A stretch of 64,000 bases of DNA from Ktedonobacterales bacterium (GTDB taxonomy: Bacteria > Chloroflexota > Ktedonobacteria > Ktedonobacterales > DATBGS01): positions 62,001 to 126,000 of the forward strand of contig DATBHW010000011.1 in assembly GCA_036557285.1 (NCBI GenBank). The letters run 5' to 3'. Position numbers and translations under genes: made by a program. The notes under the pieces were generated by a model. It was not told the DNA's origin and searched no databases. It saw only the letters and a list, made by a program, of their open reading frames with translations. Shown one piece after another: positions 1 to 64,000 of the stretch (positions are counted from its first letter, which is position 1; every line of letters starts with the position of its first letter).

Positions 1-1
1 T

Positions 2-835
2 CGTGCGGTGGGCGACCAACTGACTTGCATCTTTGTGGATACCGGCTGTATGCGCGCTGGCGAGCGTGAACAGGTGATTGAGACGTTCCAGCGGCATCTG
101 CATATTCCGCTAGTGGCTGTCGATGCCTCAGCACGCTTTCTGAAGCGGCTGGCTGGGGTGATTGACCCTGAAGCGAAGCGCCGCATTATCGGCGAAGAGT
201 TTGTGCGCCTCTTCGAGGAAGAGGCGGGTAAACTGGAGCAGGTGGATTTCCTGGCGCAAGGCACGCTTTATCCCGATGTGATTGAGAGTACCAGCCATGA
301 CACCAGCGCCGCTGCGCGTATCAAGACACATCATAACGTTGGCGGGCTGCCGGAGCAGATGGCGCTCAATCTGGTAGAGCCGCTGCGCTATCTGTTTAAG
401 GACGAGGTACGCGAGGTTGGCCGCGAGTTAGGGCTGCCGGAGGAGTGGGTCTGGCGGCACCCCTTCCCTGGCCCTGGCCTGGCGATTCGCGTGATCGGCG
501 AGGTGACGGAAGAGCGCCTGGCAACCCTGCGCCGCGCTGACGCGATTGTGCTGGAGGAAGTGCGCCGCGCTGGCCTCTACCACGAGCTTGGGCAGGTCTT
601 TGCGGTTCTCACGCCGCTTCAGAGCGTGGGAGTGATGGGCGATGGCCGCACGTATGCCAATGTAGTGGCGGTGCGCGCCGTGACTACCGGGGATTTCATG
701 ACGGCTGATTGGGCCAGATTGCCCCATGATCTGCTGGCGAGCATCGCCAATCGGCTGGTCAATGAGGTGGCGGGCGTCAATCGGGTGGTCTATGACATTA
801 CCAGTAAACCACCAGCAACGATTGAATGGGAATGA
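2..835 (+). CDS. guaA: GMP synthase (glutamine-hydrolysing), C-terminal part
   Basis: The last 277 residues of GMP synthase, which aminates XMP to GMP using glutamine and ATP. The gene enters from the left edge and the frame is open from base 2, so the glutaminase domain and the ATP-pyrophosphatase P-loop lie outside the window. The visible part starts in the ATP-PPase domain ([12 protein letters not shown], then [10 protein letters not shown] and HHNVGGLP) and continues through the dimerisation domain ([10 protein letters not shown]) to the family's terminal KPPATIEWE, so the C-terminus is intact. The Nudix gene is convergent, with a 17 bp gap. Identification is by recognised family motifs and is close to certain. 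Confidence 0.96.
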
Positions 836-852
836 CACCGGGCTTCACACGA

Positions 853-1359
853 TCAACTGGCGTTGCGCCTGGAGGCGCGCTTCCTGACAAGCCCTTCGGC
901 CTGGCGCAGGATATGGCTATCGCTTTCGTAGGTGAGGCGCTGGTAGGCTTCGGCGAGAGGAAACCAGCGTACTTCATCGTATTCATGGTCGTGGAGCGAT
1001 ATATCCCCACCGACAGGTTCCATCAGGAAATAGCGCACTTCTTTTTCGTAGCGCATAGTGTTGCGCACAAAGGAGTAGTGGATGCTGCCGATGTTGGCAA
1101 GGATGCGGGTCTGGAGGCCGGTCTCTTCGTTCACTTCGCGCAAAGCGACTTGCTCCACTGTCTCCCCTTTGCGGGGAGTTCCTTTGGGCAGCGCCCAGAT
1201 GCCGGACGGGCTGCGCCCTACCAGCACAACCTCGATCTCGTCTGTTCTGGTATCCACAGCGGATGCTTTCTGAGCGCCAGGATCGGGCAGCGCAGTATGT
1301 CCCTGGCGGAAGATGACCCCTCCGGCTGAAAAGGCGCGCTGAGACCGATTTCTCTGCAT
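853..1359 (-). CDS. Nudix hydrolase
   Basis: A 168-residue Nudix hydrolase, which would cleave a nucleoside diphosphate linked to another group. The Nudix box is complete and fits G-x5-E-x7-REUxEExGU: GTPRKGE, seven residues, then REVNEETGL. An N-terminal SAGGVIFRQ strand and LPKG before the box are typical of the family. The C-terminus (KRASRRNAS) is basic. The ATG start is at the end of a short spacer after the MEDS gene on the same strand. The substrate cannot be told from sequence; the protein could belong to the Ap4A/diadenosine-type or the general housecleaning branch. Confidence 0.88.
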   Translation of the reverse strand: MQRNRSQRAFSAGGVIFRQGHTALPDPGAQKASAVDTRTDEIEVVLVGRSPSGIWALPKGTPRKGETVEQVALREVNEETGLQTRILANIGSIHYSFVRNTMRYEKEVRYFLMEPVGGDISLHDHEYDEVRWFPLAEAYQRLTYESDSHILRQAEGLVRKRASRRNAS

Positions 1360-1430
1360 GGGTGACTTCGCGTTTCTGGTTGGCTGCGCACAGGCGCTCT
1401 CTAAATGATTGGATATATGGTTGGCCCAGA

Positions 1431-2075
1431 CTAGACGGCTGCTACCCGTTTTTCCCGATTGATGCGCAGGATTTTCAACAGATACTGCTCGGAGTTCAGA
1501 TAGTAAGGATTGCGCTTGATGAACTTACCCACAACGGCGATGGGGTGAAGTTTGAGCATTTCAACGACCAGGCCGCCGGGTAATTTGGAGTAGTCGTAGT
1601 GCATCAAGGCGATGATGGGAGCGCCCTGGAAGGTAAAGACAGCGTCAGAAGCTGCCTCATACTTGAGGATTTGTTCTGGCGTAGCGACATCGCGGGTTAG
1701 CCAGGTCATATCAATCGAGATACGCACTGCCTTCCAGCCCTCGCGCATGGCCTGGGCGATAAAGGTCTGATGGGTAGAGAGCAGGTGCCAGGGATCAAAG
1801 TGTTTCCCAATTAAGAAGGCTTCGCGGTCACTCGTCAGGGTAAGCTGGCCGCTGGTATAAGCGGCTTCGACATTGACGCCAAATTTGGCGAGGGCCTCTT
1901 CCATATCGCGCACTGTGTTTGGCGCGCCAGCAAAAAGGCACTTCTCTGAGGCAGAGAGACCCACATGGAGTAATCGAGACGTGACGCCAGCGATCTCCCC
2001 AGCTTTGTTATACAGTTGACAAATATGGGAGCCAGGGGGGACAACTTCGGATTTTCCCTCAACGCTTAGATCCAT
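1431..2075 (-). CDS. MEDS-domain (DcmR sensory domain) protein
   Basis: A 214-residue protein made of one MEDS domain, the sensory module known from DcmR and from many two-component and anti-sigma systems. Its recognisable features are the early HICQLY motif, the LLHVGLSASEKCLFAG segment, and the later RISIDMTWLTRD and ALMHYDYSKLP segments. No DNA-binding or kinase domain is fused, so it would need a partner to signal; none is adjacent. The ATG is preceded by GGAGG at good spacing. A near-consensus promoter about 320 bases upstream implies a long leader. What it senses is unknown. Confidence 0.8.
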   Translation of the reverse strand: MDLSVEGKSEVVPPGSHICQLYNKAGEIAGVTSRLLHVGLSASEKCLFAGAPNTVRDMEEALAKFGVNVEAAYTSGQLTLTSDREAFLIGKHFDPWHLLSTHQTFIAQAMREGWKAVRISIDMTWLTRDVATPEQILKYEAASDAVFTFQGAPIIALMHYDYSKLPGGLVVEMLKLHPIAVVGKFIKRNPYYLNSEQYLLKILRINREKRVAAV

Positions 2076-2209
2076 TGCAAAGTACCTCCGCTTAGAAAGC
2101 GCTCATGCAGCACCTGGAGCGGTGCGCTGTGCGCGCTTGTATATTGCCACCCCGTATCAGCCTCGTCCCCCATATTTGGGCGCGCCTTTGCACTACATGA
2201 GTAACATCC

Positions 2210-2333
2210 GTGGATGAGGATAGCAGCAACGTTTGTTGTCTGCCTGGGCGCCTGCCTGTAAAAGGCGTACCCTCATCAGCCCTGCCAGCCAGCATATAAC
2301 CGGCCACCGGGGGGCGAAACCTCCTGTGGCCGG
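2210..2333 (-). promoter_or_regulatory. structured 5' leader of the MEDS gene (candidate)
   Basis: The roughly 310-base leader between the promoter and the MEDS start can fold. GATGAGG and CCTCATC close a region (about 2213-2278) holding two small hairpins (CAAC/GTTG and CGCCT/AGGCG). An 8-bp stem CCGGCCAC/GTGGCCGG (2300-2307 with 2326-2333) lies closer to the promoter. No poly-U follows any of these, so a simple terminator is unlikely. I do not recognise a known riboswitch class. Confidence 0.35.
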
Positions 2334-2393
2334 GCGCTGTGTACTGGTTATCAGAAGATTGGTGGGCACAGTCTGCCTTAAAGCGTCCTTTAG

Positions 2394-2422
2394 AGTATAA
2401 TCAAACACCAGCGTGATGTCAA
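2394..2422 (-). promoter_or_regulatory. sigma-70 type promoter for the MEDS gene
   Basis: On the minus strand TTGACA (2422-2417) and TATACT (2399-2394) are separated by 17 bp, nearly consensus. Transcription would start near 2387 and give a leader of about 310 bases. On the plus strand a perfect TATAAT (2396-2401) overlaps the same site and could serve the gene at 2526, though it has no good -35. Confidence 0.65.
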
Positions 2423-2525
2423 GCCGCGTGGATGGCTTTGCGCGCAAAAGAGCCTGGTCTGCCCAGGTAGGACCAGGCTTGCCAGGCACACTCAGACTGA
2501 TCTTGCACTGAGGCCAGGGGGTAAA

Positions 2526-2945
2526 ATGAATATTTTGGTTATGGGCCACCTATTGCTGGGGTTTCTGACGGCAGTCGCCATTCTCGTCAATCTTCAGCTT
2601 GTGAGGCTGGGGCGGCGCTACCGAAGCCAACATGAAATGCTGCCGCCCGCTGTTGCCTCGCTCCTGATCTGGCTGCCGTTAGCGGCAGCGGTAATGGTGG
2701 CTGGGGGTGTGGCGCTGGGCGAGAGCAGCTTACTCAGTTATCACGATGCGCAAGATGTGGGTGAGCTGAGTTGGTTTGTGGTGGGTGCTTGCCTCTCTAT
2801 TTTTGCTGATCTGTGCGCGGCAATGACATGGATCACCGTGAGAGAAGCACTGAAGGTGACCGATGCGACGGATGACCTGGAAACAGCACTGGTAAGCTTA
2901 GGGTCTCAGGACATGCCCAGCGTGATCGAGCGAGACGAGCAGTAA
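2526..2945 (+). CDS. small membrane protein of unknown function
   Basis: A 139-residue protein I do not recognise. It has three or four hydrophobic segments: residues 5-25 with an RLGRR basic turn, about 43-65, and about 78-108. The C-terminal tail is hydrophilic and acidic (DATDDLETALVS and ERDEQ), probably cytoplasmic. ATG at 2526 follows AGGGGG. It is followed after 45 bp by the MBL hydrolase gene on the same strand, so the two may be co-transcribed. No catalytic motif is visible. Confidence 0.7.
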   Translation: MNILVMGHLLLGFLTAVAILVNLQLVRLGRRYRSQHEMLPPAVASLLIWLPLAAAVMVAGGVALGESSLLSYHDAQDVGELSWFVVGACLSIFADLCAAMTWITVREALKVTDATDDLETALVSLGSQDMPSVIERDEQ

Positions 2946-2990
2946 CCGCTCAAAGCGTCAGAGCAGCTTTTGGAAAGGATTGCAACCCTC

Positions 2991-4049
2991 ATGACATCAC
3001 TCCCGTCAGATACTTCTGGTCATTGCCTTTCAGTTGCCTCGAAGAAGGCTGAGGGAGGCGTTGAGCAAGTGCTGCCAGATGTCTGGCGCATTACCATGCC
3101 GCTCCCCTTTGCGCTGCGTTGGGCGAATGCCTATCTGCTGAAGGGCGAAAGGGAGTGCTGCCTGATCGATGCGGGCCTGGCGACTCCAGAGGCTGAAGAG
3201 GTCATGCTTCGGGGACTGGCTGCGGTGGGCATTACCCCAGCAGACCTTTCAACTATTGTATTGACGCATGCGCATCCAGATCATATCGGGTTAGCAGGCA
3301 AGTTTCAGCAAGCATCAGGTGCGCCTGTGCTGATGTTTGGGCCAGAAGGCGAGCGAATGCTGAATGTCTGGTCGCAGCATGATATGCGCACTGTTGAAGC
3401 CGTCGAGGTCTATTATCGCAGGCATGGAATGCCTGCCGAGGAAAGCGCGTTGGAACGAGGCGCCATAGCCGCCACACGTCGCCTGGTGACGGTTCCCCAG
3501 CAGGTGACGCCGTTGGAGGAAGGTCAGCAGGTGCGCCTGGCGGGCGCGCTATATCAAGTGATCTGGACGCCAGGACATGCTGATGGGCATATCTGCCTCT
3601 GGCGGGAGGAGGATAGGCTCTTTGTAGCGGGGGATCATATCCTCCCACGGATCTCTCCTAATATTGGCCTCTATCCCAATTCCCGCCCAAATCCGCTGGG
3701 AGATTATCTGGCGTCATTAGAAAAGGTCTGCGATTTCCCTGCCGGACTCGTGCTGCCGGGGCATGGCGCGCCGTTTCGTGGTCTAGCCGGGCGTGCGCGT
3801 GAATTGATTGCTCATCACCTGGAGCGCGCTGAGGAGACGCGCCAGATCGTGAGCGAGGTCCAGGGACAGGGCGGGGTAGATGCCTACACAGTCGCTCAGC
3901 GCCTCTTTGCGGGTCGGTTTGACTCCATGCAGAATCGTCGCTTTGCGTTGGGCGAGGCGCTCGCCCATCTAGAATACCTTTGCTTTGCTGGCCGCCTTGT
4001 CCGACGAGAAGATAAGCAGCAGCGCCTCTTTTATCAGGAAGCCGCGTAG
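2991..4049 (+). CDS. MBL-fold metallo-hydrolase
   Basis: A 352-residue metallo-beta-lactamase-fold hydrolase of the glyoxalase II/LACTB2-like group. Zinc-binding motifs are in order: THAHPDH (HxHxDH), TPGHADGH, VAGDH and LPGHG. The last 90 residues (MQNRRFALGEALAHLEYL and LVRREDKQQRLFY) look like the small winged-helix domain found at the end of LACTB2-type proteins. ATG 2991 is chosen over an in-frame TTG at 2970 because AAAGGA at 2974-2979 gives normal spacing. A strong terminator follows. The substrate is unknown; hydrolytic thioester or nucleic acid activity would fit. Confidence 0.87.
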   Translation: MTSLPSDTSGHCLSVASKKAEGGVEQVLPDVWRITMPLPFALRWANAYLLKGERECCLIDAGLATPEAEEVMLRGLAAVGITPADLSTIVLTHAHPDHIGLAGKFQQASGAPVLMFGPEGERMLNVWSQHDMRTVEAVEVYYRRHGMPAEESALERGAIAATRRLVTVPQQVTPLEEGQQVRLAGALYQVIWTPGHADGHICLWREEDRLFVAGDHILPRISPNIGLYPNSRPNPLGDYLASLEKVCDFPAGLVLPGHGAPFRGLAGRARELIAHHLERAEETRQIVSEVQGQGGVDAYTVAQRLFAGRFDSMQNRRFALGEALAHLEYLCFAGRLVRREDKQQRLFYQEAA

Positions 4050-4072
4050 CGGGCTTCAAGCCCCTTCGTGCG

Positions 4073-4117
4073 GAACGGGCGAAATAGGACATTTGTCCTA
4101 TTTCGCCCGTTCTTTTT
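4073..4117 (+). terminator. rho-independent terminator after the MBL gene
   Basis: A perfect 18-bp stem (4073-4090 with 4095-4112), four-base loop and TTTTT directly after it. Confidence 0.92.
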
Positions 4118-4414
4118 GTCAAGAGTTGACAAATGTTTTAAGGCCCGATAATACCTGGATTCATCTCATGCGCTTTTCTTCAAGCCTTTTGTAGAGGGGG
4201 ATGAGGCTTAAATGCTTGCTAGCATGTTATCGTTTGCTTTGGCGCCTTGTCTCACCTGATGTGGACCTGTATGCTTGTGTTCGCGCCAGATGTGTGCTAT
4301 ACTCGTTAGCGGTGTCAGGATTGGAGCGGTTCCGTGGCTTGGAAGGCAGCTCCAGTCTTGGGTTAGTAAGGTATAAGAATCACAAACACGTTGGTAAAAG
4401 GAGGCAAACCCCTT
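4118..4414 (+). promoter_or_regulatory. upstream region of HU with two candidate promoters
   Basis: The gap from the MBL stop (4049) to HU (4415) holds no gene. Beyond the terminator there is TTGACA at 4126-4131 with TAATAC at 4149-4154 (17-bp spacer). A better placed pair is TTGTGT at 4275-4280 with TATACT at 4298-4303, also 17 bp apart and with an extended -10 (TGC before it). The second would give an HU leader of about 105 bases. Confidence 0.55.
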
Positions 4415-4699
4415 ATGGCAGCCATTGGTAAGACTGAGTTGATTCGGCGGGTAGCTGGAAAAACAGGCAAAAGCAACAAGGAGACCTCTGATCTGGTCAA
4501 CGAGACACTGGACGCAGTCCGTGATGCACTCAAGGCCGGCGAAGAGGTTCGTCTGGTGGGCTTCGGGTCTTTCTCTGTGAAGACAACGGCAGCCCGCACC
4601 GGCGTGAACCCGCAGACACGCGCCAAGATTCAGGTACCATCGAAGCGGCGTGTACGCTTCTCCCCTGGCAAGGAACTGAATGACGCGGTAGCGAAGTAA
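4415..4699 (+). CDS. hup: HU-family DNA-binding protein
   Basis: A 94-residue HU/IHF-family histone-like protein that bends and compacts DNA as a dimer. It shows the HU signature: KTELIRRVAGKTGKS at the N-terminus, VRLVGFGSF in the middle, and the beta-arm with RTGVNPQT and the following basic residues, ending ELNDAVAK. Arm residues R and N-P are present. ATG 4415 is preceded by AAAGGAGG with a 10-base gap; an upstream in-frame TTG (4391) lies before that site and is unlikely. It is monocistronic, with its own promoter and a strong terminator. Confidence 0.96.
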   Translation: MAAIGKTELIRRVAGKTGKSNKETSDLVNETLDAVRDALKAGEEVRLVGFGSFSVKTTAARTGVNPQTRAKIQVPSKRRVRFSPGKELNDAVAK

Positions 4700-4735
4700 C
4701 TATCCTTTTCGGCAGGGAACTGCTTTCCCGATCCC

Positions 4736-4785
4736 AGGGAGCAGCGGCAAAGAGACGCAATCTCTTTGCCGCTGCTCCCTGGCTT
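4736..4785 (+). terminator. rho-independent terminator after HU
   Basis: A perfect 20-bp stem (4736-4755 with 4761-4780), five-base loop, then GGCTTTTT and a long pyrimidine tract. Confidence 0.95.
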
Positions 4786-4810
4786 TTTGCTTCCTCTTTC
4801 TTTCTTTTGA

Positions 4811-4844
4811 TTGTGTTCACAGGTGTAGGATGCTATGCTATGCT
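4811..4844 (+). promoter_or_regulatory. overlapping promoters for the ROK kinase gene
   Basis: Two -35/-10 pairs fit in step. TTGTGT (4811-4816) pairs with TATGCT (4834-4839), and TTCACA (4816-4821) pairs with TATGCT (4839-4844). Each spacer is 17 bp. Both -10 elements are extended (TGC before them) and lie in a five-base tandem repeat. Confidence 0.55.
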
Positions 4845-4849
4845 ATGCT
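4831..4849 (+). repeat. TGCTA pentamer tandem repeat inside the promoter
   Basis: 3.8 copies of TGCTA. Each unit boundary recreates an extended -10 (TGCTATGCT), so a change in copy number would move or alter the promoter. Confidence 0.8.
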
Positions 4850-4928
4850 GAAAAAGGCGTATACACTGCGCGAGGGAGTGTTTTTCTGGCTCCTGAATCC
4901 CCAAACCCTAGAAGAAAGCGAGTGAGTT

Positions 4929-6026
4929 GTGAGTGAGCAGATCATAAGCGCTGGAGGATCTGGCGGGCCACTGATGATCGGTGTAGACCTGGGGGGAACG
5001 CAGGTACGCGCCGCGTTGGTGCAGGATGGCAAGCTGCTCTCGCGGGTAGGCTATCTGACCCAGGATGAAGACGGATTTGAGGCGGTCCTGCGGCGCATTA
5101 AAGAGGCGATTCGCCAGGCTGCTCAGCAAGCTGGCGTTCCGCTAGAACAGGTGATAGGTATTGGTATCGGCGCGCCAGGACCGCTGGATAGCCACACCGG
5201 GATTCTCTTTGCACCCCCGAACCTGAAGGGCTGGCGGAATGTGCCGCTGCGCCAGCTACTCTATGACGAGTTTAGCCTGCCGGTGTATTTGGGCAATGAT
5301 GCCAATCTGGCCGGGCTAGGCGAGCATATCTACGGCGCGGGACGTGGGGCGCCCGATATGATTTATGTGACGGTGAGTACGGGCATTGGTGGCGGCGTCA
5401 TTATCGGCGGGCGTGTGTTGGAAGGGGTGAGCGGGACGGCTGGTGAGATTGGGCATATGACGATTGATATTCATGGGCCGCGCTGTAACTGTGGCAATAC
5501 CGGTTGCCTGGAGGTGCTGGCGTCGGGGACGGCCATTGCCCGGCGCGCTGCCGAAGCTATTGAGGAGGGTTTGGGGGATGGCATGCTGGCGGTAGCGCGA
5601 GAACTCGCTGCTCAGAAGAATCCGATGATAGATCAGGCTGGCCGCAGCAGCCTCTCGCCGAAAACGGAGATTGCCCCCTTACCCGCAGAGGTTCAGATAG
5701 ATGCGGTGATGGTGGTGGAGGCGGCGCGTCGTGGCGACAGCGTGGCTGCCGGGATTATGCGCCGGGCAGCGGAGAATGTGGGGGTGGGTATGGTCAATCT
5801 CATCCATCTGTTCAACCCAGGGTTGATCGTGATCGGCGGCGGCGTTTCTAAGGCAGGGCCACTGCTTTTTGAGCCGGTGGAGCGAATTGTGCGCGAGCGG
5901 GCGATGGAAGTGCCGCGCAAGGCTGTGCGGATTGTCCGCGCCGAGCTAGGCGAAAACGTTGGCCTGTTGGGTTCGGCGGCCAACGTGTTGCAGCATTATA
6001 AAGGGACTTCAGAAGAGTTACGCTGA
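4929..6026 (+). CDS. ROK-family sugar kinase (glucokinase-like)
   Basis: A 365-residue ROK protein, most likely a cytoplasmic glucokinase or related hexose kinase phosphorylating sugar with ATP. It has the phosphate-binding loop DLGGTQVRAA, the catalytic-region GNDANLAGLGE, GTGIGGG-type loop (VSTGIGGGVI) and the ROK zinc motif CNCGNTGCLE near residues 186-195. No N-terminal DNA-binding domain is present, so it is a kinase rather than a repressor. An insert of about 30 residues (NPMIDQAGRSSLSPKTE) sits after the zinc motif. GTG 4929 is the first start; ATG 4974 just before the P-loop is an alternative, and neither has a strong ribosome binding site. The nucleoside hydrolase gene begins 8 bp after the stop. 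Confidence 0.88.
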   Translation: MSEQIISAGGSGGPLMIGVDLGGTQVRAALVQDGKLLSRVGYLTQDEDGFEAVLRRIKEAIRQAAQQAGVPLEQVIGIGIGAPGPLDSHTGILFAPPNLKGWRNVPLRQLLYDEFSLPVYLGNDANLAGLGEHIYGAGRGAPDMIYVTVSTGIGGGVIIGGRVLEGVSGTAGEIGHMTIDIHGPRCNCGNTGCLEVLASGTAIARRAAEAIEEGLGDGMLAVARELAAQKNPMIDQAGRSSLSPKTEIAPLPAEVQIDAVMVVEAARRGDSVAAGIMRRAAENVGVGMVNLIHLFNPGLIVIGGGVSKAGPLLFEPVERIVRERAMEVPRKAVRIVRAELGENVGLLGSAANVLQHYKGTSEELR

Positions 6027-6034
6027 GGAGTAGT

Positions 6035-6979
6035 ATGCAGCGCATTCTGTTGGATTGCGATCCAGGCCATGATGACGCCATTGCGATTCTGTTGGCAGCG
6101 CGCTCGCCAACTCTTCAACTTGAGGCGATTACCACCGTTGCCGGAAACCAGACGCTGGAGAAAACGACGCGCAACGCGCTGAAAGTATGCAGCATGGCAG
6201 GCATTCGGACAGTTCCTATCGCGGCGGGGATGGATCGCCCGCTGGTGCGCGATTTGCGTGTGGCTGCCAACATTCATGGAGCATCGGGGCTGGATGGTCC
6301 GTCGCTGCCTGAACCAGACCTCGCGGTTGCCCCCATTCATGGAGTTGATTTGCTGATCGAGCGGCTGCTGGCTTCGAGCGGCGATCTGACGATTGTGGCG
6401 ACTGGGCCGCTGACCAATGTTGCTGCGGCAATGCGCCGGGAGCCGGGCATTGTTCCTAAGATTCAGCAGATTGTGCTGATGGGCGGCGCTATTGGCCTGG
6501 GGAATACGACACCTGCCGCTGAGTTCAATATCTATGTGGACCCGGAAGCGGCGCATATTGTCTTTGGCTGTGGTCGGCCTGTTACCATGATTGGTCTGGA
6601 TGTGACGCATCAGGCACAGGCAACCCCTGAAGTGCGCGCTCGCATTCGCGCGCTCAGCAGCCCGGTAGCGCATCTGGTAGATGACCTGCTGGGGTTTTTT
6701 GGCGAGACCTATCTTCAGGTGTATGGTTTTCCCGCGCCGCCGGTACATGATCCTTGCGCGGTGGCCTGGGTGATTGACCCCACACTGATCAGCAGCCGAC
6801 CGATGCGCGTCGAAGTAGAACTGCGTGGGGAATGGACCACAGGCCGCACAGTTTGTGATCGCTATGGCAGAACCGGCAGGCCCGCGAATGCGGAAGTTGG
6901 CCTGGAGTTGGACGTTCCGCGCTTCTGGAACCTGCTCATTGAGACGCTGGCTTCATATGGGGAACAAGATCGCGCGTAA
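6035..6979 (+). CDS. nucleoside hydrolase (IunH family)
   Basis: A 314-residue inosine/uridine-preferring nucleoside hydrolase, which splits ribonucleosides into base and ribose. The calcium-binding motif DCDPGHDD is at residues 7-14, QQIVLMGGAI and the AEFNIYVDPEAA segment follow, and the late HDPCAVAW carries the active-site His. It follows the ROK kinase by 8 bp, so the freed sugar and a sugar kinase may be linked by co-expression. Its last 44 bases overlap the convergent DUF2085 gene. The exact base specificity cannot be told. Confidence 0.92.
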   Translation: MQRILLDCDPGHDDAIAILLAARSPTLQLEAITTVAGNQTLEKTTRNALKVCSMAGIRTVPIAAGMDRPLVRDLRVAANIHGASGLDGPSLPEPDLAVAPIHGVDLLIERLLASSGDLTIVATGPLTNVAAAMRREPGIVPKIQQIVLMGGAIGLGNTTPAAEFNIYVDPEAAHIVFGCGRPVTMIGLDVTHQAQATPEVRARIRALSSPVAHLVDDLLGFFGETYLQVYGFPAPPVHDPCAVAWVIDPTLISSRPMRVEVELRGEWTTGRTVCDRYGRTGRPANAEVGLELDVPRFWNLLIETLASYGEQDRA

Positions 6980-7556
6980 TCTCTTCAAGATGGGGCAGCA
7001 CAAACCAGGCTGCCCCTAAGCCAAAGAGGAAGCCAGTAATGGTGCGCAAGATGAGATCGCTCTCGCGCCAGCCTAGAAGCTGGGTTCCTCCATCAAGCGC
7101 CATTGGCAGGATGAGCAGCAGCCAGAGCCTCCAATCCAGCGGATGCACAGTCCTACGCAGACGCGGGATGATTGCCAGAGCCAGACCAGCGAGCAAGAAT
7201 GTAGTGTATATTGCTAAACATCGCTCGCACAGGCAGACCTGATGCCCAAAGAGGTAGTAGGAGTGGGAGGGTATCTGGTCGCAGAGGCCATGATAGGTGT
7301 GGAGGAGCCAGGAGGCAGGCGCGTTTTCGCCAAAATAGGCGAGGATTGGACCAAGAAAAGCCCCGCCAATAAAGACGGCCAGCACGCTGTTGAAGAGCGC
7401 CAGCCAGTGCTGCCCAAAGAATCGTGCGCACAGCTCTGCAACGCGCACCACGCTGCGACTGAATGCCTTGCGTCGTGGCGAAAGCCCCTCGATATGCTGA
7501 TCCCATTCCCCTGTCTGAGGCAATGCAGGTAGCGTTTTGTCGGGTTCTTGCTCCAT
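6936..7556 (-). CDS. DUF2085 membrane protein
   Basis: A 206-residue integral membrane protein of the DUF2085 family, function unknown. The hallmark is the stretch YHGLCDQIPSHSYYLFGHQ followed by VCLCERCLAIY, with conserved Cys and His residues that suggest metal or redox chemistry. About four or five hydrophobic segments follow (for example AIYTTFLLAGLALAII and LWLLLILPMALDGGTQL). It starts 4 bp after the stop of a glutaredoxin-like gene on the same strand, a pairing that makes a redox role plausible. The 3' end overlaps the nucleoside hydrolase gene by 44 bp. Confidence 0.85.
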   Translation of the reverse strand: MEQEPDKTLPALPQTGEWDQHIEGLSPRRKAFSRSVVRVAELCARFFGQHWLALFNSVLAVFIGGAFLGPILAYFGENAPASWLLHTYHGLCDQIPSHSYYLFGHQVCLCERCLAIYTTFLLAGLALAIIPRLRRTVHPLDWRLWLLLILPMALDGGTQLLGWRESDLILRTITGFLFGLGAAWFVLPHLEEITRDLVPHMKPASQ

Positions 7557-7559
7557 GAG

Positions 7560-7853
7560 CTATGTCCTCTGGCTCTGGAAAGCCCTCCACAAATCTTCCT
7601 GATTGATACGGCCCTCCACAGTGGCCTGGCCGTTGATGATGATGACCGGGATGCGATAGCGATACGTCTCAAAGATGCTGAGATCGGTTCTGATGTCGAT
7701 CTCGGTCAACTCAAAAGGAATATCTGTCGCCAGTTCTTCCAGTAGATCGCGGGCGTCGTCGCAGAGATGGCAGCCCGCTTTGGTATAGAAGACCACCTTA
7801 TAGACATCTGCCCTGGGTATGGCAGGTTTATTGCTATCTTGTCTCACAGGCAT
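7560..7853 (-). CDS. glutaredoxin/thioredoxin-like protein
   Basis: A 97-residue glutaredoxin-like protein of the DUF836 type. The redox motif CHLC is in VVFYTKAGCHLCDDARDLL, followed by the family's RYRIPVIIINGQ cis-proline turn. ATG 7853 has GGAG four bases upstream; a longer frame to 7940 lacks a binding site and would extend toward smc. It probably acts as a small thiol-disulfide reductase. It is the first gene of a two-gene unit with the DUF2085 protein. Confidence 0.83.
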   Translation of the reverse strand: MPVRQDSNKPAIPRADVYKVVFYTKAGCHLCDDARDLLEELATDIPFELTEIDIRTDLSIFETYRYRIPVIIINGQATVEGRINQEDLWRAFQSQRT

Positions 7854-7873
7854 GCTCCAGGTTCTCTGCTCTG

Positions 7874-7882
7874 TGATATGAT
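7874..7882 (+). promoter_or_regulatory. extended -10 for smc
   Basis: TGATATGAT in the 108-bp divergent gap between the glutaredoxin gene and smc; no clear -35. It would give a leader of about 70 bases. Confidence 0.35.
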
Positions 7883-7961
7883 AGCATGGCCCGCCAGAGT
7901 CGGCAAACACATTGATACGTTTCTGCTGGAAGCGAACCATCTTGAGGAGGGCTTGCCCAGG

Positions 7962-10900
7962 GTGTATCTCAAGCGTCTGGAATTACACGGGTTTAAGAGC
8001 TTTGCGGCGCGTACTGAGCTGGAGTTTGCGCCAGGCATTACCGCTATTGTTGGCCCTAATGGCAGCGGGAAAAGTAATGTGGCCGATGCGGTGCGCTGGG
8101 TGCTTGGCGAGCAAAGCATGCGCCAGTTGCGCGGCAAAAAGAGCGAGGACATCATCTTTGCTGGCGCCCAGGGCAAGGCGGCAATGGGAATGGCGGAGGT
8201 TTCGCTTCTGCTGGATAACAGCGCGGGCTGGCTGCCCTCGGAGTATACCGAGGTGAAGATGACGCGGCGCAGCTATCGCTCCGGTGAGAACGAATATCTT
8301 CTCAATAATACCAGGGTTCGTTTACGTGATCTGCTGCTGCTGCTGGCGCAGGCGCACATCGGACACGATTCGTATACAGTGGTTGGGCAGGGGCTGGTGG
8401 ATGCGGCGCTGAGTTTGCGCGCCGAGGAGCGCCGCAGCCTCTTTGAAGATGCGGCGGGCATCCGCCATTTTCAGGCGCAGCGCGATGACGCCGAGACGAA
8501 ACTGCTGCAAACGGAACAGAATCTGAGTCGGCTGCATGATATTCTGGCCGAGATCGAGCCGCGTCTGGCGCCGCTGGCTGAACAAGCGCGGCGCGCGCGA
8601 GAATACGCCGTTGTTCAGGAAGAGTATCAGGGCAAGCTTTCGACATGGTATGCCCAGCAATGGAAAAGGCTGGAAACGCAGCGCCAGCGCGCCGAAGGGG
8701 TCGAGGCCGAGCGAAGCACTGAATTGACCCGGATTCAGGCGCAACTTGCTGGCGACGATGAGCACCTGCGCGAGTTGCGTCTGGAGCGCGAGCGCGTGAC
8801 AGCCCAGGCGGTGGGCCTCCGCAAGACGCGCGGCGAATTGCTGAATCGGATACAGACGCTGGAGCGCGAGGCGGCGGTGGCTGAAGAGCGGCTGGACAAC
8901 CTTTCGCGCCAGAGCGGCGAATTGACGCAGGAACAAGAGCAGCAGCGCCAGCAGGTAGCAGCGGCAGAGCAACGTGTTGCCGCATTGCAGCAGGAGATGG
9001 CGGAACTGGCCGAAAAGGTGGCCGACGGCTCAGACGCTTTGCAAGCGATGGAGCGCGCGGTTGCTTCACTGCGCCAGCAGCAGGAGCGGGAAGAAACTCG
9101 CCTGCGCGCGTCACAGCGCGAGGTGATTCAGACTCAGACGCGCCTGGGCGCTTCACAGAGCGAGCTAGGGCGTCTTCAGCGGCAACTGGGTGAGCGCAAT
9201 CGCGCGCTGGCAGCCCGGCGTGAGACGCTGGCGCAGAGCCAGGAACGCTTAAATGCTGCACAGAGCAAGTTGGAGGCGCAGCAGCAGTTGTTGACGGCAG
9301 CGCAGAGCGAGGGCGAGCAGCTTGCCGAGCGCCGTCAGGAGCTAGCGCGCGCGATAAGCGAAGCTCAGAACGAGCAGGAGGCATTGCGCGAGGCGCTGGG
9401 TGATGCCCAACGTGAGCGGCGCGGCGTTGCTGATCGGCTGGCATTGCTGCGCGAGTGGCGCGACAACTTGAGCGGCTACGGTGATGGGGTACGCGCACTG
9501 CTTCAGGCGCCCGCTGGCAAAATCCCTCCCATTGTTGGGACGGTGGCGCAACTGGCGGCGGTTCCAGAGGGGATGGATATAGCCCTGGAGGCGGCTTTAG
9601 GGCCACTGCTTCAGGCGGTGGTAGTTCGCTCGGCGAGTGATGCGCTGACTTGCCTCGATTACCTGCGCTCAATTCGTGGTGGCCGGGCATTATTGGTCTG
9701 GGCAAGTGATGAGGGGCGAGCCAATCCAGCCTATGCTGGCGGCGCCTCGACCAAAGCTGCCGATGGGAAAGCTGACAGGTATCTGGGGCAGCGAGCATCG
9801 GCGCTTGTTTCCTCATCTCCAGAGTATCAGGCACTTTTTCAGCGCCTCCTTGGCGACACGGTGGTGGTACGCGATCTGGCGTCGGCGGGGAGTTATCTTG
9901 CAACGGCCACTGAAGGGAAAGCGGGCGCGCGTGCCGCAAGTGGCGCTGGAGAGGTGCTGCCTCAGCGTATTGTGACGGTGAGGGGTGAGGCGCTGCATGT
10001 GCAAGGCTGGCTGAGCGGCGGTCAGGACGCAGGCGAACATCAGGGGCTGCTGGCCCGCGAGCGCGAACTGCGTGAGCTGCCTGGGCAGTTGGAGCAGCAC
10101 GATCAGGCTATCGAGCAGCAGGAGAAGCTGCTCACCCAGGCGCGGCAGGCGCAAGAAGAACGCAAACACCAGCTAGCTACCCTGGAGCGCGCTGCGCAGC
10201 AGGTTGAGGCGCGCCTGACGACACTGAACCGCGAGGCGTTGGGATTGCGCCAGGCCGCCGAGCGCGCGCAAAGCGAGCTACAGGTGGGCCGGTCGGTGGA
10301 AGAACAGCTTGCAGGGGAAGTGGTCGGTCTGGAGCAGGAATTGACCGCTGCCCAGGCGCGCGTAGCCGAACAGGAGTCGGCGCTGCGCGACGCTAATGAG
10401 CGAGCCGAGGAGGTGCAGGAAGAAGTGGAGGGACAGGCGCGCCAGTTTCGGGAGCGCCAGGAGGAACTGAGCCGCCAGCGCACCACTCTGGCGGTTCAGA
10501 AGCAGGAAGAGAAAACGCTTGCACAACATCTGGAGCAGCAGCGCACTCAGGCGCGTGACTTCGGCGCGCAGATTATCCGGCGGACCGAACGCCTGACAGA
10601 GATGGAGCGCCAATCAACCGCCCTGGCGACTCAATTGGAGCGCCAGAAGGCAGAACTGGACGATCTGCGCGCGCAATCCCGTGATTTTGGCGCGCGCTTA
10701 CACGAAGCCGAAGAGCAGGTGGCAGAACACAACCGACAACTGTTGGAACTGGAACAAGGTCAGGGAGATTTGCGTCAGGAGCAGGCGAAGCTGGAAGTTG
10801 AGTATCGTCGCTGCCTGCTCGATGTGCAGCGCAGCCATGATGCCGTTGAGGCGCTGCTGCAACAGATGCAGGAAGAGTTAGGGCTGAGTGATCCGGCGCT

Positions 10901-11618
10901 CTTACCTCAGCAGGGAAACGATGAGCATGGCGGCCAGGATGGAGAAGCTGGCGAAGGATCGGTGCGGCGCCAGATTGAAGGGTTGCGCGCCCGTCTGAAA
11001 GAGTTGAGCAGCCACGACCCCAATGCGCCCAAGGAATATGAGGATGCCCGCGAACGCTACGAGTTTCTGACTGCGCAGGTGCAGGATATGGAGAGTGCCG
11101 CCGCGAATCTGCGCCATCTGATTAGCGAACTGGATACGACGATGAAGCGCCAGTTTGAGGAGACGTTCCATGCGGTGAATGAGCATTTCCGCCGCCATTT
11201 CACTACGCTGTTTCGTGGCGGCGCGGCGCACCTGGAGTTGACGGCGCCAAAAGATGAGGAACGCAACGGCCCAGCCGGAGGTGTTGAGGTGGTGGTGCAG
11301 CCGCCAGGGAAAAAGGCCCAGGATCTTTCGCTTCTTTCGGGAGGCGAGCGGGCGCTGGTTTCGGCTGCGCTGCTGTTTGCCTTGCTGGAAACGAACCCGC
11401 CCCCGTTCTGTTTGATGGATGAGGTGGATGCGGCGCTGGACGAGACGAATGTGGCGCGCTTCTGCGATATTCTGCAAGCCCTCGCAGAGCGCACACAGTT
11501 TATTGTGGTGACGCATAACCGGGTGACAATGACGGCAGCCGGGGCCATTTATGGGGTCTCGATGGGTACCGATAGTGTTTCCCGCATTCTTTCGATGCGT
11601 ATGGCAAGTGTTGGATAG
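7962..11618 (+). CDS. smc: chromosome segregation protein SMC
   Basis: A 1218-residue SMC ATPase, the core of the bacterial condensin that organises and segregates the chromosome. The order is canonical: VYLKRLELHGFKSF and Walker A GPNGSGKSN at the N-terminus, a long Gln/Arg/Glu-rich coiled coil, the hinge at about residues 500-690 (GYGDGVRALL, LGPLLQAVVV, LSGGQDAG), a second coiled coil, then the LSGGERAL signature and Walker B FCLMDEVDAALDETN. GTG 7962 is preceded by GAGGAGGG at a 10-base gap. The frame stays open upstream to 7767, but that part crosses the divergent gene and has no family similarity. ScpA and ScpB genes are not in the window. Confidence 0.96.
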   Translation: MYLKRLELHGFKSFAARTELEFAPGITAIVGPNGSGKSNVADAVRWVLGEQSMRQLRGKKSEDIIFAGAQGKAAMGMAEVSLLLDNSAGWLPSEYTEVKMTRRSYRSGENEYLLNNTRVRLRDLLLLLAQAHIGHDSYTVVGQGLVDAALSLRAEERRSLFEDAAGIRHFQAQRDDAETKLLQTEQNLSRLHDILAEIEPRLAPLAEQARRAREYAVVQEEYQGKLSTWYAQQWKRLETQRQRAEGVEAERSTELTRIQAQLAGDDEHLRELRLERERVTAQAVGLRKTRGELLNRIQTLEREAAVAEERLDNLSRQSGELTQEQEQQRQQVAAAEQRVAALQQEMAELAEKVADGSDALQAMERAVASLRQQQEREETRLRASQREVIQTQTRLGASQSELGRLQRQLGERNRALAARRETLAQSQERLNAAQSKLEAQQQLLTAAQSEGEQLAERRQELARAISEAQNEQEALREALGDAQRERRGVADRLALLREWRDNLSGYGDGVRALLQAPAGKIPPIVGTVAQLAAVPEGMDIALEAALGPLLQAVVVRSASDALTCLDYLRSIRGGRALLVWASDEGRANPAYAGGASTKAADGKADRYLGQRASALVSSSPEYQALFQRLLGDTVVVRDLASAGSYLATATEGKAGARAASGAGEVLPQRIVTVRGEALHVQGWLSGGQDAGEHQGLLARERELRELPGQLEQHDQAIEQQEKLLTQARQAQEERKHQLATLERAAQQVEARLTTLNREALGLRQAAERAQSELQVGRSVEEQLAGEVVGLEQELTAAQARVAEQESALRDANERAEEVQEEVEGQARQFRERQEELSRQRTTLAVQKQEEKTLAQHLEQQRTQARDFGAQIIRRTERLTEMERQSTALATQLERQKAELDDLRAQSRDFGARLHEAEEQVAEHNRQLLELEQGQGDLRQEQAKLEVEYRRCLLDVQRSHDAVEALLQQMQEELGLSDPALLPQQGNDEHGGQDGEAGEGSVRRQIEGLRARLKELSSHDPNAPKEYEDARERYEFLTAQVQDMESAAANLRHLISELDTTMKRQFEETFHAVNEHFRRHFTTLFRGGAAHLELTAPKDEERNGPAGGVEVVVQPPGKKAQDLSLLSGGERALVSAALLFALLETNPPPFCLMDEVDAALDETNVARFCDILQALAERTQFIVVTHNRVTMTAAGAIYGVSMGTDSVSRILSMRMASVG

Positions 11619-11681
11619 CCTGCGCTTTTCAGAGAACGGTGAGAGAATGGTGCGTCAGAGCTATGATGAGGAGGTTGGTTG

Positions 11682-12026
11682 ATGACGTTGCCAATAGTGA
11701 CGTTTGAGGATTTTCAACGGGTAGAAATGCGCGTAGGGCGCATCGTCGCGGCTGAGCCGTTTCCTGAAGCGCGCAGGCCAGCTTATAAGCTGCGCATTGA
11801 TTTTGGGCCGGAGATTGGTGTGAAACAGTCGAGCGCGCAAGTGACCACTCTCTACAGCCGCGAAGAGCTAGTTGGTCGGCTGATTGTGGGCGTGGTCAAC
11901 TTTCCGCCGCGCCGGGTCGCGGGGTTTAATTCAGAGGCGCTGGTGCTTGGCGCAGCCGACCTGGAGGGAGCAGTGGTGCTGCTGCAACTGGAGCGCGATG
12001 TTCCGCCAGGGGCGCGCATATTTTAG
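11682..12026 (+). CDS. csaA: CsaA-like tRNA-binding domain protein
   Basis: A 114-residue protein made of a single tRNA-binding OB fold of the CsaA type, known as an export-related chaperone and structure-specific tRNA binder. Diagnostic segments are VEMRVGRIVAAEPFPEARRPAYKL, FGPEIGVKQSSAQ and VVNFPPRRVAGFNSEALVLG. ATG 11682 follows GAGGAGG at 7 bases; a TTG one codon earlier is less well placed. It lies 63 bp after smc and 55 bp before thymidine kinase on the same strand and may be in one transcript with them. Confidence 0.93.
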   Translation: MTLPIVTFEDFQRVEMRVGRIVAAEPFPEARRPAYKLRIDFGPEIGVKQSSAQVTTLYSREELVGRLIVGVVNFPPRRVAGFNSEALVLGAADLEGAVVLLQLERDVPPGARIF

Positions 12027-12081
12027 GGTTCGGGACCGCGCGCTTTGGGGCGCAAAAGATATATTGCTGAGGGATGGCGCT

Positions 12082-12708
12082 ATGGAGATTGGATCGCACA
12101 CGCGGAGCAATGGGATGCTGCCGCGCCCCCATGTCTACTATCTGGAAATGATTGTTGGGCCAATGTTCAGCGGTAAATCGGAGGAACTGATTCGCCGGGT
12201 GCGGCGGGCAATGATTGCTGAGCAGCAGGTGCAGGTCTTCTATCCGGCTCAGGATACGCGCGCCAATAACGGGTCCATTATCTCGCGCAATGGATTGAGG
12301 GTCGTGGCCGAGCAGGTGGAGAAGATAGCAGTTTGTCGTGAGCGATTGTTCGCGCTGCCCCAACTGCCAGAAGTGGTTGCCTTCGATGAGGCGCAGTTTT
12401 TTGACGCTGAATTAGGCCCGCTGGTGGAAGCATTGATCGGCGGCGGCGTGCGGGTGATCGTCGCCGCGCTCGATCTTGATTTTGCTGGCCGCCCGTTTGG
12501 CCCTACCATCCCTCAATTACTGGCAATTGCGGATCGGGTTGATAAGCTCACGGCGGTCTGCGCGGTCTGTGGGTCCGAAGCAGCGGTACGCTCGCAGCGC
12601 CTGGTGGATGGCCGCCCCGCGACGAAAGATAGCCCCCTGGTGCTGGTTGGCGATACGGCGGAGGGCTATGAGGCGCGCTGCCTCCGCTGCTACGAACCGC
12701 CGGGATAA
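12082..12708 (+). CDS. tdk: thymidine kinase
   Basis: A 208-residue type II thymidine kinase, which salvages thymidine to dTMP. P-loop GPMFSGKSEEL near residue 30, the DEAQFF Walker B-like motif, LDLDFAGRPFGP lasso region and two zinc-binding pairs (CAVCG and CLRC) are all present. ATG 12082 has GAGGGA eight bases upstream; the frame upstream overlaps csaA and is not coding. A GC-rich hairpin (12697-12704 with 12717-12724) spans the stop codon. Confidence 0.95.
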   Translation: MEIGSHTRSNGMLPRPHVYYLEMIVGPMFSGKSEELIRRVRRAMIAEQQVQVFYPAQDTRANNGSIISRNGLRVVAEQVEKIAVCRERLFALPQLPEVVAFDEAQFFDAELGPLVEALIGGGVRVIVAALDLDFAGRPFGPTIPQLLAIADRVDKLTAVCAVCGSEAAVRSQRLVDGRPATKDSPLVLVGDTAEGYEARCLRCYEPPG

Positions 12709-12779
12709 GTCTTTTGCCCGGCGGGTCGTTCCTGTTCTCTTAGCACGTTGCGCGCGCTTTTTCTTTGCTTTGCTTTATC

Positions 12780-13904
12780 TTATGTGCGTCCAGCCAGAAC
12801 TGGATAGGGGAGATCGAGCGGGCCGACATACTCCGCTGCCGGGCGGATCAGCCGATTATCGCTGACCTGTTCCAGAACGTGTGCAGTCCAGCCAACAGCG
12901 CGGCTGGCGGCGAAGGTGGGAGTATAAAAGTCGGCTGGCAGCCCTACGCCGCGCAGCACTGCCGCAGCGTAAAACTCGACATTGGTATAGAGCCGGTGAC
13001 CAGGCTTGTATTCCTCCAGCAGACGCAAGGCCACGTCTTCCACATGATGCGCCAGGGCAAGCCATTGGGCGTCTTTTTCACCCGCCAGATCTCCGGCTAG
13101 CTTGCGCAGAGCTACTGCTCGCGGGTCTTCGGTCTTATAGACGCGATGTCCAAAGCCCATGATGCGATGCTCTTGCTCAAGCTCCTGACGCAGCCAGGGT
13201 TCGACCTGTTCCTCTGTGCCAATGGCTTCCAGCATTTCGGCAACTTTGGCTGGAGCTCCGCCATGCAGCGGCCCTTTCAACGCGCCGATAGCTCCGGTGA
13301 CGCTGGAGACAAGATCGGAGAGCGTGGAAGCGATCACGCGCGCGGTGAAGGTCGAGGCGTTCATGCCATGATCGGCGGTCAAGACCAGATAGGCGTCGAG
13401 GGCGCGAACCTGGCTGGGGGTCGGCTCTTTGCCGCTGAGTAGATAGAGGTAATTGGCGGTATGGCCCAGATCGTCACGCGAAGCGATGATCGGCTCCCCC
13501 TCTCGATGCCGCTGAAATGCTGCCAGGATGGTTGGGATTTTGGCGGTAAGGCTGATGGCCTGCTCCACTGAGGGAGGAGCAGCAAAATCGTCCATGCTGC
13601 CCAGCGCAGAAACGGCGGTGCGCAGCATATCCATTGGGTCAGCAGTCTCTTGATGCTGTTGGATGATCGTGATGACACGCTCCGGCAGGGTGCGCTGTCC
13701 GGCCATCTGTGCGCGCAGTTGAGCGAGTTCGCTCGCGTTGGGGATTCGGCCATACCAGAGGAGATGGGCAACTTCTTCGAAGGTGGCACGCGCTGCGAGG
13801 TCGCCAATGTCATAGCCGCGATACATCAATCGGCCAGCGGTCCCGTCAACCAGGCTCAACGAGGTGGTGGCTGCAACGACACCTTCCAGTCCCTTTCCAG
13901 TCAT
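12780..13904 (-). CDS. citrate synthase (or 2-methylcitrate synthase)
   Basis: A 374-residue citrate synthase, condensing oxaloacetate with acetyl-CoA or, in close relatives, propionyl-CoA. Catalytic His regions are seen in TADHGMNASTF and GPLHGGAP, and the substrate loop in MGFGHRVYKTEDPRA. It has the short form without the long N-terminal region of the proteobacterial type I enzyme. ATG 13904 follows AAAGGAG. A divergent gene encodes an HTH domain like the one fused to some citrate synthases, across back-to-back promoters. Which acyl-CoA it prefers cannot be told here. Confidence 0.9.
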   Translation of the reverse strand: MTGKGLEGVVAATTSLSLVDGTAGRLMYRGYDIGDLAARATFEEVAHLLWYGRIPNASELAQLRAQMAGQRTLPERVITIIQQHQETADPMDMLRTAVSALGSMDDFAAPPSVEQAISLTAKIPTILAAFQRHREGEPIIASRDDLGHTANYLYLLSGKEPTPSQVRALDAYLVLTADHGMNASTFTARVIASTLSDLVSSVTGAIGALKGPLHGGAPAKVAEMLEAIGTEEQVEPWLRQELEQEHRIMGFGHRVYKTEDPRAVALRKLAGDLAGEKDAQWLALAHHVEDVALRLLEEYKPGHRLYTNVEFYAAAVLRGVGLPADFYTPTFAASRAVGWTAHVLEQVSDNRLIRPAAEYVGPLDLPYPVLAGRT

Positions 13905-13985
13905 GGTGTGCTTCTCCTTTGAGGGTTGATCGCCTGCTGGCTCCAGGAAGCCGATGCAGGCCGTGAAAAACATGTATTTTTATGT

Positions 13986-14014
13986 ATTATAGTTGATTTA
14001 TATTGATTTGTCCA
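13986..14014 (-). promoter_or_regulatory. promoter of the citrate synthase gene
   Basis: On the minus strand TGGACA (14014-14009) and a perfect TATAAT (13991-13986) with a 17-bp spacer. Two TTGATTT copies (13993-13999 and 14003-14009), one helical turn apart, lie inside it and could be an operator. Confidence 0.62.
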
Positions 14015-14022
14015 GATACAGG

Positions 14023-14052
14023 TTGACGAATCTTCTGATTGGCCCGTATACT
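14023..14052 (+). promoter_or_regulatory. promoter of the HTH gene
   Basis: TTGACG (14023-14028) and TATACT (14047-14052) with an 18-bp spacer. The -35 is 8 bp from the -35 of the opposing citrate synthase promoter. Confidence 0.6.
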
Positions 14053-14112
14053 GTTGATGACACACGATGCTATTCTTGTCCTGTCCCTGTTCTGGAAAGG
14101 GGGGAAAGCAAT

Positions 14113-14406
14113 ATGATGGTGATGAATGGGGAAGAATACCTTACGGCTGAAGAGGCGCGGGGCGTGCTAGGTGTGAAGGCGGCGACGCTGTATGCTTATG
14201 TCAGTCGTGGGCTGCTCGCCAGCTATCGCCAGGGGATTAAGCGGCAGCGGCTCTACAAAAAGAGCCAGGTAGAGGCGCTGATTGGCTTGAGGCCGGGCAG
14301 CAAGGCTGATGAGCCTGTGGAAATATCAGCGCCAGCTTCCAGAACTGATGCTGGTGGAGATGAACAGCAGATTCCGCTGGCGGAATCATGGATTCCCTAT
14401 ACATAG
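14113..14406 (+). CDS. stand-alone helix-turn-helix (MerR/excisionase-like) protein
   Basis: A 97-residue protein whose first 60 residues are a MerR/excisionase-type winged HTH: LTAEEARGVLGVKAATLYAYVSRG, then the wing with RQRLYKKSQVEAL. This matches the module found at the N-terminus of some HTH-bearing citrate synthases, but here it is a separate gene divergent from a plain citrate synthase. The last 35 residues are low-complexity and probably disordered. ATG 14113 follows a purine-rich AAGGGGGGAAAG; ATGs at 14116 and 14122 are possible. It probably binds the shared promoter region; this is inference. Confidence 0.78.
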   Translation: MMVMNGEEYLTAEEARGVLGVKAATLYAYVSRGLLASYRQGIKRQRLYKKSQVEALIGLRPGSKADEPVEISAPASRTDAGGDEQQIPLAESWIPYT

Positions 14407-14452
14407 GTATGCTGCCAGGGGGTTTGCCTGATTTTTTTACATCCTGTCCAGG

Positions 14453-14496
14453 CTGCCAGCGTCTGAAAGTGCCTATCGGCTTTCAGGCGCTGGCAG
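14453..14496. terminator. bidirectional hairpin between convergent genes
   Basis: A 17-bp stem with one G-T pair (14453-14469 with 14480-14496) lies between the ends of the HTH gene and the prenyl synthase gene. There is no T tract on either side, so its terminator role is an inference from position. Confidence 0.5.
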
Positions 14497-14541
14497 TGGC
14501 TTCTGAGGAAGTAAAGGCACGGTCGAAGCCTGGTCTTACCT

Positions 14542-15528
14542 CTAGCGGTGCCGCGCCAGCACGAAGTAAGTTAATTCCTCTAGCACTTGCCGGTCTTTGT
14601 TCAGCGGAAAGGTGTTGAGCGCGCTGCGGGCGCGCAACGTGAAACGCCCGGCTTCATCAAAGGCTGCGTGGATGCCTGGCCCCTGAGCCACCCAGCGGAT
14701 AATGGCGTTCAAGCGATCATCGCTGGAGTTTTTGGTGGCAATCAACTGCTGTATTTCATCGCTGTGGCCGTTATTCTGTGTTTGGAGTGCGTAAATCAGG
14801 GGAAGCGTAATCAGCCCCTGGCGCAGATCGTTGCCTGCGGGCTTGCCTATGTCTTCTTTCAAGCCGGTGTAATCAAGCACATCATCAACGATCTGGAAGG
14901 CAATGCCTAGGTTCAGACCAAAATCATACAACGCATCTGCTTGCTCTGTTGTGGCGTTACTGACAATTGCGCCGCCTTTACAACAGGCGGCTATCAGGCA
15001 AGCCGTTTTACGAGAGATACGCTCAAGATACGCATCAACGGAGAGATCAAGCTGGCCGGCGGAGAGGGTTTCCAGAATCGTTCCTTCACAGACGGTAGCG
15101 ACGGTGTCGGAGAAAAGACGAATGACGCGGGTGTCATTGAGGTCGGCGATAATACCTGCGGTGCGGGCGAAGAGGTAATCGCCAAGCAGGATAGCCACTC
15201 CCTCCCCCCAACGCGCATTGATGGTGGGGATGCCTCGGCGGGTGTCGGCGTGGTCAATGATGTCATCGTGAACCAGGGTTGCCAGATGGACCATCTCAAA
15301 GGCGACACTCACCAGCAGGAGTTTCTCAAAAAGATAATCGCCAAGCTTGCCAGAGAGCAGGGTGAGAGCCGTTCGTAGCCTTTTACCTGGCGAGCTTAGC
15401 GCGTGGGCGCTGGCTAAGTTAAGAAGATCGAGTTCAGAACTGGCGCGCTCCTGAAATGTCTGCTCTACAACGTCAAGGTCTTGCTGGATGCCCGAGAATA
15501 AGCGGCTCAACGTGGCCGTGTCGTTCAT
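14542..15528 (-). CDS. polyprenyl diphosphate synthase
   Basis: A 328-residue trans-prenyltransferase that adds isopentenyl units to an allylic diphosphate to make a long polyprenyl chain, for quinone side chains or similar lipids. Both aspartate-rich motifs are present: LVHDDIIDHADTRRG (first) and IVDDVLDYTG (second), with GKRLRTAL upstream. The length and the small residues before the first motif fit hepta- to decaprenyl synthases. ATG 15528 has GGGAGG at good spacing. An extended -10 TGCTATAAT lies at 15617-15625. It is followed in the upstream direction by an MraY-like transferase gene, which also uses polyprenyl carriers. Confidence 0.92.
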   Translation of the reverse strand: MNDTATLSRLFSGIQQDLDVVEQTFQERASSELDLLNLASAHALSSPGKRLRTALTLLSGKLGDYLFEKLLLVSVAFEMVHLATLVHDDIIDHADTRRGIPTINARWGEGVAILLGDYLFARTAGIIADLNDTRVIRLFSDTVATVCEGTILETLSAGQLDLSVDAYLERISRKTACLIAACCKGGAIVSNATTEQADALYDFGLNLGIAFQIVDDVLDYTGLKEDIGKPAGNDLRQGLITLPLIYALQTQNNGHSDEIQQLIATKNSSDDRLNAIIRWVAQGPGIHAAFDEAGRFTLRARSALNTFPLNKDRQVLEELTYFVLARHR

Positions 15529-15616
15529 GGCAGCCTCCCGAATGGTCGTGAGACATTTTATCAGTAGGTAGGGCACTCAACGTCATACGGGGTGCCCTCC
15601 CGCCTCACTACATAAG

Positions 15617-15625
15617 ATTATAGCA
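15617..15625 (-). promoter_or_regulatory. extended -10 for the prenyl synthase gene
   Basis: TGCTATAAT on the minus strand, about 90 bp before the start; no clear -35. Confidence 0.45.
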
Positions 15626-15669
15626 TGGGTCTGCCAAAGGCACAGGTAAAGGAGCGCAGGATACTCTCC

Positions 15670-17487
15670 TCAGTTACTGGTTGAGGGGGTAGAAGAATCG
15701 CCCGGCTGCTCTGCTGCATCTGGTGTGCTTTTCTGGGAGTGATGGCCGTCATCTGTCTGAAGGGCTGGGCGCATCGTGAAGCTTTCGAGCCGCATGGGTT
15801 GAGTGGACTCGCGTTCCAACATCATAAGCTGCTCGGCCCCTCGTATCAATTCGCCAATCTGTGGGCGCATGTGCCGGTTGGGGCGTGGGATGCGCTGCCA
15901 TTGGTTGATAGCTGCGTTATAGTAGCCAGCGCGATAGCAAAAATAGCCAAGGACGGTGCGGGCGTCATAGATGGTGACGCGCTGCCAGAGAAACGCCTCC
16001 TCTATCAGATTTTGGATGGCGTCTTTGCCTACCTCTGGCACTGTTTCGACCAGATGATACATGGGCTTGCCAAAGAGCAGGAAAGGATAGCCGTAGAAGA
16101 GGGCAAGCTGGCGTGGGCTGGTCTTTCTGAAAGGATGCAGGCCGACGAAATAGCTGCGTGTCCAGCGGCCACTGCGCCAGACGATGATGGCAATCAACAG
16201 CGCGACGAAGCGAGCAAGATAGCGCTCCCAGGTGAAGGGCGCAAGCGCAGCAGCGACGGCCAGGATAGCAAAGCCAGCGCCGAGAGTCCAGGCGCCATAG
16301 ACCAGTCGTCTGCGGTCCCAGCCCAGCAAGTCAAAGTGGTGGTGCATGGGTGTTGCCATGAAGGGCAGCGGAAATTCGGTATGGGGGACCGTTGTTTTCG
16401 CATCGGTATAACGGACAACCTGCAAGAAGCGCCGGAAGAAGCGGGTCAGGATGCGCGCCGAGTAGAGGGCTGAGAACCCTTCAAGGACAAAGGCACCGCC
16501 AATAAAGATGAGCGGCAGTTCCTGGCGGGAGACAATGGCGATCAAACCAAGGAGGCCGCCGAGGCCAAGCGCGCCACTATCGCCCATGTAGATGCGCGCG
16601 GCACGCCTGGCCTTGCTGTGTCCACGCGCTGCCCAGGCTGACGGCCAGTTATGCGGCAAAAAGCCCAGCGCAGCGCCCGCAGCAGCCAGGCTTACCAGGA
16701 CTAATGGGCTGCTGGCAGGGTCATACTGAGCCAGGATGATGACGGCAAAGGCCAGCGCCGCGCTGACAATGAGACCCCCTGCCAGGCCATCCAGGCCATC
16801 GGAGAAGTCCACAGAAAGCGAGGTAGCACTGCTGACGGTACTGGTCAGCAAGAGGAAAAAGATCGGCCAGGCAAAATGAACGTGCTTGAGGAGTTGACCA
16901 AGCAAGGGAACGTCGCTGTAGGGGGAGTAGGCAAACTTGGCGGACGGGACCAGGCGATTGAGCGCCGCGCCAACGAGCAGTGAAACCAGCAGCACCCCGA
17001 TGAATTTCTGTAGTTCGGAAATGCCGGTGCCCCGGCGGAACTTTTGGAAATCGTCAACGAATCCAACCAGCGTGAAGCCTGCCAATCCAGCCAGTAAAAT
17101 GGTGAGCAGTACCCACTGATCATGCGAGATATTGAGGAACCAGCCAGTGATAACGCTCGCAGCGATAGCTGCAAGAGCCATCGCGGGTCCACCGACGAGG
17201 GGCAGTTCCATTGCTGAAACCTCGCGCCCGCCCGCCGGCTGCTCTACCCGTCTGCTGGAGGAGTTCAGGTCGAAGCGGAAGCTGCCAGTTGATTGGTCTG
17301 GTCGGAAGACACCAGGCTTACGTTCACCACTGCGAAAGCGCGGAAACAGCCGACGTGCTATCAGGCAGACTATCAAACTCAGTGCAAATGCAGCGATAAA
17401 ACCAAGCAATATGAGTATATCGGTATCAGGCAGAGAGACGGATGGAGATACGGTAAGGAGTATATTGGTGAGAAGAAAACTCGTCAT
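15670..17487 (-). CDS. MraY/WecA-like phospho-sugar transferase with long C-terminal extension
   Basis: A 605-residue polytopic enzyme of the polyprenyl-phosphate N-acetylhexosamine-1-phosphate transferase family. MraY marks are present: magnesium-binding DD at 145-146 (FVDDFQKF), DFSDGLDGLAGG at 227-238, MGDSGALGLGG at 301-311 and the MraY-specific HHHFDLLGW at 382-390. It would therefore attach phospho-MurNAc-pentapeptide to undecaprenyl phosphate, or a similar sugar. Ordinary MraY has about 320-370 residues; here about 160 extra hydrophilic residues follow (445-605), with an aromatic-rich, TPR-like helical part (YDARTVLGYFCYRAGYYNAA) and a disordered tail. It is not in a mur cluster. ATG 17487 has AGAGGTG upstream. 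Confidence 0.82.
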   Translation of the reverse strand: MTSFLLTNILLTVSPSVSLPDTDILILLGFIAAFALSLIVCLIARRLFPRFRSGERKPGVFRPDQSTGSFRFDLNSSSRRVEQPAGGREVSAMELPLVGGPAMALAAIAASVITGWFLNISHDQWVLLTILLAGLAGFTLVGFVDDFQKFRRGTGISELQKFIGVLLVSLLVGAALNRLVPSAKFAYSPYSDVPLLGQLLKHVHFAWPIFFLLLTSTVSSATSLSVDFSDGLDGLAGGLIVSAALAFAVIILAQYDPASSPLVLVSLAAAGAALGFLPHNWPSAWAARGHSKARRAARIYMGDSGALGLGGLLGLIAIVSRQELPLIFIGGAFVLEGFSALYSARILTRFFRRFLQVVRYTDAKTTVPHTEFPLPFMATPMHHHFDLLGWDRRRLVYGAWTLGAGFAILAVAAALAPFTWERYLARFVALLIAIIVWRSGRWTRSYFVGLHPFRKTSPRQLALFYGYPFLLFGKPMYHLVETVPEVGKDAIQNLIEEAFLWQRVTIYDARTVLGYFCYRAGYYNAAINQWQRIPRPNRHMRPQIGELIRGAEQLMMLERESTQPMRLESFTMRPALQTDDGHHSQKSTPDAAEQPGDSSTPSTSN

Positions 17488-17918
17488 AGCACCTCTACCC
17501 CTATGGGCGCTTGCATTTCAGATGTGTGAGATGACGTTGTTCATAAGAGAAGGCAGTATTTGTATGGTTCGTTGTGCGCTTCTGATGTGTAGAACGCCTT
17601 GCTGACAAAGCCAGTAACAGATATGGCCTTCCGGGCTAAGAGAGCAAACACTCACTTTTAGCGATGCGCCTCTATTGTATCATGGTTCCTCAGCAATTGC
17701 ACCAATTTCTGAGTTTGTGTTACAGCTAGCCGTTGTGCGCCAGAGCGGTGTCATTCTATGCAAGTTTCGTGCGCTTCCAGATAGAAGACGCCTTGTAGGT
17801 GGTGTGATTGCTCCACCCCATCTTGAAGGTGATTTCGGGTGATGGTACACTGCATGCGAACAATGGCTGCGCTTCGTTTCCCTTTGCCAGCCCTTCATAA
17901 TGGAGGAGTATTTGACGC
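17488..17918. other. 431-bp divergent intergenic region
   Basis: No supported gene. It holds an imperfect direct repeat (17574-17601 and 17769-17795, both starting GTGCGCTTC and ending ACGCCTTG) and a plus-strand promoter for the next gene: TTGAAG at 17823-17828 and TACACT at 17846-17851, 17 bp apart. A TACAAT on the minus strand (17679-17674) could serve the MraY-like gene but lacks a good -35. Confidence 0.6.
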
Positions 17919-19463
17919 ATGCAGATCACGTTCTTGGGCCAGGCGGGCCTTTTTATAGAGACAAAGGGTAACAGTATTCTGTGTGACCCCTGGTTTAACC
18001 CCGCTTATTTTGCTTCCTGGTTTCCATTTCCCAGCAATGAGGGGATCGACCCTGGCCGGATCGGGAATCCAACGTATCTCTATATCTCGCATCTCCATCA
18101 TGATCATTATGACCCCGCGTTTCTTGCACAACATGTCTCCAAAGAGGCGACGATCATTTTGCCTGACTACCCGCTTGATCACCTGGAGCGTGAGCTGCGG
18201 GGTCTTGGCTTCACGTCTTTCTTGCGTACAGAGAACAATGTCCCTGTGACCGTCGGTGGGCTGAAGTTTATGGTCACGGCGCTGGTGGCGCCAACTGATG
18301 GCCCTATTGGCGATTCAGCCTTATGTATTGATGATGGGGATGTGCGGGTGTTGAACCAGAACGACTCGCGCCCGATTGATCTGGAGCCGCTGCTCGCCCA
18401 GGGGCCGTTTGACGCGCTCTTTCTGCAATTCTCTGGGGCCATCTGGTATCCAATGGTCTATGACTTTCCGCAAAAAATGACGGCAGCCCTTGGCCGCAAA
18501 AAACGGACAGATGGGATGGCGCGCGCCTATCGCTATATCGAGATGCTGGCCCCGCGTGTTGTGGTTCCCTCGGCTGGTCCACCCTGTTTTCTTGATGATG
18601 ATCTCTTTCACTTTAATGATTTCGACCGCGACTCTGCCAATACCTTTCCTGACCAGACGGTCTTTCTGGAATATATCGCTGAGCGCGGCGTCTTCGATGG
18701 CCGGTTGATGATGCCGGGCAGCGTGGGCGAACTTTTGCCCGACAGCTTTACTGTCAGGCACCCGCTGCCTGATGATGAGGTGCAGGCGATCTTCACCGAC
18801 AAGCGAACCTACCTCCGTGATTACCAGGCCAGGAAATGGCCGGTAATTCAGCAGGAGCACACACGCTGGCCGCGCGGCCAGGTGGATGTCCTTTCTGAGC
18901 TACAGCAATGGTTCGAGCCGCTTCTGGAGCAGGCGGATATGATTTGCGCGGGTATTAACGATGCGGTACTGCTGGATTTGACGGATATGGGGGTATTGAT
19001 CGATTTTCGGACCCGCAAAGTGACGCAGTGGCAAGGAGAGGACTGGGCCTATCGTTTCCGCATTGATCGAGGCATTGTTGAGCAGTGTATTCTGCATCAT
19101 CATGAGGATTGGGTCAACGAGCTGTTCCTTTCGTGTCGCTTCGAGGCAAGCCGCCGGGGCAAATATAATGATTATATTTACACGTTCTTCAAATGTCTGA
19201 GCGAGGAACGTCTGCAATATGCTGAGGGGTTCTATGCGGAGAACGGCCCCTCTCAGGGGACGTGGGAAGCTGCTGGTTATCGTATCCAGAAGCGCTGTCC
19301 ACATATGAAAGCCGACCTGACCCGCTTCGCGGTGATCGAGGATGGCGTTCTGACCTGTAGATTGCATAACTGGCAGTTTGAACTGGCGACTGGCCGCTGC
19401 CTTACGGCGAACGACCATACGCTGTATGCCAGGCCAATCGAGCAGGAAGCAAAGAACGAGTAA
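17919..19463 (+). CDS. MBL-fold hydrolase with C-terminal Rieske domain
   Basis: A 514-residue protein joining two domains. Residues 1-250 are a UlaG-like metallo-beta-lactamase fold (FLGQAGLFIETKG; zinc motif HLHHDH at 58-63). Residues 455-500 form a Rieske [2Fe-2S] site: C460-x-H462 and C480-x2-H483. The middle (about 290-450) is an unassigned helical part. CMP-N-acetylneuraminate hydroxylase uses the same two domains in the opposite order, so an oxygenase or redox-linked hydrolase is possible; the true substrate is unknown. ATG 17919 follows GGAGGAG. The next gene is on the same strand after 108 bp. Confidence 0.82.
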   Translation: MQITFLGQAGLFIETKGNSILCDPWFNPAYFASWFPFPSNEGIDPGRIGNPTYLYISHLHHDHYDPAFLAQHVSKEATIILPDYPLDHLERELRGLGFTSFLRTENNVPVTVGGLKFMVTALVAPTDGPIGDSALCIDDGDVRVLNQNDSRPIDLEPLLAQGPFDALFLQFSGAIWYPMVYDFPQKMTAALGRKKRTDGMARAYRYIEMLAPRVVVPSAGPPCFLDDDLFHFNDFDRDSANTFPDQTVFLEYIAERGVFDGRLMMPGSVGELLPDSFTVRHPLPDDEVQAIFTDKRTYLRDYQARKWPVIQQEHTRWPRGQVDVLSELQQWFEPLLEQADMICAGINDAVLLDLTDMGVLIDFRTRKVTQWQGEDWAYRFRIDRGIVEQCILHHHEDWVNELFLSCRFEASRRGKYNDYIYTFFKCLSEERLQYAEGFYAENGPSQGTWEAAGYRIQKRCPHMKADLTRFAVIEDGVLTCRLHNWQFELATGRCLTANDHTLYARPIEQEAKNE

Positions 19464-19482
19464 TGTTTGTTGCTGAATACAG

Positions 19483-19488
19483 TATAAT
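19483..19488 (+). promoter_or_regulatory. -10 element before the TPR membrane protein gene
   Basis: Perfect TATAAT in the 108-bp gap; the -35 is poor. It would give a leader of about 75 bases. Confidence 0.35.
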
Positions 19489-19571
19489 GCCCCTGTCTTC
19501 CTGGTCAAACGGCTCTTGAGGAGCAATCAAGCGTGTAAGGTGGAGATTATAGGCAAGAAAGGTTGCTGCTG

Positions 19572-21068
19572 ATGTCGTCGCAGTGGAATCCCCAGCCACC
19601 CTCTGCGGGAACGGCAGCCGATGGTTCATCCACTGAGCAACCTCTCAACGTTATCCTTTCTCTTACGCCTGAGCCAGCAGATGTCGGAGGGCCGCTGCCG
19701 GGAGCCAATGAGCCGCCGCGCTCGATAGAATCCTTATCAGGAACAGCGTCGGTTCTGCCTGATTCTGCCCCTGGTCTGTTGCTCGCTCATAATCTGAACG
19801 AAGCGGCGACGTTTCCAGTGGACGGCACCTCGCCGCCCATGTCCTTTTCACAGGAGGAGCCTGCCGGTACGTTCGGCTCTGGAGCAGCGGCGCAGCGTGG
19901 TGCGCCGCTACAGCCAGGCCGTGGTGTTGATCGGTTAGCGCGGTGGTTCTCTTCTCGGATGCTTTGGCTGCTTGTTTCGGGATTGGCGCTGCTCTTTCCT
20001 GGGCTGTTTGTTTCCGCCTGGTCAATGTCTGCGGCGGGAGTGATCTTCCCCGATTGGGGCCTGGCAAGCCTGCGCATTGGCTTTGCGGCAGCGATCCTGG
20101 GAGGGGCGCTGCTTCTGATGTATCTGCTCATCTGGCAGGCAAAGGCGCAACCGACGCCGGTCTACGGTGGCCTTGTGGGCTTACTGCTGGTGTTGATAGG
20201 CGCTGGAGGAGTGCTGAGTGCGACGCCTCTGCATCGCTTACAGGGGCGATGGCTGGAAGGGCGTGGGCAATATGGCCTGGCGCTGGCAGCCTATCAGGCC
20301 AGTGGCGACAACCTGGCAAATAGTGGGGATATGGCGCGTGTCAGCGTCGAGTGGGCCGAACAATTGAGCGCCCGGCAAGAGTATGGCGATGCTGTGGCCC
20401 AACTTGAGCCGGTAGTACGTCTTTATAAAGGGGATACTGCTCTGGCGGCGCGCGCTCGGATGGACCTGATTGGCGACTATCTGGCCTGGGGAGATCAGGC
20501 CCGCCAACAGGCGGCCTTTCGCGCTGCGCTTGCGCGTTATCAGGCGTTGCAAAAAGGCGCTTATTGCGATGCCGTCTGCCAGACACAAGCCCATGCGCAT
20601 GTGGCTCAAGCGTTACTTGGGCTGGCGCGGCAGCTTGCCTCAGATAAGCAGTATGATGAGGCAATAACGACCTATCAGCAGATTATGCAAAGTTATGGCG
20701 ATACGCCGGAGGCGACGGAGGCTACTGCGGCCCTGACGACTCCTCAGACGCTCACTGGTTATCTGGCTTATGCAGATGGAACACCAGCAAAGCATTTTCA
20801 GGCGCTGCTGGCGAGCCAGTGGAGCTTTAACTCGACCACGCAGGTCTTTACGCTGCTGGGACAGCAGTACCACACGCAAACGGACGACTCTGGCCTCTTC
20901 GTCTTCCCCTCTGTTCCGGTGGGGGCGACGTATATGATTGCCTGGGTTGATACCAGCGGCCATGCTGGAACCTGTAATACGACCAACCATCAGCCGCTTT
21001 ATACGGTACAAATGCCGCCGTTGCGCGCTACTGATACGGGAAGCATCAATATTGAATGCGCCTCGTAG
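19572..21068 (+). CDS. membrane protein with TPR-like and Ig-like domains
   Basis: A 498-residue protein that I cannot name. Residues 1-125 are Pro/Ser/Gly-rich and probably cytoplasmic. Three membrane segments follow at about 130-150, 162-185 and 195-215. Then comes a TPR-like helical region (QYGLALAAYQASG, ARQEYGDAVAQLEPVV, DKQYDEAITTYQQIMQ), and finally about 110 residues like a carboxypeptidase-regulatory beta-sandwich (DDSGLFVFPSVPVGATY). It may be a surface or cell-envelope assembly factor. ATG 19572 is preceded by AAGAAAGG at 9 bases; an in-frame TTG at 19563 overlaps that site. The Crp/Fnr gene follows. Confidence 0.7.
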   Translation: MSSQWNPQPPSAGTAADGSSTEQPLNVILSLTPEPADVGGPLPGANEPPRSIESLSGTASVLPDSAPGLLLAHNLNEAATFPVDGTSPPMSFSQEEPAGTFGSGAAAQRGAPLQPGRGVDRLARWFSSRMLWLLVSGLALLFPGLFVSAWSMSAAGVIFPDWGLASLRIGFAAAILGGALLLMYLLIWQAKAQPTPVYGGLVGLLLVLIGAGGVLSATPLHRLQGRWLEGRGQYGLALAAYQASGDNLANSGDMARVSVEWAEQLSARQEYGDAVAQLEPVVRLYKGDTALAARARMDLIGDYLAWGDQARQQAAFRAALARYQALQKGAYCDAVCQTQAHAHVAQALLGLARQLASDKQYDEAITTYQQIMQSYGDTPEATEATAALTTPQTLTGYLAYADGTPAKHFQALLASQWSFNSTTQVFTLLGQQYHTQTDDSGLFVFPSVPVGATYMIAWVDTSGHAGTCNTTNHQPLYTVQMPPLRATDTGSINIECAS

Positions 21069-21171
21069 GAAGTCCCAGGGAAGAGGCTTGTACGGATGAC
21101 TGCCGTTTTTGTTGTGCGAACCAGCGAAGGTCTCGCGCGATTCGCTTGAACCGTCGCTGCCTGCCGCTAAG

Positions 21172-21190
21172 CGCCCTCAAGTTGAGGGCG
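21172..21190. promoter_or_regulatory. palindrome upstream of the Crp/Fnr gene
   Basis: CGCCCTCAA and TTGAGGGCG form a perfect 9-bp inverted repeat with one central base, 20 bp before the start codon. It may be an operator for autoregulation or a leader hairpin over the ribosome binding region. Confidence 0.45.
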
Positions 21191-21210
21191 AGAGAGGATG
21201 TTGCTGCTTT

Positions 21211-21903
21211 ATGGATAGCATTGCCCAGGATAGCCCTAATCTCGCGCGTGTTCCGCTATTTGCTGAGTTGGATGAGGAGAGTCTAAAAGAGTTATCCGCT
21301 GTCGCTCGCAAGCGCGTTTTTCGGCAGGGAGAGATTATCTTTCATCGTGATGATCCAGGCCAGGTTCTCTATATTATTCGAGAAGGGAAAGTTAAGATTT
21401 CGCTGACCAGCCCGGATGGTCAAGAAGTATCTCTGACCGTTTTTGGGGCAGGCGAATGCTTTGGCGAACTGGCAATTCTTGACAGTGATCCCCGTTCTGC
21501 TGACGCGGTGGCTCTGGAGCGCGTGGAGGTGTATACCCTTCAGCGCCAGGACTTTATCAATGTGGTCATGAATCATCCCAAGATTGCTGTCCAGGTGATG
21601 AAAGTCATCTCGCAGCGTCTGCGCCAGGCCGATCAGCAGATTGAGGATCTGCTCTTCCTGGACGTCTACGGGCGCGTGGCAAAAAAACTGCTAGAACTGT
21701 CTGAGACTCATGGAGCGCCTACCAACCAGGGGATACGCATTGAATTGCGTCTGACGCAGCAGGAACTGGCCTCGATGGTCGGCGCCTCCCGTGAGAGCGT
21801 GAATAAAGTCATGGGCTACTTCACTGATAAGCGTTACATCGTGACGGATAAACATAAGATTACGCTGATGAAGCTGGCCGATCTACGAAAGCGAGTCTAT
21901 TGA
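21211..21903 (+). CDS. Crp/Fnr-family transcription regulator
   Basis: A 230-residue Crp/Fnr regulator. Residues 15-130 are a cyclic-nucleotide-binding-like sensor (VLYIIREGKVKISLTSPDGQEVSL, FGELAILDSDPRSADAVA), linked by a helix to a winged HTH with LTQQELASMVGASRESVNKVM. The PRSADAVA segment resembles the phosphate-binding cassette of CRP, so cAMP or another nucleotide is a possible ligand. The lack of an N-terminal Cys cluster argues against an FNR iron-sulfur sensor. ATG 21211 follows GAGAGAGGA. A palindrome just upstream may be its own operator. The glycan gene block starts 120 bp downstream. Confidence 0.9.
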   Translation: MDSIAQDSPNLARVPLFAELDEESLKELSAVARKRVFRQGEIIFHRDDPGQVLYIIREGKVKISLTSPDGQEVSLTVFGAGECFGELAILDSDPRSADAVALERVEVYTLQRQDFINVVMNHPKIAVQVMKVISQRLRQADQQIEDLLFLDVYGRVAKKLLELSETHGAPTNQGIRIELRLTQQELASMVGASRESVNKVMGYFTDKRYIVTDKHKITLMKLADLRKRVY

Positions 21904-22026
21904 TGCTATTTCGTGACCGTTCTTGCTGGATAACCGTTCTGCAAAAAAGAGGGCCAGAGGTCTTGTGGCTCTCTAGAGGGGAGAACCAGGGGTTTATGAT
22001 GGGCCGCGTGCGATGGAGCGCCTGAC

Positions 22027-23115
22027 GTGAGAAGCATTACCGAGAATCAGCGGGCAGTTCCAGAGAGTGAACCGGGGAGTGAACCAGGGGGTTCAAATCC
22101 AGTTGCGCGTCGGCTCCAGTTCTGGTATCTCTTAAAGGCGATCCGCCTGCGTCAGTGGACCAAAAATCTTTTGGTGTTTGCTGGCGTGGTCTTTGCGCAG
22201 CGGGTACTGGATGTTGGGGCGCTTGGTCGCGCCACAGCGGCGTTCGTAGTGTTCTGCCTGCTTTCCAGCCTGGTCTATCTGGTCAATGATCTCGGCGATC
22301 TGGAATCAGACCGGCGGCATCCGACGAAACGCTATCGCCCATTAGCGTCAGGAAAGCTGTCGGCGCCAGTGGCGGTGGCTGGGGCTGTGCTGTTGGGGGT
22401 GTTGGCAACGGCTCTGACGATTGCGCTGCTCCTCTGGCCTGGAGCGGCTGGATCAGGCCAGAGTCTGCATGTCACACTCGCGCCTTTGCGGCTGACGCTT
22501 GTGCCAGGCACTCCTCTGTCGCCCGATAGCCAATATGGGATATTGGGGAATCTTGGAGGAAGCGGATTTCTGTTTGCGCTGGTGGCAGCCGCTTATGTGG
22601 GGCTCAATCTGGCGTATACGTTTCGGCTGAAGCATGTGGTGATAGTTGATGTTTTTTGTATTGCGGGGGGATTCGTGCTGCGGGCTATGGCTGGGGCGGT
22701 CGTGATTCCGGTGCCAATTTCGCCCTGGTTATACCTGTGTACCATTCTGCTCTCGCTCTTTCTGGCTTTAGGCAAACGCCGACAGGAGTTGATGTTGTTG
22801 GACGCAGGCGCAAGCCTGCACCGGCGCATTTTGCAGGAATATAACCCTCAACTGCTGGATCAGATGATCTCGATTGTCATCTCGGCAACGGTGATGGCCT
22901 ATAGCCTCTATACGTTCCAGGGCACGGCGGGCAATCATCGCTTGATGGTGACGATTCCGTTTGTCCTCTATGGGATTTTCCGCTACCTCTATCTGATCTA
23001 TATGAAGCAGGAGGGCGGCAGCCCTGAAGAGGTTTTGCTGCGGGATAAGCATATTCTTGGCTCGGTGGCGCTCTGTGTGCTGACTACGCTGGCGCTGTTA
23101 TATCTCTCGTTCTAG
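22027..23115 (+). CDS. decaprenyl-phosphate phosphoribosyltransferase-like UbiA protein
   Basis: A 362-residue UbiA-superfamily membrane enzyme. The pattern RLRQWTKNLLVFAG, then NDLGDLESDRRHPTKRYRPLASG, matches the DPPR synthase branch (mycobacterial Rv3806c), which transfers phosphoribose from PRPP to polyprenyl phosphate as the first step to decaprenyl-phospho-arabinose. The second motif region (VDVFCIAGGFVLRAMAGA) and the KRRQELM loop also fit. A roughly 50-residue insert between helices (residues 140-180) is not usual. About nine membrane helices. GTG 22027 follows GGAG at 8 bases. It is the first of four co-directed genes for lipid-linked sugars. Confidence 0.83.
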   Translation: MRSITENQRAVPESEPGSEPGGSNPVARRLQFWYLLKAIRLRQWTKNLLVFAGVVFAQRVLDVGALGRATAAFVVFCLLSSLVYLVNDLGDLESDRRHPTKRYRPLASGKLSAPVAVAGAVLLGVLATALTIALLLWPGAAGSGQSLHVTLAPLRLTLVPGTPLSPDSQYGILGNLGGSGFLFALVAAAYVGLNLAYTFRLKHVVIVDVFCIAGGFVLRAMAGAVVIPVPISPWLYLCTILLSLFLALGKRRQELMLLDAGASLHRRILQEYNPQLLDQMISIVISATVMAYSLYTFQGTAGNHRLMVTIPFVLYGIFRYLYLIYMKQEGGSPEEVLLRDKHILGSVALCVLTTLALLYLSF

Positions 23116-23156
23116 GCTGGATAGGCTGAGAGAGGCGAAAAGGCTGATTATAAGTA

Positions 23157-24167
23157 ATGGCTCGGATACGCACAAAAGTGTTTTTCTCCCTGGCGCTTGG
23201 CCTGCTAGTAATTGCTGGCATCTCGTTTTACGCTGACCTGCCGCGCCTGCTGCAATCGCTTCGCTTTTTTCCCTGGGCGCTGCTCCCTGCTATTTTGGGT
23301 CTGACCTTGCTCAATTATGGGCTGCGTTTTGTGAAGTGGGATTATTATCTCCGCTGCCTGGACCTGCGCGTGCCGCGTCTGATGAGCCTGAAGATTTTTG
23401 TGGCAGGTCTCTCGATGGCGATCACGCCAGGAAAAGTAGGCGAACTGCTTAAATCGTACTTGCTCAAACGTTATAATGGCACGCCAATCAGCCGAACGGC
23501 TCCTGTCATCATAGCGGAGCGGCTGACCGATGGGCTGGCGATGCTCTTATTAGCTATGGGGGGATTGGCGTTATATGGCATTGGCTGGCAGGGGCTGCTG
23601 GCTATTTTATTGGCGGCGGTGGCTTTGATCGGAGTGATTCAATATCGCCCGCTGGCGCTGAGGTTGTTGGGATGGGGCGAGCGGCTGCCTGTGGTAAGGC
23701 GCTTTGCCCAGGGTTTGCGCGAGTTTTATGAAAGCGCCTATGTTCTTCTGCGCTGGCGGCCTTTATTGTTGGCGGTAGGTATCGGGCTGGTGTCGTGGTC
23801 TGGAGAATGTCTCGCGTTTTATCTGGCGTTGGTTGGGTTGAGTTTACCAGGCACGCTGACGCTGCTGGTACAGGCGGCCTTTATTTTAGCGACCTCAACA
23901 CTGATAGGTTCCGTGACTGGATTGCCTGGCGGGTTGGGGAGTGCTGATCTGAGTCTTCTCGGATTGCTCTTTGCTCTGGTGACACGCGATACGACGGTTG
24001 CCGGGGCAGCGACGCTGTTAATTCGTTTTTGCACGCTCTGGTTTGGGGTGAGCATCGGGGTGGCTGGCCTGCTCATCTTTCGGCGCTCGCTCGCAGGCCC
24101 ACCTGCGCCAGAGGTTGCAAGCAACCAGGATACTAAGCCATCGGGAGCGTTTGCAGCAGTGGATTGA
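23157..24167 (+). CDS. flippase-like integral membrane protein (LPG synthase TM/UPF0104 family)
   Basis: A 336-residue protein with about eight membrane helices of the UPF0104/AglD C-terminal family (lysylphosphatidylglycerol synthase TM region). Diagnostic parts are LKIFVAGLSMAITPGKVGELLKSYLLKR, PVIIAERLTDGLAML and ATSTLIGSVTGLPGGLGSADLSLLGLL. Relatives often sit beside polyprenol-phosphate sugar synthases and are thought to move lipid-linked sugars, and this one lies just before such a gene. The ATG at 23157 has only a weak AAAAGG upstream. Transport itself is an inference from context. Confidence 0.82.
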   Translation: MARIRTKVFFSLALGLLVIAGISFYADLPRLLQSLRFFPWALLPAILGLTLLNYGLRFVKWDYYLRCLDLRVPRLMSLKIFVAGLSMAITPGKVGELLKSYLLKRYNGTPISRTAPVIIAERLTDGLAMLLLAMGGLALYGIGWQGLLAILLAAVALIGVIQYRPLALRLLGWGERLPVVRRFAQGLREFYESAYVLLRWRPLLLAVGIGLVSWSGECLAFYLALVGLSLPGTLTLLVQAAFILATSTLIGSVTGLPGGLGSADLSLLGLLFALVTRDTTVAGAATLLIRFCTLWFGVSIGVAGLLIFRRSLAGPPAPEVASNQDTKPSGAFAAVD

Positions 24168-24254
24168 AAGATGGTGTTCTTTCTCCGGCTTGAGCCATTC
24201 TGGCGGCAAGCCAACTACTGCAAGGATACGCTCTTCTTGGGAATGGAGCTTTGG

Positions 24255-25049
24255 ATGAAAGCATTGATTGTGATGCCCACCTACAACGAGCGCGAGAATA
24301 TTACAGCCATCGTTGAGGAGATTCTGCGCTGCGCGCCGCAGGTGGATATTCTGATCGTTGATGATAATTCGCCTGATGGCACTGGTGAGATGGCTGATGC
24401 CCTGCATCAGCGCTTCCCCAACGTTTCGGCGCTGCATCGGGCCGGGAAACTGGGCCTGGGAACCGCTTATATCGCTGGTTTCCGCTACGCGCTGGAGCAT
24501 GGCTACGATCTGGTCTTTGAGATGGATGCCGATTTTTCGCATGATCCGCGCTATCTGCCAGCATTTCTGGCGGAGGCCGAACATGCCGATCTGGTGATTG
24601 GCTCGCGCTATGTTCCTGGGGGCGGCACGCCGAACTGGTCGCCGTTCCGTCGTTTCATCAGCGGTGGAGGCAATATTTTTGCCAGGGTTGTGCTGGGGCT
24701 ACCGATTAAAGATGCGACTACCGGGTATCGCTGCTACCGGCGCGACGTGTTGGCCGCGCTGGACCTTGGGGCCATCAAGTCTCAGGGGTATGCCTTCCAG
24801 GTGGAGTTGGCTTATCAGACGCTCAATCACGGGTTCCGCATCCACGAATTACCGATTATTTTTGTAGACCGCCGGGTTGGGAAGTCCAAGATGTCGCGCA
24901 AGATTTTTATCGAGGGCTTCGTCTTTGTGCTGCGAACGCGCTTGAGCCGACCTCGCAAGTCGCCACAGCGGACGACGGCGGCACGAATTACAGAGCCTCT
25001 GGTATCTTCTACTGCGCCCGATGAGCAACTAAGCCCGACATCACGATAA
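24255..25049 (+). CDS. polyprenol-phosphate mannose synthase (DPM1-like GT2)
   Basis: A 264-residue soluble GT2 glycosyltransferase. It matches DPM1 along its length: KALIVMPTYNERENI, ILIVDDNSPDGTG, GLGTAYIAGFRYAL, the metal-binding MDADFSHDP, DLVIGSRYVPGG, DATTGYRCYRRDVL and the late FVDRRVGKSKMS. It would make polyprenol-phosphate mannose from GDP-mannose, the donor for the GT-C mannosyltransferases nearby. It lacks the transmembrane domain of longer Ppm-type enzymes. ATG 24255 has GGAG upstream; the frame begins earlier at 24171, but that part shows no family similarity. Confidence 0.92.
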   Translation: MKALIVMPTYNERENITAIVEEILRCAPQVDILIVDDNSPDGTGEMADALHQRFPNVSALHRAGKLGLGTAYIAGFRYALEHGYDLVFEMDADFSHDPRYLPAFLAEAEHADLVIGSRYVPGGGTPNWSPFRRFISGGGNIFARVVLGLPIKDATTGYRCYRRDVLAALDLGAIKSQGYAFQVELAYQTLNHGFRIHELPIIFVDRRVGKSKMSRKIFIEGFVFVLRTRLSRPRKSPQRTTAARITEPLVSSTAPDEQLSPTSR

Positions 25050-25061
25050 GGATAGTATCTG

Positions 25062-27482
25062 GTGGGGCGCAGTTCTGATAACCTGGAGCGCGCGCAGGAT
25101 CATCCTGTGCGACGCCATGAGAAGCCTGCACAACCCCCGCTGTCTGCGGACAAGATCAGTGGGCTTCCTGTTCTATCCCCTATTGCGGCTGGCGCGCCTT
25201 CTTCTGTCCAGGCGGAAGAGGCGGGCCAGCCGCTTGTCAATGGCGGAGGAGGCTCGCGCTGGAGGATGCGCCTGGGTATGGCCTGGATAGCCGCTGTGCT
25301 GATCGCCTATTATCTGGTGCATCCGCCGCTCTCACAGACCTTCTTTACAACGCTGCTGGCTCCGGCGCATCAGCTTGCGCTGGATTGGCAAGTACCTCTG
25401 CGGCTGCTGGGCCATATAGCCGATCTCCTCGTGGCGTTTTGGCTACTGCTGCTTGGGGCTGCGCTGGGACAACGCATCTGGCGCTTGTGCCGTCTCCCTG
25501 CTGTCGAGGGAACAATGCAGCTAGCCCTGGCGAGTGGGCCAGGGCTGGGCGCGCTCAGTCTGTTGAGCTTTGTGGCTGGTATGGTCGGATGGTTATCGTT
25601 CTGGACGGTTGGGGGTGGGCTGCTGCTTCTCTCTATCCTTTGCATGCGAGATGGCTTGCAAATGCTTGGCTGGCTGCGCGAGCAGATGCAGCACATGAGG
25701 CGCGCCATTGGGACAGGTTCCTGGCTGGACCGTCTTCTCTGGGGTTATATCTTGCTTACCGGACTGCTGATGCTGCTGGCGGCGCTGCTCCCTCCAACTG
25801 CCTGGGATGCGCTGATGTATCATCTGGCCGCGCCTGCTGCTGATATACAAAGCGGGCGCGTTTTGCCGGACCTTGCCAATGTTCAGGGCTATCAGCCTGA
25901 GTTGGTTGAGATGCTGTATCTGGATGGGTTGCTGCTGCGCGGCGATGGTCCGGCTGCCCTGCTCCATCTGGGTTTTGGTCTGCTGAACCTGCTGGTCCTG
26001 GTATCGCTGGCCCGCCAGATGGCTGATCGAGCGCAGGGCGCGGCGCTGGCGCTGCGCTCTGTGGCGCTGTTCTTGAGTATTCCGAGCCTGGCGCTGGTCC
26101 TGGCCTGGCCGTATATTGATGGCGCGCTGGTCTATTATGAACTGGCGGCGCTCTGCGCGCTGCTCTGCTGGTGGAATGGCAGCGGGCAGAAAAGCATCAG
26201 GTGGCTCCTGCTGGCGGGGACGCTGCTGGGCCTGGGATTGGATACCAAATATACGGCTGTCTTTGCGCTTGGCGCGGCAGCGGCGCTGGTCTTCTGGCAA
26301 GCCCTGCGTAGGGAACGGTGGCGCTCGGCGCTCTGGCAGGTGGGGCTGCTCGTTGGTATAGTACTGCTGGTTGGTTCCCCCTGGCTCTGGCGCAATCTGT
26401 TCCTGACGGGCGATCCGTTGTTTCCTTATCATCTGGGGAGCCTTTTTCCTGCCGGGCCAATGTGGGATGATGTTCGCACGCAGTACGCCCTGGAAGGGCC
26501 AGGCTGGGGCTGGGCACAGTCCTGGCGGCTGTTGACGCTGCCACTGGAAGTAACGCTGTATGGCACGCAGGGGTCCGTTGAGTTTGATGCGACGCTTGGC
26601 CCGCTGCTCCTGCTGCTGCTGCCGCTGGGGCTGCTGGCCTGGAAGAGAACACCAGGCAAAAACGCCAGCAAGGCAGCGGAACAGGCGCTTACTCAAGAAC
26701 CCTCAACGCCTGAAGCGCCCAGGTGGCCTGAGCGGCAGGTGATTGGCGCGCTGCTGGCGTTTGCGGCGCTGCTGGCGCTGTGTTGGGATGCGGAACTGCT
26801 GAGCGTACATTTTGCGCGCCAGAGCCGCCTGTTCTTTCCGCTGTTTGCGGCGCTGACCCTGCCAGCCGCCGCTGCCTGGCTGCGCCTGAAGCGGGCTGCG
26901 CCATTGCTTCCTGGCTTCCACCGCCTGGTATCCTGTGCCGTTGTGCTGGCGCTGGCGCTGGGGGTACTTGCTCAGATGGCTGGCGTGTTGGGGAATGGCA
27001 ACGCGCCCTATCTGATTGGCTTGCAAAGCCGCGCGGCGTATCTGGCCGATCATCTCGACCCGTATTACTCGGCGATACAGGCTGTCAACGCTCTGCCGCC
27101 CTCCTCGCATGTCCTTTCGCTCTGGGAGGTGCGCAGTTATTACACATCCCAAAGCATCCACGCCGACCCCTTTTTAGACAACTTTAATTATTATTATCGC
27201 CATTATCCGACGGCGCGTCTCCTCGCCAATGCGTTCCAGCAGGCGGGCTTTACCCATCTGCTCTTCTATGCCCAGGGCTTGCAGTTGGTGCTGGACCAGC
27301 GACCTGGCGAGGCCGACCCCCAGGAGCTTGCGGCGCTCTGGGATTTCCTGACACGCTATGCCAGGCCAATCTATCAGGATACCGTCCCGCTCGTCAGAAG
27401 CGGCCAGGGAACGCTTACGACTGATGAGCAGATGCTGGGCCAGCGCGGCTGGTATCGCCTCTATGCGCTCACCGGCCCCTGA
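25062..27482 (+). CDS. GT-C family membrane glycosyltransferase
   Basis: An 806-residue polytopic protein with about 12 membrane helices, a short disordered N-terminus and an extracytoplasmic C-terminal part. The first outer loop carries PPTAWDALMYHLAAPAADIQSGR, the D-containing loop expected for polyprenyl-phosphate-sugar dependent GT-C enzymes, and DTKYTAVFALGAAAALVFW follows, as in ArnT/PMT-like proteins. The last 170 residues (YYSAIQAVNALPPSSHVL and HLLFYAQGL) resemble the soluble domain of such enzymes. GTG 25062 lies 12 bp after the mannose synthase gene, which may supply its donor. The acceptor is unknown. Confidence 0.8.
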   Translation: MGRSSDNLERAQDHPVRRHEKPAQPPLSADKISGLPVLSPIAAGAPSSVQAEEAGQPLVNGGGGSRWRMRLGMAWIAAVLIAYYLVHPPLSQTFFTTLLAPAHQLALDWQVPLRLLGHIADLLVAFWLLLLGAALGQRIWRLCRLPAVEGTMQLALASGPGLGALSLLSFVAGMVGWLSFWTVGGGLLLLSILCMRDGLQMLGWLREQMQHMRRAIGTGSWLDRLLWGYILLTGLLMLLAALLPPTAWDALMYHLAAPAADIQSGRVLPDLANVQGYQPELVEMLYLDGLLLRGDGPAALLHLGFGLLNLLVLVSLARQMADRAQGAALALRSVALFLSIPSLALVLAWPYIDGALVYYELAALCALLCWWNGSGQKSIRWLLLAGTLLGLGLDTKYTAVFALGAAAALVFWQALRRERWRSALWQVGLLVGIVLLVGSPWLWRNLFLTGDPLFPYHLGSLFPAGPMWDDVRTQYALEGPGWGWAQSWRLLTLPLEVTLYGTQGSVEFDATLGPLLLLLLPLGLLAWKRTPGKNASKAAEQALTQEPSTPEAPRWPERQVIGALLAFAALLALCWDAELLSVHFARQSRLFFPLFAALTLPAAAAWLRLKRAAPLLPGFHRLVSCAVVLALALGVLAQMAGVLGNGNAPYLIGLQSRAAYLADHLDPYYSAIQAVNALPPSSHVLSLWEVRSYYTSQSIHADPFLDNFNYYYRHYPTARLLANAFQQAGFTHLLFYAQGLQLVLDQRPGEADPQELAALWDFLTRYARPIYQDTVPLVRSGQGTLTTDEQMLGQRGWYRLYALTGP

Positions 27483-27493
27483 CGGAGACCTTT

Positions 27494-28768
27494 TCAGGCA
27501 ACCCAGCCCCAGATTAAGAAGATAAAGAGATAGACGCTGAGCAGGATTCCTGAGCCTATCCCTACGCCCAAACGAGCGAGCCGGGGCCAGCGAACCACCA
27601 GCATACCCAGCACGATAAACGCGGGGAAGAGGGCCAGCATGTAGCGGCTGGTGCTTGTCGTAGAGCCATCCGAATTCACTTTAATGACTGAACTGAGCCA
27701 CATTACCGCAAGAAAAACAGCTAGAGGGATATTGAGCCGTCGGAAGGCCAGAACAGTACAGAGAGCAAAGAGGACGGCGCTGAGTGGGTCAAACAATTTG
27801 GACGAGAGGAATGTTCCCAGATCGGGCTGGGAGATCAGCGCGCTGAGATCGGCGATGATGCCCTGCCAGGGCCAGGCGTAGCTCAAGTGCCAGGGGCCGC
27901 GCGCTGAACTGAGCGGCTCCCAGGGAAGGCCGAGACCCTCTGTGAGCCGGATGTAGGCGATAAAGAAGGCCAGCGCCATCGGCCCCAGAAGGAGCGCGAG
28001 CCAGGGACGCCAACTTCGTACCTCGCTGCGCCGTGTCAGCAGCAGTTCAAGGCCCAGCGGCACGAGCAGCAGGATGCCTTGCAGGCGTGTCAGGGTTGCC
28101 AGGGCTGTCAGTCCTCCAGCCACTAGCCAGGAGCCACGCCGCGCAGCGAGGTATGCGCCGATTGCCAGGGCGAGAAAGATCGCTTCGGTGTAGCCTGCCA
28201 TGAGAAAAAAGGAAACTGGAAAGAGCGCGAGCACAATGACCGAGGCTCTGGCGATCTCAGTTGAGCCTGTCAGTTCTCTGGCGAGTAGATAGAGCAGATA
28301 AAAGGCAAAGAAGCTGGCGATAGTTGAGATGAGCAGGGCCGCTGTCAGGTTATTGCCGCCTATCATGATACCCATCCCGCGAATCAAAAGCGGGTACAGG
28401 GGCATGAAGGCCGAACTGCCATAGCAACTGTACCCATGCGCGGCAATTTCAAGATACCAGGGGGTATCCCAGCGCAGCCACATGCCCACCAGCGCGCCAG
28501 GTAGTCCGGCCAGCGGGGCGACATATTGAGGGCAGGCGGGAAGATGGCCGCCAAAAGCAATCTGAAGGTCGGTAGTATACACATTGGTTGGCAGAATGCT
28601 ATAGAGCGCCACCCCTATGAAGGCGCAGTAGCAGCGCAGCGCCAGCCAGGCTCCAAAAGCGGTCTTTGCCGCGTCGTTTTTCATTTGCTGTTTTATCCAC
28701 AGCCAGATAGAAGTCCTTTCAGGCGCGTCAGCGATTGGGGCGGATGGCGCCGCCAGTTCTTCGCTCAT
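27494..28768 (-). CDS. Gpi18-like mannosyltransferase (GT-C)
   Basis: A 424-residue integral membrane protein resembling COG5542/PIG-V-like mannosyltransferases. It has a catalytic-type loop with WDTPWYLEIAAHGYSC, then SAFMPLYPLLIRG, and a TYTEAIFLALAIGAYLAAR-like helix (AGYTEAIFLALAIGA) with RGSWLVAGGLTALATLTRLQG, all features of the family. About ten membrane helices. Its ATG overlaps the stop of the upstream GT-C gene by four bases (ATGA at 28765-28768), so the two are translationally coupled. It would use polyprenol-phosphate mannose; the acceptor is unknown. Confidence 0.82.
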   Translation of the reverse strand: MSEELAAPSAPIADAPERTSIWLWIKQQMKNDAAKTAFGAWLALRCYCAFIGVALYSILPTNVYTTDLQIAFGGHLPACPQYVAPLAGLPGALVGMWLRWDTPWYLEIAAHGYSCYGSSAFMPLYPLLIRGMGIMIGGNNLTAALLISTIASFFAFYLLYLLARELTGSTEIARASVIVLALFPVSFFLMAGYTEAIFLALAIGAYLAARRGSWLVAGGLTALATLTRLQGILLLVPLGLELLLTRRSEVRSWRPWLALLLGPMALAFFIAYIRLTEGLGLPWEPLSSARGPWHLSYAWPWQGIIADLSALISQPDLGTFLSSKLFDPLSAVLFALCTVLAFRRLNIPLAVFLAVMWLSSVIKVNSDGSTTSTSRYMLALFPAFIVLGMLVVRWPRLARLGVGIGSGILLSVYLFIFLIWGWVA

Positions 28769-30267
28769 AGATGTGCTGCTCCTCCCTTCTGGACTTCTAG
28801 CGGAGATCTGACCGAGTGATGCTGGAGGCTGTCCTGCTGGAAGATCGCTGCCAGCGCGAGGATTGGCAAGAACATGGTGTAAGAGATCAGGCTGCGTGAG
28901 CCAAGAAAGAGGGGCAACAGAGCCAGGAATACGCCCCAGGCGCTCATGTCAAAGCCCATTTTACCGCTTGCCTCGCGCCTCAACTGCCGCGCGCTGTACC
29001 AGCCCAGCGCGCCAAGATAGGCTGCGCTCTCCAGCGCGGTGTAGACCCAGGCAGGAAAGAGCGGTGTCCACCCGCCTTGAGCGAGGGTAATCAGCCCGAC
29101 GCCGCCGGGGAAGGCAGGCTCGGAGATAGGCAGAAGCATGCTGCTGGCCCAGGCGGCGGGCGAGGCAATGAGAAAGGGCGCGTTGATGGCGCAGAAGACA
29201 AGCAGGCAAATGGATCCAGCGAAGGCTGCCGCCCGCCAGCCACGCTGCCGCAGCGCCCAGATCAGATAGAAAGGGAGAAAGAGCCAGGTCAGTTGTTTGA
29301 TCGAACAGCCCACGCCCAATAGGGCTGCGGAGAACCAGAGGCGCTTTGCCTGAGAGCGCCAGGCCACGACGATGCAGAGGATGCAGACGACCTCAAACGA
29401 AGAGCGCAGCGTGAGCGTGATGGGGATAGAGAGACTCAGCAGCAGCAGTGTCGTTTGCCAACGCCAGCCCTGCGGCGTCCAGTGAATGAGCAAGCCAAAA
29501 AGCAGCAGCAGGCTGAGCGCGTAGAGCGGCTGCGTGCTGGAAAAGCCTGCCCAAATGAAGGGGAGCGCGATCAAAAAACTGCCTGCCGGATAGCTGTGCA
29601 GCGAGGCCGGGTCGAATTCGGGTCCGGCGCGAATGGGGTTCTGTGCGCTGGCTTGTAGGAGCGCGGCAACGGTTGCGTCATCCGGGCTGAAGGCTTGCCC
29701 GGCAAATTGGCCGCGACGCAGGGGCGTTGCGCCCGCGTTGGGAAATTGGCTAATGGCTTTCCAGAAGCCTGCCTCGTCGGTGTAGGGGTTGATGCCGCGC
29801 AGGACATCTTCTGCCTGATAGTGAATGAAAGCGGCGGCATCGGAGTCATAGACAGATGGATCAAGGGGATGCTGGGTGATCAGCGCGCCGCTGGTAGCGA
29901 TTGTCCAGAGGGCCGCCAGGCATAACAGGGCCAGGAGACCAACCCGTGTCAGCCCTCTGAGCCGAATTGGCTGGGCGGTAGATACCTGCTGCGGTTCTTC
30001 AGTCGCTGCGCCAGGGCTTCTAGTCACCTTCCAGAGCGCCAACCAGAGCAAGACGACGCCTCCTGCGACGCTGCTAAAAATGAGCAGCGCGCCGCCAGCC
30101 GGTAATGCGCCGCTTGCGCCAAGGGCCAGCGTTTCACCGATGGTTTGCAGGATTGCGCCAGCGGCAATGAGCCTGAATGCTCCGCTTATTGCCGGTTGAT
30201 GGTCGGGGGTTGAAGCGATAGAACCCGTATCTACGGCCTTCTCCACAAAGCTGCGTCCTCGTCTCAT
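28765..30267 (-). CDS. GT87/DUF2029-like membrane glycosyltransferase
   Basis: A 500-residue membrane protein with about 11-12 hydrophobic segments, most like GT87/DUF2029 polyprenyl-phosphate-mannose dependent mannosyltransferases. The large loop after the second helix (VYDSDAAAFIHYQAEDVLRG and INPYTDEAGFWKAI) has the acidic residues and the NPY motif of that family. LGVGCSIKQLTWLFLPFYLIWALRQ is the typical GT-C helix with K. It starts at ATG 30267 near the serine tRNA promoter region, which runs the other way, and overlaps the following Gpi18-like gene. Confidence 0.75.
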   Translation of the reverse strand: MRRGRSFVEKAVDTGSIASTPDHQPAISGAFRLIAAGAILQTIGETLALGASGALPAGGALLIFSSVAGGVVLLWLALWKVTRSPGAATEEPQQVSTAQPIRLRGLTRVGLLALLCLAALWTIATSGALITQHPLDPSVYDSDAAAFIHYQAEDVLRGINPYTDEAGFWKAISQFPNAGATPLRRGQFAGQAFSPDDATVAALLQASAQNPIRAGPEFDPASLHSYPAGSFLIALPFIWAGFSSTQPLYALSLLLLFGLLIHWTPQGWRWQTTLLLLSLSIPITLTLRSSFEVVCILCIVVAWRSQAKRLWFSAALLGVGCSIKQLTWLFLPFYLIWALRQRGWRAAAFAGSICLLVFCAINAPFLIASPAAWASSMLLPISEPAFPGGVGLITLAQGGWTPLFPAWVYTALESAAYLGALGWYSARQLRREASGKMGFDMSAWGVFLALLPLFLGSRSLISYTMFLPILALAAIFQQDSLQHHSVRSPLEVQKGGAAHL

Positions 30268-30388
30268 AATGATGGGCTAGAAAGATGCCCTTCGGCAAAC
30301 ACTGCCATTCTATAGGGCGCAGAAGGCTCCGTCAAACGATCAATCTGGACTTTGCCCTATTGGGCTATGGTGTGGAGCGTAAAGTCTC

Positions 30389-30417
30389 TTGCCTGGGGCG
30401 CAAGCGTATGCTATACT
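30389..30417 (+). promoter_or_regulatory. promoter of the serine tRNA genes
   Basis: TTGCCT (30389-30394) and TATACT (30412-30417) with a 17-bp spacer and an extended -10 (TGC). The start would be about 10 bases before the first tRNA. Confidence 0.65.
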
Positions 30418-30434
30418 CTAGACGGATGCAATCT

Positions 30435-30520
30435 GGAGAGGTGTCCGAGTGGTTGATGGTGCCGCTCTCGAAAAGCGGTAGGCGAAAGCCTCGTGGGTTC
30501 GAATCCCACCCTCTCCGCCA
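30435..30520 (+). tRNA. tRNA-Ser (anticodon CGA)
   Basis: Acceptor arms GGAGAGG and CCTCTCC with encoded CCA, a long variable arm typical of serine tRNA (GGCGAAAGCC), TTCGAATC in the T arm, and the anticodon loop CTCGAAA at 30467-30473. The anticodon CGA (30469-30471) reads UCG. Confidence 0.95.
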
Positions 30521-30589
30521 GGCGGCAAGAAACGCGAAGGAGGGCGCTGCCAATACAGCGTGCTTCCCCGCATGATTTGCTGCGCTTCT

Positions 30590-30675
30590 GGAGGAGTCCC
30601 ATAGTGGCCTAGTGGGCGCGACTGGAAATCGCGTGTGTGCAAGCACCGTGGGTTCGAATCCCACCTCCTCCGCCA
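30590..30675 (+). tRNA. tRNA-Ser (anticodon GGA)
   Basis: Acceptor arms GGAGGAG and CTCCTCC with encoded CCA, a class II variable arm (GTGTGCAAGCAC), TTCGAATC in the T arm and anticodon loop CTGGAAA at 30622-30628. The anticodon GGA reads UCC and UCU. It follows the first serine tRNA by 69 bp. Confidence 0.95.
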
Positions 30676-30704
30676 GAGCGAGTCGCGCCATCTTCCCCTC
30701 TGGT

Positions 30705-30737
30705 GGCCGGGTGATATGAAGGATACCCGGCCTTTTT
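30705..30737 (+). terminator. rho-independent terminator after the tRNA genes
   Basis: Stem GGCCGGGT with ACCCGGCC (30705-30712 and 30725-30732) followed directly by TTTTT. Confidence 0.85.
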
Positions 30738-30778
30738 CTTGTTCGCTTTCCAGCAGGATCAGGCGGCCACATCTGGCC

Positions 30779-31183
30779 TTATTCACCGGGATGGGGAATG
30801 CGCTGGCGCTCTTTGCGCACGACAGTGGTTCCGATGGCGCGGGCGACTATTACGGGGGTTGGCAGAATGTCTGCGGCAGAGTCGCTGATGTCGGGGCGTG
30901 GCTGGATAACCTTGCGCGCCTCAAACTCAATGGTGCGCGAGGTGCGGCCTATGCGGATAATGCGCCCCGTCGCTTCAATGAAATCTCCCGCGTAGACCGG
31001 GGCAAGCAATTCTATCTTCTCGTACCCGGCCAATAAGCCTTCGTCGCCATCGCACTGGATCGCCAGTTCGGTGGCGACATCGCCGAAGAGTTTGAGGACG
31101 TGCGCCCCTTCCACCAGATTGCCGCCGTAATGCGCGTCGGCGGCGCTCATCCGCAGGCGCAGTGTGGAGGTGTATTCCTGCAT
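30779..31183 (-). CDS. kal: 3-aminobutyryl-CoA ammonia-lyase-like hotdog protein
   Basis: A 134-residue hotdog-fold protein. The segments [59 protein letters not shown] and [13 protein letters not shown] match Kal, the enzyme of lysine fermentation that removes ammonia from 3-aminobutyryl-CoA. No other lysine fermentation gene (kamA, kamD, kdd, kce) is in the window, so a different CoA-ester substrate is possible. It lies downstream of the EF-G gene on the same strand, separated by a long hairpin. The ATG start matches the family's usual N-terminus. Confidence 0.8.
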
Positions 31184-31208
31184 AGACGCTTTGCTCCCTT
31201 CAGGTGAT

Positions 31209-31256
31209 GCAGGACACGCCGCACCGGCGCCCGGTACTTCCTGCGGCGTGTCCTGC
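31209..31256. terminator. 15-bp stem-loop between EF-G paralogue and kal
   Basis: Perfect inverted repeat (31209-31223 with 31242-31256). There is no U tract on the minus strand after it, so it may be a processing site or a weak terminator of the EF-G transcript. Confidence 0.5.
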
Positions 31257-31293
31257 TCTTGCCCATCCTCTTAAGCGCGTTTGTTTTTGCAGC

Positions 31294-33351
31294 CTATGAC
31301 CCGCTTTCAGTGCTGGCCTTGGCGGCGTTAGCAATGATCTGCTGCTGCTGGGTGGCTGGCACTTCTTCGTATTGGGAAAACTCCATGTGGAACGTGCCGC
31401 GCCCCTGGGTAATGGAGCGGAGATCGGTGGCGTAGTGCAGCATCTCGGCCATCGGAACTGTGGCGGTAATCTGCTGCATGCCCCCACCGACAGGCTCCAT
31501 ACCCAGGATGCGCGCGCGTTTGGTGGTTAGATCGCTCATGACATCGCCCATGTTGCCGTCTGGCACGATGATAGTGGCGGTCATGATTGGCTCCAGAAGT
31601 GTTGGGTTGGCAAGAGGCACAGCGTTTTTCATGCCCAACGAAGCCGCCACTTCAAACGCCTGGGAGGATGAGTCTACCGAGTGATAGCTGCCATCAACCA
31701 GAGCGACTTTGATGCCAATCATGGGATAGCCAGCGACAAAGCCTTGCTTTAAGGCTTCTCGCACGCCTTTTTCGACGCCTGGCACATACTCTTTAGGGAC
31801 GACACCGCCAACGATCTTGTTCTCAAACTCGAAGGATTTTTCGCTGCCCATTGGCAAGGGGTCAATCTCCAGCCAGACATCGCCAAACTGGCCGTGACCG
31901 CCGCTTTGCCGTTTGTGGCGGCCCTGCGCGCGGGCGTGCTTGCGAATGGTTTCACGATAGGGAACACGCTGGTCGTGCTTTTCGACTTCGACGCCAAACT
32001 TGCGCTGCATGCGCTCGATGGTAATGTCTATATGCGATTCGCCCATGCCAGAGATCAACGTTTCTGCGGTCTCCTGGTCGCGGGTAATATGGATGGTTGG
32101 GTCTTCTTCGGCGACACGGCTCAGCGCGGTACCCATCTTATCCAGGTCGCTTTTCGTCTTCGGGGCGATTGCTGCCGTAAAGGCTGGCGGTGGGAAGGCG
32201 ATAGGGTCCAGGTTGATAGCCTTTTCTTTGACGCTGAGGGTATCGTTGGTATGTGTATTTTGCAGTTTGACGACAGCGGCAATGTCACCCGCCGGAACCT
32301 CGGTGGCGGGTTCCTGCATCTTGCCGCGCATCAGCAATATCTGGCCGATGCGCTCATCGGTATTGGTGCGCGGGTTCCAGGCGTGCGAGTCTGGCTTCAA
32401 GGAGCCGCTGTAGACGCGGAAGAAAGTAATCAGACCGCGCGTAGGGTCGGCGGTTGTTTTGTAGACGAAGGCGGCTACATTCCCGTTAGCCTGGGCAGCA
32501 AGGCTTTGCTGGGCAGCAGCCGCGCTCGGCAGGAATTCGACGATGGCGTCAAGCAGGGGTTGGACCCCGATGTTTTTGGCAAGCGAGCCACAGAGAACAG
32601 GTATGAGCGCACCAGAGGACGCGCCAGCGTTGACGGCACGCTCAACTTCGGCCTGGGAAAGCTCTTCACCTTCCAGGTATTTGCTCATCAGATCGTCGTC
32701 GCTCTCCACCGCCGATTCAATGAGTTGTTCTCGATACTGCGCGACCTGGGATTCTAATTCAGCTGGCACTGCCCCTTCCTGGACTTTGGAGCCATCAAAG
32801 GTGTAGGCTTTGCGCGTTACCAGATTGACGACGCCTTTGAAGCCAGCCTGCTCCCCAATGGGAACTTGTAAAGGGACGACCTTATTACCGAACTGCGCCT
32901 GGAGGGATTCCAGCGCGCGGCTAAAGCTGGTATTTTCGCGGTCCAGCTTGTTGACGAACACCAGCCGAGGCAGTTTGAGTTCATCGGCGTATTTCCAGAC
33001 CAGTTCGGTGCCAACCTCGACCCCCTTTTCAGCGGTGACAACCACCACGGCTGCATCGGCGACGCGCAATCCAGCTTTCACCTCGCCGACAAAATCAGCG
33101 TAGCCGGGCGTATCGAGAAAGTTGATCTTGGTATCGCGCCATTCGATGGGGATTACGGTAAGGTTGATCGACATGCGGCGTTTGATCTCGTCGGGATCGT
33201 GGTCTGAAATCGAAGTGCCCTCATCTACCTTCCCGACTCGCGTCACAGCGCCGGTATCATAGAGCGCTACATCCACCAGCGAAGTTTTGCCTGCTCCACC
33301 ATGAGAGATGAGGGCGATGTTGCGAATCTGCTCCGCCTTATAGACTTTCAT
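31294..33351 (-). CDS. elongation factor G paralogue (EF-G2/FusA2 type)
   Basis: A 685-residue translational GTPase with the domain order of EF-G. The G1 loop is SHGGAGKTSL, G4 is NKLDREN. The G3 motif is DTPGYADF, where the main EF-G has DTPGHVDF: the catalytic His is Tyr, as in mycobacterial-type FusA2 proteins. Domain IV and V marks are seen near the end (GHGQFGDVWLEIDPL, MEFSQYEEVPATQQQQI). It is therefore a paralogue, not the main factor, and its role (stress translation, ribosome recycling or other) is open. It is not next to rpsG or tuf. ATG 33351 follows AGGAG. Confidence 0.9.
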   Translation of the reverse strand: MKVYKAEQIRNIALISHGGAGKTSLVDVALYDTGAVTRVGKVDEGTSISDHDPDEIKRRMSINLTVIPIEWRDTKINFLDTPGYADFVGEVKAGLRVADAAVVVVTAEKGVEVGTELVWKYADELKLPRLVFVNKLDRENTSFSRALESLQAQFGNKVVPLQVPIGEQAGFKGVVNLVTRKAYTFDGSKVQEGAVPAELESQVAQYREQLIESAVESDDDLMSKYLEGEELSQAEVERAVNAGASSGALIPVLCGSLAKNIGVQPLLDAIVEFLPSAAAAQQSLAAQANGNVAAFVYKTTADPTRGLITFFRVYSGSLKPDSHAWNPRTNTDERIGQILLMRGKMQEPATEVPAGDIAAVVKLQNTHTNDTLSVKEKAINLDPIAFPPPAFTAAIAPKTKSDLDKMGTALSRVAEEDPTIHITRDQETAETLISGMGESHIDITIERMQRKFGVEVEKHDQRVPYRETIRKHARAQGRHKRQSGGHGQFGDVWLEIDPLPMGSEKSFEFENKIVGGVVPKEYVPGVEKGVREALKQGFVAGYPMIGIKVALVDGSYHSVDSSSQAFEVAASLGMKNAVPLANPTLLEPIMTATIIVPDGNMGDVMSDLTTKRARILGMEPVGGGMQQITATVPMAEMLHYATDLRSITQGRGTFHMEFSQYEEVPATQQQQIIANAAKASTESGS

Positions 33352-33450
33352 ACTGCAATCTGCTCCTTGTCTACTACCAGGGATGGGGCGCCCAGCAGCT
33401 TCCCGGTATGAGGATTGTTTACCCGATGCTGTGAGGCGTGCGTGGTCAAT

Positions 33451-33479
33451 AGTATATCAGTATTAGCGCGTATCTTCAA
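33451..33479 (-). promoter_or_regulatory. promoter of the EF-G paralogue gene
   Basis: On the minus strand TTGAAG (33479-33474) and TATACT (33456-33451) with a 17-bp spacer, about 95 bp before the start. Confidence 0.5.
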
Positions 33480-33574
33480 TCGCTCTGCTCTTGGTTGGCG
33501 TCGCAAAGCTTTTGCAGCCCCTGTGCCTCTTCAAGAAGCGTGCCGCAAACCCGCGCTGCCGGAGCGGATTGAGC

Positions 33575-33616
33575 AAAAAATGAGCGGGCCGCTCACCGGA
33601 AGCTGTGAGCGGCCCG
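33575..33616 (-). terminator. rho-independent terminator of the membrane-anchored protein gene
   Basis: A perfect 12-bp stem (33585-33596 with 33605-33616), followed on the minus strand by a run of six T (33580-33575). Confidence 0.85.
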
Positions 33617-33645
33617 GCTTGTCTGGCGCGTTTCGATCCTGCGCC

Positions 33646-35112
33646 TTACTCGTCGGAGATAGGGCGCCCCTGGTAGAATCGAGCCAGGAACTTGCCCGCT
33701 AGCTTGGCGTCGTTTTGGCCTATGCCGTTTACCGTATCGCCTGCCCAGGCGGTAGAGGTAGCCCATCCCGAAACTGAGGAGCGCGGCCATTTCGGCTCAT
33801 CGAAGGACCAGATGACGCCCGCAAACCAGGGAGCAGTCTTCTGCGGAAAAGCCCTGAGCAGGGCTTCCATGTCATTCGCCTGTTCGAGGTCGTCGCGGGT
33901 AGTAGGCGCGGTAGCGCCTGGCCTGATATTGGAGCCAGGGACGCTCTCGTAGCCAGCGGAGGTGAAAAGGATGGGATGTTGATACTTGTCGTACAGTCCT
34001 CCCAGGCGGCCAACAATGTCGCCCTGACCCGCCAGGTCCAGGTCGTCTTGTTTGCCATGCCAGGCATCAACCAGGGTGGCGACAGGCACATCGGCGGCAA
34101 GTTTCGTGAGCGGGAAACCGGCATCCAAGCCGATAAAATCCGCGGCGTCCCACCAGCTAATATGCTCGAACTCAATTGGCACCCTGGAGTCATTGGCATT
34201 GGTCCAGGAGGCCCCGTAGATCAACTTTCCTTGATAGCCCCCGCCGGTCTGTTGATGGCCCTGATAGTCGGTATAGGTGTCGCTTTTGAGGGCGTTGATG
34301 ACGTGCCTCCACTCGCAGTCACGGCGTCCAGTGCAGGTCAGCTTCTCGCCAGGAGCGCCTGTAGCTCCCTTGGTCCCCTTGCCGGTTGCTTTGGTGTCGG
34401 TGGTCATATTGACCAGATCGTTCCCAAAAATAAAATAGGGCAGATGGTACTTCTGCGAGAGCTGCGCGTAGTGAACGGCGTAGGCGGTGTAGCTGTCGAA
34501 CCATTGATGTTCTGCTGTTGAGGTTACTTCGAACTGGATGGAGATTTGACCGGGCGTATTAAACCAGAGGTTCCCAATGGCCGTTGACGAGGTAGTCGTC
34601 TGATCATGGGTCAGCAGCATGTTTAGCGTTAATAGCGGGGTCAAGCCAACGGCTTGCGCGTCCGTAATGGCCTGTTCGATGTCCTGATCTGGCAACGAGT
34701 CGACATTTCCTGAGTCGGTGGATTTATAGCTGACTTTGGTGTCGTGGCTTGTCCCCTGGTCGCCTGTCACCTGGATCGCCACCGTGTTCATATGATAGTC
34801 GTTGGCTTGAGAGGCCAGGATTTTTCGAGAGTCAGGTTTCATGAATTGCTGGTCGCCCCATTTGCGCAGCCAGACATCACGAAAACCCTGGAAGGAAATG
34901 GCCGCGCCTGGCGCGCTTGTTCCAGCCTGGGGATGCAATTTTGCCAGGAAAAACGAGGCGTTCGTCAGCCAGCCCGACCCCAGAAAAAAGATCAACCCAA
35001 GGGCAATTACCGCGATAGTGACGTTCACCAGACCGCTCAGCCGACTGCGGGGTCGGCTTGGTGGCGGGATCAGGTGTTGGGCGGTTGGCGATGGGTTGGG
35101 CAAGATAGGCAT
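33646..35112 (-). CDS. membrane-anchored TIM-barrel-like protein (possibly GH113-like)
   Basis: A 488-residue protein with one membrane anchor near residues 25-55 and a long extracytoplasmic domain. Segments such as FRDVWLRKWGDQQF, MNTVAIQVTG, YHLPYFIFGNDLVNMT, ISWWDAADFIGLDAGFPL, YDKYQHPILFTSAGYES and APWFAGVIWSFDEP run in the order of a GH113-type barrel. The usual catalytic glutamates, expected where FGNDL and TSAGYES stand, are not seen, so it may bind rather than cleave glycan. ATG 35112 has GGAGG upstream; an earlier ATG lies inside the preceding gene. Family placement is tentative. Confidence 0.6.
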   Translation of the reverse strand: MPILPNPSPTAQHLIPPPSRPRSRLSGLVNVTIAVIALGLIFFLGSGWLTNASFFLAKLHPQAGTSAPGAAISFQGFRDVWLRKWGDQQFMKPDSRKILASQANDYHMNTVAIQVTGDQGTSHDTKVSYKSTDSGNVDSLPDQDIEQAITDAQAVGLTPLLTLNMLLTHDQTTTSSTAIGNLWFNTPGQISIQFEVTSTAEHQWFDSYTAYAVHYAQLSQKYHLPYFIFGNDLVNMTTDTKATGKGTKGATGAPGEKLTCTGRRDCEWRHVINALKSDTYTDYQGHQQTGGGYQGKLIYGASWTNANDSRVPIEFEHISWWDAADFIGLDAGFPLTKLAADVPVATLVDAWHGKQDDLDLAGQGDIVGRLGGLYDKYQHPILFTSAGYESVPGSNIRPGATAPTTRDDLEQANDMEALLRAFPQKTAPWFAGVIWSFDEPKWPRSSVSGWATSTAWAGDTVNGIGQNDAKLAGKFLARFYQGRPISDE

Positions 35113-35149
35113 CGTGGCGTAGTCCTCCACTCTTTGCGGATCACTGGTT

Positions 35150-36181
35150 TCAAGCGCTGGCAATGAGCTTGCGATATTTTTCTGATGCTTCTTTCCAGGC
35201 TTCTTCAGATAGCCCCAGTTTCTCGCGCAGGATGTCCAGGGGCATGCCTTCCTGAAGCTGACGCACCGCGTAGGTATCGCGCAGAAGCTGGAGCGTGACG
35301 CGCTTCTGAATGCGCGCCTTGCGTACTGCCCGCGCCAGAATATAGTTCAGGTTGCGGTCGGTGCAGTCGAAGACTTTGCCTTGAGGTCGGTATTTAGTCA
35401 GATAGCGTTGAAAAGCCTCGGTGAACTCAGCAGGCAAGGTCAGGCGTCGTTGTTTGCGCTGTTTGATCTGATCGGTAAACTGTACAGAGACGGCTGGATG
35501 CGCCGGGTCGCTGAGGTCGAAGTGGCTTAGCTGCAAGGCCATCACTTCTTCTTTCTTCAAGCCAGCGTGCAGCAGCAGCATGACCAGAGACTGGCTGCGG
35601 CTATCTTCGGCGGCAGCGGTTTCAAGCCGCTCGATCTCCTCCTCGTAAAGCATCTCAGGCAGCGGGGGCAATGGCCGCGTGAGGACGATGCCAGCAGCAG
35701 CGTTTTCCGGCAGGATGCGCTCGCTGGCAAGCCAGCCAAAGAAGTTCTTGAGGAAGGTTGCCCGCCGCGCCATTGTTTTAGGGGCAGGCTGCTGGCCGCG
35801 CTCCCAACGCAGGTGCATCATCCAGCGGGTCAGGTCGTTGTTGGCAATGCGGCCAATGGGCGTCTCATTCCCTAGGTACTCGTTCAGGAGCCGAAGGTCC
35901 GAAAGAAAGCAGGTAATCGTATAGCGCGAATGAGCCGTTAGCCGCAGATATTCCTGGTAGGCCGGAGCGCATTCCGCCAGGCTGCTTTCAGCGGTGGGCG
36001 GCACAATTTCAGCGGCAGGCGCGTGGACGATCTTGACTTCTTTGGAGAACAGGCTTGGTTGCGTGATGAGGGCATCAGCTTCGGCCAGCCCTCCTGGGCG
36101 TTGTTCTGTATTGGTAGAAGTGGCGGCCTGGTTTGCCGCGTCATGACGCGGCAGGCGATTGGGCTGGTCACTGTCGGGCAT
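35150..36181 (-). CDS. tyrosine recombinase-like protein, degenerate active site
   Basis: A 343-residue protein with the XerC/D layout: a SAM-like core-binding domain (about 65-155; YQEYLRLTAHSRYTITCFLSDL) and a catalytic-type domain (about 175-340). The usual active-site residues are altered: GLR is GLKKEE (K209), H-x-L-R-H is QLLRD (R301 kept, both His changed), and no His or Trp is seen before the terminal Tyr336. It probably cannot recombine DNA and may be a DNA-binding or structural derivative. ATG 36181 follows GGAG at 9 bases. The membrane-anchored protein gene starts 37 bp downstream. Confidence 0.75.
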   Translation of the reverse strand: MPDSDQPNRLPRHDAANQAATSTNTEQRPGGLAEADALITQPSLFSKEVKIVHAPAAEIVPPTAESSLAECAPAYQEYLRLTAHSRYTITCFLSDLRLLNEYLGNETPIGRIANNDLTRWMMHLRWERGQQPAPKTMARRATFLKNFFGWLASERILPENAAAGIVLTRPLPPLPEMLYEEEIERLETAAAEDSRSQSLVMLLLHAGLKKEEVMALQLSHFDLSDPAHPAVSVQFTDQIKQRKQRRLTLPAEFTEAFQRYLTKYRPQGKVFDCTDRNLNYILARAVRKARIQKRVTLQLLRDTYAVRQLQEGMPLDILREKLGLSEEAWKEASEKYRKLIASA

Positions 36182-36212
36182 AATGCTGGTCTCCATCGTT
36201 CTCTGAGCGGCA

Positions 36213-36250
36213 TGCACATCGGCGCAGTGGCATCACTGCGCCGATGTGCA
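36213..36250. repeat. 17-bp perfect palindrome at the recombinase-like gene promoter
   Basis: Arms at 36213-36229 and 36234-36250 with loop GCAT. It overlaps the first base of the -10 element (36250-36255) and covers the likely transcription start. No U tract on either side, so an operator or a repeat element is more likely than a terminator. Confidence 0.7.
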
Positions 36251-36258
36251 TTATAGCA
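36250..36258 (-). promoter_or_regulatory. extended -10 of the recombinase-like gene
   Basis: TGCTATAAT on the minus strand, about 70 bp before the start; no clear -35. Confidence 0.45.
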
Positions 36259-36308
36259 GACTGTGCCATCAATCACCCAGTTTGGAGGGGCATTCTAGGA
36301 CCAGCGGG

Positions 36309-38537
36309 CTAGGCCCTGTTGATAGTGATCTCTGCCATCCCCTGGCTGTAAGATAAAATCTGGCGAGCGCCGTCCTGCTGCTGCGTCTCACCGGTGACGC
36401 CGTTGAGCAGGTTATTAGCTGTGACCACCAGGGTATTTATATCGCCCTCGCTGAAGGCGCTCGCGTCGGTGGCTTGAGCGATCTTCTGGGCGATTGGCTG
36501 GATGATCTTAATCGCTGCGGCGATATTGGCGCCAGCATTCTTAATCTTATCAAACAGATTCAGGAGGGTCGAAGCGCCGCTGGCTTTGGCGGCAAGACAG
36601 GAGTGCTGCATGGTGAACGCGAGATAGGATTTGACATTTGCTGGGCCGGTGCAATCACTGGCATTGATGGTTGCATCTGCGCCCAGGCCGAAGCCATCAT
36701 CTCCCTTGAAGGCGCCGGTCTGCCCATCCTGATTCCAGTCCTTTTGCCCAACTTTGCCAGCGATGAGGTTCAGAATATACTCTGCCGCTACCGTTCTATC
36801 GTAGAGTGTACCTGCATTTTTGAGCTGATTCGCCAGTTGATTCAGCAAGGTCGCGTCTACGCCCAGCCCGGTATCCAGGGCTGTGTTATTGCCTGGGAAG
36901 AGGGGACCCTTGTTGGGGAAGGCCGTCACCTGGTGGCGAATATGAAGCAAGACTTCTTTCAGGATTTTCCCAAGATAGGCGACGTTTTTGGATGGGCTGG
37001 CAGGTGGGGCCGAGGCTTCGGTCTGCTCCTGAGTGATCTGGAATGTCAGGTCTGTTGATAACCTGGTCAGGTCTTTCACTCCCAGGAGGTTGCTCCCCTT
37101 TGCTACGTTCAGGGTTGCGCTCCCATCTGTCTGGACCTGGACCGGCCCCAGCAGGGTACAGGCTGCGCTTCCAGAATCGCAGAGCCAGGCAAAATAGGTT
37201 GAGCCAGCCGCCGGTTTTTGTAAGCCGGTAAAGGCTGCTTTCAGAGTATTGGCGGGGTGCTGGAAGTCGTTCGCATCGCTGTCGGAGAATGTGACCGTTC
37301 CTACGCTGCCGGTGAGAGGAGGTGTATTCGTCTGAGTGTTCGTTTTATTGCCCAGCGCAACGAGCAGGATGCCACTGCCAATGATGATAAGCAGCAGGAT
37401 GGTTCCTATTACGGCGTAGCGGCCAAGATGGTTTGCTGGTTTGCGTCGTGATCGGTCCATGCCTGGCGGCGCTATCCCTGGAGCCACAGGCCGCGCTCCC
37501 GCTGGCCCTTGACCAACAAACCCTGCTGGCGGCTGCCCGGCGTTACCGAGGTTGCCAGCCTGCCACGCTGGCGTGCCTGGTTCATCAGCCTGTCTGGTTG
37601 CCACTGTGCCGATGTTAGTCTGGTTTGCTGGCTGCGCTGGATTGGCGACGGTTGCCAGGGCGTCTTGTGTCCCTGCTGCCTCCCCGATGTTAATGCGTAT
37701 GGGGGGCTGGTTCACCGCCGACGCGATAGCAGCGCCCATCGCGCCTGCGGTGCGGAAGCGTTCATCGGGTTTTTTTGCCATGCCGACCAGCGCCACCTGC
37801 GCGAGCGCGTTCGATACCGCCGGATTGGTCTCCTCGATGGGCGGCGGCGGCGTCATAATGTGCTGCATAATGATGCCCACCGGGGTATCGGCATCGAAGG
37901 GCAGCTTCCCGGCCAGCATTTCATAGAGCATGACGCTGAGCGAGTAGACATCGCTGCGGGCGTCCATTGCCTGGCCCTGGCCCTGCTCAGGTGACATATA
38001 GTGCGGTGTGCCGATGACCAGGCCGCTGGCGGTCAGGCCAGAGACGCCGCTGATCTTGGCAAGACCAAAATCCGTGAGGACCGCATCACCCTGCCGATTA
38101 ATAATGACATTGGCTGGCTTGATGTCTCGGTGCAGCATGCCTTGCTTGTGGGCGTAATCAACCGCTGCGCAGAGCTGCTGGAAGAGGCGCACCACTTCAT
38201 CAGGCGGTACGATATGGCCGGAGCGGTGGTAGCGCGTCATACGCTGCGCCAGGGTTTCACCTTCAACGTATTCCATGACCATATAGGGCTTGTCGCCCTC
38301 AATATCGAAATCAAAGACCTGCACGATATGAGGGTGACGCAGCCGGGCTACGGCCATCGCTTCGTTTTGGAAGCGCGCGATGAATTCGGGATCAGTTTCA
38401 CTATTGGTGAGCAAGACTTTAATGGCGACATAGCGTTGGAGTTGCGGATGGAAGGCTTTATAGACTTCACCCATGCCCCCACGCCCTAATCGGCTGATGA
38501 GTTCATATTTGCCGATGCGATTTGGCGATGCTTGCAT
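36309..38537 (-). CDS. membrane Ser/Thr protein kinase
   Basis: A 742-residue Hanks-type kinase. The catalytic domain (residues 10-270) is complete: GRGGMGEVYK loop, Lys40 in VAIKVL, HRDIKPANV, DFGLAK and YMSPEQG. A Pro/Gly/Asn-rich linker follows, then one membrane helix (about 370-392: AVIGTILLLIIIGSGILLV) and a roughly 340-residue outer domain that I do not recognise; it has no PASTA repeats. A cytoplasmic kinase signalling from an external sensor is the likely arrangement. ATG 38537 has AAGGAAGGGA upstream. No phosphatase gene is adjacent; its targets are unknown. Confidence 0.92.
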   Translation of the reverse strand: MQASPNRIGKYELISRLGRGGMGEVYKAFHPQLQRYVAIKVLLTNSETDPEFIARFQNEAMAVARLRHPHIVQVFDFDIEGDKPYMVMEYVEGETLAQRMTRYHRSGHIVPPDEVVRLFQQLCAAVDYAHKQGMLHRDIKPANVIINRQGDAVLTDFGLAKISGVSGLTASGLVIGTPHYMSPEQGQGQAMDARSDVYSLSVMLYEMLAGKLPFDADTPVGIIMQHIMTPPPPIEETNPAVSNALAQVALVGMAKKPDERFRTAGAMGAAIASAVNQPPIRINIGEAAGTQDALATVANPAQPANQTNIGTVATRQADEPGTPAWQAGNLGNAGQPPAGFVGQGPAGARPVAPGIAPPGMDRSRRKPANHLGRYAVIGTILLLIIIGSGILLVALGNKTNTQTNTPPLTGSVGTVTFSDSDANDFQHPANTLKAAFTGLQKPAAGSTYFAWLCDSGSAACTLLGPVQVQTDGSATLNVAKGSNLLGVKDLTRLSTDLTFQITQEQTEASAPPASPSKNVAYLGKILKEVLLHIRHQVTAFPNKGPLFPGNNTALDTGLGVDATLLNQLANQLKNAGTLYDRTVAAEYILNLIAGKVGQKDWNQDGQTGAFKGDDGFGLGADATINASDCTGPANVKSYLAFTMQHSCLAAKASGASTLLNLFDKIKNAGANIAAAIKIIQPIAQKIAQATDASAFSEGDINTLVVTANNLLNGVTGETQQQDGARQILSYSQGMAEITINRA

Positions 38538-38806
38538 ACGTTCCCTTCCTTCTCCCACCAGGCTGAGTGGGTTCCCCAGAATGATGTGTATCTGATAATG
38601 CCAGAATGGGCTGATCGCTGATGCACATTGTACTCTTTCTGCGATCAGGCGTCGCGGGTCTCTCTCACCCTAAGTATCGCCTGTTTAGCCCGGGCAACGC
38701 ATCGGCAATATACTGTATTTTTGCGCGCTGTTGTAGCCCCGCCGAGATGGCGCTGCGCGTGGAGGCGGTGTCAGCTATGGCGAAAGGCAAGGCGTGTTGT
38801 GCCGGG

Positions 38807-39712
38807 CTATGGCGCTGGCCGGAACCCGTATTGTTTCCAGATGGTCTGGCTTTGGGGGGAGCGCATGAAATCAATAAACTGCTGGGAGAGGCCGGGGTTG
38901 GCGGCATGGCTTGCGAGGGCTGCCAGCATAGCAACAGGTGGATTGAAGGACGCCGGGATGGAAAGTTCACGGAGCGCGCTTGCTCCGTGCTGTCGCTCGA
39001 CTGTGAGGTAGTTGGTGTGGTACACAATGGCAAAATCGCCTGCGGAGGGAGACCTGGCTATCGCCTGCGCGGCGGCTGGCCCATCGGTATAATTATTGAT
39101 GAGGTTTCCGTACACACGGGCGGAGTATTGCTGGCCGAAGGCCGGATTGAGGATCATGCTTTCGAGCGTCCCTTGAATGTGTCGGTTGAGGCCGTCCAGA
39201 CTGGAGATGCCAAGATAGCGCAGCCCTGGCCTGGCAAGGTCTTGCAGGGTATGAATGTTGCCAGGGTTGGCCGGTGGAAGCACGACGCTCAGATCATCGG
39301 TTGCCAGCGTTGTCCCTACACTTTGCGTGAATCCAATAGCGCGGGCATCAAGCATCGTCTGGAGGTCATCGGTGATAAGCAGATCGACATCGGCCAGCGT
39401 ATTGACGGTAATAGCGTTCACCTGGGCGGTGGAGAAATTAAAAACGTAGGGGATCGTGAGGCCGCGTGATGTAAAGAAGGCGTCTGCCAGGGCTGGCAAC
39501 ACCAGTTGGAGAGTTGGACTGGCGAAGATAATGAGTCCGCCTTGTTGGACGATATGCTGGGTGCTGGTATTGCCCTGTGTGCTGCCCGGCCCCCAGGCTG
39601 CGCCGCTATTGCCGCCGCAGGCCGCCAGCGCCAGCAGGGGGATGAGCAGGATGGTTAGCTGAAGATGACGCCTGGGCATCCGCTGGGTTCTTTCTTCTAT
39701 TGGGTTCTTCAT
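38807..39712 (-). CDS. ModA-like substrate-binding lipoprotein
   Basis: A 301-residue periplasmic-binding-type protein of the molybdate-binding (ModA) group. The N-terminus is a lipoprotein signal (LTILLIPLLALAAC with Cys as the lipidation site), followed by LIIFASPTLQLVLPALADAF, as in ModA, and the late FIDFMRSPQSQTIWKQYGF. No permease or ATPase for such a transporter is adjacent. It lies 32 bp after the CydA-like gene and closes the respiratory gene row. A role in metal or cofactor supply, or simply as an anchored accessory, is conceivable but not shown. Confidence 0.78.
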   Translation of the reverse strand: MKNPIEERTQRMPRRHLQLTILLIPLLALAACGGNSGAAWGPGSTQGNTSTQHIVQQGGLIIFASPTLQLVLPALADAFFTSRGLTIPYVFNFSTAQVNAITVNTLADVDLLITDDLQTMLDARAIGFTQSVGTTLATDDLSVVLPPANPGNIHTLQDLARPGLRYLGISSLDGLNRHIQGTLESMILNPAFGQQYSARVYGNLINNYTDGPAAAQAIARSPSAGDFAIVYHTNYLTVERQHGASALRELSIPASFNPPVAMLAALASHAANPGLSQQFIDFMRSPQSQTIWKQYGFRPAP

Positions 39713-39744
39713 AAGATAGGTTGTGCATATCCTGTTGCGAAGAT

Positions 39745-41052
39745 CTAAGGTATGTTGTGAATATCGCGTGCTGGCGGCGCGTATTCGTTAGATGGGGTCA
39801 TATCGGGACTTTGTGGCTGAATATACATCCGCCCGTAAATCAAGAAGGGGCGTCGTGACTCTTCGCGGATTAACCCCATATCAAACATCATGCCAACGAC
39901 CACGAAGCCTAGAATCAGGAGGATGATATGGGGTAAGATGCCCCGCGCGCCCCACTTCAACCCTGATTGGATCGATCCCAGATAAGCGCCAAACATGAGG
40001 AAGCCGCTGAGCGTGAGGCCCGCCAGGGAAACATATTTCCAGGGATTCATCAGCCCTAATTGCCCCAGAAAGCTCAGATCGAGACCCAGCACGTTAGGAC
40101 TCCAATGGGAGGGCAGGCAGAGCCAGCCACCAAAGAAGAGGAGTAAGATCATCAGCAGGGTAGCCGCTCGCGCGTGCCTTGCTCTGGCTTTTCGCATCTG
40201 GGCGCTGATGTAGAGGGCGCTGAAGAAGAAGAGCGCGGTTAGCAAGATGACCTGGATCAAGAAGAGAAAAGAACGCTCTCCGCCACCCATGATGCGATAG
40301 AAGGCGCTGGGGGCGTGGTCACGGATCAATTGAGCATACTGCCAGCCGATGAAGGGTTGCAGCATCATCAGACCAATGCCAAACAGCAGGCCCAGCCCGC
40401 CAACAAAGTCCCAATATGCCTTGTCGTCCAGGGAGCGAGCGCGAAGAAAGCGCCAGGCAGCATACGCGCCGATGAGAAACCCTGCATACGAAATGTTGCC
40501 GACAACGCGGTGAAAATCGAGGACAATATCGGTGGGATTGAAGATGACTGATTGCAGGCTGTTTGGCTCTGTAGGCGTGAGCATGTAGGAGGCGACAATA
40601 TCCACCATGAACTGCTGCGCCCAGGCGACAAACATGAGCAGGTAGCCAATGGAGAGATGCAGTGCGCGATAGCCTTTGAGGGTGTCCCAGGTGTAGTACC
40701 AGGTATAGAGGTACAGAATATACAGGATGAACGACGCCGCCTCCATGACGAACGGCCAGAATGTAATGCGAAAGAGAGTTGTCCAGAAGAGCGGCCAGAG
40801 CATCACTAACACCAGCACGAACATGATGGCAATGAAGCTGCCGGGCGCGAAGGTGATAACCTGCACTCTGGCAATGCCGTGGGCAAACCGATCCCAGCGT
40901 TTATCGCCGGTGAAATAATAGACGCTCTCAGTAGTCACGGCGATAAAGATGAGGCCGGTGAGTGCGGCGGCAATCAGAATGTGCGATTCAGCAATGATGG
41001 CAATCACTAGCTGGCTTCCCCAGAAGGAGAAGATCGTATCTGCAAGGACCAT
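39745..41052 (-). CDS. CydA-like cytochrome bd superfamily protein (second copy)
   Basis: A 435-residue polytopic protein related to subunit I of bd-type oxidases. The N-terminal His in AESHILIAAALTG corresponds to a heme ligand, and the internal FHRVVGNISYAGFLIGAY carries the second His. The sequence lacks the GRQPW motif and the acidic helix residues of canonical CydA, so quinol oxidation by the usual site is doubtful. Residues 270-330 and the C-terminus hold further helices. ATG 41052 follows GGAGG. It comes 21 bp after cytochrome b. No CydB gene exists in the window. Confidence 0.78.
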   Translation of the reverse strand: MVLADTIFSFWGSQLVIAIIAESHILIAAALTGLIFIAVTTESVYYFTGDKRWDRFAHGIARVQVITFAPGSFIAIMFVLVLVMLWPLFWTTLFRITFWPFVMEAASFILYILYLYTWYYTWDTLKGYRALHLSIGYLLMFVAWAQQFMVDIVASYMLTPTEPNSLQSVIFNPTDIVLDFHRVVGNISYAGFLIGAYAAWRFLRARSLDDKAYWDFVGGLGLLFGIGLMMLQPFIGWQYAQLIRDHAPSAFYRIMGGGERSFLFLIQVILLTALFFFSALYISAQMRKARARHARAATLLMILLLFFGGWLCLPSHWSPNVLGLDLSFLGQLGLMNPWKYVSLAGLTLSGFLMFGAYLGSIQSGLKWGARGILPHIILLILGFVVVGMMFDMGLIREESRRPFLIYGRMYIQPQSPDMTPSNEYAPPARDIHNIP

Positions 41053-41073
41053 AGCCTACCTCCGCGCGGGCAT

Positions 41074-42291
41074 TTACTGGGTTGGGAAGTTTTCGATTCG
41101 GTAGATCGCCAGTAGTAGCAAGGTAAAGATGCTGAAGGCCACGATGATGCCGGTAGCCAGTGCAACCGGGCGCTTGAAGATGTTCATCGCTGGATGGCGA
41201 TCTACAAAAGGCAGAAGAATCAAGTACATAATGAAGACGCCGAAGATGACCGGCAGCAGGGGAATCATCCAGGCTGGAAGATAGGGCAGCATCTGGTCGG
41301 CGGGAAGCATGAACCATTCTGGCAGGGGTACAAACGTGCTGGTAGCGGCATTGGCAGGCTCATCCAGAGTAGGAAAAGCGGTGAGGGTGAGCAAGACAAT
41401 GACCAGGAAGCAGGCAAGTGTGACGATGCCCTCGCGGAGCGAATGCTGCGGGAAGAAGTAATCGGTGTCGTCTGGAACCTGGCGCTTGCGGCTTTTAGGA
41501 CTATTGGCCTCTTCCTGAGCTTTGATATGGGAGGTAAACTCATCGCCCTCCATGCTGAGCGTGTCGGCCAGGTGTTCTCTGCGTCGCTTGCGATAGTTGA
41601 GCCAGGAGCCATACTGACCCTGGAGGACGACGAACAGCACATGAACAAAGATGAAGCCCAGCAGCAGCGAAGGTAAGACCCAGACATGCAGGGCGAAAGT
41701 GCGCGTGAGTGACGCAGGATTGATACGATCACTGCCGAGCCAGATTTCCTTGAACCAGAGGCCGACGATGGGTGTCCAGCCCATGATGTGTTCACCCACC
41801 ATGAAGGTATAGAAGCCGGTCTGGTCCATACGCAGGCATGCCCCGGTATAGGCGACGGCGGTCATCAAGATGAAGAGGAAGACGCCAGCCACCCAGGTCA
41901 GTTCGCGTGGGCGTTTGTAGGCGCTGGAAAAATAGGTGCGGGCCATATGCAGGCCGAGCAGGAAGACAAGCATATAGCCGTTCCAGTAATGGTAGCCGCG
42001 CACCCAATTGCCAAAGGGGACGGTATAGTTGATGGCCTGAATGCTGTCATAGGCGTGTTCCCAGTCAGGGACATAGTAAAAGAGCAGGAAGATGCCGGTG
42101 GTGATCTGGGTGATGGTGAGCAGAACGATAGCGCCACCAAGAGTATAGAGCCAGCCAAAACGCTTGGGTACCGGATCGGAGAGTAAGCGATTAAGGAACT
42201 CGCTGAGCGGATAACGCTCATCCAGCCAATCGTAGATGTATTGGCCGCCCCGGCTGATGATATTCACCCCTTGGGGACGGAGCGTTTTCAT
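41074..42291 (-). CDS. cytochrome b of a b6f-like complex
   Basis: A 405-residue cytochrome b with about eight membrane helices, fusing the b6-like half to a subunit-IV-like half. Two heme-ligand His pairs are present: H-x13-H in RGYHYWNGYMLVFLLGLHMAR and H-x14-H in LHVWVLPSLLLGFIFVH; the x14 spacing is that of the b6f type. The quinol-site PEWF (PLPEWFMLP) corresponds to PEWY. The position of the b6f heme-c Cys is Thr (LYTLGG), so no covalent extra heme is expected. ATG 42291 follows AGGAGG. Together with the Rieske gene next to it, this is the core of a quinol-oxidising complex. Confidence 0.93.
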   Translation of the reverse strand: MKTLRPQGVNIISRGGQYIYDWLDERYPLSEFLNRLLSDPVPKRFGWLYTLGGAIVLLTITQITTGIFLLFYYVPDWEHAYDSIQAINYTVPFGNWVRGYHYWNGYMLVFLLGLHMARTYFSSAYKRPRELTWVAGVFLFILMTAVAYTGACLRMDQTGFYTFMVGEHIMGWTPIVGLWFKEIWLGSDRINPASLTRTFALHVWVLPSLLLGFIFVHVLFVVLQGQYGSWLNYRKRRREHLADTLSMEGDEFTSHIKAQEEANSPKSRKRQVPDDTDYFFPQHSLREGIVTLACFLVIVLLTLTAFPTLDEPANAATSTFVPLPEWFMLPADQMLPYLPAWMIPLLPVIFGVFIMYLILLPFVDRHPAMNIFKRPVALATGIIVAFSIFTLLLLAIYRIENFPTQ

Positions 42292-42379
42292 GAGGAGCCT
42301 CCTGATAACACGCTAAATTGGCTAAACGCGTGCTCTCCTCGCTGGCCGACGCGCCAGCCTGGCGCGGGCATATTGCCAG

Positions 42380-42856
42380 CTAGTCCAGAATGTCGATATA
42401 CACGTAGAGATCACCATTGACAATTTTGTGCTGGAACTCTCGCAGCGCGTAGGGCGGCGGCCCCGCGATGACACGACCCAGGCGATCATAGACACCTCCA
42501 TGACAGGGGCATTTGAAAAGCTGCTGGTATGCCTGCCATTGAACAGGGCAGCCCATATGTGTGCAGCCGTTGTAAAAGGTGAAAAGCTGGTTGCCGCTTT
42601 TCAAGACAAAGACGCCGACTGGCCGGGTTGTACTTTGTCCTGAGCCAACAATGGGCGCGCTGATGGCGAACTCCGCTGGCGTGTTCGGTGGGATGTTCGC
42701 AATTGGCCCCACTTTCACCCAGGCGGTTGGCTGTGGGCTAAAGATAGCTCCCAGGACATAGCCAGCCACTGGCACGCCCACCAGCAAGGCCAGCGCGCCC
42801 TGGACCGCAGCATTACCCGCGATAAAAAGCCGACGCCTTGAGATTTTTTCGGCCAT
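42380..42856 (-). CDS. Rieske iron-sulfur protein
   Basis: A 158-residue Rieske protein for the bc-type complex. The N-terminus has a twin-arginine-like SRRRLF and a single membrane helix (residues 8-35). The cluster motifs are CTHMGC and CPCHGG, and the Pro loop GPPPYAL follows. ATG 42856 is chosen because the longer frame to 42910 would overlap the upstream gene. It hands electrons from quinol to a partner that in this locus is not an obvious cytochrome c. It is followed by cytochrome b. Confidence 0.95.
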   Translation of the reverse strand: MAEKISRRRLFIAGNAAVQGALALLVGVPVAGYVLGAIFSPQPTAWVKVGPIANIPPNTPAEFAISAPIVGSGQSTTRPVGVFVLKSGNQLFTFYNGCTHMGCPVQWQAYQQLFKCPCHGGVYDRLGRVIAGPPPYALREFQHKIVNGDLYVYIDILD

Positions 42857-42906
42857 AGTATGCTCACTTCCACCTGGAATCAGAGGCTGGAACAGCCCTG
42901 TTGAGG

Positions 42907-43143
42907 TCAACGGTAGGGAATCTTAATAGCAATGAACATGGGAAGGACGGCGGCCAGGATGCTGAAGACGGTGACAAGCCAGATGAAGCTAAACAGCGAG
43001 AAGAGCGCGTAGCGGCGCTTGCGCCAGAGTTTAGGAAGCTGAACAACCATCACCACGAGCGGTACCAGGATGAAGACCGAGAGCAACAGGATAACGATGC
43101 CCCAGCCTACCCAGGCTTCGGGTTGTATGACGACGTTTGTCAT
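42907..43143 (-). CDS. small two-helix membrane protein of the respiratory cluster
   Basis: A 78-residue protein with two hydrophobic segments (about 10-32 and 47-70) joined by a basic loop (LPKLWRKRRYAL). I do not recognise a family. It sits between a CydA-like gene and the Rieske gene in the same direction, so it may be a small structural subunit, as small CydX-like or PetG/L/M-like peptides are in other complexes. ATG 43143 has AAGGTGAT upstream; the longer frame lacks a site. Confidence 0.68.
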   Translation of the reverse strand: MTNVVIQPEAWVGWGIVILLLSVFILVPLVVMVVQLPKLWRKRRYALFSLFSFIWLVTVFSILAAVLPMFIAIKIPYR

Positions 43144-43197
43144 GCGTATCACCTTCTTGATGGGATTCGACGCCCGCCTACAAGCTGTAGAACACAT

Positions 43198-44586
43198 TTA
43201 CCGCGATGGTTGAAGTTGGAGCGCAGGCAGCGGCATGCTGCCGTTGATGACATTCGTTTGTGGGTTGCTGTAGCGAATGCCCCCCATGACAATCATGAGC
43301 AGCATCAGGACAACCCCCAGGCTAATCAATGTCCATTGCGCGCCTCGGCCCATGTTGCCCCAGGTCCACTTCCTTGATTGGTTCCAATAGATGGGGAGAG
43401 TGAGCAAGGTGAGTGCTACAAAACCGATCAGGCAGACATATTTGACGGCCATTGAGCCAAGCACTGGAACGCTCGCCGGAATAATTCCCAGGATGGCAAG
43501 AATGCCCAGTGCCAGGAGCGCGGCATTGCAATAGCCCCGAGTCAGCCGTTCGCGCGAGGTAGGCGGCAGTTCTGCTCGTGCGCCTAGCTGCATAACTTGC
43601 CTTATAGTGCTATAGGTGCGCAGTTCCTCAACTGCGGGCGCGCCCACGCCAGCCTCAACGCGCATGGCTGTCAGCGCCTGCACACCTCGGCGCTCGATGA
43701 CTCCGCGCCGGATGCTCAGCCACATATAGAGGTCGCTCAACACGAAGGTCAGACCGACCAGTGCCATCTGAAGCAGCCACGCCCAGGCTTTATCACCAAG
43801 CATCATGCGGTAGAACGTCGCTGGACTGCCCGTCTGGATACGCAGCACATAGAAATAGCCAACCAGCGGCTGCAACAGCTCAAAACCGAAGCCCCAGAGG
43901 AAGCCATAGTGAGCGACCCAATGATAATAGGCTTTGTCCAGCGAACTGCTGCGTCTGCGCTTGCGGAACGCGCGCCAGCCGCCCCAGGCAGCGAGCAGAA
44001 AACCGGCGTATGAAACATTGCCGATGAGGCGGTGAAAAAGTTCTGGCCCCCAGGTGGCGTTGAACGCCGCTTTGACGGCATCTCGACCATTCGGCGTGAG
44101 CATATAGGAGGTCCACATGGTAATGAGGACGATAAAGACTGTTTCGGCGAGGGCATAGGTGTAGATAAGCGATTGATGCAGGACACGATGCCCCTCGCGC
44201 CTGGGCCAGAGATAGGCGTAAGCGATCAAGGAGATGGTCATGATAATCCAGGCAGCGAAGATAGCGAGCAATGGGGCGAAGAAGAGACTGGACATGATCG
44301 CCATTAAGCGAGGATAGAGGCCGAACATCAGGACCAGGCCAAAGACGGCCAGGGTTGCGCCAAATGAATAGGTTTGCGCCAGAAACCAGGCAAATGTCTT
44401 GGTGAATCGCTCCCAGGGCTGGCTCTGGCGACTGGGAGGAACGCTGCCGCTGACGGCCATGATGATGGCGGTTCCCATAATAAAGGCCACCAGCAGGATA
44501 TGAAATTGCATGACGATGCCAATGGTAAAGCCATTGGGCAAGAATGGAAAATTGATAGAGTTCGGTCCTAGATTTGGAACAGGCAT
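43198..44586 (-). CDS. CydA-like cytochrome bd superfamily protein (first copy)
   Basis: A 462-residue polytopic protein related to CydA, with about nine membrane helices. Heme-ligand His candidates are in MQFHILLVAFIMG and LFHRLIGNVSYAGFLLAAWGG, the same motifs as in the copy at 39745-41052. The region that in E. coli CydA reads MEFQFG is VLMFG here, so the conserved Glu is absent, and no GRQPW is seen. The two copies are thus related but divergent, which would fit a heterodimer, like the CydAA' type proteins. The start at 44586 has only a weak purine-rich site. Confidence 0.8.
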   Translation of the reverse strand: MPVPNLGPNSINFPFLPNGFTIGIVMQFHILLVAFIMGTAIIMAVSGSVPPSRQSQPWERFTKTFAWFLAQTYSFGATLAVFGLVLMFGLYPRLMAIMSSLFFAPLLAIFAAWIIMTISLIAYAYLWPRREGHRVLHQSLIYTYALAETVFIVLITMWTSYMLTPNGRDAVKAAFNATWGPELFHRLIGNVSYAGFLLAAWGGWRAFRKRRRSSSLDKAYYHWVAHYGFLWGFGFELLQPLVGYFYVLRIQTGSPATFYRMMLGDKAWAWLLQMALVGLTFVLSDLYMWLSIRRGVIERRGVQALTAMRVEAGVGAPAVEELRTYSTIRQVMQLGARAELPPTSRERLTRGYCNAALLALGILAILGIIPASVPVLGSMAVKYVCLIGFVALTLLTLPIYWNQSRKWTWGNMGRGAQWTLISLGVVLMLLMIVMGGIRYSNPQTNVINGSMPLPALQLQPSR

Positions 44587-44614
44587 AGTTTCTTGCTCTT
44601 CTTGTCTTTCGCTG

Positions 44615-45466
44615 CTAGGTGATGTGTTTGATCTTGAACGCCGCGATGCTCATACCCAGGCTTGCCAGGAGGGCAAGTGCTCCGAAAGTCAGGCTATAGG
44701 CGAGCGGTGTGGCTGAGCCAGCCAGAAGCTGGCGCGCCAGCGTCACGGTATGGCTGACAGGATTGAGCAGTGAAATGGTTCTCATCCAGCCCGGCAGCAG
44801 GTCATCTGGCAGCAGCGCGTTGCTGCCAAAGAGCAGCAGCAGAAAGAGAAACATCTCGATCAGCATCAATGCTTCGATGCTTTTGGTGAGCAGCGCGACC
44901 ACATAGGAGAGCATGGCGAAGGCCAGGCTAAACACGGCCAGCAGCGCCAGCAGGCCGCACAGTGCAGACATCTGCGCCGTGATGGGGGTATGCAGCAGCG
45001 CCAGCAGGAGCAGCAAGACCAGCCCCTGGAGCAGTGTGCGCGAGCCATCGGCCACTGCTTTGCTCAGCAAGATGGCGCTGCGATGGATGGGAGCCGCCGC
45101 CAGGCGTTCCAGAAAGCCGGATTCGCGGTCCCCCAGCAGGCCAATTCCGGCAAACGATGAGCCAAAAAGCGCCGCGATGACCAGCATGCCGGGCGCAAAG
45201 AAACTCAGCGATTGCATGCTGGAAAACCCTGGTGTCTGGTGGATGCTGGCGAAAATCTGGCTCAGCAGCCAGAGCGTCACGGCAGGCAGCGCCAGCACCA
45301 GCGCCAGTACCAGCGGCAGGCGGAATGTTTTCTGCCAGGCCCGGCAAAAGAGCCAGAAGGTCTCAACCGCCAGCCTCCAGGCTGCCTCCATTATCGCTGC
45401 TGCGCTGGAGGGCTGCTGCGCTCTCGATGGTTGGTGGTTGTTCGCTAGGGTGCTTGATTGTCTCAT
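44615..45466 (-). CDS. ABC-2 type transporter permease
   Basis: A 283-residue ABC-2 permease with about six membrane helices. LGDRESGFLERLAAAPIHRSAILLSKAVAD is the conserved inner loop of the family, and TISLLNPVSHTVTLARQLL the C-terminal signature. Its ATG at 45466 overlaps the stop of the ATPase gene (ATGA at 45463-45466), so the two are coupled and form an exporter. AGGA precedes the start. The substrate is unknown. The longer frame to 45901 lies inside the ATPase gene and was rejected. Confidence 0.87.
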   Translation of the reverse strand: MRQSSTLANNHQPSRAQQPSSAAAIMEAAWRLAVETFWLFCRAWQKTFRLPLVLALVLALPAVTLWLLSQIFASIHQTPGFSSMQSLSFFAPGMLVIAALFGSSFAGIGLLGDRESGFLERLAAAPIHRSAILLSKAVADGSRTLLQGLVLLLLLALLHTPITAQMSALCGLLALLAVFSLAFAMLSYVVALLTKSIEALMLIEMFLFLLLLFGSNALLPDDLLPGWMRTISLLNPVSHTVTLARQLLAGSATPLAYSLTFGALALLASLGMSIAAFKIKHIT

Positions 45467-46566
45467 CGCTGCTGATCCTGCTTGTAACGCCGCCGAAACG
45501 GCTGCTCTTTGTGGGATTTTTGATCTGGTGAGGGTAAAGCTGGCTCTCCAGCGAGGCTCTCGCTCGCTGCGAGCGGCTTGCCGGTGGCGCGGAAGAAAAC
45601 GTCCTCCAGCGTTGGACGGCTGAGCGTTAGCCTGCGGAGCGCCAGCCCCGCCGTTTCCAGAAGCCGCGCTATATGTGGAATGGCCTCTGAGCCATCCATC
45701 ACTTCGAGGCGCACGTATCCTTCGGCTTCTCCCTGGCTGGCTGAGCGGATGAATGGCTCGTGTTGAAGCAGGTGGTGCGTGCTGGCTGCCTGCTGCGGTT
45801 CGCCCATCTCCAGGGTGAGTATGTCTCCCTGAATCTGCGCTTTGAGCGCGGCTGGCGTGCCCTCCATGACTAGTCGGCCACGATCCAGAAAGACAACCCA
45901 TTCACAATAGCGCTCGATCTCTTGCGTGTCGTGGCTGGCAGCTATGATGGTCAGCCCCTCTTGCTGGAGCGTCAGTAGATAGCGCCAGAGGGCGGCTTTT
46001 CCCGCTGTGTCAAGCCCGGTGGTTGGTTCATCCAGCAGCAGCGCATCTGGCTGATGAACAAGGCTGCACGCCAGCGCCAGACGCCGCCGCATCCCGCCGG
46101 AATAGTGGGCGGCCCGACGCCGGGCATGCTCGCTGAGGCCCAATAATTCCAGCAAAGCTCGTGTGCGCTGGTGTAAGTGGTTGCCGCTCAGCCTGTGCAG
46201 GCGTCCGGCAAGCAGGAGATTGCCTTGCCCGCTGAGATACTGGTCTATGCCGCTCTGCTGGGCCACGTAGCCGATGCGCCGACGCACCGCGATACTCTCG
46301 CCTGGGGCTGGCAAGCCGAAAAGCTCAATGTGGCCGCTAGTTGGCTGCAAGAGGCCCGCCAGCAGACGCAGCAGGCTCGTTTTGCCCGCGCCGTTTGGCC
46401 CCAGCACTCCTACGCACGCTCCGGGGGCAACCTCCAGACTGACGTTTTCCAGCGCGCGGGCGCCATCGCCAAAAACCAGGGATACCTCTGTAAGTCGCGC
46501 GATGCAAAGCTCTGCGGATGGAGTGATGCGCGGGGCATTGGCGGTGGTAAGATCACTTATAGCCAT
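45463..46566 (-). CDS. ABC transporter ATP-binding protein
   Basis: A 367-residue ATPase for the ABC-2 exporter: Walker A GPNGAGKTS, signature YSGGMRRRL, Walker B ALLLDEPTTGLD and the H-loop ASHDTQEIE. After the ATPase domain (about 25-240) comes a DUF4162-like C-terminal domain (VRLEVMDGSEAIPHIARLLE). ATG 46566 overlaps the end of the stress-protein gene by 14 bp, so it is part of the same transcript. This is not a CydDC-type transporter, which would have fused membrane domains. It may export a lipid or an electron-transfer factor; that is open. Confidence 0.93.
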   Translation of the reverse strand: MAISDLTTANAPRITPSAELCIARLTEVSLVFGDGARALENVSLEVAPGACVGVLGPNGAGKTSLLRLLAGLLQPTSGHIELFGLPAPGESIAVRRRIGYVAQQSGIDQYLSGQGNLLLAGRLHRLSGNHLHQRTRALLELLGLSEHARRRAAHYSGGMRRRLALACSLVHQPDALLLDEPTTGLDTAGKAALWRYLLTLQQEGLTIIAASHDTQEIERYCEWVVFLDRGRLVMEGTPAALKAQIQGDILTLEMGEPQQAASTHHLLQHEPFIRSASQGEAEGYVRLEVMDGSEAIPHIARLLETAGLALRRLTLSRPTLEDVFFRATGKPLAASESLAGEPALPSPDQKSHKEQPFRRRYKQDQQR

Positions 46567-49174
46567 AGCGCCCCTCGTGAAAATCGCCGGTTGCCCGCCA
46601 CTTAGCGATAACCTGATCGAGTACCGCGCCGGTCACTTCGCAGAATCCCATCTGCCGGGCGTTCCCTTCCACCGATTGGATGACCTGGCCCTTTACAAAG
46701 CCAGGCACGTTTGCGAGACGACGCTCAGCTTCGGCTGTCCAGAGCAGGCGCGGCTCGTTACGCTCGCGGATATGTTCGGAAACCTCGCCCCAGAGTTCGT
46801 ACTTGACTTCCAGAGCTTCAGGAGTAATCAATCGGCCCAGGTTTTTCTTATAGGCCGTCCACTCCACACGCCAGCGAGTCAATTCGCGGCAAAAATCGGG
46901 GACTTCTTCCAGCTTTGCCAGCGCCTCGGCGGTCCAGACAAAATCATGTTCGTAGGTCTTTTCGCTGGCCGGGTGGCCGTAGCCGAGCTTCTTGCCCATC
47001 TGAGCGATGAACTCTGGTGTGACTTCATTCAGCCCTTTGCGTTCGGCGCGCTGGGCCGACAGATTTTCAACGAGTTCGGCTGCGCGCTCTGCGGACCCTT
47101 TCCCGCTGCTCTCGGATCGCTGGGCCAGCATATCAACGTGTTCCCGCGCCGCCTCGGTGAAAGCTGGTCGCTCAGCGGCCTCAGCCCCCCTTAGCGCCTC
47201 GCCTCTTGGAGTCTCTGTGTGTGGGATGGGGCAGGCTCCGTTTGTTACCGGGCTTTTCGCTTCTTTTTTCGGCGCTTTCTTCTGCTGGCGGGCGATTTTA
47301 GCCTCGACCATCTTGACCATCTCGCCTTTGGCAATCTCGATACCCTTTTCCACAATGGGCAGCGTGATCGCGCTGGCCTGCTGCTCGTCGGCATGAGTGA
47401 GGATAATCTCTTCGGTCATTTCGCGCATGAAGCCTTCGGGAACGAGGGCCAGGCGCTGCCGCGCTTCAGGCGTCCAGGTGATTTGCGGGGATTCTGCCGC
47501 TGCTGCCTCTGCTTCGGCCTCCTGGCCGGTTGCAGAAAGGGCGAGCGGAGTGTTGGTGTGCAGGGCGCTGAGATCGCCGATGGTTTCTTGAACGATGGGG
47601 CTGGCGAAATCAACAGTCACGGCTGGCAGGCGCTGCACACGCGCCATTTTTTCGATGCGCGCTTTGGCGCGGCGGCGCGCGTAGGCGTCCGTCATGGTCC
47701 AGAGCAGCTTCCTGGCGTCTTCAGTCCATTTCACCTTCACGCCGTCGAAGGTTTCCTCTTCAGAGATTGCTCCCTCTTGCGCGGCAGCCGTCTCGATGAG
47801 ACGCTTATCAATCACGGTAAAGCGGACCGGACCAGAGTGGCAGACCGGACAGGCCACCGGCAGCACATTGCGGGCGGCATAGCCGCATTCGCCGCAGATA
47901 TAGGTGGCTCCCTGGTCGGCTGATTGGCTCTGTTCTTCAATGGCGATCTGCTTTGCGGCGACTCCCATAGCGCGGGCGGCTGATTCTGGCAGAATATCTC
48001 TGACGGCATCATCTACGATGCTGTTGGAGATAACAGAGTGTCCACGCTCCATAGCGTAGCGGTGAATGGCTGTGCGCGCGATGCCGCGCACGAAGGCTGG
48101 GACGCGCTCCATGCGGGCGCTGGCTTCGGGTGTCCAGGTAATGGTGGCTTCAGCGCGAATATCAATCTGGGGGACGTAGACGCTGCTGCATATCAGCACG
48201 TTGCACGAGACTTGCTGGAGCAGATTATGGCTGTTGCTGCCAATATCCATCTCCTGACCGCTGTGGACGCCGATCCGCCCCATCACCAGCAGCCAGGGAC
48301 GTTCGCGGCGGGTCCACTGGAGGGTTTTTTCCCAGGCTTTGCCGTCCATCAGCGTGACTTTTAGTTCGACTCCCTCTTCAGTGGCGATGGTTCTGGCTAT
48401 TTGCAGGTGCGATTCGTAGATTTTCGCCAGGCCGGTATCAATGATTTCTTCGTGAAGCTGCTCCTGTTCTTTGAAGCGGAAGACCTTCGACGCCTCCTGG
48501 GAAAGTACATTGACGATGCTGTTGAAGACAGAATAGTGCAGGTAGGGGTCATAGACCGCAACCGCCTCGACGGGCCGGTTCAGGGCGCGGCCCAGTTCAA
48601 GAGCGGCTTTTAACCCGCCGAAGGACTGCGGGCTGCCATCAATGGCGACGGCAATACTCCCCTCGGATTGGTCTTGCAGCGGGCGCGTATCTTTGATGAC
48701 CAGCGTATCAGTCCTGATGCGACGGATGACACGCTCGCAGACGCTGCCGATCTGGCTCTCTTTCACCGCGCCCATGCCCAGCGCGCCCATAACGACGAGA
48801 TCATAGCGGCTTTCTTCGATGTCCTTTACCAACTCCTGCCAGTTCTGGCCGTCAAAGGTTTTCGACTGGAAGGGAAGCTGTGCCAGGGCGCAGCGAGCTT
48901 CCATGACATCCAGGTAGGAGTCAGAGATGAGCCGCAAGCCGCGTGTAATCAGGGTATCGTGAATCTTGCGCTGGCGCTCCAATTCCTGCTCGTCCTGATA
49001 CTCTTCAGGGAGCGTGTACTCCATTTGCTTGAAGCGGTAATCGTGCATACGCGCGGCATAGACGTGGCTGCCAACCAGCCGAGAGCCAAAGGCGCGGGCG
49101 AGCGCGATGGCGAGATCAATAGAGGCATGGGAGTAATCAGAGTTATCCACCGGAACATAAATGGTATCGAACAT
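46553..49174 (-). CDS. UspA-UspA-zinc ribbon-multiple PCP_red-like repeat protein
   Basis: An 873-residue multidomain protein. Two UspA domains (1-165 and 172-332) both keep the nucleotide motif G-x2-G-x9-G-S (GALG then GS at 143-144; GRIG then GS at 312-313). A rubredoxin-like zinc ribbon follows (C427, C430, C442, C445). Repeats that start with a W-T-x-E/D-A motif, at W347, W483, W567, W747 and W812, and a degenerate one near 671, resemble the PCP_red domain (protochlorophyllide reductase 57 kDa-like, PF08369). A Glu/Lys-rich linker lies between. It starts with AAAGGAGG upstream. The role is unknown; a nucleotide-controlled redox or cofactor-binding scaffold beside the respiratory genes is a reasonable guess. 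Confidence 0.75.
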   Translation of the reverse strand: MFDTIYVPVDNSDYSHASIDLAIALARAFGSRLVGSHVYAARMHDYRFKQMEYTLPEEYQDEQELERQRKIHDTLITRGLRLISDSYLDVMEARCALAQLPFQSKTFDGQNWQELVKDIEESRYDLVVMGALGMGAVKESQIGSVCERVIRRIRTDTLVIKDTRPLQDQSEGSIAVAIDGSPQSFGGLKAALELGRALNRPVEAVAVYDPYLHYSVFNSIVNVLSQEASKVFRFKEQEQLHEEIIDTGLAKIYESHLQIARTIATEEGVELKVTLMDGKAWEKTLQWTRRERPWLLVMGRIGVHSGQEMDIGSNSHNLLQQVSCNVLICSSVYVPQIDIRAEATITWTPEASARMERVPAFVRGIARTAIHRYAMERGHSVISNSIVDDAVRDILPESAARAMGVAAKQIAIEEQSQSADQGATYICGECGYAARNVLPVACPVCHSGPVRFTVIDKRLIETAAAQEGAISEEETFDGVKVKWTEDARKLLWTMTDAYARRRAKARIEKMARVQRLPAVTVDFASPIVQETIGDLSALHTNTPLALSATGQEAEAEAAAAESPQITWTPEARQRLALVPEGFMREMTEEIILTHADEQQASAITLPIVEKGIEIAKGEMVKMVEAKIARQQKKAPKKEAKSPVTNGACPIPHTETPRGEALRGAEAAERPAFTEAAREHVDMLAQRSESSGKGSAERAAELVENLSAQRAERKGLNEVTPEFIAQMGKKLGYGHPASEKTYEHDFVWTAEALAKLEEVPDFCRELTRWRVEWTAYKKNLGRLITPEALEVKYELWGEVSEHIRERNEPRLLWTAEAERRLANVPGFVKGQVIQSVEGNARQMGFCEVTGAVLDQVIAKWRATGDFHEGRYGYK

Positions 49175-49188
49175 GGCGCCTCCTTTGG

Positions 49189-49791
49189 CTACATATCGGG
49201 CGGTGGGTCGTCCTCTGTTGGGAATGATTGGAATTCCAGCGTGAGGCCGCTCGTTTGTACAGGAAGATCAAAGACCAGTGAGCAGGGGTAACGTTTATTG
49301 GGCTGGAAGGTTGCTTTGAGAAAATTGGGAGTCTTTTGCCAGGATGCGAGCATAGCGGTGGTAGTGGCATCGCTTTTATGAGTGTTGAGCTGCGCGTCTT
49401 CGATCTGGAGCATATCAGCGGTGGGATGTTGGGGCTGATCGGTCGTATTCGTGAAAGTGAAGTCTATGACGACGAATTTCCCACGAGCCTTCACCATGTT
49501 GGAGCCTAACCGAAGTGTCAGGGCGGCGTGGGCGGCGCGAATGTTCCAGCGCGTGTTGCCAACGTCAAAAGTCTGGCCTATCTTGTGTGGCTGGTCCACT
49601 TGCTGTTGCAGGCTCATCATGTCGCGCATGAACGGGTCGCGCTGGAGGGTGCTCTGGTCAACGGTGCAACCGATGAGCAAGCCTCCTAGAACGATACCCA
49701 GTGCTGCCAGGCCAGGCGCACGGCGCCAACGGTGATGCCGAGCACGCTTGCGCCTGATGAACCAGGGCGTGAATAGCCTCCACCTTCTCAT
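49189..49791 (-). CDS. lipoprotein with DUF4352-like domain
   Basis: A 200-residue lipoprotein. A basic stretch (RRKRARHHRWRR) precedes the hydrophobic signal and lipobox LGGLLIGC. The mature part carries a DUF4352/telokin-like beta-sandwich (ARGKFVVIDFTFTNTTDQPQHP and PNKRYPCSLVFDLP). ATG 49791 follows GGAGAG at 9 bases. Its stop lies 14 bp before the UspA-fusion gene, so it is likely the first gene of that transcript. It may act at the outer face near the respiratory complex. Confidence 0.75.
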   Translation of the reverse strand: MRRWRLFTPWFIRRKRARHHRWRRAPGLAALGIVLGGLLIGCTVDQSTLQRDPFMRDMMSLQQQVDQPHKIGQTFDVGNTRWNIRAAHAALTLRLGSNMVKARGKFVVIDFTFTNTTDQPQHPTADMLQIEDAQLNTHKSDATTTAMLASWQKTPNFLKATFQPNKRYPCSLVFDLPVQTSGLTLEFQSFPTEDDPPPDM

Positions 49792-49928
49792 AGAGCAGTT
49801 CTCTCCACAGGTCTTGTGGTAGCCGTAAAACACGATGCAATGAATCGCTATGGCTCCAGTGTAGAGGGAGAAGGTAAATGGGGAAGGGAAAGAGGTGAAT
49901 GCCGGGTAAACAGACTCTGGCGCGCCGG

Positions 49929-49985
49929 AGATGATGATCCGCTGAAGCGCCGTTTGGAAGGCGGCGCTCCAGCGGATCATCATCT
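49929..49985. repeat. 24-bp imperfect palindrome
   Basis: 16 perfect base pairs (AGATGATGATCCGCTG with its complement), one mismatch, then AGCGCCG with CGGCGCT. The inner arm shares GGAAGGCGGCGCT with the palindrome at 60290-60350, which points to a small repeat family. Confidence 0.65.
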
Positions 49986-50002
49986 GAGCCTCGTGTATTG
50001 GT

Positions 50003-50671
50003 TCAACTGCTGGTTGTACCCAAAATGGCTTCGCGCAGCGCCGTTTCGCCAACGTCTTTTACCAGGGCGAAGATCTGGTCTTCTGCCTGGATGATGCTTT
50101 CACCGCTGGGTACTATGTATTCCTGCCCACGCACGATGAGGATCACGTTACACTCACCTGGCAGCTTAAGGGCTGCCAGGGTCTTACCGACGGCAGGAGA
50201 TTGGGATGGGACGCTGACCTCGACAAACTCAAGGTCGGCGCGGCGAAGCGTCATGAGCGAGATAATGCTGTGATGGGGGATTTCGGCTTCAATCAACCGG
50301 AGAATGGTTTTGGTGGGACTTACGGTAATATCAATACCAAGTTTGGCGAAGATATGTTCATTCTTGGGGTTGTTGACGCGGGCGATAGTCTTGCGTACTT
50401 TGAAGCGTTCTTTTGCCATCTGGCAAATAACGAGATTGTCTTCGTCATCACCTGTTACGGCAATGACAACATCGGCGCGACTGCACCCAACTTCGTCCAA
50501 CGTGCGCGCCTCGCAGGCATCGCCACGCAAGACCGCCGAGCCTAGCTCATCCGAAAGGGTGTGGGCGCGCCGGGGGTCTTTGTCCAGCAACAGTACCTCG
50601 TGTCCCTGGGTAAGTAGCCCCTTGGTTACATAGTAGCCAATCTGGCCGCCACCACCAACGATAATATACAT
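50003..50671 (-). CDS. trkA: TrkA-type potassium uptake regulator (RCK_N + RCK_C)
   Basis: A 222-residue TrkA/KtrA-type protein. Residues 1-125 are a Rossmann NAD-binding domain (YIIVGGGGQIGYYVTKGLL, VVIAVTGDDEDNLV), and 140-220 a C-terminal RCK_C domain (ADLEFVEVSVPSQSPAVGKTL). It would gate a Trk or Ktr potassium channel by NAD(H) or ATP/ADP and cyclic di-AMP binding, as in relatives. It follows a second, shorter TrkA-type gene after 12 bp. The membrane channel subunit is not in the window. The start at ATG 50671 gives the family's N-terminus. Confidence 0.92.
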   Translation of the reverse strand: MYIIVGGGGQIGYYVTKGLLTQGHEVLLLDKDPRRAHTLSDELGSAVLRGDACEARTLDEVGCSRADVVIAVTGDDEDNLVICQMAKERFKVRKTIARVNNPKNEHIFAKLGIDITVSPTKTILRLIEAEIPHHSIISLMTLRRADLEFVEVSVPSQSPAVGKTLAALKLPGECNVILIVRGQEYIVPSGESIIQAEDQIFALVKDVGETALREAILGTTSS

Positions 50672-50683
50672 CGAAATAGCCTC

Positions 50684-51124
50684 CTAGCGGGTTCTGGACG
50701 CCGCGTTGGATGTTGGTTTTTCCACACTCTCCTCGATAGCTTCGCGGAAAAGCTCTGCTCCTACGAGTGTCGGGGAGATCACTTCAAGGCCCAGCTTTCG
50801 ATAGACCTCAGTGCGGATAGGGTCGTAAATCCTGCAAATGACTTTGGGAACGGCAAAAACTTTTGTAGCAATCTGGCTTGCCATGATGTTGCGGTTATCA
50901 CCGTTGGTGGTGGCGACAAAAACAGCCGCTTCTTCAATCCCCGCGCGACGCAGCACTTCTTCATCAATGCCATCACCCATCATGGTTTGTCCGCCAAAGC
51001 TGCTTTCTAGTCGTTGAAACGCATCATTGTTGTAATCAATGACTGTCACTGTATGACCTGCACGATCCATCATCATTGCCAGGGTCGCTCCAACGCGTCC
51101 GCAGCCCAGAATGATGATCTTCAT
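50684..51124 (-). CDS. TrkA-N domain protein (RCK_N only)
   Basis: A 146-residue Rossmann protein with MKIIILGCGRVGATLAMMMDRAGHTVTVID and FVATTNGDNRNIMASQIA, which is the NAD-binding half of TrkA. The RCK_C part is lacking; only a short tail follows. It lies directly upstream of the full TrkA gene and the two probably form a mixed gating ring for one channel. The ATG at 51124 has AGGAGGAATATC upstream. Confidence 0.9.
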   Translation of the reverse strand: MKIIILGCGRVGATLAMMMDRAGHTVTVIDYNNDAFQRLESSFGGQTMMGDGIDEEVLRRAGIEEAAVFVATTNGDNRNIMASQIATKVFAVPKVICRIYDPIRTEVYRKLGLEVISPTLVGAELFREAIEESVEKPTSNAASRTR

Positions 51125-51249
51125 GATATTCCTCCTGTGGATTCAGGGATACATTATCCCTATGTTCAGGAATGGAGAGGAGATACACGTTTAGTTCTTG
51201 GTGAAGCTTTTTGATCTTGGTGAAAAGGTAGGAAAGCTCCAGCGCACAG

Positions 51250-51258
51250 ATTATAGCA
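51250..51258 (-). promoter_or_regulatory. extended -10 of the trkA pair
   Basis: TGCTATAAT on the minus strand, giving a leader of about 120 bases; the -35 is weak. Confidence 0.45.
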
Positions 51259-51295
51259 CGGGGAGATTCTGTCTGGATTACCCTCGCTGTCGCTT

Positions 51296-53020
51296 CTAGG
51301 TTTGCCCTGTAGTGGTAGGGGCGCTTGCTGCCATGCCGGTGGATAAAACCCGTTCACCATCTTCGATGAGGTAGCGATACCCTTGCTCAGTAAGAAAAAG
51401 CTGCCGGTTTGCTGAAAAGTCCTGATCGCGGGTGTCGCGGGTCACGATGGTGTAAAAATAGGCGAAGCTGCCATCTGTTTTGGGCCGAAGAATACGCCCC
51501 AGGCGCTGAGCCTCTTCCTGCCGCGAACCAAAAGTGCCGGATACCTGAATGGCGACGTTGGCGTCTGGTAAATCAATGGCAAAGTTTGCCACTTTGCTGA
51601 CGACCAGGCGCTTGAGTTCGCCACGTCGAAAGCGTTCGTACAGCTTCTCGCGCTGGCTGTTTGCAGTTCGCCCGGTCAGGAGCGGCGCGTTTAGAAGATC
51701 AGCAAGTATTTTGAGCTGGTCAATATATTGGCCGATGACCAGTACCTGATCCTCCTCGTGGTTGGCGATGAGCTGGCGCACGATGTCAAGCTTGATCGGG
51801 TTCTCTGCGGCGATCCGGTACTTTTCCCGTTCTTCTGCCACAGCGTACTCCAGCCGCTCATCTTCGCGCAAGCTGACGCGGATCTCGTGGCACTCGGCGG
51901 TGGCAATCCATCCCTGACGCTCCAGTTCGCGCCAGGGGACATCATAACGCTTGGGGCCGATCAAGCCAAACACATCAGCCTCGCGGCCATCTTCGCGCAC
52001 CAATGTGGCTGTCAGCCCCAGGCGACGACGCGCCTGGATTTCGGCGGTGATGCGGAAGACCGGCGCAGGCAGCAGGTGGACCTCATCGTAGATGATCAAG
52101 CCCCAATCCTGGCCGGTAAAGAGGCTGAAATGGGGGAAATCGCTCTCTTCGCTTGGGCGATAGGTCAAGATTTGATAGGTGCTGACGGTGATGGGACGAA
52201 TCTCTTTGCGGTCGCCTGTGTACTCGCCTATCTGGTCTGGCCGGATGGTGGTTTTATCAAGCAGTTCGTTGATCCATTGCCGCACGGCAACAGTATTCGG
52301 AGTGAGAATGAGCGTGCTGCGCTGGAGCGTTGCGATCAGACCAATGCCCACCATAGTTTTGCCCGCCCCGCAGGGCAGGACAATGACGCCACATCCGCCA
52401 CCTGGGCTGCCGCTGAGGTGAAAGGCGCTGACAGACGCTTCCTGGTAGGCGCGCAAGCTAAAGGGGTGGCTGCTGACGCTCAGGCTCCGCAGAGCTACTG
52501 GTAAAGACGCGCCCTCTGTATAGCCCGCGAGATCTTCTGCGGGGAAGCCAATATGTATCAGAGCTTGCTTGATATGGCCGCGCCGCGCTGGATCAACCTC
52601 CAGTGTGTGTTCGTTGATTTGCTTGAGGAGGTAGGGTTCCATGCGTTTGTGGCGGGCAATTTCAGTAATCAGCGATGTGTCGGGAGAAGCGAGGACTAAA
52701 TGACCGTCTTCTTTCAAGAGCTTCAGGCGGCCATATCGGTTCATGTAGTCATAAATATCCGCGTTGATGTTCGCTGGAATATCGTACTTGCTAAATTGCA
52801 GCAACAACTCGACAACCCGCTCAGGCGTCAGGCCACTGGCCGCCGCGTTCCACAGGGAGAGCGGCGAGATGCGATAGGTATGGATATGTTCCGGTGATTT
52901 TTCAATTTCTGCAAATTGTGCCAGCGCATCGCGTGCTTCAGTATGAAGGGGGTGGTCCACTTCCAGTAAAACAGAGCGATCACTTTGCACGATGAGAGGA
53001 TTCAGCGGGTTACTTGGCAC
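51296..53020 (-). CDS. XPB/ERCC3-family DNA helicase
   Basis: A 574-residue SF2 helicase of the XPB family, which opens DNA with ATP in repair or transcription. Motif I is PCGAGKTMVGI, the Walker B box YDEVHLL, the XPB-specific RED motif is in TLVREDGREADVFG, and motif VI is QRLGRILRPK. Residues 1-190 contain an XPB N-terminal-like domain. GTG 53020 has AGAGGAA six bases upstream; the upstream ATG (53086) sits in the hydrolase gene and was rejected. A Bax1-type nuclease partner, common in archaea and some bacteria, is not seen nearby. Confidence 0.93.
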   Translation of the reverse strand: MPSNPLNPLIVQSDRSVLLEVDHPLHTEARDALAQFAEIEKSPEHIHTYRISPLSLWNAAASGLTPERVVELLLQFSKYDIPANINADIYDYMNRYGRLKLLKEDGHLVLASPDTSLITEIARHKRMEPYLLKQINEHTLEVDPARRGHIKQALIHIGFPAEDLAGYTEGASLPVALRSLSVSSHPFSLRAYQEASVSAFHLSGSPGGGCGVIVLPCGAGKTMVGIGLIATLQRSTLILTPNTVAVRQWINELLDKTTIRPDQIGEYTGDRKEIRPITVSTYQILTYRPSEESDFPHFSLFTGQDWGLIIYDEVHLLPAPVFRITAEIQARRRLGLTATLVREDGREADVFGLIGPKRYDVPWRELERQGWIATAECHEIRVSLREDERLEYAVAEEREKYRIAAENPIKLDIVRQLIANHEEDQVLVIGQYIDQLKILADLLNAPLLTGRTANSQREKLYERFRRGELKRLVVSKVANFAIDLPDANVAIQVSGTFGSRQEEAQRLGRILRPKTDGSFAYFYTIVTRDTRDQDFSANRQLFLTEQGYRYLIEDGERVLSTGMAASAPTTTGQT

Positions 53021-53061
53021 GGTGGTTCCTCTGAGGTAATGTTTCTCTGGGCCAGACAGAT

Positions 53062-53736
53062 TTATACGCCAGGCATCTCGGCCCAACGCTTGATATACGT
53101 GACGACAGCGCCGGTGGCCTCGTTCTCATAGCCGTGCATCAGATGCCGGGCGCCAGTGATGATCTTCATTCCCTTGGGGCCGGGCAACGAGGCAACGAAA
53201 GGCTCCAGCTTATGTCGAGGACTGACCTCATCAAATTCGCCAGTCACAAAGAGCTTTGGTCGTTCATATTTCTCTGCAAATCCTTTGCTGATCCTGAAAA
53301 GGGGTAGGCTGATAGCGACGACTGTGCGCACCCGTGGATCAAAGGGGGCATAGGTCAAGGCTGTGAAAGCGCCAAATGCGTGTCCGACAAGACACAGTTT
53401 TTCTGGATTTACTTCAGGTTGTTGCAGCAGGTAGGCAACGGCTCCTGCGATGTCCAATGGCTCAAAGCGGCCATCGGTTTGCTCACCCTGGCTCTTGCCG
53501 ACCCCACGAAAGTTGAAGCGGAGCGCCAGGACGCCATTGCGCGCTAACTCTCGCGCCAGATGAAGAGTTAATGGGTCTGCCATGTCACTGCTCGCCGGTT
53601 GCGGGTGGCAGAGGACGGCGGCAGGCAATGGGGGGGGGAACCCAGAGACCTGGGGGAAATGAAGCATTCCTTCCAGCAGGTAAGGCTGCCGGTCACGACT
53701 GGGAAACCTGACTGAGCGCTCTTCTCCGAGCGGCAT
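53062..53736 (-). CDS. alpha/beta hydrolase-like protein without the serine nucleophile
   Basis: A 224-residue alpha/beta-hydrolase fold protein of the COG2945/dienelactone-hydrolase-like group: VLCHPQPASSDMADPL, RFNFRGVGKSQG, and the elbow LVGHAFGAF. At the elbow Gly-x-Ser-x-Gly reads G-H-A-F-G (Ala120; codon GCA), so the usual nucleophile is missing, while Asp169 and His198 are kept. It is either a non-hydrolytic descendant or uses another mechanism. ATG 53736 has GAGG upstream; an ATG at 53781 is possible. The helicase gene lies 41 bp downstream. Confidence 0.78.
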   Translation of the reverse strand: MPLGEERSVRFPSRDRQPYLLEGMLHFPQVSGFPPPLPAAVLCHPQPASSDMADPLTLHLARELARNGVLALRFNFRGVGKSQGEQTDGRFEPLDIAGAVAYLLQQPEVNPEKLCLVGHAFGAFTALTYAPFDPRVRTVVAISLPLFRISKGFAEKYERPKLFVTGEFDEVSPRHKLEPFVASLPGPKGMKIITGARHLMHGYENEATGAVVTYIKRWAEMPGV

Positions 53737-54022
53737 AGGCCACGACCTCACGATTATGGTAATCCGCAGCGAGCGTCGCATCTGCGGAGCAGGTGTGATA
53801 GGGCAACCAGAGACGCTCAGGAATCAGAAAATAGTATAGCCCTGTTACTACCTTACGTCAACCGATCATTCAAGATTCTACGCTATTCCAGGTTTTGATA
53901 GAAAAAGTAGGAGGAAAAATGGGCTATTCATATGCTGGAGCGGCCTTTTCCAGACGAAGGGAGGTCGGCGCTATCTCTCAAGGAAGAGAAGGGCGTACCG
54001 ACCTCCGAAAGAAAGGAATCAT

Positions 54023-54208
54023 TCAACCTTCGTCAAACTCGCTTAAGCGGCCCTGTTTCACTAACCAGCGAGCGAAGTTGCGGAGGGCTTCTTCCTGAAG
54101 TTGTTGTCGCTCCACGCGTTCTCGGAGCGAGATGAGTTGCTCAGCTTCATCCAGGGTAAAACTTTGATCCATCAGCGCATCAATCAACAGGTCTCGGTAT
54201 TGCATCAT
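54023..54208 (-). CDS. 61-residue protein of unknown function
   Basis: A small acidic, helical protein (MMQYRDLLIDALMDQSFTL, then LISLRERVERQQLQEEALRNFARWLVKQGRL). The start at ATG 54208 follows AGGAGG at 6 bases, which decides against the longer frame to 54427 that has basic, low-complexity sequence. I do not recognise a family. It is possibly a small regulator or an antitoxin-like protein, but nothing shows this. Confidence 0.6.
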   Translation of the reverse strand: MMQYRDLLIDALMDQSFTLDEAEQLISLRERVERQQLQEEALRNFARWLVKQGRLSEFDEG

Positions 54209-54562
54209 ATATAACCTCCTGTCGGCCCTTCTCCGCCGAGAGAAACTACGCTTCTTTTCTACTTTCATAGTTCCCCCAAAGCAGACGATAATAGAGTAAC
54301 CTGTCGCTGCTCTGAGGGGTTTTCTATCAATTACGACGTTTTGAACTTCTGAGAAGTTTCTAGAATACCTCTCCTTCCGCTCTCGACGAAATGAGGCAGT
54401 GGAAGGCGCTTTTTCCTCAGTGAGCAAGGCGGAAGAAGGCTGCGCTGCTCGCGGAATGGAGCCGGTTGGAAGGGGTTCATGTTCTACAATGACAGAAGTG
54501 CATAGGGGAGGGTGGTGGCGTACAAGGTGAAGAATACGAACTTCAGGGAGGATACACGGATT
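54209..54562. other. 354-bp region without a supported gene
   Basis: Between the DUF433 gene and the 61-residue gene, both on the minus strand. Frames here lack family features and the composition is less GC-rich in part. I see no clear promoter pair, repeat or terminator. Confidence 0.5.
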
Positions 54563-54817
54563 TTAGTCTTTGGGTACCCCTTCATAAATGATGTAGCGCG
54601 ATATTTCATTCTCGTGGTCGTAGTAATAGCTAATAGCGTCGTAGACCTCACCGAGCAGGAGGTGGTAGGTACGCGCAATTTCCTCTGGTTCCTGCCCTGC
54701 GCGATAGAGCAGAACGACATGCCGAACACTGGTGCGCGTTCCGTCAATGATTGGCTCACCGCTCAGAGTGTCAGGGTCGCGAATGATATGGGGATGCTCA
54801 GTTCGCTCAGCGGCCAT
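54563..54817 (-). CDS. DUF433 protein (VapB-like antitoxin fold)
   Basis: An 84-residue DUF433 protein: HPHIIRDPDTLSGEPIIDGTRTSVRHVV, then EEIARTYHLLLGEVYDAISYYYDHENEI, which is the family's pattern. DUF433 proteins usually pair with a PIN-like toxin (DUF5615), but no such gene follows; the next gene is the 61-residue protein 354 bp away. ATG 54817 follows AAAGGGG. It may be a lone antitoxin-like DNA-binding protein. Confidence 0.85.
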   Translation of the reverse strand: MAAERTEHPHIIRDPDTLSGEPIIDGTRTSVRHVVLLYRAGQEPEEIARTYHLLLGEVYDAISYYYDHENEISRYIIYEGVPKD

Positions 54818-55040
54818 TCTTTGGCTGCCCCTTTCTTCCTGCGTGACGAAACCATGCTGCCAGGCATGCGCTTGCGAATACAAAAAACGAAGCGGTTTTT
54901 TCAAGCCTATCATGTTATCAAGCCACTGTCAAGCGTTGTTGAACCCTGCTGGCTGTATGCCAGACCTCTCCCAGTGCGTCACCCCTCCTACTGTAGAGGG
55001 GTGAAACGCATCTTGAAGCCGAAGCCCTCCGCTCCTGGGG

Positions 55041-56003
55041 TTATGAAGAAGAGCCATGATCTTCAGGTGGATTATACTGAGGAAGGTTCATTTCTGTACG
55101 AATCACCTTGATAGCTTGATAAACTGTGCCGGCTGATAGCTCAAGGTGGGCAGCGATCTGTTTATGGACCCCGACTGTCGGCGTAGGCAGGAGGGGAACG
55201 TACATAGAACGTATTCGCTCCAGATCTTCGGGTGTGCCATGATAGGCCTGAAGATCCCACCAGCTAGGGATTTCCTGCCGTTCACGCAGCGATTGTACGG
55301 CCTTCTTGACGGCTGATTTGGGAATACTCAGCTCTTTGGAGATTTGCGTGCGAATCCCATCGAACTCACCAGCCTGCGCTAGCTCCAGATAGCGTTGCTC
55401 GATAGCAGCGACCTGTTCTGCTGTCGGGGTGAAAGGAGGTGTTGGCTGGCGCGGTTCACGCCTGGGTTTTGGGGTGGCTACTGGATGCTTGCTAACTTTG
55501 GGCCGCTCTCCTCCGGCTCTTTTATGCTGGTCTGGCCTCCGGGCCTTCTGATCCTGCGCGAGAGCTACTGTACCCGATCCTGCTTGACGGGCGTGTGCAG
55601 GCTGTCTGGCCTGGCCTGGAGTAAATGGATTCATGGGCTTTTTGTCGCCAACATCAGATGCGCGGAGACTCTGGGGCGGCACTGGAGGGCGTTGTTCTGG
55701 TATATCCAGTCGCGGTGGCCGTGACGGCTCTGGCGGTCCTAGCGCGGCAATTTTGACATCTGGCTGCTGGTCCAGCCAGTGGTGTTTAGGCTGTGAAGGG
55801 GAGGCGGTGGTCCTGGCTGGTCTGGCGGGCGGTATTTGCCTGGGGGCAGGCGTCGGCGCGCTGGTCGCAGGCTGCATGCCTTTGGCTTTTGCCGCGCGCG
55901 CGCGGCGCGCCTTCTCTTCACACTCCGGGCAAATGAGTTGTTTTGGGTTGGTTGATTTAAAGCTTTTGCCGCACTGACTACAGCGTATTTTAATCTTGCT
56001 CAT
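55041..56003 (-). CDS. zinc-ribbon and helix-turn-helix protein
   Basis: A 320-residue protein with three parts. The N-terminus (residues 1-40) is a zinc ribbon with CSQCG and CPEC. A long Pro/Ala/Gln/Arg-rich, probably disordered linker follows (about 45-185). The C-terminus (about 190-310) has two related HTH-like units: QISKELSIPKSAVKKAVQSLRER and QIAAHLELSAGTVYQAIKVIR. This looks like a DNA-binding regulator, and I do not recognise a named family. ATG 56003 follows AAGGAG at 9 bases. Confidence 0.72.
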   Translation of the reverse strand: MSKIKIRCSQCGKSFKSTNPKQLICPECEEKARRARAAKAKGMQPATSAPTPAPRQIPPARPARTTASPSQPKHHWLDQQPDVKIAALGPPEPSRPPRLDIPEQRPPVPPQSLRASDVGDKKPMNPFTPGQARQPAHARQAGSGTVALAQDQKARRPDQHKRAGGERPKVSKHPVATPKPRREPRQPTPPFTPTAEQVAAIEQRYLELAQAGEFDGIRTQISKELSIPKSAVKKAVQSLRERQEIPSWWDLQAYHGTPEDLERIRSMYVPLLPTPTVGVHKQIAAHLELSAGTVYQAIKVIRTEMNLPQYNPPEDHGSSS

Positions 56004-56038
56004 TCCCAGCGCTCCTTCTTTGGGTGTCACACCATCTT

Positions 56039-56067
56039 AGTATAGCTTTGCTATGCTGGCGCGTCAA
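56039..56067 (-). promoter_or_regulatory. promoter of the zinc-ribbon/HTH gene
   Basis: On the minus strand TTGACG (56067-56062) and TATACT (56044-56039), 17 bp apart. Predicted leader about 30 bases. Confidence 0.65.
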
Positions 56068-56237
56068 TCCTACCAATGATTAAGAGGGGCGCTCTCTTCC
56101 ACTGCCCGCCGCTGATTTCTTGCCCTTGACCTGATTGCCCCCGTATGCGACACTCTTGCCGGATACCGGAGATAAAGCGGGCAAGTAAGTAGGCCAGGAT
56201 ATTTGGCAGCGCATCGCTGTACTGAGGAGGGGATAGT

Positions 56238-56942
56238 ATGTCAGAGCATCAAGCTGGCGAGATGGATTTGCCAATGCGCGGGATACCACAGCCCAGCCGT
56301 GAAGAAGTGCTGCATCTGCCTGGAGTGTCTATCTCCACTCATCCCGTTGTTGCGCATAAGCTCACTCGTCTGCGTGACCAGCAAACTCCGCCAGCGGAGT
56401 TCTATCGGCTGGTCAAAGAGCTTGGCGCGCTGCTGGCCTATGAGGCAACCGTTGATTTAAAATTAGTTGCCGCGCCGATTGAGACGCCATTAAAGCCGAT
56501 GATGGGGCAGCGGTTGGCCGGTGGAGTTGGCGTTGTGCCAATCTTACGCGCCGGTCTGGGATTGGCTGAAGGGTTCCGCGAGGTTTTTCCTGAAGTGCAG
56601 GTCTGGCATCTTGGCCTGCGGCGCGATGAGCGCACGTTGGAGCCAATCGAGTACTATAACCAGATGGGGCGCGCGGAAAATCTTCAGGTCTGTTTCTCAG
56701 TTGATCCTATGCTGGCAACTGGCGGTTCAGCTATTGATGCCATCAACACGCTCAAGCGGATTGGTGTGCCGCATCTGCGCTATGTGTGTATCATCGCTGC
56801 GCCTTATGGGCTGAAGAAGCTCTATGAGACGCATCCTGATGTCCCAATTTATGTGGGAGCGGTAGATGAGGTACTCGATGATCGCGGCTATATTGTCCCT
56901 GGATTGGGCGATGCTGGAGACCGGCAGTTTGGGACGGTCTAA
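56238..56942 (+). CDS. upp: uracil phosphoribosyltransferase
   Basis: A 234-residue UPRT, which makes UMP from uracil and PRPP. The family order is seen: VVAHKLTRLRDQQTPPAEFYRLV, VPILRAGLGLAEGF, LRRDERTLEP, the PRPP loop SVDPMLATGGSA and the uracil-binding YIVPGLGDAGDR. The first 25 residues are longer than in E. coli. ATG 56238 follows GAGGAGGGGA. It diverges from the zinc-ribbon gene. Confidence 0.96.
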   Translation: MSEHQAGEMDLPMRGIPQPSREEVLHLPGVSISTHPVVAHKLTRLRDQQTPPAEFYRLVKELGALLAYEATVDLKLVAAPIETPLKPMMGQRLAGGVGVVPILRAGLGLAEGFREVFPEVQVWHLGLRRDERTLEPIEYYNQMGRAENLQVCFSVDPMLATGGSAIDAINTLKRIGVPHLRYVCIIAAPYGLKKLYETHPDVPIYVGAVDEVLDDRGYIVPGLGDAGDRQFGTV

Positions 56943-56994
56943 GAACTGATTTACTGCCGGTTGGTATTGAGGACTAGGAGAGAAGAACCTTCAC

Positions 56995-57267
56995 GTGAGT
57001 AGCGACCAAGAGCAAGAGGGAAGACAACCGCCGGAAGAACCTTCCTGGCCGACCAACGGTGGCCCTTTAGGGTGCTTGATTGGCGCCCTGGCGGGTGTCC
57101 TGGTGGGGGGATTTCTAGGAACCACGCTGCTGATCTTTGATCGCGTGATTGGCATTACGCTCACTGTTCTGCTGACTGTTGGCCTGGCAATCGTTGGGTG
57201 GCAGATTGGGCGTACTATTTTTCGGGAATATAGACCCCCTAAACAGCGGCGGCGTAGGGAAAAATGA
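56995..57267 (+). CDS. small membrane protein
   Basis: A 90-residue protein with two hydrophobic helices (about 24-47, GCLIGALAGVLVGGFLGTTL, and 52-74), a hydrophilic Glu/Pro-rich start and a basic end (RPPKQRRRREK). GTG 56995 follows AGGAGAG. I do not recognise the family. It runs in the same direction as upp, 52 bp later. Confidence 0.65.
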   Translation: MSSDQEQEGRQPPEEPSWPTNGGPLGCLIGALAGVLVGGFLGTTLLIFDRVIGITLTVLLTVGLAIVGWQIGRTIFREYRPPKQRRRREK

Positions 57268-57302
57268 GGGCTGCTGCCGCTGCTCTTCGGTATCTGGAGG
57301 CA

Positions 57303-57836
57303 TCAGGTGGTCGGCGGCGAAGAATCTTTCCACATGGGGAGTTGCAGCGCATCGCTCATCGTGTGTAATTCTCGGCGGTGAATGATTGCTAGCCTGTCTA
57401 AGAGCGCCTCCCCCGCAGGAGTCAGAAAAATATAGACCTGCCGACGATCCGCTGTGCCCGCTTCCCGTCGCACCAACCCCTGCGCTTCAGTCCGATCAAT
57501 CAAACCAACCGTACTGTGCTGGCGCATTTGCAAACGCTCAGCCAGATCCGAGACGGTTGCGCTCTCCCGATCAGGATACCCTTTAATTGCCAGCAAAAGT
57601 TGATGCTGCTGGGGGGTAATGCCGACCTTTCGCGCTTCCTGTTCGCTGAAGCGAAGGAAACGTCGAATAGCGTAGCGAAAATTGGCGAGCGACTCAAACT
57701 CGGCTTTGCTTATTTTCCCTGGCTCAAGAGAGATCGAGGATTCTGATCCCCGTTCGCCTCGTGTAGCTGGCCCTGGCAAGTTGCTCTGGAGGGCCTGTTT
57801 TGTTTTCGGGCGCGATGGAGACGTGCTATCATCCAT
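57303..57836 (-). CDS. MarR-family regulator
   Basis: A 177-residue MarR-type dimeric repressor. The core is EQEARKVGITPQQHQLLLAIKG, TVSDLAERLQMRQHSTVGLIDRTEAQGLVRRE and the wing RRQVYIFLTPAGEALLDRL. About 45 extra residues at the N-terminus are polar. ATG 57836 has AGAGGA seven bases upstream. It is convergent with the small membrane protein and diverges from clcA; it may regulate itself and its neighbour. The effector is unknown. Confidence 0.9.
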   Translation of the reverse strand: MDDSTSPSRPKTKQALQSNLPGPATRGERGSESSISLEPGKISKAEFESLANFRYAIRRFLRFSEQEARKVGITPQQHQLLLAIKGYPDRESATVSDLAERLQMRQHSTVGLIDRTEAQGLVRREAGTADRRQVYIFLTPAGEALLDRLAIIHRRELHTMSDALQLPMWKDSSPPTT

Positions 57837-58150
57837 AAACACTTCCTCTCTACAACCATGTGCACAAGGAATCTCAAGCAGCTTCTACGAACTACCGGGA
57901 TTACCGCTCAATCTGAAGGTTGTCATCTAGGGAGCCTTCCTGGTGGGGTGCTGCCCCTCTCTCGGTGAGAGATTGATGTTCTGAATTATATCATTGGTGG
58001 CACATGTAAACCAGCTAATCCCTCGTGATGTGGAGATTATGAAGCAAGATACAAAGCAAGCTTCTCTTGGCAGAAATGTCGTAAAACGATATAATAAAAT
58101 GGACGGTATTTCTTGGCAATAGAGCCAGGGAAAAATTTTAAGGAGGTTGG
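57837..58150. other. 314-bp divergent region between marR and the ClC gene
   Basis: It holds no gene. On the plus strand TTGGCA (58067-58072) and TATAAT (58090-58095) form a promoter with a 17-bp spacer, and AGGAGG stands just before the ATG at 58151. On the minus strand TATAAT (57990-57985) may serve marR, with a leader of about 140 bases and a weak -35. CTCTCGGTGAGAG near 57957-57972 is a short palindrome in the marR leader. Confidence 0.6.
58067..58095 (+). promoter_or_regulatory. promoter of the ClC gene
   Basis: TTGGCA and perfect TATAAT with a 17-bp spacer. Confidence 0.7.
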
Positions 58151-60238
58151 ATGGTCAGGTTCCTCTTGGTGGGTGTTAAGCAGCGCCTCTCAAAGATAGC
58201 AGCTAAAGAAGATAAAGCGGCGAAGGCCATAGCACGAGGAGTAAGCGAGCTAGGAGATTTTACTGCCGATATTCGATTGGTGTGGCTTTCTGCCCTGGCA
58301 TTGATCGTAGGATTACTTTGCGCGCTGATCGCCATTGTGCTGCTGGGGTTGATTGGCTTCTTTACGAATTTCTTTTTCTATCAACGCTTTTCTTTCACCT
58401 TTCTTTCTCCTGCCAATAATACCCTGGGAGGGTGGGAGATTCTGATACCTGCGGTTGGTGGGCTTATTATTGGGCTGATGGCCCGCTATGGCTCAGAACG
58501 CATTCGTGGACATGGCATTCCTGAGGCAATGGAAGCCATTCTGATCGGCCAAAGCCATATTCAACCGCGCGTGGCGATCCTGAAGCCGCTTTCCTCGGCT
58601 ATCTCGATTGGTTCTGGTGGCCCGTTCGGCGCTGAGGGTCCGATCATTATGACCGGAGGCGCTTTTGGCTCCATCATTGGTCAGTTTCTGCGCCTGACCG
58701 CATCTGAGCGCAAGATTTTGCTGGTAGCAGGGGCAGCGGGGGGTATGTCGGCAACGTTTGCCTCACCTGTGGCGGCTGTATTACTCGCAGTGGAACTCCT
58801 GCTGTTCGAGTGGAAGCCGCGCAGCATGATCCCTGTAGCTGTTGCCAGCGCCTCAGCGGCGATCCTGCGTAGTATCTTGATCGGTCCTGGCCCCCTCTTT
58901 CCTACTGCCCCTCATCCAGTGATGTCGCTTTCAGGGCTGTTGCTCTGCCCGATTGTAGGGATTATTGCGGGCATTGGAGCTTGTTTACTGACGGTTGCCG
59001 TCTATGCCGCCGAGGACGCTTTTCGTCGCCTGCCCATCCATTGGATGTGGTGGCCGGTGTTGGGCGGCCTCGTCGTTGGTGTTGGCGGACTCTTCTTCCC
59101 TCATACGCTCGGCGTCGGCTATGATACGATCCGAACGCTTATCAGCGGCCATTTTACGCTCAAGCTGCTCTTAGCGGTCTTGTTGGTGAAAGCGGCCATC
59201 TGGGCGATTGCGCTGGGGTCGGGCACCTCAGGTGGTGTGCTGGCGCCTTTGCTCATGGTTGGCGCAGCACTCGGCGGCCTGGAGGCGACGGTTGTCCCTA
59301 TTGGGGATCCTGGAGTTTGGGCGCTGGTGAGTATGGCTGCTATTCTGGGTGGTACGATGCGTTCGCCGTTCACAGGCGTCATCTTTGCGCTGGAGCTTAC
59401 CCATGATGTGAACCTGCTGCTGCCCCTGTTGATCGCGTGTGTGGCCTCACATGGCTTTACTGTTCTGGCCTTGCGGCGTTCCATCCTGACCGAGAAGGTT
59501 GCTCGACGGGGATACCATGTGGCCCGCGAATATGCGGTAGACCCGCTGGAGATGCTCACTGTTGGCAAAGTAATGACCCGGCAGGTGGTGACAATCCCCG
59601 CCTCAATAACCCTTCAAGAAGCGCATAGCCAGTTCTTCTCGCAGAGCAGTGGGTTCAGCCATCAGGGGTATCCAGTGGTGGATTCTGATGGCAAGCTGGT
59701 GAGCATCGTTACCCGCTCTGATCTGGCTCACCTGGGAGGCGCAGATAAGGAAGATGGGGGCGCCCTTGATAGCCTGATCGGTCGCAGGTTGGTCGTGGCA
59801 TTTCCTGATGAGCCGCTGCGGCTTGTCGCTAATCGGATGATTGCTGCGAATGTTGGGCGGTTGCCAGTGGTTTCCCCTGAACATCCTACGCAATTAGTAG
59901 GGATACTGACGCGCAGCGATTTGTTAAAAGCCCGGCTGCGGATGATGAATGAGGATGAGCGGCGCGAGCGTGCGCTGACATTGACATTCTTGTTAGCCTG
60001 CCGATTCCGGCGTGGAACAAGGCAGGAAGAAGCAGCAAAAGTGGTGGTAGGGACAGAAATCACTGCCACCGAGCCGATAGGGATGGAGAATGGGAGGAGC
60101 GCGCTTCACGCGGGCGCAGCTCAGGAACAGGAACCTGGCGACGATCCTCTGGTCCTACCTCCTGTCGTCCTCTCTGAGCCACTGCCAGGGGCTGCGGTAC
60201 TGCCTAATAGGGACAAGAACTCTTCTACGTCCTCCTGA
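58151..60238 (+). CDS. ClC-type chloride channel or antiporter with CBS domains
   Basis: A 695-residue ClC protein. The membrane part (about 35-430) has GHGIPEAMEAI, the selectivity/gating GSGGPFGAEGP and GSGTSGGVLAP. The Glu in GAEGP, which gates in antiporters, is kept; Ser of GSGIP is His, as in many CBS-type ClCs. Two CBS domains follow (about 475-520 and 535-590: VMTRQVVTIPASITLQEAH and LVVAFPDEPLRLVANRMIAANVGRLP), expected to sense ATP or AMP. The C-terminal 80 residues are hydrophilic. AGGAGG precedes ATG 58151. It exports or imports chloride (or fluoride) at the membrane. Confidence 0.93.
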   Translation: MVRFLLVGVKQRLSKIAAKEDKAAKAIARGVSELGDFTADIRLVWLSALALIVGLLCALIAIVLLGLIGFFTNFFFYQRFSFTFLSPANNTLGGWEILIPAVGGLIIGLMARYGSERIRGHGIPEAMEAILIGQSHIQPRVAILKPLSSAISIGSGGPFGAEGPIIMTGGAFGSIIGQFLRLTASERKILLVAGAAGGMSATFASPVAAVLLAVELLLFEWKPRSMIPVAVASASAAILRSILIGPGPLFPTAPHPVMSLSGLLLCPIVGIIAGIGACLLTVAVYAAEDAFRRLPIHWMWWPVLGGLVVGVGGLFFPHTLGVGYDTIRTLISGHFTLKLLLAVLLVKAAIWAIALGSGTSGGVLAPLLMVGAALGGLEATVVPIGDPGVWALVSMAAILGGTMRSPFTGVIFALELTHDVNLLLPLLIACVASHGFTVLALRRSILTEKVARRGYHVAREYAVDPLEMLTVGKVMTRQVVTIPASITLQEAHSQFFSQSSGFSHQGYPVVDSDGKLVSIVTRSDLAHLGGADKEDGGALDSLIGRRLVVAFPDEPLRLVANRMIAANVGRLPVVSPEHPTQLVGILTRSDLLKARLRMMNEDERRERALTLTFLLACRFRRGTRQEEAAKVVVGTEITATEPIGMENGRSALHAGAAQEQEPGDDPLVLPPVVLSEPLPGAAVLPNRDKNSSTSS

Positions 60239-60289
60239 ATAGGATGGGGTGCTAATCTTTGACACTCCTCTTGCCTGCGAGCGGCTAGC

Positions 60290-60350
60290 ACCTGTAGCGC
60301 CGCCTTCCAGGCGGCCAACGGTCAGCCGCCTGGAAGGCGGCGCTACAGGT
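60290..60350. repeat. 25-bp perfect palindrome
   Basis: Arms 60290-60314 and 60326-60350 with an 11-base loop, perfect over 25 bp. It is 50 bp after the ClC stop but has no U tract. It shares the GGAAGGCGGCGCT core with the palindrome at 49929-49985. Confidence 0.8.
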
Positions 60351-60546
60351 TGTATTCAGTCGGCGTTGGTATTATGAACTGCCAGCGCCGGGAATGGTTC
60401 ATCTGCGCATTACTGTTCCGGCTGCTGAGTCTTCCTGGTTTCGTGTGATACAATGAAGGGGTATCCATTTTGCCAGAATACCTGTTAGGAAGTGTGAGCA
60501 AAACAAAAAAACGCTGCTTTCAGAAAGGACTCTGATTAGTCTTCGC

Positions 60547-60575
60547 TTGACGGCTGGGTTGGCGACGTGTACAAT
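60547..60575 (+). promoter_or_regulatory. promoter of rpmE
   Basis: TTGACG (60547-60552) and TACAAT (60570-60575) with a 17-bp spacer, giving a leader of about 100 bases. Confidence 0.65.
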
Positions 60576-60597
60576 GCCAATGAAGGTAGAAGATCAT

Positions 60598-60634
60598 TGG
60601 GGTATCCGTCATCGCGCTGGCAGGACGGACACCC
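60598..60634 (+). promoter_or_regulatory. hairpin in the rpmE leader (candidate L31 leader)
   Basis: GGGTATCCGTC can pair with GACGGACACCC in the 100-base leader of rpmE. Ribosomal protein L31 mRNA leaders are known to autoregulate in several phyla, and this would suit that role. Confidence 0.3.
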
Positions 60635-60682
60635 GTTTCTATGCAATAAATAGTTGCGCCCGAAAGGATCAGAGAAGGACTC

Positions 60683-60889
60683 ATGAAAGCTGGAATTCAC
60701 CCCGACTTTGTTGAAGCGACGGTGACGTGCGCTTGTGGAAATACGTTTAAGACAGGGAGCATTAGACAGAACCTTCGTGTGGATGTCTGCTCGAAATGTC
60801 ACCCTTTCTTTACTGGTCAGCAGCGCATTCTTGATAGTGCTGGCCGCGTCGAGCGTTTCCGCAGGCGCTTTAACCTGAAAGAGGAGTAA
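60683..60889 (+). CDS. rpmE: 50S ribosomal protein L31
   Basis: A 68-residue L31 of the zinc-binding type, at the ribosome's central protuberance bridging the subunits. It has the zinc Cys in [13 protein letters not shown] and [12 protein letters not shown], and [10 protein letters not shown] at the end. ATG 60683 has AAGGA five bases upstream. The neighbour is a DUF1385 gene, a usual neighbour of rpmE in Firmicutes and Chloroflexota. Confidence 0.97.
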
Positions 60890-60898
60890 GCTTGAAAG

Positions 60899-60942
60899 AG
60901 CAGAGGATGGGCGGAATGGCTCATCCTCTGCTTTGTTCCCTT
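60899..60942 (+). terminator. terminator-like hairpin after rpmE
   Basis: Stem AGCAGAGGATG with CATCCTCTGCT (60899-60909 and 60922-60932), followed by a broken T-rich tract (TTGTTCCCTTTAT). It may attenuate rather than stop the transcript. Confidence 0.55.
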
Positions 60943-60999
60943 TATCCAGGCTGATGCACAGAAGACAGCGGCAGTAGCTTGTTGTGCAAGGAATGAATC

Positions 61000-61914
61000 G
61001 TGGCGACATTCAATTATGGTGGTCAGGCAGTTGTAGAGGGCGTGATGATGCGTGGTCGAAAGGCTGTCGCGGTAGCCGTTCGGCAGCCCAGCGGGGGTAT
61101 TCTGGTCCATGAGGAACTCCTGGCGCCGCGCCTCTATCAGAATCGCGTTTTCCGGCTGCCGCTGTTACGTGGCGTGCTGCTGTTGTGGGATATGCTGGTG
61201 CTTGGCACGCGGATGATGGCTTTTTCCGCGAATGTGGCGACAGGACAGGTCACGGGCGCTGATGGAGAAACATCATCGGCTCTGGGTAAGGGGACGCTGG
61301 CAATTACGTTGACGATCTCGCTGGCTTTTGCCATTGGGATTTTCTTTCTTGGTCCACTGGCGTTGGTGGGCCTGGCGCAGCGCCAGGTGGGCAATGGCGC
61401 GCTGGCCCTGGTGTTGGAGGGGGTTATTCGCCTGGTGATCTTGCTGGTGTATCTCTGGCTGATCGGGCGTCTGCCCAGTGTGCAGCGCGTTTTTGGCTAT
61501 CATGGCGCTGAACATAAGGCGATCAACGCTTATGAACACGGCGAACCCCTCGATGTCGCGCATGTACGCGCGGCGTCGAAAGTCCATACCCGCTGCGGCA
61601 CCGGGTTTCTGCTGGTCGTGATGGTCGTCTCGATTCTGGTTTTTGCCCTGGTGGGCAATCCTCCTCTTGTGCTGCGCATTCTCTCACGTATTGTGCTGAT
61701 ACCAGTCGTTGCGGCTATTGCCTATGAGTTAATGCGCCTGGGCGCAACCTATTATCGCCTGCGCTTCGTTCGCTGGCTTGTGGCCCCCAGCCTGGCGCTC
61801 CAGGGATTAACAACACGCGAGCCGGATGACTCACAAATTGAATGCGCCATCTCCGCTTTGGAGCGGGTGTTAGCAAAGGATGGCGTTCTGGAGCCAGGGA
61901 GAGCTGTTGCATGA
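61000..61914 (+). CDS. DUF1385 membrane protein (YqhQ-like)
   Basis: A 304-residue protein of the DUF1385/YqhQ family. Family marks are FNYGGQAVVEGVMMRGRKAVA at the start, YHGAEHKAINAYEHGEPL and HTRCGTGFLLVVMVVS, with four or five membrane helices. Its function is unknown. GTG 61000 follows AAGGA at 9 bases. It sits just after rpmE as in many relatives, and its stop overlaps the ATG of the phosphatase gene (ATGA at 61911-61914). Confidence 0.92.
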   Translation: MATFNYGGQAVVEGVMMRGRKAVAVAVRQPSGGILVHEELLAPRLYQNRVFRLPLLRGVLLLWDMLVLGTRMMAFSANVATGQVTGADGETSSALGKGTLAITLTISLAFAIGIFFLGPLALVGLAQRQVGNGALALVLEGVIRLVILLVYLWLIGRLPSVQRVFGYHGAEHKAINAYEHGEPLDVAHVRAASKVHTRCGTGFLLVVMVVSILVFALVGNPPLVLRILSRIVLIPVVAAIAYELMRLGATYYRLRFVRWLVAPSLALQGLTTREPDDSQIECAISALERVLAKDGVLEPGRAVA

Positions 61915-62618
61915 CGAGCCTGCCCCCCTCTGATGAGGTTGATCCGCTGGCGATACCCCAACCAGTGACGGCAGAGGCAGGGGAAGCGGAGCATCGCAGC
62001 GTGCAAGCGCAGCAGCGTTTCCTGCGGCGCTCTTTTGGCCGCTGGCTGTTGATGGCTCCGCTGCGCTTGTTCTATCGTTTCTGGACACGCATCGCGGCGC
62101 ATCTGTTTCCTGAAGATAGCAGCCGCGCTCGCCTGGCAGAACAGGTAGGAGTGGCGCTGCCTGACCGGCTGGATATGAGCTGGGTGACAAGTTCGCTTGC
62201 GGTGGGTGGGCGCGTTCGTGAGGAAGACATCGCGCGGTTGGCGCGTGCCGGAATTACGCGCGTGATTGATACCCGCGCAGAATACCGCGATGACGAGGCC
62301 GCCTTGAATCGTGATGGCATCCAGTTGCTCCATATACCCGCAGCGGATACGCATCCGTTGAGCGTGGAGCAGTTGATGGAAGGTTCAGGGTATGCCCTGC
62401 AACAGATACGGGATGGGCAGCGTGTCTTGATTCATTGCGAACATGGGGTTGGACGCAGTGTCTTGCTTACCTGTGCAGTGCTGGTGCGTGATGGCTGCTC
62501 AGTCGAGGCTTCCCTGCGGCTGGTGCAAGCGAAGCGCTGGCAGGCGTCTCCTAACCATCGCCAGATCAAGCGATTACATGAGTTTGCGGAGGCGTTGCAA
62601 GCAGAGTGCATAAGGTGA
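61911..62618 (+). CDS. dual-specificity-type tyrosine phosphatase
   Basis: A 235-residue cysteine-dependent phosphatase. The P-loop is HCEHGVGRS (H-C-x5-R-S) in VLIHCEHGVGRSVLL, with the general-acid region ADTHPLSVEQ upstream. The C-terminus has a helix (LVQAKRWQASPNHRQIKRL) typical of DSPs. The N-terminal 50 residues are polar, followed by a basic hydrophobic stretch (WLLMAPLRLFYRFW). ATG 61911 overlaps the DUF1385 stop. The stop overlaps the GTG of the next kinase frame (GTGA at 62615-62618), so kinase and phosphatase may be a pair. Confidence 0.87.
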   Translation: MTSLPPSDEVDPLAIPQPVTAEAGEAEHRSVQAQQRFLRRSFGRWLLMAPLRLFYRFWTRIAAHLFPEDSSRARLAEQVGVALPDRLDMSWVTSSLAVGGRVREEDIARLARAGITRVIDTRAEYRDDEAALNRDGIQLLHIPAADTHPLSVEQLMEGSGYALQQIRDGQRVLIHCEHGVGRSVLLTCAVLVRDGCSVEASLRLVQAKRWQASPNHRQIKRLHEFAEALQAECIR

Positions 62619-62647
62619 GCCTGACGAGGCAGGAGAGCAGCCAGAGT

Positions 62648-64000
62648 ATGCGTTGCGTGAATGAGCGGTGCCAGTATGAAAATGAGCCGGGCGTCCGTGT
62701 CTGCGTGCGCTGTGGCTGCCTTCTGGCAGGCATTGTGCTGGCAAATCGCTACCGTATTGATGCGCTGCTGGGAATTGGCGGGATGGGCGCAGTCTATCGC
62801 GCTTCCGATCTTCAGCTTGAGCGCGAACTGGCCTTAAAAGCACTGCTGCCGCGCCATGATAACGCTGATGAGCTACGGCAGCGGTTCTTGCGCGAAGCCA
62901 AGGTGGCGGTGCGGTTAGAGCATGCGAATATTGTTCCGGTCTATCACACCGACGAAGATCAAGGCGTGGCCTTTCTGCTGATGCCGCTGCTGCGTGGTGG
63001 GACGTTGAAAGATCGGATGAAGGGCCGCCCGCTGCCGTCTGGAGAAGCACTCACCTATCTTCGCCAGCTTGGGTCAGCCTTGGATTACGCCCATACCCGA
63101 CCAGCCCCCATTATTCATCGTGATGTGAAGCCTGCCAATATCCTCTTCTCCGAGGGCGATCAGTTAATGCTCTCGGACTTTGGTATTGCTCGCTTAAGTG
63201 GTGTTGCCCCTGATCTCACGCGCCCGGATGTTGCGCCAGGGACGGTGCAGTTTATGGCGCCGGAGCAAGGCAAAGGCCATGCGGCGCCTGCCAGCGATCA
63301 GTATAGCGCGGCGGTCATTCTCTACGCGCTGCTTACGGGGCATCTGCCATTTGATGGTTCGGATGGCTTAGCTATCGCCATTCAACACGCGACTGAGCCG
63401 CCGCTGCCGCCCAGCAAGGCACATCCAGGCATTTCTGTAGTCGTGGATGCGGTGGTGATGCGTGCGCTGGCAAAGAGACCGGAAGATCGCTTCCCCACCA
63501 TGCGCGCTTTTGTGCGGGCGCTCGATATGGCGCTGCGCGCGCCAGGCGGCCCCGTTTCTACCTTGACGAGACCGCGTGGAGAAACCTTCCCCACGCTGCC
63601 AGCGGTGCGGTTCACGCTGCCCACTGTGCGCCCTACACCCGCTGCGGCTGATCTGGCGGCGCTGCGGCAGCAGGCAAAAGAGGCCCGCAACGCGAAGCAG
63701 TATGAAGAAGCTGTCTCGCTCTATCGGCAGTTGGCTGCGCTTGATCCCAGCCATGCCCCCACCTGGTTCTGGCTGGGGTGGTCCCTCAACGCTCTTGGAA
63801 GCTTTGGAGAGGCGCTTTCGGCGCTCGATTCCTGCCTGGAACTTGACCATCACCGGGCGCGAGTCTGGAATACACGCGGCTATGCGTTGTTTATGCTGGA
63901 GCGTTATAAGGACTCGCTGGTCTGTTGTGATCGCGTGCTGACGCTGGAGCCGGATAATGCTGCTGCCTGGCAAAATCGCGGCATTGTGCTTCAGAAGCTC
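62648..64000 (+). CDS. zinc-ribbon Ser/Thr protein kinase with TPRs (partial)
   Basis: The first 451 residues of a kinase gene that runs off the right edge. It starts with a zinc ribbon (MRCVNERCQYENE and CVRCGC). The kinase domain has GIGGMGAVYR, LALKAL, HRDVKPANIL, SDFGIAR and MAPEQG, complete to about residue 290. A linker follows, then TPR-like repeats (AKEARNAKQYEEAVSLYRQLAALDP, GEALSALDSCLELD, YKDSLVCCDRVLTLEPDN). No membrane segment is seen so far. ATG 62648 follows AGGAG; an in-frame GTG at 62615 overlapping the phosphatase stop is an alternative start. Confidence 0.9.
   Translation, partial: MRCVNERCQYENEPGVRVCVRCGCLLAGIVLANRYRIDALLGIGGMGAVYRASDLQLERELALKALLPRHDNADELRQRFLREAKVAVRLEHANIVPVYHTDEDQGVAFLLMPLLRGGTLKDRMKGRPLPSGEALTYLRQLGSALDYAHTRPAPIIHRDVKPANILFSEGDQLMLSDFGIARLSGVAPDLTRPDVAPGTVQFMAPEQGKGHAAPASDQYSAAVILYALLTGHLPFDGSDGLAIAIQHATEPPLPPSKAHPGISVVVDAVVMRALAKRPEDRFPTMRAFVRALDMALRAPGGPVSTLTRPRGETFPTLPAVRFTLPTVRPTPAAADLAALRQQAKEARNAKQYEEAVSLYRQLAALDPSHAPTWFWLGWSLNALGSFGEALSALDSCLELDHHRARVWNTRGYALFMLERYKDSLVCCDRVLTLEPDNAAAWQNRGIVLQKL

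Follow-up and report, generated by a model that had tools for sequence, protein, structure and literature searches.

A conserved gene row joining a Rieske/cytochrome b module to a pair of CydA-like proteins in a Ktedonobacterales genome: a probable composite quinol oxidase

As a rule, members of the cytochrome bd family are plain quinol oxidases and contribute little to the proton gradient. The window studied here, a stretch of 64,000 nucleotides from a Ktedonobacterales bacterium, raises the question of what such an enzyme might do when its genes stand in one row with those for a cytochrome b and a Rieske protein. An earlier note, made from the sequence alone, had placed these genes, two divergent CydA-like proteins among them, in a single row with a small membrane protein, an ABC-2 exporter, a ModA-like lipoprotein and a Usp fusion, and had suggested a composite quinol-oxidising complex. 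The window sequence, Pfam matches and open reading frames bear out this inventory in full, all the genes named being in place on the minus strand:

46553..49174, minus strand: Usp-Usp-PCP_red fusion, companion of OR-N CydA, with four PCP_red domains (Pfam PF08369)
45463..46566, minus strand: ABC-2 exporter ATPase (abcA), DrrA-like
44615..45391, minus strand: ABC-2 exporter membrane protein (abcM), of 258 aa if read from 45391, its likely start
43198..44586, minus strand: CydA2, CydA'-like partner (Pfam PF01654, 3e-9)
42907..43143, minus strand: small membrane protein with two helices, of 78 aa if read from its likely start, the ATG at 43143; a longer ORF starts at 43197
42380..42856, minus strand: Rieske [2Fe-2S] protein with a twin-arginine N-terminus (PF00355, 8e-11; likely start 42856)
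41074..42291, minus strand: cytochrome b with b6-type His spacing, fused to a subunit-IV-like part (PF00033, 5e-35)
39745..41052, minus strand: CydA1, catalytic bd-like subunit (PF01654, 1.1e-21)
38807..39712, minus strand: ModA-like lipoprotein (SBP_bac_11), outside the conserved unit

Read in the sense of transcription, the order is usp/PCP_red, abcA, abcM, cydA2, the small membrane protein, rieske, cytb, cydA1 and the modA-like gene, and the core unit runs from cydA2 through the small two-helix membrane protein, Rieske and cytochrome b to cydA1. The host genome (5.1 Mb, about 97% complete) gave no match to PF02322 anywhere, the search being positive in 10 of 14 controls, which upholds the earlier statement that CydB is missing. 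It contains no PF01654 protein besides CydA1 and CydA2, and its one copy of COX1 lies on a different contig from the operon. An ordinary CydA with a CydB elsewhere, the outcome that would have undone the proposal, is ruled out by the CydB-less genome, the lone PF01654 pair and the position of both proteins in the tree, apart from ordinary CydA.

The proposal had also been made to depend on conservation of the gene order, and the order is conserved, outside the host's class and not within it. None of 46 other genomes of the class Ktedonobacteria carries a close copy of CydA2 (best E about 6e-5), so that the idea of conservation within the host lineage was dropped and conservation was sought outside the class. 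A survey of 400 genomes of the phylum gave a match at E<=1e-10 in 33, in most of which about 3 kb separate one CydA gene from a second, and a wider scan of 85,000 species genomes yielded 49 loci in Dormibacteria-type MAGs, other Chloroflexota, Rubrobacter, Nitrospira and one MAG labelled Bacillota. The genes cydA2, rieske, cytb and cydA1 follow one another in this order and on a single strand at 38 strictly scored loci and at L092, and thus at about 39 loci outside the host genome, which is far above chance. These are chiefly Dormibacteria-type Chloroflexota, plus Rubrobacter loci in which cytochrome b is split in two; contig ends truncate all the other loci but those of Nitrospira and one Rubrobacter copy. 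Dormibacteria, and not the Ktedonobacteria in which the earlier note had suggested looking, are the main home of the operon. Between cydA2 and rieske, most loci also encode a small, hydrophobic two-helix protein of about 75-90 aa; a PHROGs search with this family returned no match.

The motif said to be common to CydA1 and CydA2 is real (FHRVVGNISYAGFL / FHRLIGNVSYAGFL) and includes the equivalent of E. coli H186. By residue alignment, H24, E104, H181, E397 and R400 of CydA1 correspond to H19, E99, H186, E445 and R448 of E. coli CydA, and all five are kept in every CydA1 row that reaches the site. The earlier note had left the final acceptor unclear; this needs correction, since CydA1 retains the ligands of the O2 site (H19, E99, E445), a set that CydA2 breaks at E99. 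In CydA2, H29 and H185 match H19 and H186, of which the former is kept in all rows and the latter in all but one, while the E99 position is Ala, Ile or Val and, in the window, the E445 position is Tyr. Both proteins lack W441, M393 and the Q-loop residues K252 and E257, the former position being gapped and the latter not conserved. The pair accordingly has the make-up of the OR-N type, with two CydA paralogues, no quinol site and no CydB.

AF2 models of the two proteins (pLDDT 83.8 for CydA1 and 83.9 for CydA2) found their best PDB matches in E. coli bd-II (E=1.4e-9) and in CydA chains (1.4e-6), respectively, with CydB chains at 3.5e-3 or weaker; TM-scores are modest (0.44-0.62), and the models thus support a CydA fold and not its details. 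In our own tree, CydA1 and CydA2 form separate clades of similar branching, each of which holds the sets window+L060+L061, Dormibacteria, and Rubrobacter with those Nitrospira proteins that are linked to alternative complex III (ACIII). The last grouping is supported at 99% for CydA2 and weakly, at 58%, for CydA1. Window CydA2 falls into one clade with the ACIII-linked CydA' of Nitrospira (91% bootstrap) and window CydA1 beside the matching CydA with weak support (58-76%); other bd-like proteins of Nitrospira make up a third clade. The pattern is as would be expected for an ancient duplicated heteromeric pair inherited together (CydAA', OR-N type), and the earlier idea of a heterodimer gains from these two paralogue clades of similar topology.

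The b6f-type His spacing reported for cytochrome b is likewise genuine: H101/H115 and H202/H217 have b6-type spacing and are conserved in all covered rows. The protein has PEWF in place of PEWY and lacks Cys35, hence no covalent heme cn. The Rieske ligands C116, H118, C134 and H137 are conserved in the motifs CTHMGC and CPCHGGVY, where Gly takes the place of the usual Ser of CPCHGS in every one of the 39 rows, whereas the second Rieske protein of the host, which is linked to a cytochrome c, has this Ser. Loss of the Ser lowers the potential of the cluster, and CPCHGG in the operon protein fits a menaquinol/heme b partner. The cytochrome b tree joins the window with L060/L061 and places Rubrobacter next (99% support). 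The Rieske tree does not resolve these neighbours and does not firmly group the window with L060/L061.

The statement that cytochromes c and f are missing holds for the window operon, in whose genes there is no CXXCH, and does not hold for its closest relatives. On the operon strand, no CXXCH ORF was found within 4 kb in Chloroflexota loci except at L060, L061 and L075, and the one at L075 lies inside another gene and looks spurious. Those at L060 (12387-12941) and L061 (11332-11934), close downstream of cydA1, encode related mono-heme cytochromes c, likely lipoproteins, and these two loci are the only ones with such a gene at the operon. In the family f43, all 12 CydA2-bearing genomes lack PF00034, and the six that were also tested for PF13442 and for PF01578, a protein of cytochrome c assembly, have neither, relatives being positive in the same searches. 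A cytochrome c can thus not be obligatory. The host does have cytochromes c, namely a b6/IV/Rieske/cytochrome c-cupredoxin set on the operon's contig and a caa3 oxidase, so that a cytochrome c could still serve the window operon, and absence of cytochrome c as a universal rule was rejected on account of L060/L061 and the host. The second complex III set of the host (G000 contig C11 15692-18938; L109 7692-10941) consists of cytochrome b6, subunit IV, a Rieske protein and a cytochrome c-cupredoxin fusion. COX1 was kept in all six f43 genomes tested; L111 and L112 have no detectable cytochrome c yet retain an aa3-type oxidase, and the one subunit II inspected, that of L112, keeps CuA-type residues.

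We think it fairly probable that the five core genes encode a quinol:O2 oxidoreductase, made up of two modules of known kinds, whose bd-like pair receives electrons straight from the Rieske protein. The Rieske/cytochrome b module would oxidise (mena)quinol at its Qo site, sending one electron down the b hemes, as in a Q cycle, and delivering the second, on the outer face, to the Rieske cluster. The Rieske protein would then pass its electron to the CydA1-CydA2 heterodimer, taking the place of cytochrome f/c1 and of a mobile cytochrome c, and the heterodimer, having lost its own quinol site, would use CydA1 to reduce O2. A structural role would fall to the small two-helix protein, and Usp/PCP_red and the ABC-2 exporter probably assist in assembly or regulation. 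Gene content and order, co-inheritance, the conserved ligands, the lost quinol loop and a carrier family without cytochrome c are features of the genomes themselves; we infer the physical complex, the direct transfer from Rieske to CydA, O2 as acceptor and the proton stoichiometry. The idea of a composite complex gains from the five-gene unit, from the carrier family devoid of cytochrome c and from Nitrospira, where alternative complex III fills the Rieske/cytochrome b slot. The reading as a whole has to be weighed against the cytochrome c lipoprotein at L060/L061, the host's cytochrome c-cupredoxin set and caa3 oxidase, the Rieske tree, and the loss of M393, the second ligand of b558, which makes the heme of electron entry uncertain.

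Several of these points would follow if an ordinary complex III and an OR-N oxidase were connected through a carrier encoded elsewhere. The Rieske protein would then reduce a soluble carrier, be it the cytochrome c lipoprotein or a cupredoxin, free or joined to a cytochrome c, and this carrier would feed either CydAA' or a separate aa3/caa3 oxidase. The lipoprotein genes at L060/L061, the host's cytochrome c-cupredoxin fusion, the retention of COX1 in f43 with the CuA-type residues of L112 where no cytochrome c was found, and the cytochromes c within the Nitrospira cluster of OR-N, cytochrome c, Rieske, cytochrome b and OR-N genes (PMC6606698) would all agree with it. However, the loci share no carrier gene at the operon, all 12 f43 genomes tested are devoid of cytochrome c, and the CydA genes flank Rieske and cytochrome b in a fixed order, and we consider a soluble carrier rather unlikely. 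A role of the CydA-like pair as a quinone-interacting or reverse-electron-transfer module that does not reduce O2, as once proposed for bd-like proteins of Nitrospina (PMC3578206), would suit the divergence from CydA and the loss of M393 and the Q-loop. It appears highly improbable to us, as CydA1 has H19, E99, E445 and R448 in essentially all sequences, the residues for binding quinol are missing, and most carriers have other aerobic oxidases.

An explanation of another kind, compatible with direct transfer from the Rieske protein, is that the cluster is a further example of one already described. Murali et al. 2021 reportedly catalogued the OR-N subfamilies with their gene context, and the window's cluster may be among them. 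Paired OR-N CydAA' proteins are indeed established, including OR-N5 with alternative complex III (PMC12342949, PMC10839748), but among the papers of the library searched none was found to describe an OR-N/Rieske/cytochrome b unit that lacks cytochrome c, or a link to Usp/PCP_red. We regard such a prior description as unlikely, though to be taken seriously.

The distribution of the Usp/PCP_red protein follows that of the CydA proteins closely. It matches (E<=1e-20) in 32 of the 400 genomes of the phylum survey, all of them among the 33 with OR-N-like CydA and none without (Fisher p about 1e-46, with kinship ignored; 13 families), and the sole CydA-bearing genome that lacks it is 82% complete. 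None of 13 class relatives that lack the operon has the domain PF08369, and of 14 control genomes only one, a phototroph, has it; Nitrospira and Rubrobacter genomes with OR-N carry it. Both Usp domains have the ATP-binding motif G-2x-G-9x-GS, as judged by eye. As the PCP_red domain also occurs in protochlorophyllide reductase, the protein might take part in assembly or in the handling of tetrapyrroles. Tentatively, at slightly below an even chance, we put forward a cytochrome-c-free bc-bd quinol oxidase: the Rieske protein would bind to a bd-family heterodimer without a quinol site and reduce it, a bd oxidase would thereby belong to a Q-cycle machine that translocates protons, and assembly would need the Usp/PCP_red protein, the tetrapyrrole-related domain of which goes with OR-N oxidases across the genomes examined.

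The Usp/PCP_red gene is near the operon in about 20 loci and an abcA-like gene in about half of the loci; both the exporter and Usp/PCP_red were rejected as strict operon members, the Usp/PCP_red genes of f43 lying elsewhere. In L054, L057 and L191, Usp/PCP_red also adjoins single OR-N CydA genes. The usp/abc part of the window (44615-49174) resembles the arrangement in the Dormibacteria family f18 (56% identity, L063), unlike the window's CydA and cytochrome b, which are nearest to L060/L061, and the region is possibly a mosaic with parts that differ in their nearest relatives. The ModA-like lipoprotein (38807-39712) follows cydA1 in this genome only and scores low against true ModA models. 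It sits near the position at which L060/L061 carry the cytochrome c lipoprotein and was rejected as a core member, having no counterpart at other loci.

If a Rieske/cytochrome b module does feed a bd-family enzyme, this would be a coupled quinol oxidase that uses neither heme-copper chemistry nor cytochrome c, and many of the related genomes with the operon are apparently devoid of cytochrome c. To our knowledge, the electron donors of OR-N enzymes are unproven, and a concrete donor would thereby be named for one OR-N branch. Furthermore, Usp/PCP_red, which co-occurs so cleanly with OR-N CydA, provides a direct way into the assembly or heme supply of these uncharacterised oxidases.

Among known systems, canonical cytochrome bd (CydAB) shares the CydA fold and the O2-site residues with the operon pair, which differs in having no CydB, Q-loop or M393 and in leaving quinol oxidation to a separate module. 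The cytochrome b6f/bc complexes have the b6-type His spacing, the subunit-IV-like C-terminus and the Rieske ligands in common with the window operon, whereas the latter lacks cytochrome f or c1 and Cys35, has PEWF for PEWY, and carries CPCHGG in its Rieske protein. In the SoxABCD-type quinol oxidase of Sulfolobus and the actinobacterial bcc-aa3, complex III-like and oxidase parts act as a unit without soluble cytochrome c; the oxidase there is of the heme-copper type and not of the bd superfamily. Closer still is Nitrospira moscoviensis, in which the complex III_1 genes, Rieske and cytochrome b included, adjoin two CydA-like (OR-N) genes, bd-like_1 and bd-like_2, and a III-IV supercomplex was proposed (PMC6606698). 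Our locus L193 from Nitrospira matches this cluster (OR-N, cytochrome c, Rieske, cytochrome b, OR-N), which differs from the window operon in including c-type cytochromes, none of which stands between the modules of the latter, and in having one or more CydA-like proteins that the tree places in a clade apart from the window pair. The closest CydA'-CydA pair outside Chloroflexota and Rubrobacter is OR-N5 CydAA' of Nitrospirales, which has the same two-paralogue make-up. In Nitrospira L090 it lies behind the alternative complex III genes ActB/C/DE, including an ActD-cytochrome c fusion, as published (PMC12342949), and quinol is oxidised there by ActB/C with heme c subunits and not by Rieske/cytochrome b. 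These Nitrospira OR-N clusters contain cytochrome c, and the operon described here is therefore the cytochrome-c-less form of the OR-N/complex III theme; it is real and conserved, and it probably encodes a composite quinol oxidase.
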